Source of the DNA: Crambe crambe
Lineage: Eukaryota; Porifera; Demospongiae; Poecilosclerida; Crambeidae
Assembly: GCA_963924555.1 (NCBI GenBank)
Contig: OZ004584.1
Coordinates: 7,873,001-7,937,000 of the forward strand
Reading direction: 5' to 3'
Length of the DNA: 64,000 nucleotides
Below, piece by piece: positions 1-64,000 of this stretch. Made by a program: the position numbers and the translations under genes. The notes under the pieces are model-generated. The model was not told where the DNA came from, did no database searches, and saw only the letters and a list, made by a program, of their open reading frames with translations. Within the stretch, counting starts at the first letter, position 1. Each line of letters opens with the position of its first letter.

Positions 1-948
1 GTCCACTTTTTTCTCCCCACCAAAATTATCCCGCTGTATGGTAATTCAGAATCCTGACTTTAGTCATGGCTGTTAATTCATATAGATTTTATACAAAGCA
101 GGTGTCCAAAAAAATCAATAATCAGACATATTTCAGACGGCTACCAGTTAATGGTTTTCTAGGTATGATTATCAAAGTTGAAAGATAGGAAGTTCTATCC
201 TTCCCCTACCTGTCTCCATTTATAGAAGTCAAGCTCCAAAATACCACTGCAATACAAACTTAAACTTAAGGCACTTTTAGGTAATCAAGAGTCAGATGGC
301 AAAAAAATTGTTTGATTCTGAATATAAACACCACTAGTGGCATCAGCACCTTCTGAATGTAATAATACCCAAAGTTTCAAGTCCCGAAAATAAATGGTAC
401 TATTGTTTTTTTGTTTTTTTTGTTGTTGTTTTTTGTGATCTCTCAATAGCCTTGTAAAATGTCAACTAATAATTATTGGTAGTTTAGTTATGAAACTTGT
501 TAACATAAAGGCAAAAAGGATGCTGATTCCACTAGTAGTGTTAATGTGGGTCAAATTACAAATCGGCCCTTTTTTTTTCTTTTCTTTTTTTATGTGATTT
601 TTTTACTGTTTGAATATATTCAGGTAACTGCACCCTCCCCCACCGTGACCTTATGGCTACACATTCCATGAGCTTCCCCTCCAAAGTGAAATTCCTAGAA
701 CCCTGTCAATGACTAGAATAAGTGATCAATTATCAGACGGATCAATTACTGGATACTATTCTGGCATTTGGTTTATACCAGTACCTACAATTTAGGTATC
801 AAAAGATAGCCCATGACTCTCAGCTATGGCTGTTAATTCATATAGATTTTATATGCGTTTCTATTTATAGAAGTCAAGCTTCAAATATCACTGAATACAA
901 ACCAGGGTGATGTGCCCCTCCATGAAGCCAAAAATGCTGAAATTCGCC

Positions 949-987
<39 letters not shown>

Positions 988-1052
988 TATTTATTTTTAA
1001 TGGCTTGGATCCTAAAAATATACTATTTTTTGTCTTTCTTTTGGCAATATCT

Positions 1053-1054
<2 letters not shown>

Positions 1055-1086
<32 letters not shown>
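1055..1086 (+). repeat. 32-base poly-G tract
   Basis: An uninterrupted run of 32 G on the + strand, followed closely by further G-rich and C-rich sequence. Such a run can fold into a G-quadruplex and is prone to length error in sequencing, so the exact length is uncertain. Confidence 0.9.
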
Positions 1087-1087
<1 letters not shown>

Positions 1088-1290
1088 GTGTTTGGAGGGG
1101 AAGCTTCCCCTGCACCCCCCTCCTTAGATGAAACCCTGATTGACCTTCTGCTAATTAGACACTGAGACCAACAGCATTTAATAGCTCTTAGCCAATCAAC
1201 TATTATATAAACCATAGAAGTGATCATTCTCTACAACCACATCCTGCAGTGCAACCAATAATTATAACTCCGGTAGGCCATTCAGAAGAG

Positions 1291-1427
1291 CAGTACCAGT
1301 GTTGCCAGGTTCATGGATTTATCCACAATCTGTGGATTTTTGGATAAGAAAATTGTTTATGGATGTCTATGGCATCCTTTTCTGTCTATGGATTTTTTTA
1401 AGAGAGCAACCTGGCAACACTGTACTG
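1291..1427. mobile_element. Short MITE with CAGTGTTGCCAGG ends
   Basis: The left end at 1297 reads CAGTGTTGCCAGGTT and the right end finishing at 1422 is its reverse complement, AACCTGGCAACACTG. This gives an element of about 126 bp with 15-bp terminal inverted repeats. The CAGTG-type end resembles hAT-family termini, but I could not find an exact flanking target duplication, so the superfamily is uncertain. There is no coding capacity. Confidence 0.6.
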
Positions 1428-1578
1428 AAGTAAAATGGCAAGTGTCTAATTGCCCGACCACGCCCACTTTTGCCTTAACCACAGATGGTAAGCTTCTTCT
1501 AGCTAGTTATTGCTAGCTATCATGCTTTGAAGTCTCAGTAGTCTACCAGGGGTCGTCGCCCGCCAGACTAGTGGGTTC

Positions 1579-1614
1579 TATACAGTCGCGTATAGCCACC
1601 CGACCGGAAGTGAC
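1579..1614 (+). repeat. Left terminal inverted repeat of 7.1-kb element
   Basis: This copy starts TATACAGTCGCG and carries ACCGGAAGTGAC at 1603-1614, which matches the ETS-family consensus (ACCGGAAGT). The position suits an inward-firing promoter for the element's genes; that use is inference. Confidence 0.7.
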
Positions 1615-2032
1615 ATTGGAATAATACATTTCCTATTTCGAAGCACTTTTTAATTCCGCGAATTTATCAATAAATGTTAGCTACATATAAAATTGTACAC
1701 AGGCCGCAAAAAAGCGGTTAGTTACAAGTGCAGCTGCATAAATAACAAGGAAGAAGTGTTCTATCCCATCGTGTTTGAAATATTCATTAATTTCCGTGTA
1801 GGAAGCAATTAACCACAACTGTAAGGTAAGCATGTAGGTCTGTAGACTTTTGGCACAAATCATTCCGCAAGCAGAACAGTATTAGTTACCCCCTTCACTA
1901 AGTAGCTTAATGATAGATGCACCAAATATCCAAAAACTGTAACTGCAAAAGTATTATACAAGTAGTTATGCATGCTTCATTTATTGAGCAATATGAGAAC
2001 ATTAAAACCATTTTATTCCCAAATTAGTCATC

Positions 2033-2494
2033 ATGTCTAAAGTTCATCCTCGCCACCCTCAACATCCTTGTGGTCCATGTTCTCTCTGTAAACAAGAGTC
2101 CAACTATTATTCCCATCCATCTTCATGGAGTACCTCCATTAAAGAGAAGCTCGTTCAGTTAGAGGAGGATGTGGATGAGGCAAGTTGTGTCTGCAAGCCA
2201 TGTGAAAGAAATATAAAAAGAAATATAAATAAAGATGATTATGTCCCACGTTGGAAGAGCAAAATGATATATCACTGCATCATTCCACAATGCACAGCCA
2301 CCAACACCAATAATACCATCATCCATTCTAGTTCATTCACGATACAGCGTATCTCTACACTATTCAACATAACCATTCCTTCAGATGACCACAACAAACT
2401 TATACCCTTATGCGATACACACTACAAGCAAGTTCACAGATTACTTCATGCTAATATGTATACCCATAACAAGTGCACCACATGTAGACAATAA
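2033..2494 (+). pseudogene. Cys/His-rich N-terminal part of element protein
   Basis: A 153-codon frame with an ATG at 2033. It carries several CxxC pairs (CGPCSLC near residues 13-19, CVCKPC near 52-57, a C-x4-C and C-x2-H set in the second half, and CTTC at the end), so it looks like a zinc-binding region rich in Cys and His. The frame stops at a TAA in CTTCRQ-stop. The adjacent +1 frame continues without a stop into the large protein that follows, so one indel near 2480-2505 has probably split a single gene. I recognise no named domain. A DNA-binding role would fit its place at the front of a mobile-element protein, but that is inference. Confidence 0.55.
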
Positions 2495-3973
2495 TTATAT
2501 TAAGGGCCCAAGCAGGCACTGCCCAGATCCCCAAACCATTAAGGTTCATTTTTCTATTCATGGTGATATTGAAATGAATATTACATCAAGAGACGATATA
2601 TGCACCAACTGTTATAATGCTCACCTTTCAATCATACAAAATAAAGATGTCATTAGCCATGATCACGATCTTGATCAACAAGTGAACTCTGTGGGGGCAG
2701 AGAGAGAGATAGATAATACCATGAAATGTGTGATCACAGCAGTTGGCACTATCCTTAAGAAAAAATTAGCGGTACTGCTGACCGATACCTATAATTTATT
2801 TATGAAGGAAGCAACAAAAGATGCAAGTGAGTCAGAAATAAGGGAAGAAGTACCGAAGAGATGTTTACTCAATAGATTAATTGCCTTTTTTGGCCATCAC
2901 CTCATGTATTCATGTACAGTAAAATCAATGGGTATTGTATTGTATCGACGTGGCACAGATCTCATCACATGCCTAACCAAAACGCTAAAATTGGTTCAGG
3001 GGACGGGGATATCTTTCATACATCTTGCAACTCAAGATATTTGCACTACCCCCCCAGATGAAAACACAAGGGAAAAGGTTTATACGTGGACGAATGAATG
3101 CATTCATTCTCATATCAACACAGTACTAAGAGAAGATGCAATAGAGCCGCAAGATATCTCTACATTTACTGTAGACAATGCAATTTCCATGATCGACCCT
3201 AAAATTTGGAATATGGTAGTTACGATGACCAGAACTGTTACTGAGAAGAGAAAAAATATACCACCAAATAAAATTAGCCTGAAACGAAAATTGCACTGTC
3301 TATACTGCACATGTGTGATGTTCTTTGCCACCAATACATGTTGTTCATTCCCTTTACATGTACTTCTCACTGACATAGTTGATTCTCAAGGAGGCTCCTA
3401 TGAGCTCATCAGGATTCTAAACAAATTTGGGGCAATAGCTTCTGTTGATACACACCGTAGATATGTACGATACCAAGTCAGTAAAATCCAAGAGGTTGGA
3501 GTCTGTCACCAACTTAACCCTGGAGTGCTAAGTATTGTTACAATCGATAATGTTGATATTGCCCAACGGCATGCAATGGTCTATAATAGACAAAACAGAG
3601 GCTTTCATGGCACAACAGTGCAAATAGTTCAACCACTCAGTTGCACAAATCCAGATACCAACATGGACCAGAACACAGTACCTATAAGAGATCTTCTACC
3701 TCTTAATCCAACAAGTGGCCCACCATGCAAAAAAGTTGCAAGACGATCTCGAACATTAACAGAGTATGAGTCTTCATGCTCTTCTAGTAACTCAAAACAA
3801 ATGCTTCCTTCAGAAAATCAACTTGACATAAATCATCCTTTAAACCACATGTCCACAAATCATTATTCTCCTTTAAGAATCGGACATTCACTAAAAGAAT
3901 TTAAACCAACAGAGGACGAAGAAAAGGAAGTGGAAAAATTGAAAAAAATTGGATTCTTTTACATAGTATTAAG
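2495..3973 (+). CDS. Large element protein, middle part, unrecognised
   Basis: An open frame continues from near 2495 to 3977 in a different frame from the segment upstream. It encodes about 490 residues of non-repetitive sequence with a late basic/polar stretch (near 3720-3900) and an acidic, lysine-rich end. The motif GFHGTTVQIVQP near 3600 and the general make-up recall multicopy proteins seen in sponge and cnidarian genomes, a family I know only as uncharacterised. The frame probably ends at a splice donor, AG|gtaaaa at about 3972, rather than at the stop codon a few bases on. The intron that follows contains a 677-bp foldback MITE and the next exon resumes near 4945. No catalytic motif is evident in this part. 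Confidence 0.5.
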
Positions 3974-4035
3974 GTAAAATAGTGGGTGGTTTTACATACA
4001 CCATACACCTTCTATTGTCCCCAATACCACCAGGA

Positions 4036-4056
4036 CCCCCCCCCCCCCCCCCCCCC
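4036..4056 (+). repeat. 21-base poly-C tract
   Basis: An uninterrupted run of 21 C in the intron of the element gene, just upstream of the foldback MITE. Confidence 0.85.
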
Positions 4057-4192
4057 TTAGAGGGCATACATCCCAGGTAGAAATCTACTCATAGCTAGAC
4101 AATAACTACAATTCTAAAAGGTGCACACCAACTAAGGTTAAAGGCAACAGGAGTGCACCATATAGAATTGATGTTGAATGATTGCACACATA

Positions 4193-4869
4193 TTAAGGTG
4201 GCGGCTATGTGTTTGCTCATGAATAATTCAGGCGAGTAGTTGCACCGACTATGAGATGCTACAGTTGAAAACTACAGTTTCATACTAACTAGCACTTCCT
4301 ACTCTACAACTGAGGGCAGACCAGACACTTGAGACCACTACCGTCCCAGAGAAACTCAACTGCTAAGCAGCCATACCTCGATCGATTTTTGATGTCAATT
4401 TTCTCAAATTACAGCAATGTGCTGACCGTATTTTGTACTTTTTTCTTATTATATGAACTAGTGGGCAGGGCCAGACAGAGAGATTTTGAAAAGAAGCCAC
4501 TGTACGCGAGAGCTATGGCCCACCGATCGTTCGATCGACGGCTAAAAGTGATCAAAATTCTGGAGTGTTGGCTTTTCTGGCTAAAATCTCTCCGTGCAGC
4601 CCTGCATCTTAACTGGAATAAGCACAAAAGACAGTCAACACAAGTCTGTAGTTCTAGAAAATTGACGTCAAAAAATCGATCGAGGTATGGCTGCTTAGCG
4701 GTTGAGTTTCTCTGCAACGGTAGTGTTCTCGAGTGTCTGATTAGGCCTCAGTTGTAGAGTAGGAAGTATGAAACTGTAGTTTTCAACTGTACCATCTCAT
4801 AGTTGGTGCAACTACTCGCCTCATTAACTCATGAATTATTCATGAGCAAATGCATACCCGCCGCCTTAA
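4193..4869. mobile_element. TTAA foldback MITE (piggyBac-type)
   Basis: The element is bounded on both sides by TTAA (4193-4196 and 4866-4869). Its left end GGTGGCGGCTATG is mirrored at the right as CATACCCGCCGCC. The inverted similarity continues almost to the centre (around the palindrome GATCGTTCGATC near 4530), so the whole 677 bp can fold into one long hairpin. TTAA duplication is the signature of piggyBac-type transposition. It lies inside the 7.1-kb element, in what looks like an intron, so it is a younger insertion. The frames read across it are palindrome artefacts. Confidence 0.75.
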
Positions 4870-4944
4870 GAGATTATTATTTACTTGTGGGTTATAATTA
4901 TTCTGAATGACAGGTTAGCTCATGAGGGTACAACTGAACAAAAA

Positions 4945-6404
4945 TATTTGTCACTTCACCACCTACTCGAAAAAATATACCCACAATCAAAACCTTCTTC
5001 ATTTACCTTGAAGTACTGGATCAAACTGCCGACTCAAGGGAAACAATATTGGATGTCATTAACAGGCTATACAAAGAATTTGAAATTGGAAACACGCTTG
5101 ACCACCTAGTTGTTGGAGGTGATGCCAAGACCTATAAACTTCTACAGTCTATAAAATTGGATTATGGTGAAGAGTTATCATGGCTACTGCCTTTCCCCGG
5201 AGATTTCCATATTTTGATGAACTATCAACCAGTTCTATCCAAAATTTACTTCGATGCTGGATTGAAGCAACTTGCTTCAGCGAGCGGTTTCAAAGGAGAA
5301 ACTCTGACAGCTTTGCGCAAGTGTTCACACTTTAAGCATGCTCACAGGTTCTTCATGGGGGCATGGGAAGCAATATACATTCATATGGCAAGCACTTTCA
5401 TATCTACAAACACTGAAGTAAGCCAGCTCTTTGAAGCATTGAAGGAAGTAGAAGATGTAACTACCTACGTGACACAAAAGGATGATGAAATATGTAAGTT
5501 GTTACAAAAATTTGAAAGTTATGTCAAGTCAATGGGCAAGAAAGATCCAAATTGGCAGTTTTGGGGTGAATTCATACTCGAAAATTGTTTTGCATATGTT
5601 TCACTCTTCTTTGCTGTTCGATCTGGCAATTGGAAGCTTCGTGTAGCTGCTTTGAAAAATATGGCTCCTCTATTTTGTGCATTTGATAGGCCAACTTACA
5701 GGAAAATACTGCCACAGCATTTGGCAGATTGCCTTCTTCTGCCAAGTGATATTTCACAATCATTCGCAGATGGAAATTTTGTCATCAGCATTAACAGCAC
5801 ATCATGGCATCTTGTAGCTCTAGACGAGGCTCACGAGATGCTAATAAATAGAGACTGTAAATCAGCTGTGATTCATCCAACCAAAGATTTCATACACCGC
5901 ATGGCTCTATATTTTCCCTTCCGCTCAAAAGTGCTCAAAAATTTGAAAGCACAACTTTATCAAACTGATACTCTTGAGTCTATTGATGAAACACACACTT
6001 GCCCGAAAGCCAGAAAGTTCAGTGAAAATGCATGGTCTATGAAAAAATGTGTAGACTCAGGAAAGCTACTTCCAACCGACACCCTGAATCAGTTCTTGCG
6101 GAATCCTTTCACAAACACAACAGCTTCACCCCAGCAACAACAAGATCTACTAACATTCCGAAGTATAGGCCAGGATGATTTTGATACCTTTGTGCAGCAT
6201 ACTTACTTGCGCATATCCAGTGTCAAAGTTAAAACCAGCACACACTCTCTTAAGACTTTTTCTACAGAAAAAGTGGGAGGGAAGAGGTTAATTAACCAGC
6301 TGCAACGTGAAAAAGCACTTGTGACTAAATGCCTGAAAGGGAGACTTCTGCTAGCCAAAATGCAAGAATGTGTGAGTGAAGAATCAGTAACGAACAGTAT
6401 ATAG
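4945..6404 (+). CDS. Large element protein, central part, unrecognised
   Basis: The track-visible ATG is at 5049, but the same frame is open upstream to about 4945. It encodes a plausible continuation (…FFIYLEVLDQTADSRE…), so this is an internal exon rather than a new start. The segment holds about 485 residues with motifs such as LVVGGDAKTY and FPGDFHILMNYQPV, which I associate with the same uncharacterised multicopy family in sponges and cnidarians. No known catalytic motif is visible. It ends at a stop near 6402. An overlapping frame immediately continues the protein (QYIELPRAIADETG), so a frameshift in about 6385-6400 separates this from the nuclease part. Confidence 0.55.
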
Positions 6405-8240
6405 AACTGCCTAGAGCCATCGCTGACGAAACCGGACTGCCTTACAAAGGTCAAAAAAGTAATACTACTGTTTTTTTCAAGAACAGATATAGCAATGTTT
6501 TTCTCAATGCATTCACTCCAAGGTGGGTTCCAGATTGTGTTATTATGGAAGGAATGTTTATGATTCAAACTACCCCCTTGAGAGTTCTATCCAATATGAA
6601 ACAGTACACCAAATTTCTATTGAAAAGGTTTGTGGGATGGTATATTACAGCAGGTGTATCACAGATACACATTGTTTTTGATAATCCGGGGAGGCTAAAA
6701 CCACACCCAAAGACCATCGAAAGGGGAAGGAGAGATGCCACAAATTCAACACTACATGAGCACACTACCTTCACAGATGAAACAGGAATTCCTTTGAGGT
6801 GGAGAGAAACCATACAGTGCCGAATATGCAAAAAAAAATCTTGTGCAGTATACCAGTGATTCCTTCCTGGCACTTGCACCAGAGCTTCTGAAGGATGGTC
6901 AAAAATTGTACGTAGCAGGAGCAGGGGAAGGTGAAGACGAAGACAAAGTATGGTGTACATCTAGTGACGGAATCGAGTACCTTGTTCCTGAACTACAATG
7001 CAATGCAGAAGAGGCTGACACAAGAGTATGGTTACATACCAACTACATGCCAAGAGGCAAAAAGTTGGTCTATTCTCCAGACACTGATGTCTACCTTATT
7101 GGTCTGACAACAGTTGACCTCAAGGAAAGTGAAGTCATTGTACAACTCAGTTCAGTAGGGAGGGAAATGTCATTGCTACACATGAACAGATTCATAGAGG
7201 CATTAGCATCTGATCCATTCTTGAATGGACTTCCTGTAGACAGTCGTCCACAAATAATTCAGATGCTTTACATAGCCACTGGATGTGATTTTATCTCCTT
7301 CTTTGTTGGGATAGGAAAAACCGCTTTCTTCAAGACCTTCTTCAGGTTTGCTGAATTTATATCATGTGGAACAAATCCCCGAATTCCAGGCTCTCTAGCT
7401 TCCAGAGACCCCGAAAGTGATGGCTTCCTTGCATTCATGCGTGCTATTGGGGCAGCATATTACATGAAGCATAGGGGAGCATTTATGGAGAGCTCACCTG
7501 TGGCTCATTTCAACCTATTCACCAATGGTGACTCACCCAAAAAACAACACACAGAGTGGTACTGTGAAATACGATCAAAGGTGTGGGAAAGGATTTCCTT
7601 TGAGGACCAGCTACCCCCTTCGATAGAAGCACTAGAATTGCACTGGTTAAGGGCATTATGGGTGTCCGATTACTGGCAGCAGGCATGTCAAAACACTATG
7701 TCTTTGCTACCACTGCAATGGTTTGGATGGAACACAGATGGTGAAACTGTTACTGTTGAATGGGAGTCGGAAGAGAACAAGGTCAAAATAAGAACCAGGG
7801 TTGCCTTTTTGACACATGGCTGTGGTTGTAAAACCGGATGTACTACAAAGAGATGCAAATGTAAAAAGGAAGGTCATTTATGTGGGCCAGGGTGCGTGTG
7901 TACTCACTGTCAAAACTTGGAGACAGAGACAGGTAATAATAAGTTAATATAATTATACTGTGCTTACTTGGCATGGTACTTTCATCGAAGGTGAGCCATG
8001 TGCTGAAGGTGAACCATGTGCTGAAGATGAACCATGTGCTGAAGACAGATGTAGAACTGGAGATGAGATGGACAGTGACTTTGAAGATGAATTTGATCAC
8101 AGCGATCTTGTCAGTGGTGAGTTCCATGACTAAATTTCTCGTGCTCAATATTGACACTCATTCTGCTCTTAGGATATCCCATAATGGATGATGAAATGGA
8201 GACCACCTGCACAGAATTTGAATGTTGTAACTTCATTTGA
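6390..8240 (+). pseudogene. XPG/FEN1-like nuclease with CXC cysteine tail
   Basis: This is the C-terminal part of the element protein, in three exons (about 6390-7932 with a frameshift at the poly-A run near 6830-6839, then 7991-8116 and 8173-8240, stop TGA). Ordered motifs match the XPG/FEN1 nuclease fold: IHIVFDNP followed by ERGRRD near 6670-6740, like FEN1 VFDG…RR; EEADTR near 7010-7025; SPDTDVYLIG near 7077-7106; then GCDFISFFVGIGKTAFFK near 7285-7340, like the helix-two-turn-helix GCDY…GIG motif. FEN1-family enzymes use the acidic residues to bind two metal ions and cut flap or branched DNA. Next comes a Tesmin/TSO1-like CXC cluster at about 7818-7910 (CGCKTGC…CKCKK…CGPGCVCTHC). The last exons give an acidic GEPCAED repeat tail. 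Nuclease identity rests on motif order only. Confidence 0.65.
7991..8116 (+). repeat. GEPCAED tandem repeat exon of element protein
   Basis: Exon between acceptor gaag|GTGAGCC and donor CAGTG|gtgagt. It encodes three short tandem copies of (G/D)EPCAE followed by an acidic stretch. It keeps phase 1 on both sides, so it fits the upstream donor at 7932 and the terminal exon at 8173. Confidence 0.55.
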
Positions 8241-8608
8241 ACACATGCTCCTAATCACTTGGCACAAATCATTCCGCAACATGCACTCAACTTTTTTTTG
8301 TCCAAATACTCTAGAATATACTCTGAACTTACCTCTTGTTGAATCTTGAAACTGCAAAATACTTCTGCTGGATGTTAGCGGCAAAAGTCGTAGCTCGAGG
8401 CAGCTTGCTAAATTGGTAAGGAGCAAGGTCAACTGCCTGTTTCTCTTCGTGGCGCTAGTCTTACATCGAAAAGTCGGTAAATCGATAAAATACTTCTATT
8501 TAGCAAAAGAATTGTGTAAGAAACTTCTCATTCCATCACCGCTACACGCTGTTAAGAAACTACAAAACTGACCACCTCGGCCTTATAAAATTTGGCCATT
8601 TTGGCCCA

Positions 8609-8662
8609 TGACGTCACTTCCGGTCTGCAATAGAATTTGCACGGTGGCTACGCGACTGTATA
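8609..8662 (-). repeat. Right terminal inverted repeat with ETS/CRE site
   Basis: On the minus strand this end reads TATACAGTCGCGTAGCCACC, then 16 bases absent from the left copy, then GACCGGAAGTGACGTCA. It therefore contains an ETS consensus directly joined to a perfect CRE (TGACGTCA, 8609-8616). The left copy lacks the second half of the CRE. Confidence 0.7.
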
Positions 8663-8740
8663 CGCCCTTGGTAATAGTGCGAGCTACAAATTACGAAAAA
8701 GCAGCTATCGCGCGCGCTAGTGCGGAGGTCGGCCGCTGGG

Positions 8741-8827
8741 AGCGATCTGATTGGTCAGTCGCAGGACTCTTATTTTTACTATATATAGTCTGAAGCGTGC
8801 GTTATGCGACTGACCAATCAGATCGCT
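8741..8827. repeat. Perfect 23-bp inverted repeat (small foldback)
   Basis: Positions 8741-8763 and 8805-8827 are exact reverse complements, separated by 41 bases that contain TATATATA. It sits just outside the 7.1-kb element and may be a separate miniature element or a hairpin regulatory site. Confidence 0.75.
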
Positions 8828-11047
8828 CTAATCGCTATATAAAGCATGCGTGATTGCGTACATTTTTATTTTTGCACATCCCTGCTGTTGAAGTAAGATC
8901 TACTAGAGGTTCCAGAATGGACTGGAAATGATTAATTACTAGGGCAATGTTCAACATTCAGTTGACAGCGAGCGAGCAAGCAAGTATTCTTCAACGATTT
9001 TCATTTGCTGTCGAGTATCTACAGCATTTGACAGTGAGCAATTAAAGTAGCTGATAGGCTTCAGTGCTTGATATTGCTAAGAGTCATGTAAGTGGTGGCA
9101 GGCAGCTGCATACATGCTTACCTCAAAGCACTTAGATAAGCCTAGTGCCTACAAGCCGCTTAGATAAGCCTCTTGTGCCTGCTGCCCAAAAGGCTGTAGA
9201 AATGTTGAGCTTGCTTTGCTGTTGTGTTAGCTATGTAGCTAAGTGGCAGGCGGCTGCATGCATAGAAAGCTAAGTACTTACCACAAAGCACTTGGATATG
9301 TCTAGTGCCTACAATCCACTTAGATAAGCCTAGCCCTACTATCCACCATGCTATATACAAAGCGATGTAGAAATCAATCAAGCAATTGCAACTGGAGCAT
9401 GCGCATAAATGCACGCGCAGGGGCGCTACTATTGCACGACACGTACGTACGTACGTACGCCTGGGGCATTTTGGAGTGTAGACCTAGATATATATATATA
9501 TATTTAAAATTTCAATGAGTCATGACCTGAGAGTCAGCTCACTCGCTTCGCTCGCTCGCTGCAATTATTATCCGCCTTGTGGTGTTCCGTATATTTATGG
9601 TAATAAGCAGTTCATATAAAGTTTGCAGTGTTGCATGGTATTGTTTTTATCCATTTGGGGTACATATTTGGTTGTAGAAATTCACTAGACAGTTAATTAA
9701 TTGATGGAAACAGCCGGCCCAGAATACAATATCCGGTGAGCTGGATAGGTTAAACTTGATCCTAGAAAATTACGCAAAGCAGGTATACTATTTGACAAAG
9801 AAAGGTGTAGTAGTTAGTAACAATGTAGTAGAAAGTTGATATGTATCTTTTAAAACAATTTACTAACATGTACTTCAAGTCCTCAACCACATTAACTATG
9901 GATGATAGAACTACTTCAGGAGATAAAATTACACAAAGTATTTATATGCAATTTTAACTGCTAGAGCACACTTTAACTCGAGTTTTGCTCTGACAATAAT
10001 CCCAGGGTCTTGGCATCTTGTAGTATAGTCTCCCTGGCAGAGTTCAGCCTCTTCATAGCCACTTACAAGCTTGTACGTTAACCACTAAAGTGATCTTTCC
10101 TGTTCATGGAGATACAGCTGCAGCGCAATAGGCGCAACACGGATATCACACGACCGGAAGTGCTTGTTAATATTAATTTAATAGGCGTTTCCAGTCCATG
10201 TAGGAACCTATATAGTCTATGGATCTACGCACAGCTTTGGCAAGTGAAACATAGCTAGTAGACCACGCTAAGCTAATAGCTAGTCGTAGCTATCATAGTC
10301 TAGATAGTGCACGATCATCGGTGCATGTCAATGACATTTTCCTGAAGCACACCGACCAGCCGTGCCACCTAAAAATTGCTTATTACAAACGCACCTATAG
10401 CTATGTAGCTACACCTTTAAAAATTGCTTGCTCCACTTTATATGTAGCCTACAGATCAATGCACAGGATTGCCTAGTCTATACTGTGAGTGTAGCGATTT
10501 ATAACTCTTATCCAGCAGCAGCTTGATGACTACTAACTACTCAAAATGAGCCACCAATTGGCTATGCACAATAGATTTTGTTATATTGTTGGGGAAAATG
10601 GCATGGCTGTCTTTCCTTATTATTGATAACTCGAATGTAAAGGGGGGTGGGTCTTCTTGATACTTGTTTGATTTCTACTATTAGGACATGACTTCTACTG
10701 GCATCGTGCTTGGTCTCAAAAGTGCTGGTAAGTATGTGAAACTTTTTTGTAGGATTCACATGTAATCCATCATGGTATACCATAAGGATTGACTCATGAC
10801 AATCCAGCTTGAACATCTGAGCAAAATATTTAGGCAAGCAAAGTAGATTTAGCTATTATTTCTTATCTACCCACTGCCATGATCAGCATGCAGAGCTAGC
10901 AAGCTTATTATTACAAGTAGAACAAGTAGAAAATGATATGACCATGCCATGCAGGGGGTGGTTTTCATGGCTGACTAGCTTTAGTGATTTACTTGATGGT
11001 GGGTAAGGATCACCTATAATTATTAGTATGTGTGTTTGCTGAGAGAG

Positions 11048-11870
11048 ATTTTTGCCTCGGCACCGAAGTGCCGAGGCGCAGTGCTGGAAGCGACTATGAT
11101 CGGCGATGGTGGTACGTTTCACGCGCACGCGCAATGATGCACGGTGATGCGTATCGAGCACGTGCATTAATTTAGCTCTGGCTAGGCTAGCTAGACAAAG
11201 TACTAAAGGACAAACAGACAGGCTCAGCTCAGGCTCGCAGTTACTACGCGATAACTCTAGTACTGATGATTCTTGGCCGCCTTTGCCAACAAATCAAGCC
11301 AATTATCACATGCAGAGAACTGACTAAAAGACAGCAGTGAACAAAAACAACAGAGATTGCAAGGTACACAAACTAGTGCTTCGTTTGAAGTGTCAAAGAG
11401 AGAGCCATGGTGAAGGAGAATCTCAGAACTAAGACTTTGAGGCTTCCAAACAATGAGAGAATCCAGTACACATACTTCAATCAAGCTATGCTGAGAATAA
11501 CCATTAAACGACAGTTGAACAGCAAGAATAGTGTGTAAATACTAATCTTACTACTAAGCCATGTTGCTCAGTGTGCTTTATTTGGAACTCTCCACAGAAA
11601 AGAAGCTGAGAGAAATATTTGGCAACATTTTGTAGAAACATTTGACCCCACAACCCCCCACACTTTTCATTAATTATGCCCATGAGTGTTCAGCTAATCA
11701 TCCTTGTAGGACTCTGGTTTCAAGCCAGTGATCCTCAGTGTATCTTTATTATCTCTTATATACCACTGTAACGTCTTATTCACTATAAAGCATTTAAAAT
11801 TAAAATTAAATAGAGGTTGCACTTAAGTGCCAAGGCATTCCTAGTCTTTTTAAAAGACGAACTTGTTATG
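11048..11870 (+). mobile_element. Dispersed repeat with GCCTCGGCAC ends, empty-site copy
   Basis: The repeat begins with a hairpin (GCCTCGGCACCGAAGTGCCG near 11055). Its other end carries GTGCCAAGGCATTCC near 11835-11850, so both ends share an inverted GCCTCGGCAC-type motif. A second copy lies inverted at about 49964-53066 and is split by a pogo element. Here the corresponding site is empty and reads ACATACTTCAATC (11470-11482). No protein similar to a transposase is visible, so this is non-autonomous. Confidence 0.65.
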
Positions 11871-12202
11871 ATAAAGATAGCTAATTACTGAGATGGGAAG
11901 AATGAAGCTTAGCTACATTTTTTTTCCTACTTGGTATGTATTAATTTGGCTGTCGACATGATGAATTTCATGATAAGAAACAATAAATCTAGTTTGGTTG
12001 GAATCAAGTACAGTATAACGACCACTTCGGGACCAGGGAGTATTCGTTAAACTGAAATGTTTGGTATACTGAAACTATACGCGATAATATAGACTTTTGG
12101 CCCAATGAAGTTACACCAACCCACTATTAGCTGCTGCAATTTTTGTTTGCTCAATTATTTATAACATCATGAGGTAAATTATCTGGTTAGCACTCTCTAA
12201 AA

Positions 12203-12356
12203 CCCCGTTTACACGGGAGTTCTAACCCGGATTCGACCCAGATTCACTTCACGTGTGAACGGTGCCAACCTGGATTCCAATCCGGGTAGCCCAACCCATA
12301 TCAATTAGGTGGATTGGAATCCGTCAACCCGGGTTGGGCGCGCGTGTAAACACGGC
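12203..12356. mobile_element. MITE with CCGTTTACACG ends
   Basis: The left end CCCCGTTTACACGGGAG and the right end CGCGTGTAAACACGG form an imperfect inverted repeat around a body with repeated CCCGGATT/GGATTGGAATCC words. It is about 154 bp with no coding capacity. Superfamily not assigned. Confidence 0.5.
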
Positions 12357-12444
12357 TTATGTACATAATTATGTACGTAGGGATGACTCGGACGGCCGCG
12401 TGCGCCGCCTATAGACTAATACAAAAGTGAAATTCTAGTTCCCC

Positions 12445-12830
12445 CACTTAGACCTAACAAAAGCTACTGTGAATGATTATCCAGCCTACTACAATGTGCA
12501 GACCAAGTTTCAGGACCACGGAGCTGAAATACGGCAAGCAGGTAAATCGCTAGATTCTTATTATTATTCTTCTTCTTCTTCTTAGACCAGTGGTGGCTGA
12601 GGGTGGGGGCGAGAGGGGCTAGAGCCCCCCCCCCCCCCCCACTTTTATATGAATATTATTACAGCTCATCGGGAGTAGTCATCGATGCACAATTTTGAGC
12701 CCCCCCACTTTTTGGGGTCCTCAGCCACCCCTGTAGACAACCATATCTCTCGAACCACTCAAGCTACAGCTATGATTTCTGGATAAATCCACTCCAAATT
12801 CTACCAACTATGATCTTTTCTACTCGTTGA
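12445..12830 (+). repeat. Dispersed repeat, copy interrupted by hAT MITE
   Basis: The sequence beginning 'gctactgtgaatgattat' and ending 'aatccactccaaattcta' recurs at 17998-18165 without the inserted MITE. Excluding the insert at 12588-12733 the two copies align over most of their length, so the pair gives a natural filled/empty comparison. Confidence 0.65.
12588..12733. mobile_element. 146-bp hAT-type MITE, 5-bp TSD TAGAC
   Basis: Ends are CAGTGGTGGCTGAGG and CCTCAGCCACCCCTG. It is flanked by TAGAC at 12583-12587 and 12734-12738. The homologous locus near 18088 has a single TAGAC and no insert, which confirms the borders. A sister element lies at 40488-40818. A 5-bp duplication plus CAG…CTG ends suggests the hAT5-like group. 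Confidence 0.75.
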
Positions 12831-13227
12831 TCCTCGAAAGAGTCAATGAAAAAGGAGATACTACGGAGCACAGCACTCGACTAATTCAATTAGGAAGCCA
12901 TCTTTTCTATAATACGCATGCGCATGTATTTGATATCCAATTATTCGAAATTATAATATTACTCTAGCTAGCTAGCCTAGATAATGGACTCACTACACTA
13001 TCGACTCGGGGATTTTAGATTCACCAATCCATCTACCGGTAGACTCTATTTCAGCATCTTCGACCTCCAACAATAACACAACACCGTTTGACTCGATAAT
13101 CATTGGGCTGATATGCTATTGGAGAACTATTCTTCTTTCATCTGTCCCTGCATACACATACAAAGAATGAACTCTATACATAGCTAAAACCATAAAAGAG
13201 AGGGGAAAAAAGACCAGGAACAAGTAA

Positions 13228-13525
13228 GGGAAAAAGCATTTCGTGAAAAAAAAAAAAAGATGTAGGGATGACCACTGCTCAAAAAAGTAAGGAAACAAGA
13301 AGGATGGAAATGGGATCAATCTTTGTTCTGTATATCCAGCCAACAGTCCCTACATATACGTACATTACTACACTATAATCTGAAGCTACCCGACATATAT
13401 GTAGGGATTGTTGGCTGGATATACAGAACAAAGATTGATTCCATTTCCATCCTTCTTGTTTCCTTACTTTTTTGAGCAGTGGTCATCCCTACATCTTTTT
13501 TCATTTCACGAAATGCTTTTCCCCT
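13228..13525. repeat. Long hairpin, ~130-bp arms
   Basis: Positions about 13228-13357 and 13394-13525 are near-perfect reverse complements separated by a loop of about 36 bases. The only clear arm difference is the length of a poly-A/T run. A transcript crossing it would form a long double-stranded RNA hairpin. The open frames on both strands are mirror images of each other and not genes. Confidence 0.75.
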
Positions 13526-14047
13526 TATCATTATTTTTGTGTGCATGCACAGCAAGGATTACGATAGTTAGTTGTGTCTGTCCCTCTGTTACTATATTTA
13601 AAAAGTAAACCATTACATAATGTGCATGCAATGCTCTTGATCTTTCTATACTTTATGGTATCAAAATTCTATAATCTATAGCCACAATACATAAGCTACT
13701 AACACTCTTAATCCTAGCTTATAACAACCAAGGCACTTTTGTGCTTTCATTCAGTGTTAGTGTAACTTTGCCTCACAGTACATGCTCCTAGTTCGCTCTT
13801 CGTCATAATTATGACATACATGCTTGCTAAGCTTTATGTATATAGCTCAGCCTCTCACCTTTGCCAGGGAACTCACCTACTCCTGACTCCTCCCATCAGT
13901 CATACGGCAGAATAATTTGGGAATGAAGCACCTGAATTCATGAACTGTATAACTGGTTATTTAGTTTTGGGGAAATGATATTATTTGCATGATGGATAGT
14001 CTCACGTACCCCACTTTTATGCATAAATTGCTATCCTGAACTTGAAG

Positions 14048-16546
14048 TATAATTATGATAATATTATGATTAACCTAATAGATAATGCCTCAGAGGAAGC
14101 AATTGATGGACTGAATAACTTGTCAACTGACAGACCCTCTTCAGCAGATAATGAATCTCACTTCATACTGAATGATTTGGATGTACAAGACAATAGATGT
14201 ACAATGGATATACAAGACAATAGACCAAGTCTATATTCTCTTGTACATGTCAAAAAGGAAATAGACAGATTTCACCAAGTAAGGCTGTATTTGTGGAATA
14301 TGCAAGTGCAGAATGTGACCTGCAAGCTTATTGCCAACCTAGTTGGGGTAGAATACACTGTATGGTTGAGAATTTCTATTCATGGAATTTTAGTGGGTAT
14401 GGTTTGATAGTCAATTGAGTGCTCTTCAATGGCTTCAAACTTATATCCTGTAGAACTATAGGTAGCATGCACACCTTCAAAACAGTACTACTTTTGGAGT
14501 CTACCAAAATGAATAATTTTATAGTGTATAAATATGGACAATTCTGAAATACATCATTTGAATCTAAATTGTGGATTTCATTTTTTATTTTACATGTATA
14601 GCTATGTATTTTCTTTTCTTTCTTTCTTTCTTCTATAGCCTCCTGATGTTAGCTCAACAGAAGATTCTACTGTACAGTTGTTGCATTCCTGCCTCAAGGT
14701 AATATCTTTGTATATACAGTATCCTCAAGCCATTGCATCCCATTGCTGGAAGCAGCAGCTGAACTCAATACTCTGTTATAATCAGGGGTGAATCTAGATC
14801 AACCCTGACATTAACTTTCCATAGCCCCACTGTACTAAAGTGACTGACAGCACTGCATCAGACCTTGAGCCAAATAATATGATCAACCAGCAAATGAATT
14901 CAACTTTACAGCTACAGACTGAGGTACATAGCTATGTTTTACAATCTTCCTGACTCCAAATATAATATTTAGAGTATTTGAACTATGTTAATAATACCTT
15001 GCTAACTATTTTTCTCATCACTATAATATTATTGCAACTATATAATTATCTACATTGTTTTACCATTTTATTTCAAGGAGCTCAACTTTCGTACGAAGAA
15101 CTTTGCAGAAATATAGCTTTCATGGTTGCATCGGATGTAAGAGAGTGCACATGCGTTCGCTAATAACCATACCAGTTCAGCTGTACAGTTGCTGGAGAGA
15201 AATCTAGCTAGCTGCTACTGTTAATGTTGCTTTCAACAGCTGAAACTTATGCAAATGGAGTGGAGCCCAACCATCAAATGGCCTTGCGTGAGAGAAGTAA
15301 CTTTCAAATCTTCCTTTCGATGTAGCAGCAGTTATGAAAGATGACAGTAGTAGTTAGATATGTACCTGAGATTTCAGTTCTAGAAATAGCAGAACAATCA
15401 AGCAATACAGTGACATCATGTGGCATGCACACGTGGCCAGATGGACTTGGGTAAAATATTCAACTTTTCACGGAGCTTAACTTTGTGCTACTCATAAAAC
15501 CCATGAAACCGCAAAAAAATTTTGTGCTCCTCGAAAATTAAAGTGCTCATTTTCTTATGTATTTTCATACATCAAGGATGTTGATGGGAGAGATAACACT
15601 TACAGTTGTAAAGATGACTCTGATATCCTTTGTGGCTCAAAAGTAATTATTGCTGATATCCTTGCTTGCCTCACAATGGATTATTGTCATGAACATCCAG
15701 TGTACATTCAGCCCAAAGTATGTAAATACTTCTCCACAATCATAGATTTAGCTACATTATTATGTCCTCCAAAGTATGTAGGTGGCCCTCCAATTGCAAG
15801 CGTTATCATAAGTGGAAAAACACATATTGAAGTGCAAATTGACCACAATCCAGAAGTAGGTAGTAGCTAAGCTATTTTGAGGATGGTGATCCACATAAGT
15901 TTTGTCCTCTTCAGTATGTAGAGGATCCCTCTCAGGGTGCAAGCAATGTTGAACAGGGAGAAGCAGATGAAGTGCTCAATTTAGAAAATGAAGTAGGTAG
16001 CAAGCTAGTTTATTTGATCCACTTAATAAGTTTTGCCCTCTTAAGTATGTAGAGGATCCCTCTCAGAGTGCAAGTGGTGTTGAACTGGGAGAAGCAGATG
16101 ATGTGCAAGTTGACCACAATCCAGAAAAAGAAGTAAGTGGCTAGCTATTTTATTCGAGGATAGATCCACTAAGTTTTCCCTCTAAGTATGTAGAGGGTCC
16201 CTCAAGTGGTGTTGAACAGGGAGAAGCAGATGAAATGGATCACAATTCAGAAAAAGAAGTAAGTGGCTAGCTAGTTTATTCGAGGATAGTGATCACTTAA
16301 GTTTGCCCTCTTAAGTATGTTGGTGGCTCCTCTCAGAGTGCAAGTGGTGTTGAACAAGGAGATTCTGAAGCAGTTGAAATGCACAATTCAGAAAAATCAG
16401 AGGTATGTAGCTTGCTGAGTTGAAATGAATTGTCCAAACTAGCTGTGTAACATACTAATGTCATAAATTGTTATTCTATAAAGAGAGATGGAGGCAACTT
16501 CAAGATACTAATGATGATGACAACTCTAGTGATGGGCATACTGAGA

Positions 16547-16557
<11 letters not shown>
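14048..16557 (+). CDS. G0: acidic protein with phase-0 exon array
   Basis: I join eleven exons: 14048-14278, 14639-14698, 14825-14923, 15240-15296, 15577-15717, 15775-15855, 15915-15992, 16046-16132, 16187-16258, 16316-16402, and 16486-16557 (TAA). Each has GT-AG borders and a length divisible by three in phase 0, giving at least 354 residues. No initiator ATG is clear, so 5' exons may be missing. The protein is acidic and has no signal peptide or membrane segment in this part. SLYSLV near 14237 fits an ITIM-like pattern (S-x-Y-x-x-V). The five exons from 15775 are duplicates encoding YV(E/G)(D/G)PSQSASGVEQGEAD-type units. I do not recognise the protein. It could be the cytoplasmic tail of a receptor paralogue of the downstream family. 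Confidence 0.55.
15775..16402 (+). repeat. Tandem duplication of an exon-intron unit (5 copies)
   Basis: Units of about 120-150 bp repeat: intron end 'tttgccctcttaag', exon starting TATGTAGAGG(A/G)TCCCTC, exon end GAAAAAGAA, then 'gtaagtggctagctagttta'. Copies start at 15775, 15915, 16046, 16187 and 16316. Exon lengths are 81, 78, 87, 72 and 87 nt, so all differences are in whole codons. Confidence 0.8.
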
Positions 16558-22572
<6,015 letters not shown>

Positions 22573-22593
22573 GTTGGTAATGGTCGTCACTTC

Positions 22594-22599
22594 AATAAA
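22594..22599 (+). promoter_or_regulatory. Polyadenylation signal AATAAA of gene A
   Basis: Canonical hexamer 22 bases after the proposed stop of gene A. It supports termination with a short cytoplasmic tail. Confidence 0.5.
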
Positions 22600-23922
22600 C
22601 CTATTTGCTTATGCAATGGCTGCCCCACTTTAAAAGAGCTTCCTATGCTTATGAAATCAGATTACTGGAGAACCCTCACTCTTTGTCTGACTGTATATAT
22701 ACACAATATCTATCAATGAGTCAGGCCTGATGTTAATTGGTAGCTATTTGTGAATGTCTAGCTGTGACCCTTTTTGATTTGTGGAGTTTTAGTAAGACAT
22801 TGTGGGATGGATTAGTAGGCTCCCTTTAGCTTCTTAATTAATTTCCAATGTTTTTATGATACTCCTCCAAATAATGCCTACCAAATGATTGGTATTCTTT
22901 GGCTGAAATCAATAGTATAGGAAATTTTTTGTGAGAGTGAATTATTAGTGTTAATATCGTGCCTGTATAATCTGTTATCTGTATACTGGGCCAGCAATTG
23001 CCTTGATCCAGAAATTTTTGTAGCTAGCTACTTCACGACCACCATTGTACACGCCACACCCCTACTTTACTGTGAAAGGGACACTATAGCTATACTTAGC
23101 AAATCTGAGTACAATTGTAGGTGGAGTTCCTTATGAACGTGTGAATGGCTTATAATTTTACTCATTAGCTATTGCTATAGAGCTACAGCTATCTTTTTTC
23201 TAGATTCATCACAGGTTTTTCTCCCAGCAATGATGTTAGTGATGGTGAAAAACTGCTACTGAAACTAAACTATAAAGAATATTGCATTGTGCATATTGCA
23301 TTATAGCTAGCTATTACATTCTTAATAACAATAATTATTTTTTTATTAACAGTAACTACTCGTTTAAGCCTTTGTAAATTATGCTCAAAATTTGCCTATT
23401 ATTCTATTCTTGTATGCTCAAAAACTGTGCCCATTATTCTTTAGTGAGATGTATATAGCTACCTATTCTCAAATTATTCTCAAATTATCAAAATTCTTTC
23501 CTGTAGTTGTACTGTAATATACTCAGGTCAGCAGTAGATCTAGACCTATCTGTATCTTGATATGGATGCCGGTCACTGCTAGTACTTGGCTCAGCCATAC
23601 TAACTAAGAGCGTGTTAATTAGACCATGGACTAGATCTAGATCTCTAGATTTACATGATATCACATTGCATCATTTCCAAAAATTGGTACCTATTATTCT
23701 CAGTTCTTTTTGGGGAGAGAAGAAGAGGAGGGAGGAGTGATATCATCTAACATGTGCATTAATAATACTTTGAAAATCTAGAGGTGCTAATAGCAAAATT
23801 CAGTTCATTTAGTAACAATAACTTAAGATGCATGGGCATGCGTAGCGCATGTGCAGTAAGCCTGTACCATGCGCGCGCGGGCTGGTACGTACATGGTATA
23901 TAGGAAGGAAAGGCAACCATCA
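22600..23922. other. Intergenic A-B, no gene seen
   Basis: No convincing exon. A candidate extra tail exon for gene A follows 'catcacag' near 23215 but would stop after about 15 codons. A palindromic GC-rich patch with GCATGCG/GCGCATG words lies near 23830-23880, just before the start of gene B. Confidence 0.5.
23897..23902 (+). promoter_or_regulatory. Possible TATA box of gene B
   Basis: TATATA lies 26 bases before the first in-frame ATG (23923) and 56 bases before the second in-frame ATG (23953). If it is a real TATA box, transcription would begin near 23925-23932 and the second ATG would be the better start. No other promoter evidence. Confidence 0.35.
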
Positions 23923-26900
23923 ATGTCTACTCTTCTTGTGATCGAAAAGGATATGCTTGCACAGAGACAAGAATCTACATTGATAAAGGTTGTGTAGCTA
24001 GTAGCTATGTGTTTTGTTTTGTTTTCATGTGCCTTCTTTTACTAAACTCAGCTCTCAAGAGCAGGACTGCTATTGCTGATGTACCTACAAATGCCATATA
24101 TTTATACTTCTACACAAGTTTTACCATTGGCCGTAGGAAGTTCAGGTACACATTAATAAAGCCATGATGAGCATTTACACCCTTTCAATGAGTATGAATG
24201 CATAGATACACAGACAAATGAAATTATTTTGGCTATAGCTAGTTGAAGCACAATTAAAATTTACTAGCTATGCAACTACCATGCATAGTTATTTTGGGAG
24301 GTCCTTTATTGATTCCTCAGATAGCATAATTATTTCAGCTTGGCTATAACAAAAGATAAATTTACAGGAACAACTAGGCTCACCCTTACTGGTGACAGAG
24401 TGTCTTATCCTGGTGGTAGAGCTGCTTATTCATGTGCTCGTGGTGGTGTTATTGTGGGTGTGCAGTGGTTGGTGAATGGGACAAGAGTGGAGGACCTCAA
24501 CCTCGGGGATGATGTAGTAGTTGAGTTCAGTCGGGCAAGAGAAGAAGGGAATTTAGTCTTTAGAAATATTCCTGCTGAGTACAACGAGACCACCATCCAG
24601 TGCAGAGCCAACTACAGTTCTGGGAATAGCTCCACCTCAAATACTATTACACTGCTGTTACAAGGTTGATCAATAGCATCACTTTTCATATTGATTCATA
24701 TAAATAAATGCAGGAAGGCTCTCTGCTGTTGGTAATCTGATTGCCACAGTAATTGGTTCAACCATCTCCCTCACCTGGGAAGCTCCCTTCTTTTTGGACA
24801 TAATTGGTATTGATGTCACCTACAGAGTGGATGTGATTAACTCTACTTCTTTACAAGTGATACACTCACAAGGAGGGATCACTGTCACACAATACAACTA
24901 CACAACTTCACTGTCACCTGAAAGAAGAGTATGTGATGTCTTCAAATTCACAATCACACCAGTTAACATAGTTGGCAATGGAAGTGAATCTAGCATAACT
25001 CAGCATTACCTTATTTATGGTAAGTGTCTTTTTTAAAATACTTGACAACTGGAGCATCGATATTGAGGGTAGACAACATTTATATCACTTGAATAGACAA
25101 TCATGAGATATCTTATGTTGCTTGCCTGCCTACAACATAATATCTTCTCTGTAATGCAGTTCCTTCTGTCCTGAGTCAAGATGCCTACCTGATAAATGGA
25201 TCATTTTCATTCTATATAATGATGGTAAGTACCAAACAGGTTATGGTATAAATTTGAGATGATACAAATGACCCATTTTCTATACTATCAAAAAATTATC
25301 CTGCAATTGTTATCCCTGCATAATTCAGCAAGCAAGCTGACTCTCAGGTCTCATCAAATTTCATAGGTCTACACTCCAAAATCCCCCAGGTGCATGCGTA
25401 TGTATGTGTCCTTCAGCATATTGTGCTTGATCATTTTCTAGTCATAAGAGCTAGGTATAGGAATACTTTACTTGCTTGCTCACTCACTTGCTGTCAAATG
25501 TTGCATATTGCCTTAGTATTATGCACATAATTATCATCTATGCAGTCTGCTGTGGTTTGTAAACTGAATGTCATGGACATTTCTGTTTTGAACTATGATG
25601 ATGAAGTAATCACTGTACAAGATATGATAGTCACTGTCAATGATAGTGATCACAGTATCATTGAGATCACAAGTCCCAGCCTGAAACTGAATCGTCACTA
25701 CAATATAACACTTAACGTCAGCAGTAGTGCTGGATCAAACACTATAAACGTGATGCTAAGTAGGTTAATATGATGTTTGTTTGGAGTCACGTTGTTCATT
25801 CTGTGGGAAAAAAAAAAACACTTCATTGCAGGTACACATGATGTTCAATGTACTAATATGGAAAATTCTACTATCAATATACATTATGTTGAGAACACTA
25901 AAGCCAAAGGAGCACTATGTATCTTGATCTCTGTTCGTGATAGGCATGTGAATTTTGACTTGTCTGTATTCATCTTCATTCAAAGAAATGAAGAACTGCT
26001 TATTTCAATGCTGAGATCTGGAAAGTACGATATTCTGTTTTATGACGTGGAAAGTAATGGAAGATTACTACCTGGTGTTGGTTATCCAGCCTATATTCAG
26101 AAGATCAATATCATCCACACAGGTATATGAAACATCTTTCCATCCACGCTTGATATTATTCACATTTAAAATGCACAGGGTCAGTTTTCATCCTTAGATC
26201 TCCTCATCTTAAAAACTGTGGTGTGATTCATAGCAATGGAAATATTTTAGCATCATGTGAATACACAAGTATTTCGATGGCAAGTGGTTTCCAGGTAATT
26301 CTTCAGTTCAATGACCCAGCAAATGTCGAGAGTGTTCATAGAGTGGAGGTGGGTGAGACTTTTGATCGCAGTAATTCTACCACCATCAGCGTAAACAGGA
26401 GTGGGACCTATCTTGCAACAATATTTGCAATATTAAACGAGACTATATTGGATGAGTTTCCATCGTATTCAAATGAGTTTATAGTGAATATCCAAGGAAC
26501 TGACCAAAGTCAGTTATAATAATAGAGAGATTATAACTAGGTGAAAATAATTATTTTGATTTAGTAGAGGTTTCTTCCTCTTCTCCACCATCTAGAATGG
26601 ATGTGGCACAGAATCACTTATCATTAGGTATAAAGCTATATGAGGTAGAAATAACCAGCTAACCATGATGGCCCTCTGCATGAATGATTATTATGCACAT
26701 GGCAGCAAAAACATTTAAACTGTTTATTGCTTTCAATTTCCCAAATTATCTATAATGATCCACAGTTGAATAACAATGCTTATCAAACTTCAAGTTCAGC
26801 TTTTGATATTTTGGGCTTTCAGAGCCTATGATTGCTGGTTATGGCTATAGTTATTATCAAAATTAAAAAAACTGGATCGATTACTGGTAGCTAACTCTTC

Positions 26901-27530
26901 CTTTTGCAAGCCCCTCATTCCCCCCCCCCCCTTATGACTAATAAAATGCCTGCATGCATGTGGTAAGCATCTAGCATCTGTTATGCAGTACAACCTCACT
27001 AATCTAAACCACAGTTAATTGTTATCCAAGCACCTCAAGTATCCAAATGAAATTCTTAGGTTTCTTGCTGTGTCCCATTGAGTCATTGACACTGGACATA
27101 GCTATACATATTGGGTTATGGTGTTCAGATTAATGAAGGGTCTTAACCATCAACATTAGGTGTAGGTATTGGAATTGCTGTTCCCATGGTAATTGCAATA
27201 GTGTTATGTGGAACTACAATTTTCCTACTTCATAAGCAATACAAATCAAATAAAGGTACTAGGTAAGTTACTATGTGATCCACATGACTGAATAATTATT
27301 ATAACTTGTTTTTTAGCAGCTTAGAGATAAAAAGACAAAATCAAGAGTTTCAATTAGATCCAACTGCTATGAATAGCACCAGTTCCTCGTCAAGAGTCAT
27401 GTATGAAGAAATGGCAGATCCTCCCAGTGCCTTCAATTGCACACAATGTCCAGCTTATGAGACTACATCTGAAGTGGTCAAACATGACTATGAAGAAGTG
27501 AAACTTTATGGGAATTTTCCCACACAATGA
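23923..27530 (+). CDS. Receptor B: Ig/FN3-like type I receptor, YEEM tail
   Basis: Exons: 23923-23988, 24052-24145, 24368-24664, 24714-25019, 25160-25224, 25546-25759, 25832-26122, 26179-26508, 26565-26627, 27160-27262, 27317-27530. They are in phase, about 680 residues. Order: leader with hydrophobic core (GLLLLMYLQM), Ig-like domain (54-152), FN3-like domain (153-254), linker, three membrane-proximal extracellular exons, S/P-rich stalk, membrane helix (IGIAVPMVIAIVLCGTTIFL) and a 71-residue tail. The tail has VMYEEMADP, CPAYETT and DYEEVKLYGNF. YEEM fits the YxxM pattern known to bind PI3-kinase p85 SH2 domains; such signalling is inference. The Ig and FN3 exons are almost the same as those of gene A while later exons are much more diverged. 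AATAAA follows at 27669. The start could be the in-frame ATG at 23953. Confidence 0.75.
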
Positions 27531-27668
27531 AGCCTATCGACTCACACTATGTTCTGCTCGGTCAACAACCTCAAGTTAATACAATAGCTATGAAAACTGT
27601 ATTTTGTTTATATTTGGGGAATTTTTTTGTTAAACTAACTAGTAGTAATGTCTATATTATACCGACTG

Positions 27669-27674
27669 AATAAA
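27669..27674 (+). promoter_or_regulatory. Polyadenylation signal AATAAA of gene B
   Basis: Hexamer 139 bases after the TGA stop of gene B, a normal spacing for a short 3' UTR. Confidence 0.6.
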
Positions 27675-29046
27675 CTGTGCAGCCTTCTATTCCCCACAAA
27701 ATTAATTTCAGTAAGATAATATTCAGCAGTTCAAAATTTTTGTGAGCAATTGTTCAATTTTTGTGTCCATATTCAGGTCTCATGTATTATGCATGTTTAA
27801 TTGATGACCCCTTACCCTACTAACTATGACCTTGTTTACATTGCCACATGTTATAAATAGAGAGCCAAAGCTGAATGGCATCCCAAAGAGCTTCCTCCCA
27901 CAAGTTAGCAGCTATGCTATAGCTACGTACTTGTACATCAGAAAATATGTACAAGGGGATTTAGGCTAAAGTTAGAGTTGTACAAACGGTACAACCTTAA
28001 CAAGCCATGACCTTTGACTTTTTTTTTGCATAAAAATTAATCCTATTATGCTGGTAGGTAGATGGAATTTGTGATATTCAGAAGCTGATGCACACTACCT
28101 AGCTATACTATAGAATTTTAGAGTATGACCATGCTGCAACTGAACATAGCTTACTGCCTCGAACCAATGGGTGTGGTATTTTGTCTACCACAGGGTTGAA
28201 CTCTAGCTAGTAGATTGTACAACATGAGACTAAGTGCTCTAATACAGGTTTTGTTGTTGTTTTTTTGTTTTTTTTATTGCTAGCTAGCTATTACTCCACA
28301 AGAGAAAACCAAATGATAAACCGAAAAGAAGTGCGATATAAATTCCCAAGGGCAATAAATGCGGGCAAGAGAAAAATTCTACTGTGCATTCTGGATTTTC
28401 ACACCCAATCTTTTTCGAAAATGATCCACTTTTGGTTCTAAATTTAATGGAGAGGCTCCCATCCATTCACGTGTTCTAGATGTGAAAGATGGTAAAGGGT
28501 CGGCTATGCCAGAGTATTGAGCATACGCAAACGACATCATTATTTCCCTGCTACCCTTGTGTGTTGCCTGTAAGTAGACATGCCATGAGCTGGTATAGCA
28601 GAAAGTTGAGGATATCTTACATCTATGTAGCTATTGTTGAGCACCTAATAATTGTCTTGTTACACAGATACACTTAATAAGCTAAATGGCCGTGAGCATA
28701 CTAAGTAAAATTAAGCAGCCATCTACAACTAAGTTAGCTGTAGAATCCTGCAGCAGAAGGTATGCTGCATGCATATGTGAGAATGTACACTCCATTCTCT
28801 AAAACTGCAGTGAATGAACATGGACATCAAAGGGAAGGTCATGGCTGATTGTTCAGTGTTGGAATGATTCAGCAGAGATGGCATACATGCATGCAGTCTG
28901 TGTACATGTATTTTTCCATGTCACTAGATATTGAAATGAGCATCTAACACATGGAAGCTAACCATAATTGCTTCTGGACTGTAAAGGCTTCTGGCAGTTT
29001 ATAGATCAATAAGTTTAGTTCTCCATGGTTACTATTATACTCCAAC
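27675..29046. other. Intergenic B-F1, no gene seen
   Basis: No supported exon. A 25-base text beginning 'ggtaaagggtcggctatg' near 28488 recurs, slightly altered, near 56932 downstream of gene D, so it belongs to a dispersed repeat. The block just before F1 (28975-29040, 'cttctggcagtttatagatcaat') is repeated before F2 at 31128-31190 and may be shared promoter or 5' UTR sequence. Confidence 0.5.
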
Positions 29047-30402
29047 AGGAACACACTCCGAAAGCCCATAAAGCAGATCTCAAGAAAGCTACCAAATTCC
29101 AGCATGAAATCCCCATAAAGTTTACACCAGCAAGTGTGTCTGCAACTTTGTGTGCACTAGTTGGATTCATCTTAGCTAGTAGGTAGCTAGTATAGCATTT
29201 GCTGGCTTGGCTCTTGCAGTGCAGAATATCTCACAAGTCCACAATCAGGATTCTAGTATTGCTAAACTTGAACAGATGATACAATGCTCCAAACTTCTAT
29301 AAACAATAGCAAGTCAGGATCCACTATGAGACAAGTTTCTATGAATGATAGCACATCAAGACTCGAACAAAGAGTCCTGAATCTTCAGAACACTGTGAAT
29401 GATCACAGCAAATTCCAAACAAATATCTCTTCTGAAATAGATACAATCTCAATTTATTTAACTTCGGAAATAGAGAGAGTTTCAATATCTCTATCTTCTG
29501 AAATAGACAGAGTTTCAAGATCTTCATCTTCTGAATTGGATAGAATTTTAAGATCTCTATCTTCTAGAATAGATAACATTATCACATCACTGAGTGGACT
29601 TACCTTCTGCTTTATGTTCCAACATCTCTCTATCAAATTCTTTCTCCCCATCAGGTCACTACTGGATCAGGTCCTCTAATGGCTCTGCTGTGCGTGTGTA
29701 CTGTGACTTCAACAGACCATGTGGTTGTGATGGACCAAGTGCATGGACTCGTGTGGCCTTCCTCAACATGTCAGACCCCAGCCATGTCTGTCCCAGCAAC
29801 TGGTTAACCATCTCTAACCCTGTGAGGACATGTGGGAAGGGAGCTTCCACCACAGGTTGTGGGTCAGTATACTTTTCTACTTTTGGGATGACCTATAGTC
29901 GTGTGTGTGGACGCATAGCTAACAGCTTATCAATATGGTGCTCCTGATGCTTTAAATCAAGGTGTTACTCAAAGTCGTGATATCGATGCAGCCCATCTCA
30001 ATGGTGTCTCCCTGACTCATGGTCGTGAATCTCGACAACACATTTGGTCGTTTATTTGTGCTGCAGGAGAAGGAAACTCATTTCAACCATCCACTGTTTG
30101 TGCATGCAGTAACACTGGCAGAGGTTGGCCTTATTCAACTTCTTATCTGGGAAATGACTACTTCTGTGACTCTGGCAACCATGGTCCTATATCATCTAGT
30201 AGTACATTCTACTCTGGTGATCCTCTCTGGGATGGCCAGGGGTGTGGTCCCCTCAGTACCTGCTGCCAGTTCAACAACCCTCCATGGTTCTGCAAGACCC
30301 TCCCCCAGTCGACTACTGATGACCTGGAGGTTGATCAGGATCTGTAAAAATGGTAACAATGAAGACACACCTGTCCAGCTTGTAGAGCTGTATACCCAGT
30401 AG
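29047..30402 (+). pseudogene. F1: broken copy of type II fibrinogen-like membrane protein
   Basis: Aligned by eye with F2 (31246-32601), this copy keeps the coiled-coil and head sequence at high similarity but has at least five frame lesions. These are a small insertion in the membrane helix near 29172-29190 creating stops, a 1-base loss near 29280, an 11-base loss near 29603, a 4-base insertion near 29921 and a 4-base insertion near 30333. It also lacks the region of F2's start codon. The head motifs (GHYWIRSSNGSA, NNPPWFCKTLP, final ELYTQ and TAG) remain readable in pieces. It is a recent duplicate that has been inactivated, or an assembly-damaged copy. Confidence 0.8.
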
Positions 30403-31245
30403 AATAGAGCAACTAGCTTAGTCAAGTTTGTCTTGGCTGTATGGATGTATGAAAGAAACTTTCAATGGGACATTGAATGATCTTTAGCTATTTTTTTATG
30501 CAGCACCTTATTAATTATGCCACCAATAATAATGGTAGCTACACTGAAAGTCTACGGTAGATGGAACAGGCAGTGTGGTTGTAATTTGTCATCGCAACTG
30601 GACCACCATCTCTTCCCCTATGAGGACATGTGGGAGGGGACGAAACAGCAAGGGTATAGTGTCACTTTTGGAGTCTAGCATTATAACAGGGGCATAATGT
30701 CTGCCATAAAATACTTTTTGATCAGGATAAAGAAATAAGGTGCTGATATGATTATTCTTCATGAAGTCATGAAAAGATTGTAAGTCAATGTAACTTTACC
30801 TCACTACCCATGCACTCGAACAATGGGGGCAAGGGAGATGTATGGCTGATTTCAGGAGGGAAAAATTAATGATAGTCGGGTACGCAGCCAGAACAAAGTA
30901 GAACTGTAGTGTTGGTCCCTGATAATAGGGATGCTATAGCCTCTTATAGAATGTGTTTGATTGTTTAGCCATACCCCCAGTGGCAGAGATTATCAAAGGA
31001 GTAATGGTAACCTCAAGACTCTCAAGCATGCAGGCATGCTCAACTTATATATATCACCTTGAATGGTGAAGGCATGGACCTGCTAAATTAATACCCTGAA
31101 ATCATTAAGTTATAATTATGCTTCTGGTAAGGCTTCTGGCAGTTTATAGATCAATACGTTTAGTTCTCCATGGTTACCATATATTTCCAAGTTCAGAGTT
31201 AAACCATGCAACAGGAACACGCTCTGGAAGCTGCCAAATCCTATC
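30403..31245. other. F1-F2 spacer with relic of the head domain
   Basis: Around 30565-30660 a degraded piece reads like the head coding sequence (text related to 'caactggaccaccatctct' and 'gaggacatgtggga'). No open gene. The last 130 bases resemble the F1 upstream region. Confidence 0.55.
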
Positions 31246-32601
31246 ATGAAATCCTCCCAAAGTTTGAAGCAGTTCAAAGCAGAACTCGAGAAAGCTACCA
31301 AATTCCAGCATGAAATCCCAATAAAGTTTACACCAGCAAGTGTGTCTGCATCTTTAACTTTAGTTGGATTCATCTTAGTAGGTAGTATAGCAGTTGCTGG
31401 CTTGGCTCTTGCAGTGCAGAGTATCTCACAAGTCAACCATCAGGATTCTAGTATTGCTAAACTTGAACAGATGATAGCAATACTCCAAACTTCCATAAAC
31501 AATAGCAAGTCAGGATCCACTATGAGACAAGTTTCTATGAATGATAGCACATCAAGACTTGAACAAAGAGTCCTGAATCTTCAAAACACTGTGAATGATC
31601 ACAGCGAATTCCAAACAAATATCTCTTCTGAAATAGATACAATCTCAACATACTTAACTTCGGAAATAGAGAGAGTTTCGAGATCTTTATCTTCTGAAAT
31701 AGACAGAGTTTCAAGATCTTCATCGTCTGAATTGGATAGATTTTCAAGATCTTTATCTCCTAAAATAGATAATATTGTCACGTCACTGAGTGGACAATAT
31801 CCAAACTTACCTTCTCCTTCATGTTCCAACATCTCTCTGTCGAATTCCTTCTCCCCATCAGGTCACTACTGGATCAGGTCCTCTAATGGCTCTGCTGTGC
31901 GTGTGTACTGTGACTTCAACAGGCAGTGTGGTTGTGATGGACTAAGTGCATGGACTCGTGTGGCCTTCCTCAACATGTCAGACCCCAGCCATGTCTGTCC
32001 CAGCAACTGGTTAACCATCTCTAACCCTGTAAGGGTATGTGGAAAGGGAGCTTCTACCACAGGTTGTGGGTCAGTGTACTTTTCCACATTTGGGATGACC
32101 TATAGTCGTGTGTGTGGACGCATAACAGCTTATCAATACGGTGCTCCTGATGCTTTAAATCATGGTGTTACTCAAAGTCGTGATATCGATGCAGCCCATC
32201 TCGATGGTGTCTCCCTGACTCATGGTCGTGAATCTCGACAACACATCTGGTCGTTTATTTGTGCTGCAGGAGAAGGAAACACATTTCGACCATTCACTGT
32301 TTGTGCATGCAGTAACACTGGCAGAGGTTGGCCTTACTCAACTTCTTATCTGGGAAATGACTACTTCTGTGACTCTGGTAACCATGGTCCTATATCATCT
32401 AGTAGTACATTCTACTCTGATGATCCTCTCTGGGATGGCCAGGGGTGTGGTCCCCTCAGTACCTGCTGCCAGTTCAACAACCCTCCATGGTTCTGCAAGA
32501 CCCTCCCCCAGTCGACCACTGATGACCTGGAGGTCAGGATCTGTAAAAATAGTATTAATGAAGACACACCTGTCCAGCTTGTAGAGCTGTATATCCAGTA
32601 A
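31246..32601 (+). CDS. F2: type II membrane protein, coiled coil, FReD-like head
   Basis: A single uninterrupted frame of 451 residues. A short cytoplasmic N-terminus is followed by a membrane helix at residues 32-57 (SASLTLVGFILVGSIAVAGL) without a cleavable-signal pattern, hence type II. Residues 65-183 are coiled-coil-like and include four tandem 11-residue units (SLSSEIDRVSR type). Residues 190-451 form a cysteine-rich head. It opens like a fibrinogen-related domain (GHYWIRSSNGSAVRVYCD) and continues with conserved DPLWDGQGC, NNPPWFCKTLP, TTDDLEVRIC and NEDTPVQLVELY blocks. I know similar heads only as uncharacterised proteins of sponges and other marine invertebrates. Fibrinogen-like heads often bind carbohydrate; that role is inferred. 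Intronless, unlike the neighbouring receptors. Confidence 0.8.
   Translation: MKSSQSLKQFKAELEKATKFQHEIPIKFTPASVSASLTLVGFILVGSIAVAGLALAVQSISQVNHQDSSIAKLEQMIAILQTSINNSKSGSTMRQVSMNDSTSRLEQRVLNLQNTVNDHSEFQTNISSEIDTISTYLTSEIERVSRSLSSEIDRVSRSSSSELDRFSRSLSPKIDNIVTSLSGQYPNLPSPSCSNISLSNSFSPSGHYWIRSSNGSAVRVYCDFNRQCGCDGLSAWTRVAFLNMSDPSHVCPSNWLTISNPVRVCGKGASTTGCGSVYFSTFGMTYSRVCGRITAYQYGAPDALNHGVTQSRDIDAAHLDGVSLTHGRESRQHIWSFICAAGEGNTFRPFTVCACSNTGRGWPYSTSYLGNDYFCDSGNHGPISSSSTFYSDDPLWDGQGCGPLSTCCQFNNPPWFCKTLPQSTTDDLEVRICKNSINEDTPVQLVELYIQ
31750..31790 (+). repeat. End of 33-nt coiled-coil coding repeats in F2
   Basis: Tandem 33-nt units run from about 31640 to 31785, each encoding an 11-residue SxSSE(I/L)DRxSR unit. 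F1 has the same number and F3 keeps only about one unit, so stalk length differs between paralogues. Confidence 0.6.
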
Positions 32602-33350
32602 AATACAGCAACTATGGCTGCATGCACATTAGCCATAGTCTAGTTTATGTCTTGCATGGCTGTATGGCTGTATGAAAGAAACTTTTAACGGGACATTGAA
32701 TGATATCTTTATAGCTAGCTAGCTACTAGCTAATTTTATGCAACACCTAATTTTTGTTACTTAGCTAACATTATGCTGCCAATAATTATTATAACTGAAA
32801 GTCTAGCTATACAATAGATGCCATAGCCTCGGCTCTATTTTAAACAGGTTGCAAAAGAGCAAGGCAGATTTCAGATTTATTCCATCACCATCTCTTCCCC
32901 TTGAGGACATGTGGGAGGGGAGTCAGAGGACGAAACAGCAATGATAGCTAGCTAGTTGCAAATCAACATTCTATCCCACTTTTGGACTGACCTAGCTAGT
33001 ATAACCAATGTTCTGTAGATGAATTCACGGATCAATGGATCAAAATAATAGGCACCTAGCAAGCTCATTTCGGTCCTGCTAGATTTGGTCCATGAGGACA
33101 AGATATGGCGGCCATTATTATTTAGTCTTCGATACTCCCTGATCAAGAATCAATGGGCACAACTCTTAATGCGAAACGTAGTAGTCTCTAGACTAGCTCA
33201 GTATCTATGGATCAGTGGATTTCCACTGCGTTCGAATTTCCGTATGCCGTATACGGGAAGCTTATGCCTTGTTTTTGATACAAATGTATGCACGCACAAA
33301 GCATACGCTTAAGAATTATTATTGGATTGAAATAGATTGAGACTTTAACC
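32602..33350. other. F2-F3 spacer with second relic of head domain
   Basis: A degraded head-domain fragment lies near 32880-32945 ('catctcttccccttgaggac', then 'atgtgggagggg'), in the same relative position as the relic after F1. No gene seen. Confidence 0.55.
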
Positions 33351-35114
33351 ATGGAAAAGGAACACTCTACTACCAGGGACTCTCCTCTTACTCCGAAAAA
33401 GGAACACTCTACTACCAGGGACTATCCCCTTACTCCAGAAAAGGAACATTCTACTACCAAGGACTATCCCCTTACTCCTAAAAAGAAACACTCTACTACC
33501 AGGGACTCTCCTCTTAATCTGGAAAAGGAACACTCTACTACCAGGGACTCTCCTCTTACTCCGGAAAAGGATCCCCTTAGTCTGAAAAAGAAACACTCTA
33601 CTACCAGAGACTCTCCTCTTACTCCGGAAAAGGATCCCCTTAGTCTGAAAAAGAAACACTCTACTACCAGAGACTCTCCTCTTACTCCGGAAAAGGATCC
33701 CCTTACTCTGAAAAAGAAACACTCTACTACCAGAGACTCTCCTCTTACTGAAAAGGAACACTCTACTACCAGGGACTATCCCCTTACTCTGAAAAAGAAA
33801 TACTCTACTACCAGCGACTATCCCTTTATTCCGGATCCCCTTACTCTGAAAAAGAAACACTCTACTACCAGGGATTGTCCCCTTACTCTGGAAAAGGAAC
33901 ACTCTACTACCAGTAGCTCAAGGGACTATCCTCTTACTCAGCATAAAATTCTCTCAAAGTTTACACCAGAAAATCTCAAGAAAGTTATCCCAAACTTTGC
34001 ACCAATTGTGTCTGCATCAGTGTGTGCACTAGTTGGATTCATCATTGTAGGTAGTATAGCACTTGCTGGCTTGAATCTTGCAATGCAAAATGCCTCACAA
34101 ATCAACCATCAGGATTCTAGTATTGCCGAACTCAAGCAGATCATAGTGATACTCCAAACTTCCATAAACTATAGCATACAAGGATCTCAAATTGGACAAG
34201 GCACAAACCTTGCGCATCTTCAGAACATGGTGAATGAATTCCAAAGCACTATTATGATTTCAAGATCTTTATCTTCTAAAATAGATAAAATTATCCAAAC
34301 ACTGAGTGGACAATATCCTAACTTCCCTGCTACTTCATGTTCCAATATCTTTCTGTCGAATCCTCTCTCCCCATCTGGTCACTACTGGATCAGGTCCTCT
34401 AATGGCTCTGCTGTGCATGTGTACTGTGACTTCAACAGACCATGTGGTTGTGATGGACCAAGTGTATGGACTCATGTGGCCTCCCTCGACATGTCAGACC
34501 CCAGCCATGTATGTCCCAGCAACTGGTTAACCATCTCTAACCCTGTGAGGACATGTGGGATTGGATCTACCAACACAGGTTGTCGGTCAGTGTTCTATTC
34601 CACTTTTGGGATAACCTATAGTCGTGTGTGTGGACGCATAATAGCTTATCAACAAGGTGCTCCTGATGGTTTAAATCTTGCTGCTATTCAAAATCCTGAT
34701 ATCAATACACCCTATCTCGATGGTGTCTCCCTGACTCATGGTAGTGGATCTCAACAACACATCTGGTCGTTTATTTGTGCTGCAGGAGAAGGAAACACAT
34801 TTCGACCACCTACTGTTTGTGCATGCAGTAGCAGCAGAGATTGGCCTTACTCAACTTCTTTCATTGGAAATAACTACTTTTGTGACTCTGGCAACCATGG
34901 TCCTATCTCATCTAGTGGAGCATTCTACTCCGATGATCCTCTCTGGGATGGCCAGGGGTGTAGTTCCTCCAGTACCTGCTGCCAGTTCAACAATCCTCCA
35001 TGGTTCTGCAAGACCCTCCCCCAGTCGACCACTGATGACCTGGAGGTCAGGATCTGTAAAAATAGTTATAATGAAGACACACCTGTCCAGCTTGTAGAGC
35101 TGTACATCCAGTAG
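33351..35114 (+). CDS. F3: F2 paralogue with long repeat-rich cytoplasmic N-terminus
   Basis: A single 587-codon frame whose ATG sits in an ACCATGG context. Residues 1 to about 197 are about twelve tandem 15-residue units (EHSTTRDSPLTPEK type), some extended to 22 residues by DPLSLKK. They are rich in Ser, Thr, Lys and TP/SP sites and are predicted cytoplasmic. A membrane helix follows near 222-246 (ALVGFIIVGSIALAGLNLA), then a shorter coiled coil with one 11-residue unit left, then the same cysteine-rich head as F2 (about 325-587). The S/TP sites could be proline-directed kinase targets (inference). Intronless. AATAAA at 35406 is the nearest signal. Confidence 0.8.
   Translation: MEKEHSTTRDSPLTPKKEHSTTRDYPLTPEKEHSTTKDYPLTPKKKHSTTRDSPLNLEKEHSTTRDSPLTPEKDPLSLKKKHSTTRDSPLTPEKDPLSLKKKHSTTRDSPLTPEKDPLTLKKKHSTTRDSPLTEKEHSTTRDYPLTLKKKYSTTSDYPFIPDPLTLKKKHSTTRDCPLTLEKEHSTTSSSRDYPLTQHKILSKFTPENLKKVIPNFAPIVSASVCALVGFIIVGSIALAGLNLAMQNASQINHQDSSIAELKQIIVILQTSINYSIQGSQIGQGTNLAHLQNMVNEFQSTIMISRSLSSKIDKIIQTLSGQYPNFPATSCSNIFLSNPLSPSGHYWIRSSNGSAVHVYCDFNRPCGCDGPSVWTHVASLDMSDPSHVCPSNWLTISNPVRTCGIGSTNTGCRSVFYSTFGITYSRVCGRIIAYQQGAPDGLNLAAIQNPDINTPYLDGVSLTHGSGSQQHIWSFICAAGEGNTFRPPTVCACSSSRDWPYSTSFIGNNYFCDSGNHGPISSSGAFYSDDPLWDGQGCSSSSTCCQFNNPPWFCKTLPQSTTDDLEVRICKNSYNEDTPVQLVELYIQ
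33357..33940 (+). repeat. In-frame 45-nt tandem repeat in F3
   Basis: About twelve units of 'cactctactaccagggact' with 'ctcctcttactcc' and variants. Most are 45 nt; several carry an extra 21-nt 'gatccccttagtctgaaaaag' piece. All changes keep the frame, which shows coding constraint. Confidence 0.9.
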
Positions 35115-37270
35115 AATGAACAGTAGTACATTTTATTTCATACATATGTAGCTACTAGCCATAGCTAGCTAGTCAAGTTTATTTCTTGGCTCTATGAAAT
35201 TTCTTTTAGCTAAGGTATACATTTGATCATGCACTATAATTATTAGTGCATGTCATTTGATGGTAGTTTATAAATTAGTGTGTACTGTGTCCCAGCAACT
35301 GGACCACCATAGCTATCTTCCCCCTTGAAGACATGTCACTGTGGGAGGTGATGAAACAGCAATGATTCAGTGATTTGGACTGACTTAAATACCCAGCAGG
35401 ATTTCAATAAACTGCTCTTTAATCTTATGAACATACGTATGTAGCCAGCAATAGGCAGATTTTGTCATTTTTTAAATAAATATGTCCAAAAATACATAAC
35501 AGCTATAATAGAACTCTTACATGGTTTCATAATACTTTACTAATGCCACGACCATGCAGTGCTGCTTCAATGCTATAGACTGCTATCCATTTCTGGAGAG
35601 TGACTACTTATGCACCCTACTAAAACTATGCTTGGAAATAAGCTAACTACGCTACCTTTGCTGCCTTGTCACTCTTGGCTCTAGTATAATACTAGTATAC
35701 ATACCAAGAGGGAAGAATAAAGCTCTAGGGTGCATGTATAAAAGAGCAGAAACATTTTAAAGCTACATTATTAATTTTTCTTACTTGGTACGTATGTAAC
35801 TTTTTATTTCTTAAAAAGCTGTCATCAAAATCACTTCTTTTTACAGGAGTCCTGATTCCAGTGGTGGTAGTGCATGATCTGGTGTCAGTAGTTTTAGTGC
35901 TGATGGGAATTATCATTGTCATATTGTTATGGAACGAGTTAATGCACAGTCATGCTGTGATATGGTGTGTGTAGATGCTGGATAATTAAGATTGATGAGG
36001 TTTTTTTTTGTTTTTGTTTTTTTTATTCTTGTATAACTATAATATTATTATGCTTGTATAGTCACTTGCTATGATGTGAAAAAGTTGTAGAATGAAGAAT
36101 ATTAACTAGCTACATAACTCCACTTGCCACTCTCATGAATGTGTACACACACACATTATTGCTATTTGTACATTCATACATAGTATAAAATATCTTGCCA
36201 CTGAAGAATTTCAAAAAATCATCCAAATCGCAAATTTTTCAATAATAATATTAGCTATAGCAGTATTTTATGTGATAACTTCCTTCAGCATAGATCTCAA
36301 TCAAGTGATGCAAGCAAACAGACCTCCAGGGCAAGATAAAGACTTTGATATAGCTAGTGCCAGTGGCATTAAGCTATCAGTCTATTAGTTTTATTAACCC
36401 TCATGACATTGTCAATGTGTGAGTACAATTTAATACTCAATTGTGTGTGTCGAGGTCAGGGTGTGTGCATGCATGTGTGTGTTACAATATCAACTTTGCA
36501 GAAAATATTATAGCAATTTTCTCTCCACCTGCAGTGTTGCAATGATTTTTTTTTGATGATTTGATCAATGCCAGAGCAGCTGCACTTAATAAAAGCACAT
36601 AGGTTAGACATGTAGCAGCTAGCTATAACGGTTTGAGCAACATGCACAATGATAAATACATGCAGACCAGTCATTATCATTATGACGGTAGCTATAGGTA
36701 CGTAATGGGCATACTATAGTGTGTAGTTTGTGTATAGAGGCTCCTTATTTCTGGAATAGCTAAAGCCTTTGAACTCAGGAACCATTTTTACATAAAATAA
36801 TGTAGGTCTGACATTTTTGCTTTTTAATTAGTGGATTAGTGGATCACTTAGCTACTCACTTTCAACCAAAGAATAAAGTGTAGTAAAAATTTAATACTGA
36901 AGTGATAGTTAATACGTATCAGCTACGTAGCTATGATAGAAGGGAGAAAATAGCTTCATATCTTAATGGAACCCCAGGGGGAAACCAAGCATGCATGATT
37001 CTATCGCTCTGGTTCTTTGTACCATAGCTAGGTCTAAGTGGAAACAGCAATTAAGAGAACTGTTTACAAAGTTTCCTTAATGATGCAATTATCATAACAG
37101 CTGCTAAACATTTATTTGGGAACTGATTGAGGAATATATAGGGGGATTTTTTGAGCACATTTCCTAATAACCAGCTTATCTAGCTGTAAGTTAGTAGACA
37201 CAGAGTAGCTAACTAGCTAGCTATTAGCTATACACACTCTTGATATTAGCTATTTTCACTAAGACCCAAA
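35115..37270. other. F3-C spacer with relics
   Basis: A third degraded head-domain fragment lies near 35283-35375, and AATAAA at 35406-35411. An orphan membrane-type exon is listed separately at 35847-35973. The rest shows no gene: poly-T tracts near 36000, GT-rich tracts near 36430-36480, and AGCTAG-rich sequence. Confidence 0.5.
35847..35973 (+). pseudogene. Orphan transmembrane exon of the receptor family?
   Basis: After the acceptor 'tttttacag' a phase-1 frame encodes GVLIPVVVV…VVLVLMGIIIVILLW and stops at TAG 35971. The start GV(G/L)I and a hydrophobic segment of receptor length resemble the transmembrane exons of genes B (GVGIGIAVP) and C (GVGIAVFF). No other receptor exons flank it, so it may be a relic of a lost gene copy. 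Similarity between hydrophobic stretches is weak evidence. Confidence 0.35.
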
Positions 37271-40200
37271 ATGTTATCGAGTGGTTTTGCCATATTCATG
37301 CTGTTCCAGTTATTTCCTCCACATGCTGCAGGTAAGTCTGTGGATATATAGCTAGCTACTTTACATGTAGAAAAACTTACTCATTGAATGATATTTCATA
37401 GTTACTAGAACAACTATTATTCCCAACCATCGGGCAGTATCAATTCCAGGTGGTATTGCCATTTTCATTTGCTTGTATGATCCTAATGCTGAGAACTTGC
37501 AGTGGCTAGTAAATGGCACTCAATTGGAAAATTTTAACCTCACAAATATCACTTTAAACACGGATGATCCTGGAATACAAGACTTGATATTCAATCACAT
37601 CCCTCAGGACTTCAATGATACTACCATCCAATGCAGAGCTATTGGAAGAGATGGTACCTTTTCCTCCTCAAATAGTGTTAAATTATTTGTGCAAGGTATA
37701 ACCTGTGTATGCTTTGCATGGGGATTCATAGCTAGTAATTACAGGCCCCCAGACTACTTCATGGGGCTAGCTATATGACTAATGGTTTTGTGCTCGGGTT
37801 GAGTATACCTTAAATTTTGGGGAAATTGGTTGCTTAAATACAACTTCAAGCAAAATAATAGTAATGGAGTGTTTTGTACACAAGATCGACCAGTTATGAT
37901 TTTGGGTCATAGCACAATAATAAGCCAACTTGTATACTTACTAACTACTCAGGACTTCTTACTGCTGTTGGTTCTTTGGACATTACTGTGGTTAACTTCA
38001 CCATACTCTACCTCAATTGGACAGCACCTTTCTTTATAGACACGCCCAACAATCCTGCTCGAATATCCTTCTGTGTGAGCATAAATGTAACCAGTTCCAC
38101 TTCCACCTCGACAAATACAACCTGTGGAATTACCGACTCTGAATTCCATTTCTCTCTACCTCACGGTAGGGTGTGTGAAGACTATGTTCTAATCGTAACT
38201 CCAGTTAATAGAGTTGGCAATGGAACCAGCACAACAGTTGAATACCCTCAGGCTCTGATACGTATGTATTTTAGCTAATTATTATAACTCTCAAAATTTT
38301 GTGCTCTTACTATATCAACTATATGGGAACCTTGTACTATATGGCATTGAATTTGCAACCATAAAAGGAGTGCAACTTCAATTTTTCCTGTGTAGTCAAT
38401 ATAGCTATATCAACAGGTTACCTGAATTTCAGTTGTTAATGATGAGTAAATATAAGCCTACCTACCACCTTAGACTACTAATATAGTCATAATGTGATAC
38501 AGAAGGAAATTTTTGTGAGTCAAAATTTATAATCTTGTTCAGCTCCTGAAGCTATAGATGATGACTTACAGCAAGAAGGCTCAAATATCAATGGAGTTTA
38601 CATATACCGAATAGTAATGGTAAAAATCATTTCATTTAAAATTTAGTTTATACACGGTTGACAAAATTGTAGTTAACTAGATATAGCTAATAATCTACGT
38701 TCCTAGAAATATTATAAACACTGATGTTTCCAAAACATCACTTTAAAAACATTTCAGTTTCAATTTTGGGAGTAAAGTGACTTTTTTTACCCTCGAAAAA
38801 GCTATTCTTCAGTCCAGAGTAGCCAGTAACTAGAATGTTCTTGCTTCATGCAGACAGCAACTAAGCTGAAGTTCTTCCTGCATGATCCTAAACTGCACGT
38901 CCTCATATCTCTTACATATCATGTGACAGTAATTACACCTAATTATTATTAATCTCACACAGTCTGCTCCAGTATGTGAAGCATGCTTGATTTTCAAGGA
39001 TCTTAATGATGCAGAAATCATCACTAAAGAAGATCTTATTAATGACCTGACTATAGCTAGCAGTACCATAGTGTTCACAAGTGAACAGCTGAGGAAGAAT
39101 CGCTTTTACAATGTCACTATTACTGCCTCCAATGTCAATGGCTCTGCCACATCCAATACCAGAATCAGTGAGTTGTAATGCAATCTCTATTCCAGTACAA
39201 CTTTCATAAGATAGATCTATCAAATATAACTGCTAGCTAGACAGGAAAACTTTTCCTTGTTTCTTATCAGACAATTCTTCAATTTCAGTATTAAAGGGAG
39301 GGAGATCATACATGTACTATCCTACACTAAGCTAAGACAAAAAGGTAAGCTCCCCAAATTTTGTGTGATGAGAAACAAGGAACCTACTGTTATTAGCTAT
39401 ACTGATGTATTAGCTACAGTATGATAATCATTAGGCAGTTCCAAACAAATCACTTGTTTAACGGATTTTTTCTCCTTTCTTATAGGCAGGCAGGACAAAA
39501 TAAACTTAAACATAAACTACCTCAGTATACTATGCATCATGTTTATAATATGGTCATGTGTTCTAGTATACAGAGAAACAGGAGTATACTGGGATTTAGT
39601 ATACAAAGATGAACAGCAGTATACTGAGAATATACAAGTTTAAATTTATTTCGATTCTGTAAAAATAGGGGCAGGGAAATCCGTAATCTATTTTGAACTG
39701 CCTTATGTTATAATATTTTAGGTACACATGGTATAGCAAATGTCACTGTTCATCAAAACTCCAATGGGATCAATATCACAGTCAATTACTTCAAACATTC
39801 ACAAATAAGAGGAGCATATTTATCCTTCATTCTCACCAGAGATGATGGATCGATAGATTTCAATAACTCAACTCATCTCTTCCTGGATAGAGACAGTTCT
39901 CATAACTACCTTTTACCTGTCAGTCTCTTGTTTGGTGGGCAATATCATCTTTATGCTTATGATATTCACAATCATGGAATTTTAATGGCTGGAGTAGAGT
40001 ATCCTGCAAGTGTCAATCAGTTCTTTGTGGGTAGAAATCCAGGTGAATATTTGATAACCTATAAAGTAATATAAATTAATAGTTTTCTCACATACATAGA
40101 ATTCAACCGCACTGCATCCACTGATATTGAAGATTGTAATGTTTTCACAGCTACTGATGTCATTGGTGTTTCAGCAATATGCACCTTTTCTAGTGGTTCC

Positions 40201-41210
40201 CTGGCAACTGGATTTCAAATGATAGCACGAAGTAAACTTGAAGAAGTTGAAAGACTTTTAATAAATCACACCTTTGATCACTTCACTCCTGTAACGATCA
40301 AGGTGGAGGAAAATAAGACATATTTTATCAGTATTTTCCCTATTAGAAGAAGGGATGGAATAATTGTTGACTCTGTTACGATATATTCAACAGTGATATC
40401 AACAGACTACATATATTTTAGAAGAGGTACTATGCTGCTATTCGTTATCTAACTGTCAATTACATTCATGTGATGCATGGCTGTTTTCAGGGGTAGCTGA
40501 GGACCCAAAAAAGTGGGGGGGGGGGGGGGGGGGGGGGGGGGCTCATCGATGACTATTCCCGATGAGCTGTAGCTAATGATATTGATTCTATACATGTTGT
40601 GGCCAAATAACAATGCAGTCACTAATGTGCAACATCATTTGTGACTTGAAACAATGCAGTCACTAATATACAACATCATTAGTGACTAGACAGTAGACTT
40701 TACTTAGTCAATAAATGGGTCCAAAGAGTTGGGGGGGGGGGGGGGGGAGCTCAGCCCCACCTGCTAAAAAGTGGGGGGAGGCTCGAGCCCCTCCCACCCC
40801 CACCCTCAGCCGCCACTGGTTTTAATAAATTCAAGTTCAGCAAGGGTCTCTTTTTTTATGCTATCCATCATTCAGCCATAGGTTTATGTATATAGTAGTG
40901 CATGAAAGATAATCATTATTCATTACTATAGCTAATCAATCAACCTCAACCATCACAAACCAGACCACAGTGAATCAGCTGACTGCAATCACAATCGGTA
41001 TAAACCATGGACTATTAAATTATTTTACACAGTACTGTAACGTAACCCCATGCATTCTATGAAATTTCGGTAGGTGTTGGAATAGCTGTTTTTTTTATAC
41101 TTGTGCTCCTTTTGGTTGGAACTATTCTCTTGCTTCACAAACAGTGCAGCAAATCTAAATCACTACAAGATCCTAGGTGAGTCAGTGACCCAACATAAGT
41201 GATCTCCGTC

Positions 41211-41297
<87 letters not shown>

Positions 41298-41511
41298 CAC
41301 TAGGCAACCAAGCGAATCCTCGGCACAAATATATGAAGAAATTGCTGATCCCACTGCCTACAGCTGCATGCAATGTCCTGCTTATGCAGCTACAAGTGAA
41401 GTAATCCATCATGACCATGAATATGAGGGCATAAAAATTCCTACATCATCACATACCAACTTTTATGAACTTACTGAATGTTCAGCTTATGGAGTAGCTG
41501 CACTGGCATAG
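37271..41511 (+). CDS. Receptor C: Ig/FN3-like type I receptor, YEEI tail
   Basis: Exons: 37271-37331, 37402-37695, 37953-38261, 38543-38619, 38963-39167, 39722-40042, 40100-40426, 40932-40997, 41074-41176, 41304-41511. They are in phase, about 656 residues. The first exon is a classic signal peptide (MLSSGFAIFMLFQLFPPHAA). Then come an Ig-like exon (residues 21-118), an FN3-like exon (119-221, YLNWTAPF…TPVNRVGNG), a linker, three extracellular exons ending at residue 531, a T/N-rich stalk, a membrane helix (GIAVFFILVLLLVGTILLL) and a 68-residue tail. The tail holds QIYEEIADP, CPAYAAT, HEYEGIKI and NFYELTE. YEEI is the textbook Src-family SH2 ligand, so phosphotyrosine signalling is plausible (inference). 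The mid-ectodomain exons match gene E closely while the Ig exon does not. A (CT)n tract precedes the tail exon. Confidence 0.8.
40488..40818. mobile_element. 331-bp hAT-type MITE, 5-bp TSD GTTTT
   Basis: Ends CAGGGGTAGCTGAGG and CCTCAGCCGCCACTG match the 12588-12733 element. GTTTT flanks both sides (40483-40487 and 40819-40823). The body carries G runs of 27 and 17 bases and the word 'gctcatcg' shared with the sister copy. It lies in an intron of gene C. Confidence 0.8.
41213..41294 (+). repeat. (CT)n microsatellite before the tail exon of gene C
   Basis: About 41 CT units ending 9 bases before the acceptor of exon 41304, so it forms the polypyrimidine tract of that splice site. Confidence 0.9.
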
Positions 41512-42037
41512 CCCCCCCTCCTAGTTTTTTCTCTCTTAAAAACTATACTTATTCTGAACAACCCGCTATGCGCATACTCATCACTTGGCATGCCGGTGTT
41601 GGAGGAACTGGAGACCCCCTAGTCAGTGACCCCCAGTCACTAAATCCTATAGTATTAAGTGACCACTATATAATCACTGAATACCAAGATTTGGTGACCC
41701 TAAATACTAAAATTAGGTGACCCCTTTGCCAATTATTGTGCTATCCATGTAGTAGCTAGGTTTTCAGCTTCCCACAAATACGTACATCAAAATTTATCCC
41801 AGTGGCTAACTAAATATTTTTACAATGCTTGCAAAACAAGTCTCCAGCAACAGATGAATCATAGCAAACAAGCCCGCAATTACTGGAACCTCTCTGCTTT
41901 AAAGGGACATGGTCAATTATCATCATCTTTAATGAATGTTTGATACATAACTACACTGACAAGTCAATGATCCTCGACCATCTGTACCGGTAGAAGCAAC
42001 CCCAGTGCATGATTACCATCAACATGACACACTTGAA
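41512..42037. other. Gene C downstream region
   Basis: No gene seen. A short cluster of GTGACC words lies at 41620-41720. No AATAAA is found close to the stop of gene C. Confidence 0.4.
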
Positions 42038-44619
42038 CAGGTGTAGTAGATAAGGGGGGGGGGGCTTGGGGGGGCTAAAGCCCCCCCAGAATTTTAGAAT
42101 TGTATATTATTATTATGATTATGAATGTGATATGAGTGAAACTATGCTATTGTGATAATGGAAATTGTCCAAATATTTGTGCTCTGCTAGTATTACGTTT
42201 GATGAACTCATTTGCAATTGTATGTAAAGGAATGGAGTCAGTTTTGTTCTTGTGGACATGTAGTGTTAAACACCAGTTGAGGCGATCTTGACCAGTGGTA
42301 GTGCGGAGCCAAGTTTTAATTCTACGTAGTGCACTAAAACTTCTTTCACTAAGGGCATTAGTTGCAGGCATCACAAGAATAAGCTTTGCTATCTTTATCA
42401 CTTCAGAATAGTATGATTTGTCAATTTCATTTAGGCTTTTGAGGAATGAGACTATAGACTGTAAATCTCTCTCGTCATCACTACAATGTAATGCAATAAG
42501 CTGAGCCTGTAGGCGGTCCAGATGAAAGTCGGTACCATAAAATTTTTCTACATCCTTTAGGATATCTGCATGCACTGGGATTCTTTTGTGTGAGAATAGT
42601 TTCCAATTGCTGTAGCATTTGAAATCCTTTTTGTTGAAATCTTTCCTGAATTGTGGCTATTATACAATCAATGACCTCGAAGAAAATTCTTCTGTAATAA
42701 TCTTGTTCTGTATCAGGATATTCTGGAACAGCTTCACCTGATTCCAACCGTCATGGAGCTTGTTTACGTCGTGGAACCATAGGAGCAGATAGCTACATCA
42801 ATTTTACAGCCAAAGAAATACTGGTATTTTTCCATCATAGAGGCAACCCCTGTAATCCTAGCTCTCATTTCAGTATCCTTGGTAGCTCCTTTTGCAGCTT
42901 CCCAAGTTGATTGTAAGGCTTGATAATTTTCAGAAATGGATGCGAGAGCTTCGGCCCTGACGGTCCATCTTGTAGGACATAAAATGCAGATCCCAGGATA
43001 ACCAACTTTTATTTCATCTGCAATTTTTTTAAAAATCACTTCACGTTTGGGGGACTTCTTAATGAGCTTAGTTATCTCATAAGTTGTATCAAGGGTGTCT
43101 TCCATGATCTTGATATTTTTTATAGAGTCCACTACGGCTATGTTCTAAATCCATGATCTGTTTAGCAACACCTGACTTCCTTCCTGACATACTACTAGCC
43201 CCATCATAACACTGACCATGGCAATTTTCTGTTGTTAAATTCATACACATTAGAACATCTTTACACTATTGATTCCGCTGATGTTGAATCAAGGCTATAC
43301 AGTCCTATGAATTCCTCGTGGACTTCAAGGTTATCATCAACATATCTGAGGCAAAATACCATTTGTTCAGTATTGCTTAGATCTGTTGTTTCATCCACCA
43401 TGATAGTGAACCACTTACCAGAGATTTCACTGTTTATTTCTCGTTGGAAGTACAGAGACATAATGGAAAGAATTTCGTTTTGTATATCTGGGCTGGTGAA
43501 TTTATCTCGTGATTTTTCCATCCATTTCAGTAATTTGGGATTATCTTCAGCTCGTAACTTAAGTAACTGGATGAAATTAGAGTTAACCTCAAGGAAACGT
43601 ATACTACTAAGAATTATTTTTAGCATTTCTCTGTTTTTTGCCTTCTGCTGTGCATGAATGCTGGAAAGCATATCCCCAACATCTCTTGTTGTTTTTGGCA
43701 TCTTTTCCACCAACTCCACTGCTTGACGATGTGAGGTACTTTTTTCATGTTTATTAAAACGTTCAATAGCTTTTTTCCAATTTGAAAATCCTACAGATAG
43801 GAAAGCTACATCTTTATTTAGTGTGATAGGAAGATGTCGTCTTTCAGCTACATGACTGTGAAAGCAAAGCACACTATCATTGGCTTCTTGATAATGCAAC
43901 CAGGGATATTTTTGATACCATGATGAGCAGAAGGATCACCTTTGCTTACCAATAGTGCATGAAGGAAAATTCAATATCGGATGGTGAGCCTTCTCAGGGA
44001 TCATGGACACAGAAGAGGAAGAGGGCATTGGCAGCTGCAGCCTTTCCAAAGTGCTCAGACAAGCATTTGGTTCCTTCTCATTCACTGATTGTACAACTAT
44101 ATCAGGCTGAGTTTCCTTGAATAAACAATACAGTAAAAATGATATTCAGGTACATAACGTAGCTATTATTGTACTCACTAGCTATATCAGCCTCACTGTC
44201 AGTGTCAGTGTCATGATGACTGATTTCACTGGATGATTCACCTGGTTTCACAGGCACTAACCACTTTCTCAAAGATATTTTACCATGTGCTCAAGATTTA
44301 GCAAGAAATTCAGCTGCAAGCTTTAGTGACCACTAATTAGATTGAGCTTGTACAGTGCATGTCTTAGTAGTGCATCATTGATGATAAGCCACTAATTAAT
44401 TGATTGTGCATGCATATACAGTTATTTATAGAATAGTGATATAATCACACCAGAAGCAATCTCAGAACACCTGAAATTCAAAATTTTCCCAGGGGAGCAT
44501 GCCCCCGGACCCCCTTAGATAATGCAGCGCACGCGCAAGCGCTGCATTTCACATTCATGCATGCATATTTAGCCCCCCCCCCCCCCCCCCCAGTTGAAAA
44601 AAACTTATCTACACCCTTG
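42038..44619 (-). mobile_element. hAT transposon, 5-bp TSD TTGAA, degraded
   Basis: Ends are CAGGTGTAGTAGATAAG at the left and, on the minus strand, CAAGGGTGTAGATAAG at the right. TTGAA flanks both sides (42033-42037 and 44620-44624). Subterminal G/C runs lie at 42054-42064 and 44573-44591. It contains a broken minus-strand hAT transposase. The length of 2582 bp is typical of autonomous hAT elements. The 5-bp rather than 8-bp duplication suggests the hAT5-like group. Confidence 0.85.
42147..44050 (-). pseudogene. hAT transposase (ZMYM/TTF-finger type), frameshifted
   Basis: Read on the minus strand, the N-terminal part (near 44000-43880) shows a TTF-type zinc-finger pattern (W-x2-KYPWL then VLCFH). 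It is followed by a readable core (43899-43261, including EINSEISGKWFTIMVDETTD), then CYDGASSMSGRKSG across 43220-43170, then 43132-42764 and 42747-42147. The C-terminus holds the hAT dimerisation region (ILVMPATNALSERSFSALRRIKTWLR, given here only as a landmark near 42380-42300). Stops and frame changes near 43900, 43250, 43135, 42760 and 42560 break the gene, so it is inactive. This family performs cut-and-paste transposition with a DDE/RNase-H fold. Confidence 0.75.
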
Positions 44620-45410
44620 TTGAAGTAGGTTCACTCTTGTACACCTACTAAACAATAAGAATTAGCTCCAGCTGAAGTCCAGGTTGAAAGACTTTCTCTT
44701 TTCTGATCTTTGCTTAGACCACCTGAAATATAGCTACCTTCATGCAAGGGAGAGATAATTGCACGTGTGGTTATCAAATACTAAGGGTAGCGATGTCAGG
44801 TCAAAAATCAAATCTTAATTATAGGATTCATTTTTTTGATATATTTTTCTGCCAACTTAGAGAAACCAGGAGAATTTGAAGCGCTGAAATGGGCGGGACT
44901 TTTCTATATAAATGAAAATTGTGTGTCATCGATGCTTTTGTGTATATCTCTGGATTGAAGCCACCAATTCTCTTCACAGGGCCGGAGCCATAGGTCAGGT
45001 TTTAAGGTTTCAATCTGACCACTTTTTCTCACAAAAATTAATGTTAGCTACTTTAGCTACTTAATTTTGCTTCAGCAAACTACATAAATCACAGACAGCT
45101 TAGCTTCAATAGAAGGACCAATTTCAGGGTTCGATCTACTGCCTGGGCCCTGGGGTAGGTGGGTTAGAAGCTTCTACCCCAAATACTCCAGCTTCTACCC
45201 CAAAACTTGCCTGCAGACAGTCTTAAAATTAGTAGCTATTGAGTGTAGCACTTATACACAGGACTGGATCCAGGGGTGGGGTTGAACCCCCTTTTTGTTC
45301 CCATATATTTATATATTTGAATCTGATAGACAGAGAATGATTATTACCTAAAAAATGCCTGATTTTAGCAGCTTGGGTAGATCATTAAAATAGACATAGG
45401 GGGGGTCGGA

Positions 45411-46538
45411 GCGATTTTACAATTTGGGCCCAGTTGGTGGGGTCAAAGGTCACACTGGGGTTAAAGGTCATGATATTTAACTCTATTAAAATTCTTAGTG
45501 TCTGCTACATTCTAATCCTGAGTCTTCTTTGAGGAGCGAGGAGTAAGTTGCAAGTATTTTCTAGCATGGTGAAGATCAGTTTCTCTTTGAAGTGATGGAG
45601 ATAGCTACTCTTCTTGCAACAAAGTAGCCATGGTTGAAAAGAGAGAAGAGGATTTCCTGTGTAACCACCCAGGCCTTCACTAGTAGTCTCATAAGTGTAC
45701 ATCCCTCGGATGTCTGATCTTGTGACAAATGAAGGGTGTAACTTTGTGATGAACACGATAGCTAGCTCACTATGTGCATATCTAACTACATGTTTTGGTG
45801 CAAAGGCTGTGAAGATGAGAAATGTATATTTTATTCATTGCATCTCTGAAGTGAGGGTTGTGCAACAGGCGCTGAATAAGGGTGTAAAGCAGTTGGAAGA
45901 ATTTGTCAATCCTGTGTAATAATTGACTTTATAGTTAGCTACTATGTATGCATGTCATATTAAGTATGTCATTAGGAGCGCGGGCCCCAACCATTGGGGG
46001 CCGGCCACTATTAGCTATATTAACGTATAACAGTGTGCACTTGTCAGTCTGTGAGTTCAGTTGTTTTGTGCAATCATCACTTGTCAGTCAGTCATCACTC
46101 CATTATAATTACTGCAAAGAGAAGCAGAGCATTTAGCGGGCCAGTCCGGCACGTTACACCTGGTGGATAATTTGCAATGCCCAAATCAACCTCCTCTGAT
46201 CCCTTCTGGTGTTTTGTGGGAGGGATAGACAAGCCTGTAGCCAGCAGGTGACTCAATAGGCTTGAGCCCCTCCCCACTTTGATGGAAATAATATAGCTTA
46301 GTCACTTGCACTGAATTGATATAGTTCGTATTAGCATTGAAAATACCTTAATAGCTGAGTAACATTATAATTAATCTTGGAGGTCCTCCTGAGCCATAAA
46401 ATCCTGGCTACAGCATGGGCCTCTTGATTCTCAATAGCATAGCTGAAATTCCCGCCAAAGTCGTGGGAAAGCCATCTAGTTGAAAGGGTTAAATGCTGAC
46501 CTTTGACCCCACCAACTGGGCCCAAATTGTAAAATCGC
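45411..46538. mobile_element. 1.13-kb element with 42-bp near-perfect TIRs
   Basis: Positions 45411-45452 (starting GCGATTTTACAATTTGGGCC) and 46497-46538 are reverse complements over about 42 bases. No transposase is visible. A small frame at 45695-45919 lies inside but is not recognised. Target duplication not clear, superfamily unassigned. Confidence 0.65.
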
Positions 46539-47572
46539 GGGGTCGACAAGGTCAATTTTGCTGAGTAGGCACTTTTTATTCACATAGAATTTCAATACAT
46601 TTTTTGAAGTTGCTATTCCTCGAAATGTGTACGCTTTGAATGAACTTGAATTGGACTGTAGATAGATCTAACAGGTAGATTTCTGAAAATCGACTGAACC
46701 TAATCCATCCCCGTCCTCTTTTGGAGATTCAGAAAAAGGTTAATTGCTAACTGAATTTAAAAGCCCAGCTAAAACTGGTTTGCTTTCTAGCAACTAGCTT
46801 ACTAGATCTTTCTTGTGCCAAGGTAAAATCGTCTACAAACGCTTAAAGCTGGAGAAACAGCCTATCAAACATCAGGTTAATTACATTCCAACCATTCTTT
46901 ACTGCGCGTCTATTCTTGCAAAGCTAGCTTTGCGCATTGCGAGCCAATTTCGCGAAAAGCTTGTCCGGACATATGCCGACAATGAATATTCATCAACTGG
47001 ATATTTCCCGTTTTTCTCCCGGATAACTGCATGTGCAGAACTACACGGTTTTGGAAGCCAAAGGGTTAAGTGACATTTACAGTAGGACCGGCCGGACTGA
47101 GTAGTTCTGTAAAAAACTTGAAGAATAACGCCTCAAGCCGTGTGCTCAGCTGGTCCGACTTGCTAATTACCTTGTTAGCGTCTTCTCCGTAAGGTAAATA
47201 GCTACTAATTAAGGCTCACTATCAGAGTATAAACTCAGATGCGGGCTCGCTCGGATATTATTAGTGTGGCTGTCAGTACTGTGAAAGGAAAGCTGTTGCC
47301 TATGTAATCTCTTAAGAGTGTAATCTTTTAAGAGTGTTCTTTTAGCTAGTTCTCAAAACTCATGTTTATTGCCAGTATACCCTTCATGGTCTTATCCCTG
47401 GGGAGAAACCCTGAAAGGATAAAAGAAGATGAGCCCCAGGTGTGTCTGTCACAAAAAATTTGGTCCGGCCAAAATTGGTCCACCCGGACTATTATTTTCA
47501 GTCCGGTCGGACTATTTTTATCGATAAAAATGGTCCTTCACTGATAAAAGTGGTCTGTCAATGGTAGCTACT

Positions 47573-47830
47573 GGTGGTGTGGATTTTGTAACTCCAAGGC
47601 TAGGGTTGTACGGCCAAAGGGCTTGGCTAGGGCTAGGGCTAGGGCTAGGGCTAGAGTGGTCATGTGACCACAGCTAGGGGTACGGAGGTTGTTTTCACAC
47701 GGTATTGTGACCACACCTAGGTGTATGGAGTTACTGGTGTGCATTTCGTAACTCCAAGGCTAGTGTTGTATGGTCAAAGGGCTTGGCTAGGGCTAGGGGA
47801 AGGGCTAGCCACCAGTACACCGCTTCCAGT
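47573..47830 (+). repeat. Tandem duplication with CTAGGG repeats
   Basis: Two units share the text 'gtaactccaaggctag' and 'caaagggcttggctaggg'. The first unit contains about four CTAGGG copies near 47629-47655, a one-base variant of the metazoan telomere repeat TTAGGG. Probably interstitial satellite-like DNA. Confidence 0.6.
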
Positions 47831-48188
47831 ATATAGATACACGTACGGTAGACTACATAGACTTCTAACGTGGGCCGGACCAAACTTCGCATGGGAGGAC
47901 CAATTTCATCGCAAGTTTTTGTCCGGGCGGACTGCTTTTATTGCGAGAAATGGTCCGCCGGACCATTTTTCACGGAGGACCATTTTTCACGTGACATGTC
48001 CACTGTAAATAGGCATAGTGGTAAAACATGGGATGCAAGTGGTAAAGTGTGCCTAGTCTGACCTGACATTCACGGTTCACTTGTTCTTGACAAAGTTGGG
48101 GCACCAGTGCTCCAGATTTTATATGTGGCTGGAGGGATATTCATTGCCTTTGCAGGGGGTAACCTCATGCATTCCCTCTCCAAACATA

Positions 48189-48355
48189 TACAGCAGATTG
48201 CAGTGATCTTGCAACATGAAATCCAGAACAGCAAAACCAAAATTTACATAGTCTCCTTTCAAATGGCTTTGGAGTTGGGCTACTTGAAAGTAGGCTATGT
48301 AAATTTTTGGTTTTGCTGTTTTGGATTTGTATTGCAAGATCACTGCAATCTGCTG
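48189..48355. repeat. Foldback element, ~68-bp arms
   Basis: The left arm from 48189 (TACAGCAGATTGCAGTGATC) is the reverse complement of the right arm ending 48355, with a short loop around 48258-48285. Open frames on both strands are mirror images and not genes. Confidence 0.75.
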
Positions 48356-48672
48356 TACCCACAAAGGTAAGTTGATTCAGTAAAACTTGGTAGCCAGTGG
48401 TAAACCAAACTCTGGCTACATCAATGATGTGTGGTAACCTGTGACAACATTGATGCTTTAAAAAATCTGTTGCTGTCTAATGAAGATGCTGATAACAGTT
48501 AATTTGTTGTTGTTTGTATGTTGTTTATAGGAGCACCTTCCAGTATTCAACCATTCACATCTTGCTTTTAGTCTGGCTAACATTTCATGCAAGTCCTTCT
48601 CTATTGCTCTGAGGCTACTTAAGTTGGCACCACACAACTAGAGAAGAGAGCATTAAATCACTACTGGTAAAG

Positions 48673-51600
48673 ATGGCAAACAGGATACTTTTTATTATAA
48701 TGCCACTGATACTGCCATTTTTGACTAGATCTCAAGGTAATTGTGTCTGTCTTTATGTGCAGCGTGTGTACTTGTTGTATTGTATTGTTGTTATAAGACT
48801 AAGTATCACACAGTAAACAGTTAACATGCCCTTGCCAAATAACCTCCATCCAGAGGAAACCTCTATAATCTCAAATAGCTAACATAAGGTATTCAGGACA
48901 TTACAATACAAGTGTGTCCATTGCACAGAGGTTCTATAATGCCCTAGCTAGCCATACACACACAAAGAGGTGCATGGCACCATACAGAACAAGCAAAAGG
49001 CAATACTAAATGCCTGAAGTCACAGTATTTTTTAACTTCACTGTTATATAACCCTTGGTGACGTACCCACATTCGACTTCATCCTTTCATGATCAGCCCT
49101 TATTTCAACTCTTTTGATCAGTTAATTAGTCATCCCTACATTACCTTCATGCATTGGAATAAATGTTTATTTTTTTGTTTTGTTTTTTGTTTTTGTTTTT
49201 GTTGTTGTTGTTGTTGTTTCTTAATTTGAGTGGTTATAACACTTTTTTTTTCTTTTTTTTGCAGTTTTTACTGATGATTTAGAGCTCCAGCATAATGGAG
49301 ACGTGTACCCAGTTCATGGTAGTGCTGCATTTTCTTGTCGTGCTCGCGATTCCCACATTACAAATGTCCGAGTACTACTAAATGGGCAAAAAGTGGAAGA
49401 GCTTAACTATGATAACGGTATTCTCAGGAACAGGACATTTTCCTCTGGGAGAATTGCTCGGCTATACATCTTAAACCTACTTCCCGAGTTCAATAACTCA
49501 GCCATCCAATGTGAAGGCACCCTGAATGGATCAAGTGTTTTATCATCCATACGTTTAAAAATTCGAATTCAAGGTAATAATTATTTTTTTCACAAATATA
49601 AAACATGTAATTTATGTCATATGTATTGGAATTTGGCAGGAGTTGCAGCCATCGCTGACTGTTCGCTCACTGGTAATGAAATTCCTCATCATCAAAATTA
49701 TATCATAATAAATTGTATTTGCAGGACCTAGAATTGACACTGTGTCATCCTTTGTCGATGGCAGTAATTGTACCTACCAATTCAACATGGTGAGTTTTAG
49801 AAATATAAACTAAGCTATCTACGCTACCTGTTGCTCTTTAGTTGGCACTTCGTAGTACCAGGGATCAGGTAGCTTCTAGCTCAAAACCCCATGGGCATGA
49901 CCTGAAATAAGCTTTCAAAAAAAATTTTTTTTGTATTTGGCTATGCTGAAAACAAGTCAGTCTTTTAAAAAGACTAGGAATGCCTCGGCACGACTTCAGT
50001 GCAACCTTTATTATTATTAAACTTTCTAAATAATGTGCACTGAGCAACATGGCTCATTGTAGTAAGGTTGGTATTTACACAGCTAGTATTCTTGCTGTTC
50101 AATGCTTTCAAACTGCCGTTTTGAATGATTCTCATGCATGCTTGATTGAAGTACCGTAGTTTGGGAAATTTCTGCACTAAAAATTTTATGAATTTTAATA
50201 TTTTGTCTAAATTAAATTTCGAAATATTAAATGTTAAAATAAGAGCACACGCAACCAAGACCACGTGAAGTGATCGATCACAATCGAATCGTGAAGAACT
50301 TAAGAAATGGAAGTGTTAGAGTGGAGTGGTCATAGGTCATTTACCAAGAAAGATATCAAGAGCATGTTCTATTTTCTTGAGGAGAGGAGGAAGTCTACAT
50401 TGTACAGTAATTGGAGGGAGAAGATATTCATCTGATCTGCCACAGGGTGGACTGGAAATCCCATGTACTTTGACTTTTGAGGGGAAGAAAAGAGAAATAG
50501 AGAAGTTGAAGAGAGTTTTGAAGATATGAGTATTAAAGATTTTCTCTGTTATGCAATAAACTTGATGTTATTGTCTATAATTATAATAATAGCAACTAAT
50601 TTTATCAATAATCGGATCCTCTTCCTCATTTTCTTCAAATTCTATCACTCCTATCTTTGTCTGCAACCACCCTCTTCATCCTCCTCATCTTCAGTCTCAC
50701 TCTCCTCCTCTTCAGATTCTTCAGTCTCGCTATCATCTTCTTCAGATTCATCAGTCTCACTCCTATCCTCTTCAGATTCGTCAGTCTCACTCCTGTCATC
50801 CTGGTCCACATCATCACCCTCTTGTTCAATACAATCCAGGGCTGCCGCTATTCCAGACCGAATGAACCCATTCACAATAAACTGAGGATTCTCTGCAATG
50901 TGTTCAGCCATTTCGACCAGCCACTTAGCACCTTGTTCCTTCAAAACAGGAAGACTCAAATCAATAGGCTGTAACTCTGTGGTTTCTAAATTCTTTCCCT
51001 GCAACTGCTTAGAAATTTGATCAGCGTACCACTCTTGAAATTTCTTCCTCATGAAATCCTTTGCAGGCTTGTTCACCGAAATGTCCATAGGCTGCAGCAG
51101 ATCAGTGGTATTGGGAGGCAGGAGGCAAACATGGATGTCATTCTCTTCAAGAATTTTATTAACGCCAGCAGTGACTTGTCCTTTGAAATTGTCAATAATT
51201 ACAAGAGCAGATTTGTCCTCTCCTAACAATTCTTGTTGACTTTTTACATACGGAACAATAATTTCTTTTATGTATTCAATCATTGTCTTTTCTGTGGACC
51301 AATGTCGAGGTGAGTGAGTTATATGCCAATCACTTGGAAACTGGTAGCGTGGATGACATCTTGCAGTTTTCCCCTTATAGATTACTTGTAATGGCAGAAA
51401 ATCTCCAGTGAGCGAACCACAAAACACTGCTGTAATTAAACGCTTGTCACTCACTCCAGTTACCTCCACTCGCTTCGAGCCTTGCTTATCCATGGTCCAA
51501 GGAGAAACTGGTACTATCTTTATACCAGTTTGGTCCCAGTTAAGAACAAGTTCAGGTGGGATGTCTTCCATCAAAACTGTATCAACAACACTGTCCAGAA

Positions 51601-54600
51601 ATTCTCTCTTAACACCATCAAAGTCATCAATGGTATACTTGCTTTTTGCAGTTGTAGATTTTCTTTGTACAAATTTCATACGGTTAAGAAGAGAGAAGGC
51701 CCAAGATTTGTTTAGTTCGATATGGCCACCAAATTCTGTAAGCTTGGAACTATCATATGTCAATACAATGCCTCGTGCAGCAGCCATAGCTATACGGGAA
51801 GATACCACACCCCCACCTTCCCTGACTTTCTTCAAGTACAACTGAACTATTGTATCCAGTTCTTCTCCGAGTAGATAAGGTCTACCACGCTTCCTGCAAG
51901 GAAGAACTGACACATCACCATCATCCTCCGCTCTCCTTTTCTTCTTGGTCTCAAGATAAGCAGTCTTGATGAAGTGGACAGTACTTGGATTTACTTTGGT
52001 TTTAAATCTTCTACTAAACTCCTTGGCTGCTGCTGTAATGGGGGTGAACCTAAAAACGAAATTATGGCAGAGTAGCGTGATTTTCTATTTATGTTTCATA
52101 CATGTAACAATAATAATTATAATTATGTGGCCTTTATTAGCCATCAGTAAAACTTTAATAGCACTGTGTAGATACTGGGACTTTCTTAGAAGAGCAAAGC
52201 TTATTAATTAGCTAGCTAGAAGGAACACTTTCACACTTTCTCACTCCCTTTCAAATGCACATGCAATGCTGGTAACTAAGTTAGTAAGGCTAGCTAGCTA
52301 CGGGTAGCTTACTTCGTGTAAGGACCACGTTTCTTTTCCTGCTTTTCTTTTATAGCCTTTTCTACCTCTCTATTAGCAAGAGCAATTGCTCTAGACTCGA
52401 TTCTCACTGATAAAGATCCTTTGGGATCTGGAAGTCCTTCTCTGGGCTTGAAATACTGCCGAAGAGACATTTTAAATCTGAGCACGTTTTTTTATACCGC
52501 AAGTAATTTTACTGCTCTAATTATCCAAAAATAGTAAATTTTGAAAACTAATAATGTTCAATTTTTTTAATTTCGAAAAAATATTTGCTGTTCGAAATTA
52601 AAATAACAGCGGAAATTTCCCGAACTACGGTATGTCTTGTGTACTGGATTCTTTCATTAAATTCTCCTTCAACATGGCTCTCTCTTTGGCACGTCAAATG
52701 ATCACCTAGTTTGTGTACATTACAATCTCTGTTGTTTTTCATTGCTGTCTTTTAGTCAGTTCTCTGCATGGGCTTGATTTGTTGGCAAAGACGGCCAAAA
52801 AGCATCAGCACTCTCTTCACGGTGTAGCATTACTGCATAGTTACTGCGAGCCTGAGCCTGTCTCTTTGTCTTTAGTAGAGCTTGAATAGTCTCGTGAACC
52901 AGACCCTAGAGCTTGAAGCTGTGTTAGCTAGAGCTAGCTAGTGTGCTAATAATGCACGTGCTCGATACGCATCACCGCGCATCATTGCGCGCGCTATTAA
53001 TACGTACCATCATAGATACATAGTCGCCTTTGGCGCTGTGCCTCGGCACTCCGGTGCCGAGGCAAAAATGGCAGCTTGTGGCACACATTTTTACCGCTGT
53101 CAAAACAACACAAGAAACTGGTTTCTAACTCTAGAAACCCCACAGGCATGACCTGAAATAAGCTTTTGTACTTGGCATGCTGAAAAAATAACAAATTTAA
53201 GCACACATTTTTACAGCTGTCAAAACACGGACATAACCAATAGCACATTGCCACACATACATAACACTTGGAATGTGTTTGTTTAGACTTCAGAAGTCTC
53301 AAGCACTTCTCTGCTAGTAGTGGATCATCACACTGGAGTGTCCATTGACTTGAGAGAGCAGAGCTTCAAGAGCAATGTTATTGTATTCACATGCGACTGT
53401 GTTACTGGGAATCAGGTCTACAATGTCACCGTTAATGCTTCTAGTAATGGATGTTGGGCTTTGTCATCAACAACCATCTCAAATCATAGCATACTTGGCA
53501 TCAACTGCAAAATAGATGCAAGCCACATCCGTTGCATGACCAGTTATTTCACTAACTCACCCGCTAGTGGAGTACTTATCATCATAGTATGCAGCAATGG
53601 ATCAGTACATCACCTTCTTCTCAACAGAGCCGAATCTCTCAATCATACGTTTAACTTGCCGTGTGATGGACACATCTTGGTACATGCTTATGATATCGAG
53701 GAAGACAGAAGACTCAGAAGTGGAGTGATATACCCAGCAGATAGCAGCCATTTATTAGTATCGGGAAATGGTACCCAGAACCAAGGTGAGCTATCCTCCA
53801 GTCCTGATCACGATGCATACCAACATCAATGGGACCTCAGTATAACGATCACTTTGGGATCAGGGGGTGTTCGTTAAATGCATTGACTATTAGCCTCTTG
53901 TATTAACTACTTATCAGTGTTCTAGTCAGCAAAGAGCTTAAGAGTGGGGGGTTTAGGCAATAAAGGGATCCAAAATGTGAAATGCTAGGGAGTGTATATA
54001 TCACCAATTCAGGGTAGGGGGAGGGAGAAATAGAGTGGGAGAGCACCACTCATCCACTCTTTGACTACAACACTTCTGAATCATTATAGTGAGTTCCGTT
54101 ATACTGAGGTTCCATGCACTGTACTGTAAAACTCAGTCCAACTGCAAACTTAGTCTAACTGTACTTTTCTATAATGCAGTAGCTGACTCTTTGGATTGCA
54201 ATGTCACAAGCGACGGTGTTACTAGTATCTCAGCACTGTGTCACTCTCAAGACCCCGGTGTTACTGGTTTCCAATTGATAGTGGACAACAGTGGCCCCAA
54301 AGATGCTAGAAGATTCTCTGTAAATCATACTGATGATCCTTCATCTCCAGTGGTAGTCCAAGTAGAAGAGAATGGACCAGAGTGTCTTGCAATAGTGTTT
54401 GCCATAAAAGGAGAAAATGGAGTGCTCTATTCCAATTCATCATTCTATATGGGAAATATACAATTAGGTGAATTATGTTCACTCACTTATCCCATTGTTA
54501 TAGCTATTGTCATTGACATCACTGGCTATCAATTTAAATTCTTCATGTAGGTTCTGCTAAACCTTCTACTAAGCCTTCTACTAAATCTAAAAATGGAGAA

Positions 54601-56864
54601 GGAAAAACAAGTAAAATCTAAAATGATTATTGCTATGTATAATCATACAGCATTTTCTATAGCAGGGATCATTGTGGCTGTAGTATTTGTTATAATAGTG
54701 CTGGTAGTATCGCTTCTACCTCTTACTCTGATAGTGTGTAAGAAATGGGTGAAAAATATCAAGCAATGGTAAGTTCTGCTCAGTGTTTCTTCAGTATCAA
54801 TAATTGTGTTTCTTACAAATGTAACAGGTATAAGAGCCCCACTGTTCCAGATCGATCCCAGAACGAGGTACCCATTGTTCTAGACCCCCAGAATGGAGTA
54901 TCCACTCCCCAGGATGAGATACCCGATCCCAAGAACAAAGTACCCACTGAGATACCCATTCTTCCAGATCCCAAGAACGAAGTATCCACTCCCCAGGACA
55001 AGATACGCACTCTCCAGGATGAGATACCCATTCTTCCAGATCCCCAGGACAAGGTACCCACTCCGCAGGACAAGATACCCATTCTTCCAGATCCCAAGAA
55101 CGAAGTACCCACTCCCCAGGACAAGATACCCATTCTTCCAGATCCTAAGAATGAAGTACCCACTCCCCGGGACAAGATACCCATTCTTCCAGGTCCCCAG
55201 GATGAGTTACCCATTCTTCCAGATCCCCAGGATGAGTTACCCGTTCTTCCAGATCCCCAGGATGAGTTACCCATTGTTCCAGATCTCAAGAATGAAGTAC
55301 CCACTCCCCAGGATGAGATACCTCTAGATCCCCAGAACAAAGTACCCACTCCCCAAGATGAGGTACAGTACACAATAATTATTATCATATTATGATATTT
55401 CATATCTCGTTTATAGCCTGTGAGAGCTAAAGTACCAGAAAATGAACCTCAAAGTACGTTTATGTATTTTTATTGTTATTAATAATATATAATATAAATA
55501 TAACTGCAGTTGTTGTTAGGACGGAGGAGGATAGGACTGATGAGGATAGGACAGATGAGGTCATTGTCACAATTGACACTACATTCTTTCATGATGATGG
55601 TTAACTTATCGAATCTGGTATCTTTAGGTGACTGCTGGAAGAGAGGTCGCTACTCCTGATGCAGAAACCCAGGAGTCATACGAAGGGAAAACAACGGAAG
55701 ATGAACATGAATGCAAAGGTACAATTTGCAGTATCTCTCTTGCTTCCTGCCACCTTCCATAATCTGTAGCTACCTTATATGATTTTTTTTTTTCAGAGTA
55801 TAAAACCAGTCATGTCCTTCCAAAAGCAATTGATCAAAAGTTCAGTGAGCAACAGACCAGTCACGACTCAAACTGCCTGAAGAGCACCATAAAGAATGAG
55901 TTGGTAAGTATCTCATTATTATTCCTATCATGATAATTAACCCTCAGTGTGCATGCGCGAGAGGGTTATAGTACTCAGTTGTGTGTGTGTATCTGTTACA
56001 TCTACCACACTGCCAGTAGCGATCAGAACGCTTCAATTTCAGCCTTAACAATGTTTAGATGATACTCTCCGGTGTTTAAATTGAGCTGATTTTTGGATAA
56101 AGGCTTTATTCGAAAGAAGGGCAAGCTTTCCAGTAATACTATATAGCCTATACTCCATATAATGCACACTCCAGGCTGCCGACCATTACCTACTCTATCT
56201 AACATGTTTTAGGCTATGTGAGATTACAAGGTGAGATCTGTTTAGTGGTGTAGAGCAACAGCATAAATATTAATATTAGCTGGAGTGTCTTTAATGACAA
56301 GTCTACGAAGCTTTATGTAGCCATTAGCCAAGCATGTGGACTCTGTAGTAGAAACATGCTAGCTAGCTCAACTGCTTTATAAATGAATGGAAATGAATGA
56401 TACTTTTAAATACCTAATACCTCCTGCTCATCAGTTATCTGCTCAATATCTGTAATAATTATCGATAATTTTCAGTGTGCACTGAGGGTTAGCACTTCAG
56501 TACTTTTCATTACTAACATGCTACTGTCTATAATTAGAGTTACCCAGCCATGTTATTACTTATTAGGATTTCAATGAAGCTACAAGTGACCAAGAAAACT
56601 ATGAAAATGGAGGGCTGGATATACGTGTGTTCCCCTACCAATGTGGAGAGACTCCTGATGCTAATGAGGCTCTAACTTTAGGTATGATATGAATAATAAT
56701 TTTTGAGTGAAGAAAAAAATTGCTGTACCTCTATAAATTATTATACACACACAGTCACTCCAGATGCAGATAATAAAAAGCTCAAGACCTTTAAAGATGA
56801 TACAACAGTTGGAGAAACTATGATGAATACTCGTAATCCTAAACAGATAACTAAAGCTATGTAA
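48673..56864 (+). CDS. Receptor D: Ig-type receptor with long repeat tail
   Basis: Exons: 48673-48736, 49265-49573, 49640-49672, 49725-49789, 53287-53785, 54180-54467, 54551-54610, 54663-54768, 54828-55362, 55417-55453, 55510-55559, 55628-55718, 55797-55903, 56567-56681, 56755-56864. In phase, about 822 residues. Signal peptide (LFIIMPLILPFL), Ig-like exon (22-124), then only an 11-residue exon where the other genes have an FN3 exon. Two ectodomain modules, separate exons in A-C and E, are fused in one 499-nt exon. A K/S/T stalk and membrane helix (IIVAVVFVIIVLVVSLLPL) follow, then about 345 cytoplasmic residues. The tail opens with PILPDPKNEVPTPQDKI-type repeats and continues with acidic exons containing SYEGK, EYKTS and NYENG. 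The 3.5-kb intron after 49789 holds the pogo insertion. The fifth and later exon borders are less certain. Confidence 0.7.
49865..49950 (+). repeat. Short repeat flanking the nested element (left copy)
   Basis: 'gggcatgacctgaaataagc' and neighbouring text recur at 53145-53165 beyond the other side of the inserted repeat. The right side also has an extra partial copy with 'ttacagctgtcaaaac'. They form a local direct duplication in the intron of gene D. Confidence 0.6.
50154..52630 (-). mobile_element. pogo/Tigger DNA transposon, TA target, probably intact
   Basis: Terminal repeats are CCGTAGTTTGGGAAATTTC at the left and its near-exact reverse complement (GAAATTTCCCGAACTACGG) at the right, flanked by TA at 50152-50153 and 52631-52632. 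The paralogous repeat at 11470-11482 has one TA and no insert, which fixes the borders. The 2477-bp element encodes one intact transposase on the minus strand. Confidence 0.9.
50651..52470 (-). CDS. pogo/Tigger-family DDE transposase
   Basis: Two exons on the minus strand, 52470-52313 and 52049-50651, joined by a GT-AG intron in phase, give about 518 residues. The start MSLRQYFKPREGLPDP is typical of this sponge/cnidarian Tigger group. A helix-turn-helix DNA-binding region (KRGRPYLLGEELDTIV and following) precedes the DDE_1 endonuclease core. The catalytic acidic residues are the D of VLNWDQTG, the D of LVIIDNFKGQ and the D of LLQPMDISV, with 35 residues between the last two. The C-terminus is an acidic tail of about 45 residues (SETEESEEEE type). 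No internal stop, so the protein could be active. Its role is cut-and-paste movement into TA sites. The mirrored + frames are shadows. Confidence 0.88.
53835..54109. mobile_element. MITE with CCTCAGTATAACG ends in gene D intron
   Basis: Exact 13-bp inverted repeat: CCTCAGTATAACG (53835-53847) and CGTTATACTGAGG (54097-54109). A related fragment lies near 12010-12080 ('cagtataacgaccacttcgg'). The CAGTATAAC start is Tigger-like. 275 bp, non-coding. Confidence 0.65.
54840..55362 (+). repeat. In-frame tandem repeat coding the tail of receptor D
   Basis: Units encode P(I/V)LPDPxNEVPTPQDKIP or half units PILPDPQDEL. At DNA level they read 'cccattcttccagatccc' and 'actccccaggacaagatac'. Roughly 14 full or half units, all in frame. 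Confidence 0.88.
55939..56490. mobile_element. MITE with AACCCTCAGTG ends in gene D intron
   Basis: AACCCTCAGTGTGCA at 55939-55953 is mirrored by TGCACTGAGGGTT ending 56490, with TTA-type flanks on both sides. Part of the body (about 56020-56510) is repeated at 58400-58690. Non-coding. A TTA/TAA duplication would fit PIF/Harbinger, but this is weak. Confidence 0.5.
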
Positions 56865-58363
56865 CTGTGTGATAGCACTCTCTATGTAGGGACTACTATT
56901 ATGTACACATAACTGTATGTAATAGCTATTGGTAAAGGATCGGCTATGTCAGATAAGTTCAGTGGTCAAAGGTTACGTGTAACTTCCTTCCCCTTCCCCC
57001 CCTCCCCCTAACCAATGGTGTGGTACGTGATACCAGTCGGGAAGTATCTAAGTATCTATACTGAGATACTAAGAGGTAGGATATGTATCCTTAGCTGAGT
57101 ACAGCCCTACTAAACTTTGAGACAACAGGAAGTGGATTACAATAAGGGTAATCATAATAGGCAACTTGTGTAGCTACATGTACCAAAATACAATGTTAAT
57201 TAAGATTTGTACATTACATTGAAAACCATGGACGAATCAAGATGTACCTAATAGGTTCAAAGGTTTAATGTTAAAGCCCAAAAGGGATACAGAATGATGA
57301 ACAGAAGTAGGAATGGCTACAATGACCAGTTCTATGACCTGGTGGTTGTGTTCTGAATTGAGATGTTTGATTTAAGAGTAGGTGTGATCTTAAAGGTCTC
57401 TTCACAGGGATGAATTAGGAGGGCAATTAGGTCATCCAAGGGCCGGTAGAGATGTTCTTCCATAATATGTGAGGCTGGAGGATAGTTGTGATGATGTGGC
57501 AAGAGAGCTTGTCTTCATGGACAGGAAGGGTGATTGTCTTTAAGCAGATTAATGATCTTGATCCCTGTATACCATGGTCCCTAGCATCGTCCCATAGTTT
57601 GATGTCAAGATTTAGGGCAGCTAGATTTTTGTGAGAGAGCCTCTTTCCAGATGTAGTCAAGTTGAGTGAACTTTCAGTGTCACTGTCTAGTTGCGATATG
57701 ATAATACTGGTATAGTTTGTGATTGCTCTAGAACTTGCGTTGCTGCACGAGGAGGGGTTCCACTTGTTATTCTCGGAGTGACATGAAAACTGCAATGGCA
57801 ATGGTAGGGTGTAAATGATGCCAGAGGAATCCAAGTTTCATTTGTCCCCAGATCAGCCTGGAACTGTTCGAGTTTTTTAATCATGGGCTCTGTCAGTAGC
57901 CAATTCCGTTAGATTGCTGTGTGAAGAAAGCACATTTTGCTTTGGTTAGATTATGAGGTCACATGACCAGATCTCTCCTGGATTGCTAGAATAGCAGTAT
58001 CACCTAGTCATAGAGCATGGCTTGATCTTGGAGAATTCCTGGAGCTCCAGTGCAAGCCATTCTCATCTACAATTGAAGCTTGTTGTTCCGGAAGGTCTAA
58101 GTTGGACTGAGGTCACTACTGCCTTACAGAACCTGTATAGGGAGCTGACCAGGCCCTCATATGGTTTCAGCCCTTGCCCTCGATGTGATGTGAGGGCAAT
58201 TCGTACTTTGAACACTATATCGCAACTCACTCCTCCCTCATGAATGTGGATAGGATCCTCTCTGCTCTGTCATCATCAGAACCTGACTTATAACTTGTTA
58301 TAAATCATTTTTATGTTTAATACACCCGAGTAGCCTCCCTCAGTCTGGGCTTTACATTGCTGA

Positions 58364-58386
58364 GATTGATTGATTGATTGATTGAT
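58364..58386 (+). repeat. (GATT)n simple repeat, possible retroelement tail
   Basis: Five or more GATT units ending in GATCAA. It could terminate a non-LTR retroelement or SINE-like copy lying upstream; unproven. Confidence 0.5.
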
Positions 58387-59293
58387 CAAGTATAGTCTGC
58401 AGCCAGTACGACTAGAACGCTTCAACTTCAATCTCAACGATCTCTCTCTAGCTAGACTATACTCTTCAGACACTGTTTTACAGCCGGCCTATACTCCATA
58501 TAATGCACACTATGCTGCCGACCATTACCTAGCATGCTTCTGTGAAGTTCTCCGGACTCTGTGATATAGCTAGACTACAGTAGCTAATACTTTCTGCTCA
58601 TGGGTCATCTGCTCAATATCTGCAAACATAATATTGATCATTTTTAGTGTGTGCTGTGGGTTAGCACTTCAATGCTTTTCATTATTGTTACAATAATTTA
58701 GACATTAATTTTGTACACATCGAAACATCAATAACATCAATAATAGCTAATAACATAATTTGTACCGTGGTCTTATAGCACAGCAGTTTGCATAATAATG
58801 ATTATAGTATTATTACTCATTAGGTTTTTGTGAAATTATTTTTATTCTTGGATTCCTGAATTTGCACACACAGTATTAATATTCTTTCCACTCAGTATTC
58901 TTATTTATATACTGTAACATTGTATGTAGTTCTCTAAAGCCAAGTGCTGCTGTGAAGAAAAAGATTCTCAGCCATGCCTTGACAAGTGATCATGCTTCTT
59001 ATTAATAATAAGATCTACATTAGTTCCTATGATGTAACCACAATTCTTGGACGGATGTCTCCTATTATTCCAGCATTTTTAGCATAATCATTGATGCATG
59101 CTATATACCTCCAGAGTATCTATATTATCAGCTATTGTTAGGGATCTACTGACCCTATCACAATGGGTCCACTTGTCAGCTGGCTATAAAGCTAACAAGA
59201 GTCAAGTTTTGAGAATAAATATCTTTTTTCAAACAAAAGTGAACCAGAAAATAAAAGAATTAGCAAGATGATATAATCATCCTCACATAAAGC

Positions 59294-59892
59294 TTAAGGG
59301 TGCAGGCACACTCCGCCCACGCATGGTTGCTAGGGAAAATTAACTTAAAAACTATTCATGATAGAAATTTCTAACTTGCACCATGTTATTAAGTATCAGA
59401 ATAGTACCACATACACAAAAAATAAAGGAGGACCAATCAAAATGACTGATGTTATGACTGATTCCATTCTCAAGGTAAACTGCGTTACATCTCAATGACC
59501 ACTTGGAATCAATGGCTGATTTTTGATACACAACTTCTTATACTTATTGCCATAAAAATTACATTTAGTTTTTGTCAATTCACATTCTACTTTTTAATTT
59601 ATCCATATAGGATCTAGTGTCCTGCACATTCTGTACTAGCTATAAACTAAAGCAAAATGTAACTTTTTAGACCTTATCAAGTAGTTGCCATATGCAAAAT
59701 ATTGGCTCATTCCCATGCATAGTTCCTGAGTTGCAATGACTTGTTCATTATTCATGCTAGCATGGATTTTATATGTGCCAAAGCAGCAGCTGCTATTGTG
59801 TTTACTATCTGTTATTTTAGCGCGGTAGTGTTTGTGGTTAATTAGTGCTAGTACTAGCGCATGCCTTGGTTACTATGTGCCTGCACCCTTAA
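59294..59892. mobile_element. TTAA MITE with GGGTGCAGGCAC ends (piggyBac-type)
   Basis: TTAAGGGTGCAGGCAC at the left is exactly mirrored by GTGCCTGCACCCTTAA at the right, so both ends carry TTAA and a 12-bp perfect TIR. 599 bp including TTAA, non-coding. Distinct in sequence from the TTAA element at 4193. Confidence 0.85.
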
Positions 59893-60051
59893 CTCAAAAT
59901 ATGATGATTGTGTGTTGATTACGTATTAGCTAATGGGTGTATCCCTAACACATAATCCCCATTGGGGAAAACCCTGGTTATTCATATATATAGCAAGTGC
60001 TGTAGCCATGTAGCTAGCTATAATGAGTCTTGACTGTACAAGGGTGAAAAA

Positions 60052-63000
60052 ATGACATCAAGTTCAGGTTCTGTAGCATTCATCATGCTGCTGCATCTCT
60101 TTGCCATACACAATGCAGGTATTTAGCTGTAGTGTTATAGCCCATAACTAGAACTTTAATAGCTAGCTATTGAAATACCTTGCTCAGCTCTTGCAACTCA
60201 ATCACTCCTATAATAATAGCTATGGCCACTGAAACACATCTCTTCCCAAGAAATCGAGTGATGTCTATTCCAGGAGGAAGAGTTTTCTTTACCTGTATTG
60301 GTGCATATAATGCTGAGAGCTTCCAGTGGCTTGTAAATGGAACACTTCGGGAAAACCTTAACCTCACCAATGTGGAAGTGGTACTCAGTAATTATTCTGG
60401 AGTGCAATCCCTACATTTTAGCAATATCTCTCCTGATTATAACAGTACAACTGTCCAATGCATAGCTGTCCAAAGTGATAAAACTACCATCCTTTCTAAC
60501 ATTACTGAGATTTTTATTGAAGGTAAAACAATTAATAATAATGGACACATTTGGGACCCAGCTTTTGTCCTTTGTATAGAGTAGTTTATCCTCATTTCTG
60601 TATAGATTTATTGGAGATTTCACCTTAAAAAGGATACCTGATATCAGATCAAACAAAACCACAGCAATACATAGTTACACCTATGCTCTTATCTCTCAGG
60701 CCTCCTTTCTGCTGTTGATTCTGTTAATATCACTGTGCTTGGCCAAAATTCCTCTGTAATATACATCACTTGGACACCTCCTTTCAGTATTTTTCCAGGC
60801 ATTACCTTCTGTGTGAGCATTAATGTGACCACTGATTCCTCCATGCCAACCACAAGGTGTAACATTACGGATTCTGAATTCGACTTCCCTCTACCCTCTG
60901 GTAGGGTGTGTGAAGACTACACTTTCACTATTACTCCAGTCAATGCTGCTGGCAGAGCTGGACAAAAAACAGAAATAGGATATTCACGGGCTCTGACACG
61001 TATGTTCGACTATAATTTTGAACAGAATTCACCCTCCCCCTATTTAAAGCCCCGGGTCCTCCATCTACCTTTAATTACTTTTATATTCATATTCAGCTCC
61101 TGAACTTAGCAGTGATAACTTCCAGCCAGAATCAGACATCGATGGAGTCTATACCTATCAAATAATGATGGTACAGTAAAGTGCTTAGCTAGCTAAATTG
61201 ACTTTAGAGGAAATAATTAGGTGTATGGAAATTAAGGCATCCCTTGCTGGGATGGTTAGATGTTTATCATAGAGGCACATGTGTTTTTTGTTATGTGGCC
61301 ATGCAATGGTCCCAAAACTGGTGCTAACATGTTTGCCATTATCGGAGTCATTCATGTTTTTAATGCATGTGGAAATAATGGGGCCCAGTCCAAGTATACC
61401 CAGGAGGAACACAATGCATGTAGAATCATAGACAAAATTCAGTGCAAGGGAGAGCATGCAAGCAATCTAAAATTGACACTACTGGCATGCTGGAGCCATT
61501 CCAGTCCATTCCATGTTCCGTTCCCATAATAATCATAAAAGTTGTATTACTATGCATGCAGCAACGAAATGACTAGAGGGCAACCAGTACCCTCCAGGTG
61601 GTGATATTTAGATAGGCCTATTATTCATTTCTACGCTGAATTATTCCAAAATAGCTAGCTAATTTCTAAAATTACTGTTTATTAATTTTTGGGGAAGGCT
61701 ACCATCCAGGTAGATGGGGAATTGCTGAGAAAAGTAGACAGCAAGCAGTTACATAGTTACTATACCTGTGTTAATCAGTCAGTTGGTTTGTTTCCATAAT
61801 TAGAGATCTTAATTCTACAGGCTACATTTAAAGAAAATAATCATTGGCACATTTCCATACATTGCAAATCAAGTATACTGCTCATTTTGAAGTGGCACCT
61901 TCATTTGTATGGCTGTTTCCATAACTGTTTGTTTACTATTAGCTATCATAACTTTAATATTGGCCCTATGTTACGTAATAATAAATACCCTGAGGAACAT
62001 GATGTAATGGTCATTTTTCTAACCAAGGTAAATTTGTAATATTGGCGGAGGGAGATGATGTAGACTGTGTGTGTGTGGGGGGGGGGGGGGGCACCAAAGG
62101 AAGGATTCATTTTAAGGGGGGCACGTGCCCCTGGTGCCCCCTGGTTCTTCCACCTATGAGTAACCATGCAAGGTTACTTAAGGTTGATGAAGTACCAATA
62201 TTCTTTTTACAGTCTGCTCCAGTGTGTGATGCTCACTTGACCTTCACTGATCTTGATGAGGGAGAAATCATCACCATAGGAGATCTTAACCTTACTGTAG
62301 CTGGCAATGGTGTAGTATTCACAAGTGAACAACTGAAGAGGAACCGCCTCTACAATGTCACTATTACTGCCTCCAATATCAATGGTTCAGCCACATCCAA
62401 TACTAGGATCAGTAAGTACAGTGGAACATCCAAATAATGGACACACTTGGGACCCAGAGAGGTTGTCCTCTTTTGGAGGTTATTTTATTTTTAGATTGTC
62501 CTTTAAAGGGGGTGTATGGGGGGTGGGGGGAGCACTGCTTCTATGGCCTCAATTGCTTCATTTGAGTGATGGATTTTCACTAGGGGAGTATGGTTTCAAA
62601 ATAATTATTACCCATATTTGGGGAGGGGGAAGGGTGGGGGTGTAGAGTAGGTAAAAAATAGCTGTGTGTTTTATTACATTAGGCACACATGGCATAGAAA
62701 AGGTCACTGCTCATGAAAACTCCATGGAAATAGATGGGATCATTATTACAGTCGATTACTTCAAACATTCGCAAACAAGAGGAGCATATTTATCCTTCGT
62801 TCTCACCAGAGATGATGAATCAATAGATTTCGATAACTCAACTCATCTCTTCCTGGATAGAAACAGTTCTCATAACTACCTTTTGCCTACTGGCCTACTA
62901 CATCGTGGACAGTACCTCCTCTGTGCTTACGACATTCACAATCATGGAGCATTGATGGATGGGGTGGGATATCCTGCTAGTATCCTAGAATTATTCATAA

Positions 63001-64000
63001 GTGGAAATTATACAGGTAAAATTATTGAGAGTCTAGCGTAGTCGACCCTTTACCATATCCCATAGGGAAATAATTGGCGAGCGAGCGAAGCGAGCGAAGC
63101 CCCACACTAATTGGTCAAAATGGAAAATTGCGATATTTATATGTTACACGTACGTCACTCAAAATGCGCATGCGCTTACGCATGCGCATGAAATAGCTAC
63201 TAAGCAACGTCATAATAAGCAATCATTTTCGTTAAGCTTGAAGTTGAAACACTATTGTAGCGAGTATTATGGAACCCAGAGAACCAGAAAACAAGCGAAG
63301 GAGGGCCCCAGAACACCCTCTAGAAACTGACCAGCAAAGAAGAGCGAGACCTCATGAAAGAAATGAAAGAGACAGAGCTAGAAGGAGAACAGAGTCAAAG
63401 GAACAGAGAAAAACAAGACTAGCAAAGAAATGCGACAGATAGAGCCAGGAGGAGGGAATGTACAGAGTCAGCAGAAGATAATGCTGCAAGAGCAGAGCAA
63501 ATGCACCATACTCATCTCTGTGCTTCTCCATCACAAAGTTGTACATTCCTAGAATTATGACATCATGTTAGGAGCAGACGTAATGAGAGCCAGAAGGAGA
63601 GCAGAGTCAGCAGAACACAGAGCTGCCAGATTAGAGCATATGAGGGCTCATTATTTGAGAGACTAGCTACTGAGTCTGAACAGGAGTGGTAGCCTTGGTT
63701 CAGAGAAGACACTCTAATGCTAACTGGGAATGCACCAAGTCAGTTAACAACGTGAATAGCTAGATATCGAAAGTCACTGTTGGGGCTATATAATCATAAG
63801 TGAAGGAGGAGCACATTGAAATGACCACTGGCTGCTTGCTCGCCCAACTAATGCTATACGAGCATCTCTAGTGGTAAAGAGTAGCCACACCAGATTCCCT
63901 ACCCGGTACCCTGAATTAAAACCACTCCGTAATAACTCTAATAACTCTGTTGCTGTAGACTCGAATCAATCCGTGTCCACTGATATTGAAACATGTGACA
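60052..64000 (+). CDS. Receptor E: Ig/FN3-like receptor, 3' end outside window
   Basis: Exons: 60052-60118, 60220-60522, 60700-60999, 61097-61170, 62213-62411, 62683-63015, and 63959 to beyond the edge. In phase. Signal peptide (SVAFIMLLHLFAIHNA), Ig-like domain (SIPGGRVFFTCIG…FQWLVNG), FN3-like domain (YITWTPPF…TPVNAAGRAG), linker, and the exon pair beginning SAPVCDAHLTF and STHGIEKVTAHE, which are very close to those of gene C. The last visible exon starts DSNQSVSTDIETCD, matching STDIEDCN in C, so the gene should continue with a third module, stalk, membrane and tail exons. Function as a cell-surface recognition receptor is inferred. Confidence 0.75.
62077..62091 (+). repeat. 15-base poly-G tract
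   Basis: G run in the intron of gene E, within a G/C-rich short repeat (about 62040-62160) that may itself be a MITE. Confidence 0.7.
63269..63663 (+). pseudogene. Arg-rich transposon protein fragment in gene E intron
   Basis: From the ATG at 63269, reading in pieces across several frame breaks, the DNA encodes repeated arginine-rich units such as RARRRTESKEQRKTRLAK, RRECTESAEDNAARAEQM and RARRRAESAEHRAARLEHMR. I know similar (E)SAEQREARL(Q)R repeats from the N-terminal region of Helitron/PIF1-helicase-type element proteins in invertebrates. No helicase or Rep part is present, so it is a degraded fragment. It sits between receptor exons. Confidence 0.45.

Follow-up and report, generated by a model that had tools for sequence, protein, structure and literature searches.

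The element and its coding sequence

The window, that is, the whole stretch of 64,000 nucleotides of Crambe crambe DNA analysed here, contains a DNA transposon of 7,076 bp (1583-8658); its inverted ends are CAGTCGCG...CGCGACTG, and TATA is duplicated on either side. Its features, by position and strand, are as follows.

1579-1582, no strand: left target-site duplication TATA (identical 4-mers at both ends; other copies differ)
1583-1600, plus: left terminal inverted repeat, CAGTCGCG...GCCACC (left end region matched genome-wide)
1602-1614, plus: left subterminal motif GACCGGAAGTGAC (exact match)
2033-3973, plus: exon 1, cysteine-rich N-terminal part and conserved (V/A/I)DN acid region (frames, relatives' alignment)
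3974-4913, plus: inferred intron, GT...AG, about 0.94 kb (missing from the 1762-aa single-frame relatives L011 and L012)
4193-4869, no strand: palindromic MITE inside the intron (inverted repeats I1, I2 and I4)
4914-6404, plus: exon 2, transposase part with Pfam DUF6589 (PF20231; E 7.4e-14)
6392-7800, plus: XPG/FEN1-like nuclease part, seven acids and GCDF...GIGK (motifs, relatives, profile-profile comparison)
7815-7916, plus: CXC (TCR/Tesmin-like) cysteine cluster (Pfam PF03638; lin-54 in PDB)
8613-8625, minus: right subterminal motif GACCGGAAGTGAC (exact match)
8643-8658, minus: right terminal inverted repeat, GGTGGCTACGCGACTG on the plus strand (right-end matches, copy ends)
8659-8662, no strand: right target-site duplication TATA (identical 4-mers flank both ends)

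The terminal repeats and internal motif that a preliminary description of this DNA had placed at both ends are there, paired in inverted orientation. TATACAGTCGCGTA lies at 1579-1592 (plus) and 8649-8662 (minus). Even when two mismatches are allowed, the window has no other match, and shuffled sequence leads one to expect 0.08. GACCGGAAGTGAC is exact at 1602-1614 (plus) and 8613-8625 (minus), and a third site in the window, at 10152-10164, has two mismatches. The outer TATA is taken as the target duplication and excluded from the element proper because other copies begin with CAG and bear other 4-mers. The left terminal inverted repeat is 2 bp longer than in the sister copy, L035.

The same description had the block down as same-strand coding sequence. 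This holds for the long frames, which are on the plus strand, but the block is not continuous, and the minus strand between the ends also has shorter frames, of up to 131 aa. Comparison with L035 shows that the window copy is disrupted by coding frame changes near 2490 (in exon 1), near 5000 (in exon 2), near 6390, and near 6830 (in the nuclease part); a frame-changing difference near 3376 breaks L035 and not the window copy. The intron is read from comparison with L011 and L012, in which the corresponding protein is encoded in one frame, and the MITE nested in it is a 0.68-kb palindrome with at least 40 scored genomic copies. In exon 1, the (V/A/I)DN acid is a candidate for the first catalytic aspartate. 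At the other end of the protein, the CXC cluster of the window frame matches the Pfam TCR model PF03638 at E 0.0034, under the Pfam cut-off; the same model is matched in the clusters of 6 of 13 relatives (best E 2.2e-8), and in PDB the cluster matches lin-54 at E 0.031.

Copies in the host genome and target-site duplications

The preliminary description had staked its reading on further copies with the same ends, and other copies do share both. The left end (282 bp) matches at least 32 stretches of the genome and the right end (283 bp) at least 31, counts that cover the best-scoring candidates only and include the window copy and several fragments of single copies. Sixteen copies, including the window copy (L034), have both ends readable, and these give the target duplication: it is a perfect 4 bp in 14 of the 16, 3 bp in one and 2 bp in one. 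As two of the 14 have identical flanks, the 4-bp duplication is a trait of 13 of 15 independent insertions. The several frame changes that break the window copy might suggest a host gene, or unrelated repeats that happen to bracket a block of sequence. This reading was rejected as having next to no probability: fifteen independent insertions share these ends, and 13 have a 4-bp duplication of their own.

Seven loci of a related family (L011-L017) were fetched, and the three with both ends readable all have 4-bp duplications (TATC, GAAA and GAAC). L011 and L012 are 99.8% identical, and each has an unbroken single frame of 1762 aa. Because they are nearly identical, keep the frame intact and differ in their 4-bp duplications, these two copies point to recent movement. 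Estimates of dN/dS are uninformative, since dS falls below 1.5 in only three pairs, every one of them near-identical. No relative was confirmed beyond the host genome in the viral and genome contigs searched, where 12 and 27 pattern matches, respectively, all failed confirmation.

A DUF6589 core and a nuclease in one protein

One protein holds both a DUF6589 core and, fused behind it as the C-terminal part, the nuclease. DUF6589 covers residues 7-309 of the 4938-6404 frame in the window copy and is found in all six aligned relatives. Candidate triad acids (VDN/ADN, GD and DEAHE) are conserved in the relatives' alignment, with D-D-E read by eye; the first acid is represented in the window and in all but one of the six relatives, two of those five being nearly identical. 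Academ is placed in print among the superfamilies with a DDD/E transposase (PMC9587614), and the DUF6589 region, together with the part just upstream, is presumed to form an RNase-H-like DDD/E transposase core. A PDB search gave no match for the DUF6589 region, and the family was not found in the literature searched.

At least 81 merged DUF6589 loci were obtained. Among the matches listed, the nuclease comes 0.8-2.0 kb downstream of 19, in the same orientation, and a convergent Helicase_C, encoded on the opposite strand, comes 0.4-1.3 kb downstream of 39 others; 23 have neither. Both partners never occur at one locus among these matches, with a convergent helicase at none of the 19 nuclease-linked loci. 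In 200 random placements the mean was 0.135 for the nuclease (maximum 1) and 0.23 for the helicase (maximum 3). DUF6589 scores above the Pfam cut-off in nuclease-linked and helicase-linked loci alike. As 39 of the 81 listed loci pair with a helicase and lack the nuclease, it is the shared DUF6589 part, and not the nuclease, that looks constant. Separately, Helicase_C does match on the same strand, at a distance of up to 5 kb, at one of the 19 nuclease-linked loci. Three of the helicase-linked copies score equally (C3:7080171, C17:2224650 and C20:3735769).

Viewed from the nuclease, and again among the matches listed, Pfam DUF6589 lies upstream in 19 of 85 merged loci and in 17 of the 46 long ones; with the transposase part of the sister copy as probe, these figures rise to 53 of 85 and 39 of 46. 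The nuclease follows at 53 of the 67 listed loci that this probe finds, and at none of the 67 does one of the 39 helicase rows compared (39 of 146) follow. The helicase-linked loci were not recovered by this probe in direct comparison, and the tie between the two lineages thus rests on the Pfam profile.

The motifs first reported in the C-terminal protein are all present in the window copy, and in the reported order: VFDNP...RGRRD, EEADTR, SPDTDV and GCDF...GIGK, then the CXC cluster. Seven acids occur in the order of FEN1/EXO1 (numbered as in FEN1), and every row that covers a given position is acidic there (12 of 12 or 13 of 13). The rows were selected among the better ones of 117 matches, three are near-identical, and the first position was read from the rows themselves. 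The nuclease part was also read in the frames of the long-frame relatives L011, L012, L013/L014, L015 and L016. With defined ends and target duplications, these acids bear out the earlier proposal of an XPG/FEN1-like protein in a DNA transposon.

The accompanying claim, that such a nuclease serves instead of a DDE transposase, does not survive, given that the nuclease is fused behind a DUF6589 part which the helicase-linked lineage of this genome has in common by profile, as would be expected of Academ. A new superfamily in which the nuclease is itself the transposase, with no DDE enzyme, would fit the acidity of all seven positions in every covering row, the nuclease that follows in the long-frame relatives just named and the 66 of 85 listed nuclease loci with no upstream DUF6589 by the Pfam profile. 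It is nonetheless very improbable: DUF6589 is in the same protein, a window-type transposase part precedes 39 of the 46 long nuclease loci listed, 39 of the 81 listed DUF6589 loci have a helicase in place of the nuclease, and Academ is classed in print as DDD/E (PMC9587614).

Comparison of profiles supports a kinship with FEN1/XPG for the C-terminal half of the nuclease part. Against a reference profile made of host EXO1, FEN1 and XPG exons only, joined, the whole-region profile-profile score is reached by 2 of 300 shuffles. The C half is reached by 0 of 200, its signal sitting in 28 columns around GCDF...GIG; the N half is reached by 27 of 200, and its top alignment departs from the expected one. 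An hhalign comparison of the nuclease profile with the same host proteins gives a probability of 1.7% (P 0.029). Pfam XPG_N and XPG_I have no match in 13 members at E up to 1, and NCBIfam none for two proteins. In PDB, Exonuclease 1 appears at E 0.49, near the evident chance matches GH127 (0.69) and MG662 (0.98), and consists of three weak pieces, one of them not collinear. Searches with a 51-aa host FEN1 exon gave 341 pattern matches in genome contigs, none confirmed, and none in plasmids and phages; a three-exon alignment gave 138 in viral contigs, none confirmed.

It could be argued from these scores that the region is an unrelated conserved domain, like a PIN/FEN enzyme by chance in motif order: no Pfam XPG model matches any of the 13 members, the N half is non-significant, the hhalign probability is low, and the spacers between acid groups are longer (110, 21 and 67 residues in the closest intact relative) than in host EXO1 (74, 19 and 51, counted from joined exons with approximate joins). 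Set against this are the seven acids in FEN1/EXO1 order, the C-half score that no shuffle reached, an unguided alignment that pairs D-T-D and GCDF...GIG with D-S-D and GCDY...GIG of host EXO1, and the published statement that AcademX encodes a nuclease (PMC10045372). Chance likeness is accordingly improbable, and a PIN/FEN fold is predicted from the motifs and the weak profile scores.

Classification, mechanism and known systems

The AcademX nuclease is of XPG type, and AcademX itself was reportedly set apart by Kojima in 2020 as a lineage of the Academ superfamily. The preliminary description knew of no described superfamily with this layout, but AcademX is described as nuclease-encoding, with 3- or 4-bp duplications, and AcademH as having a helicase and 9- or 10-bp duplications (PMC10045372). 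Duplications of 3 or 4 bp occur in 15 of the 16 readable copies and in all three of the related family, and terminal inverted repeats, an AcademX trait, are present. From the fit of the nuclease/helicase split to this published division, the block is most likely (at a probability of roughly 90%) an inactive, degenerate copy of an autonomous AcademX transposon with one long multi-domain protein. The protein would comprise a cysteine-rich N-terminus, the presumed DDD/E core, the XPG/FEN1-like nuclease domain and the C-terminal CXC domain; the helicase-linked DUF6589 loci would be AcademH. No pairing of Academ with an XPG transposon was found in the literature searched. The element opens no new class, since it belongs to a described superfamily, but the genome context ties DUF6589, an 'unknown' family in Pfam, to the Academ transposase and shows that a nuclease-linked and a helicase-linked lineage coexist in the genome of a single eukaryote.

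As to mechanism, the DUF6589 part would bind and cut the element ends and join their 3' termini to the target at positions some 4 bp apart, by cut and paste, and the cysteine-rich and CXC modules may bind DNA. The nuclease would process the opposite strand: the non-transferred 5' strand during excision, or else flaps and gaps that remain after joining. FEN1-family enzymes cut 5' flaps, and this activity fits a nuclease that is accessory, removing flaps when the strand-transfer product is repaired, or binding branched DNA, with every end cut left to the DDE core. Such a role, to which we give slightly less than even odds, is a mechanistic variant of AcademX and not an alternative to it. It gains from the helicase-linked lineage, where the nuclease seems dispensable for the basic chemistry because the DUF6589 core is there without it. 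It is less at ease with the fusion of nuclease to transposase, in place of a separate protein, and with the published difference in duplication length between lineages (PMC10045372), a sign that the geometry of cutting or joining may depend on the partner enzyme.

More tentatively, and rather doubtfully, AcademX may be a two-nuclease transposase in one chain, in which the DUF6589 DDE core cuts and joins the 3' strand and the FEN/XPG-like domain cuts the non-transferred 5' strand. If so, exchanging nuclease for helicase (X versus H) would alter how the element is excised as well as how long its duplication is. The role of a flap-nuclease-like domain inside a transposase is directly testable, because near-identical relatives with intact frames exist.

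Such an AcademX transposase would work in eukaryotes much as Tn7 TnsB and TnsA do, with a DDE enzyme and a second nuclease acting in one transposition machine. The possible likeness is in mode of working only and not in membership: TnsA, usually a protein on its own, has a restriction-endonuclease-like fold, whereas the element nuclease is FEN1-like and fused. With FEN1, EXO1, XPG and GEN1 (the Rad2 family) the nuclease shares the seven-acid order, the DxD motif and the GCDY...GIG helix-two-turn-helix motif; it differs in having E or D at the first acid, in sharing a chain with a transposase and a CXC domain to which it is fused, and in being too divergent for the Pfam XPG models. AcademH has the DUF6589 region in common by Pfam profile, with at least 39 helicase-linked loci in the same genome, and differs in its opposite-strand helicase in place of a fused nuclease and in its published 9-10-bp duplications (PMC10045372). 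Set beside the published description of AcademX, the element has no established difference from it. It shares with AcademX the 3-4-bp duplications, the nuclease and a sister lineage with a helicase, and its ends CAGTCGCG and MITE-bearing intron look like ordinary family-level variation.

Element ends and genomic copies

The terminal repeats reported in the preliminary description at both ends of a same-strand coding block are real: the window holds just two occurrences of TATACAGTCGCGTA, in inverted orientation, at the 1579 and 8662 ends (0.08 expected by chance), and GACCGGAAGTGAC lies just internal to it at both ends. The coding block was partly as described, in that the long frames are on the plus strand, but shorter frames are present on the minus strand as well. 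The TATA at the outer edge of either end is the target duplication, so the element is 7,076 bp long; it is organized as follows:

1579-1582 and 8659-8662, TATA target duplication
1583-8658, transposon copy
3974-4913, putative intron
4193-4869, palindromic foldback within the putative intron
4938-6404, plus strand, frame with the transposase part (DUF6589, PF20231)
about 6392-7800, plus strand, nuclease-like part
7815-7916, plus strand, CXC cysteine cluster

Three families have an ETS-like CGGAAGT motif no more than about 45 bp from at least one end: it is present at both ends of the window element (1602-1614 and 8613-8625) and at one end each of the related loci L012 and L013. It could be a candidate transposase-binding or host promoter site. 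About 80 bp beyond the right end there is a perfect 24-bp inverted repeat (8740-8763 / 8805-8828), and 9117-9331 holds two copies of a 55-nt direct repeat, 160 bp apart and 89% alike.

Further copies with the same ends, proposed earlier as a check, are found. In the 143-Mb host genome at least 32 stretches match the left 282 bp and at least 31 match the right 283 bp, the window copy and some split pieces included. Twenty places were fetched and 18 examined for both ends, of which 16 were readable (L040 and L051 were not); no right end was seen in L052 and L053, outside the 18. Perfect 4-bp duplications flank 14 of the 16 readable copies, counting the TATA of the window copy; the exceptions are L036 (3 bp) and L037 (2 bp). 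L044 (G000:C17:2341950) and L045 (G000:C17:2326130), about 16 kb apart with identical flanks and the same TGTT duplication, are apparently a single insertion copied along in a segmental duplication, which gives a 4-bp duplication in 13/15 independent insertions.

Of the 16 copies, eleven measure about 2.6 kb and one 1.8 kb; the other four are about 7-7.6 kb, and two of these (L038 and L039) contain other inserted sequence. Five copies aligned to the window element (L036, L037, L038, L048 and L050) have in common its first 0.65 kb (84-86% identity), its last 0.43 kb (94%) and short internal pieces, partly inverted. L037, the one copy of the five scanned for frames there, has none above 161 aa, and the five are thus taken as non-autonomous. 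L038 (7.6 kb, same ends) carries on the opposite strand an 829-aa frame, probably a nested or captured gene, ending in what by eye is a PHD-finger-like cysteine pattern. L039 and a further locus, L010, are interrupted by long frames resembling, again by eye, gag/pol of an LTR retrotransposon.

A near-full-length sister of the window copy, L035 on contig C19, aligns to it over 7.1 kb with 30 mismatches and 15 gaps. Compared with this sister, the window copy has frame-changing differences near 2490, 5000, 6390 and 6830 that break it, and L035 has its own at the place matching window 3376. The differences at about 2490 and at the 3376 match are of exactly 4 bp, each sister carrying one of the two as an extra, and could be excision footprints of elements with 4-bp duplications. 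The foldback (677 bp, 0.68 kb) is an abundant long-palindrome MITE, found at at least 40 genomic places (40 of 282 candidates were scored), with 84 matches among the scored places when both strands are counted.

A transposase part and its downstream partners

The preliminary description envisaged a nuclease in place of a familiar transposase, a view that did not survive, as DUF6589 is detected in the frame upstream of the nuclease (E 7.4e-14). The C-terminal end gives a weak Pfam CXC match (E 0.0034, under the cut-off), and the C-terminal 384-aa frame has at least 117 genome matches. Genome-wide matches (DUF6589, at least 110; Helicase_C, at least 146; nuclease, at least 117) were paired by position, and all of the following counts are among the matches listed. 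The DUF6589 matches merge into 81 loci. At 19 of them the nuclease follows on the same strand, 0.8-2.0 kb downstream, and at 39 Helicase_C lies 0.4-1.3 kb downstream on the opposite strand; none has both and 23 have neither. Means over 200 random placements are 0.135 (nuclease) and 0.23 (helicase). Same-strand Helicase_C within 5 kb also occurs at 1/19 nuclease-linked and 2/39 helicase-linked loci. Three helicase-linked loci (G000, C3:7080171, C17:2224650 and C20:3735769) have equal scores.

Viewed from the nuclease, the Pfam profile places DUF6589 upstream of 19/85 merged loci and of 17/46 of those of at least 900 bp, and the L035 transposase part as probe raises these to 53/85 and 39/46; the low first share is therefore largely a matter of probe sensitivity. 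Conversely, 53/67 transposase loci of the L035 type are followed by the nuclease and 0/67 by a helicase, as tested against 39 helicase rows. These pairings indicate that nuclease and transposase part are carried together. The helicase lineage is tied in through the Pfam profile, because the L035 protein as probe did not find the helicase-linked DUF6589 loci directly.

Related families suggest what an intact product looks like. L011 and L012, 43% identical to the window element in the C-terminal part, each have one unbroken 1762-aa frame comprising a cysteine-rich N-terminus, DUF6589, a nuclease-like part and the CXC cluster, so a single fused protein is taken as the normal product. Over 6,293 bp the two share 99.8% identity (13 mismatches, with about 1.15 kb extra near the right end of L011) and sit at different duplications, TATC and GAAA, which points to recent movement. 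A third family, L013 and L014, is 99.8% identical across 5,923 bp; L013 has a GAAC duplication, and the right end of L014 lies beyond the fetched piece. No complete pair of ends could be read in L015, L016 and L017, although L017 matches 47 bp of the left end of the window element at 85%.

Nature of the C-terminal part

Thirteen sequences, picked from the better of at least 117 matches (L054, L057 and L015 being near-identical), were aligned over the C-terminal part. Seven acids correspond by order to FEN1 D34, D86, E158, E160, D179, D181 and D233. They are acidic in every covering row, the first two in 12/12 and the remaining five in 13/13; at the first position ten rows have E and two have D. 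Within the last motif, GCD is present in 12/13 rows, GxGK in 9/13 and its K in all 13.

Comparisons were made with host intron-split genes, two of which we presume, with a joint PDB match, to be EXO1 and XPG, and one named FEN1 by its PDB match. Such genes mark the host as eukaryotic, presumably an animal and possibly a sponge. Profile-profile alignment to their exons placed SPDTDV on ITEDSD and GCDF...GIG on GCDY...GIG unguided (probability 1.7%, P 0.029). The score was 22.8, against 15.0 for a transposase-part control and 12.2 for the reversed profile, and was matched by 2/300 column shuffles. Treated separately, the C half had a score that 0/200 shuffles reached (its best alignment spans 28 columns around GCDF...GIG), and the N half one reached by 27/200, with an alignment other than the expected one; the halves were split with the motif order in mind.

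It may be that this part is not a nuclease of that type. Pfam XPG models match none of the 13 sequences. In a profile search against the PDB, Exonuclease 1 leads once the CXC protein lin-54 is set aside, but its E of 0.49 is near that of unrelated matches (0.69 and 0.98), and it comes in three weak pieces, not all collinear. Conservation of the acids and motifs, together with the C-half profile score, makes this very improbable; on these sequence grounds there is good, if not conclusive, support for calling the part XPG/FEN1-like.

The ends, the duplications, the fused protein in relatives and the near-identical relatives at different sites were observed, and a mechanism may be proposed around them. 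The DUF6589 core would cut the 3' strands and join them about 4 bp apart; with less certainty, the nuclease would cut or trim the other strand. The idea that it cuts the 5' strand at excision seems doubtful, and a role in cleaning up the insertion product is a tentative suggestion with somewhat better prospects.

Comparison with Academ elements

The X in AcademX, the nuclease-linked lineage of Academ, stands for XPG. Pfam DUF6589 seems to correspond to the core of the Academ transposase, and the 39 helicase-linked loci are probably AcademH. A narrow literature search found no paper on DUF6589, so its link to Academ may be absent from print.

In the portions consulted, Academ is listed among superfamilies with a DDD/E transposase (PMC9587614) and as a DDE/D superfamily whose elements average 5,565 bp in a bivalve library (PMC10294476), AcademH helicases are reported in fungi (PMC10799480), and the consulted part of PMC12730594 does not mention Academ. 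The window element very probably has a DDD/E transposase. PMC10045372 describes 9- or 10-bp duplications for AcademH and 3- or 4-bp duplications for AcademX, a difference tied there to helicase versus nuclease. The preliminary description knew of no described superfamily with this layout, yet the window element has each AcademX feature that could be checked, and we put at about 0.9 the probability that it belongs to this described lineage of the Academ superfamily.
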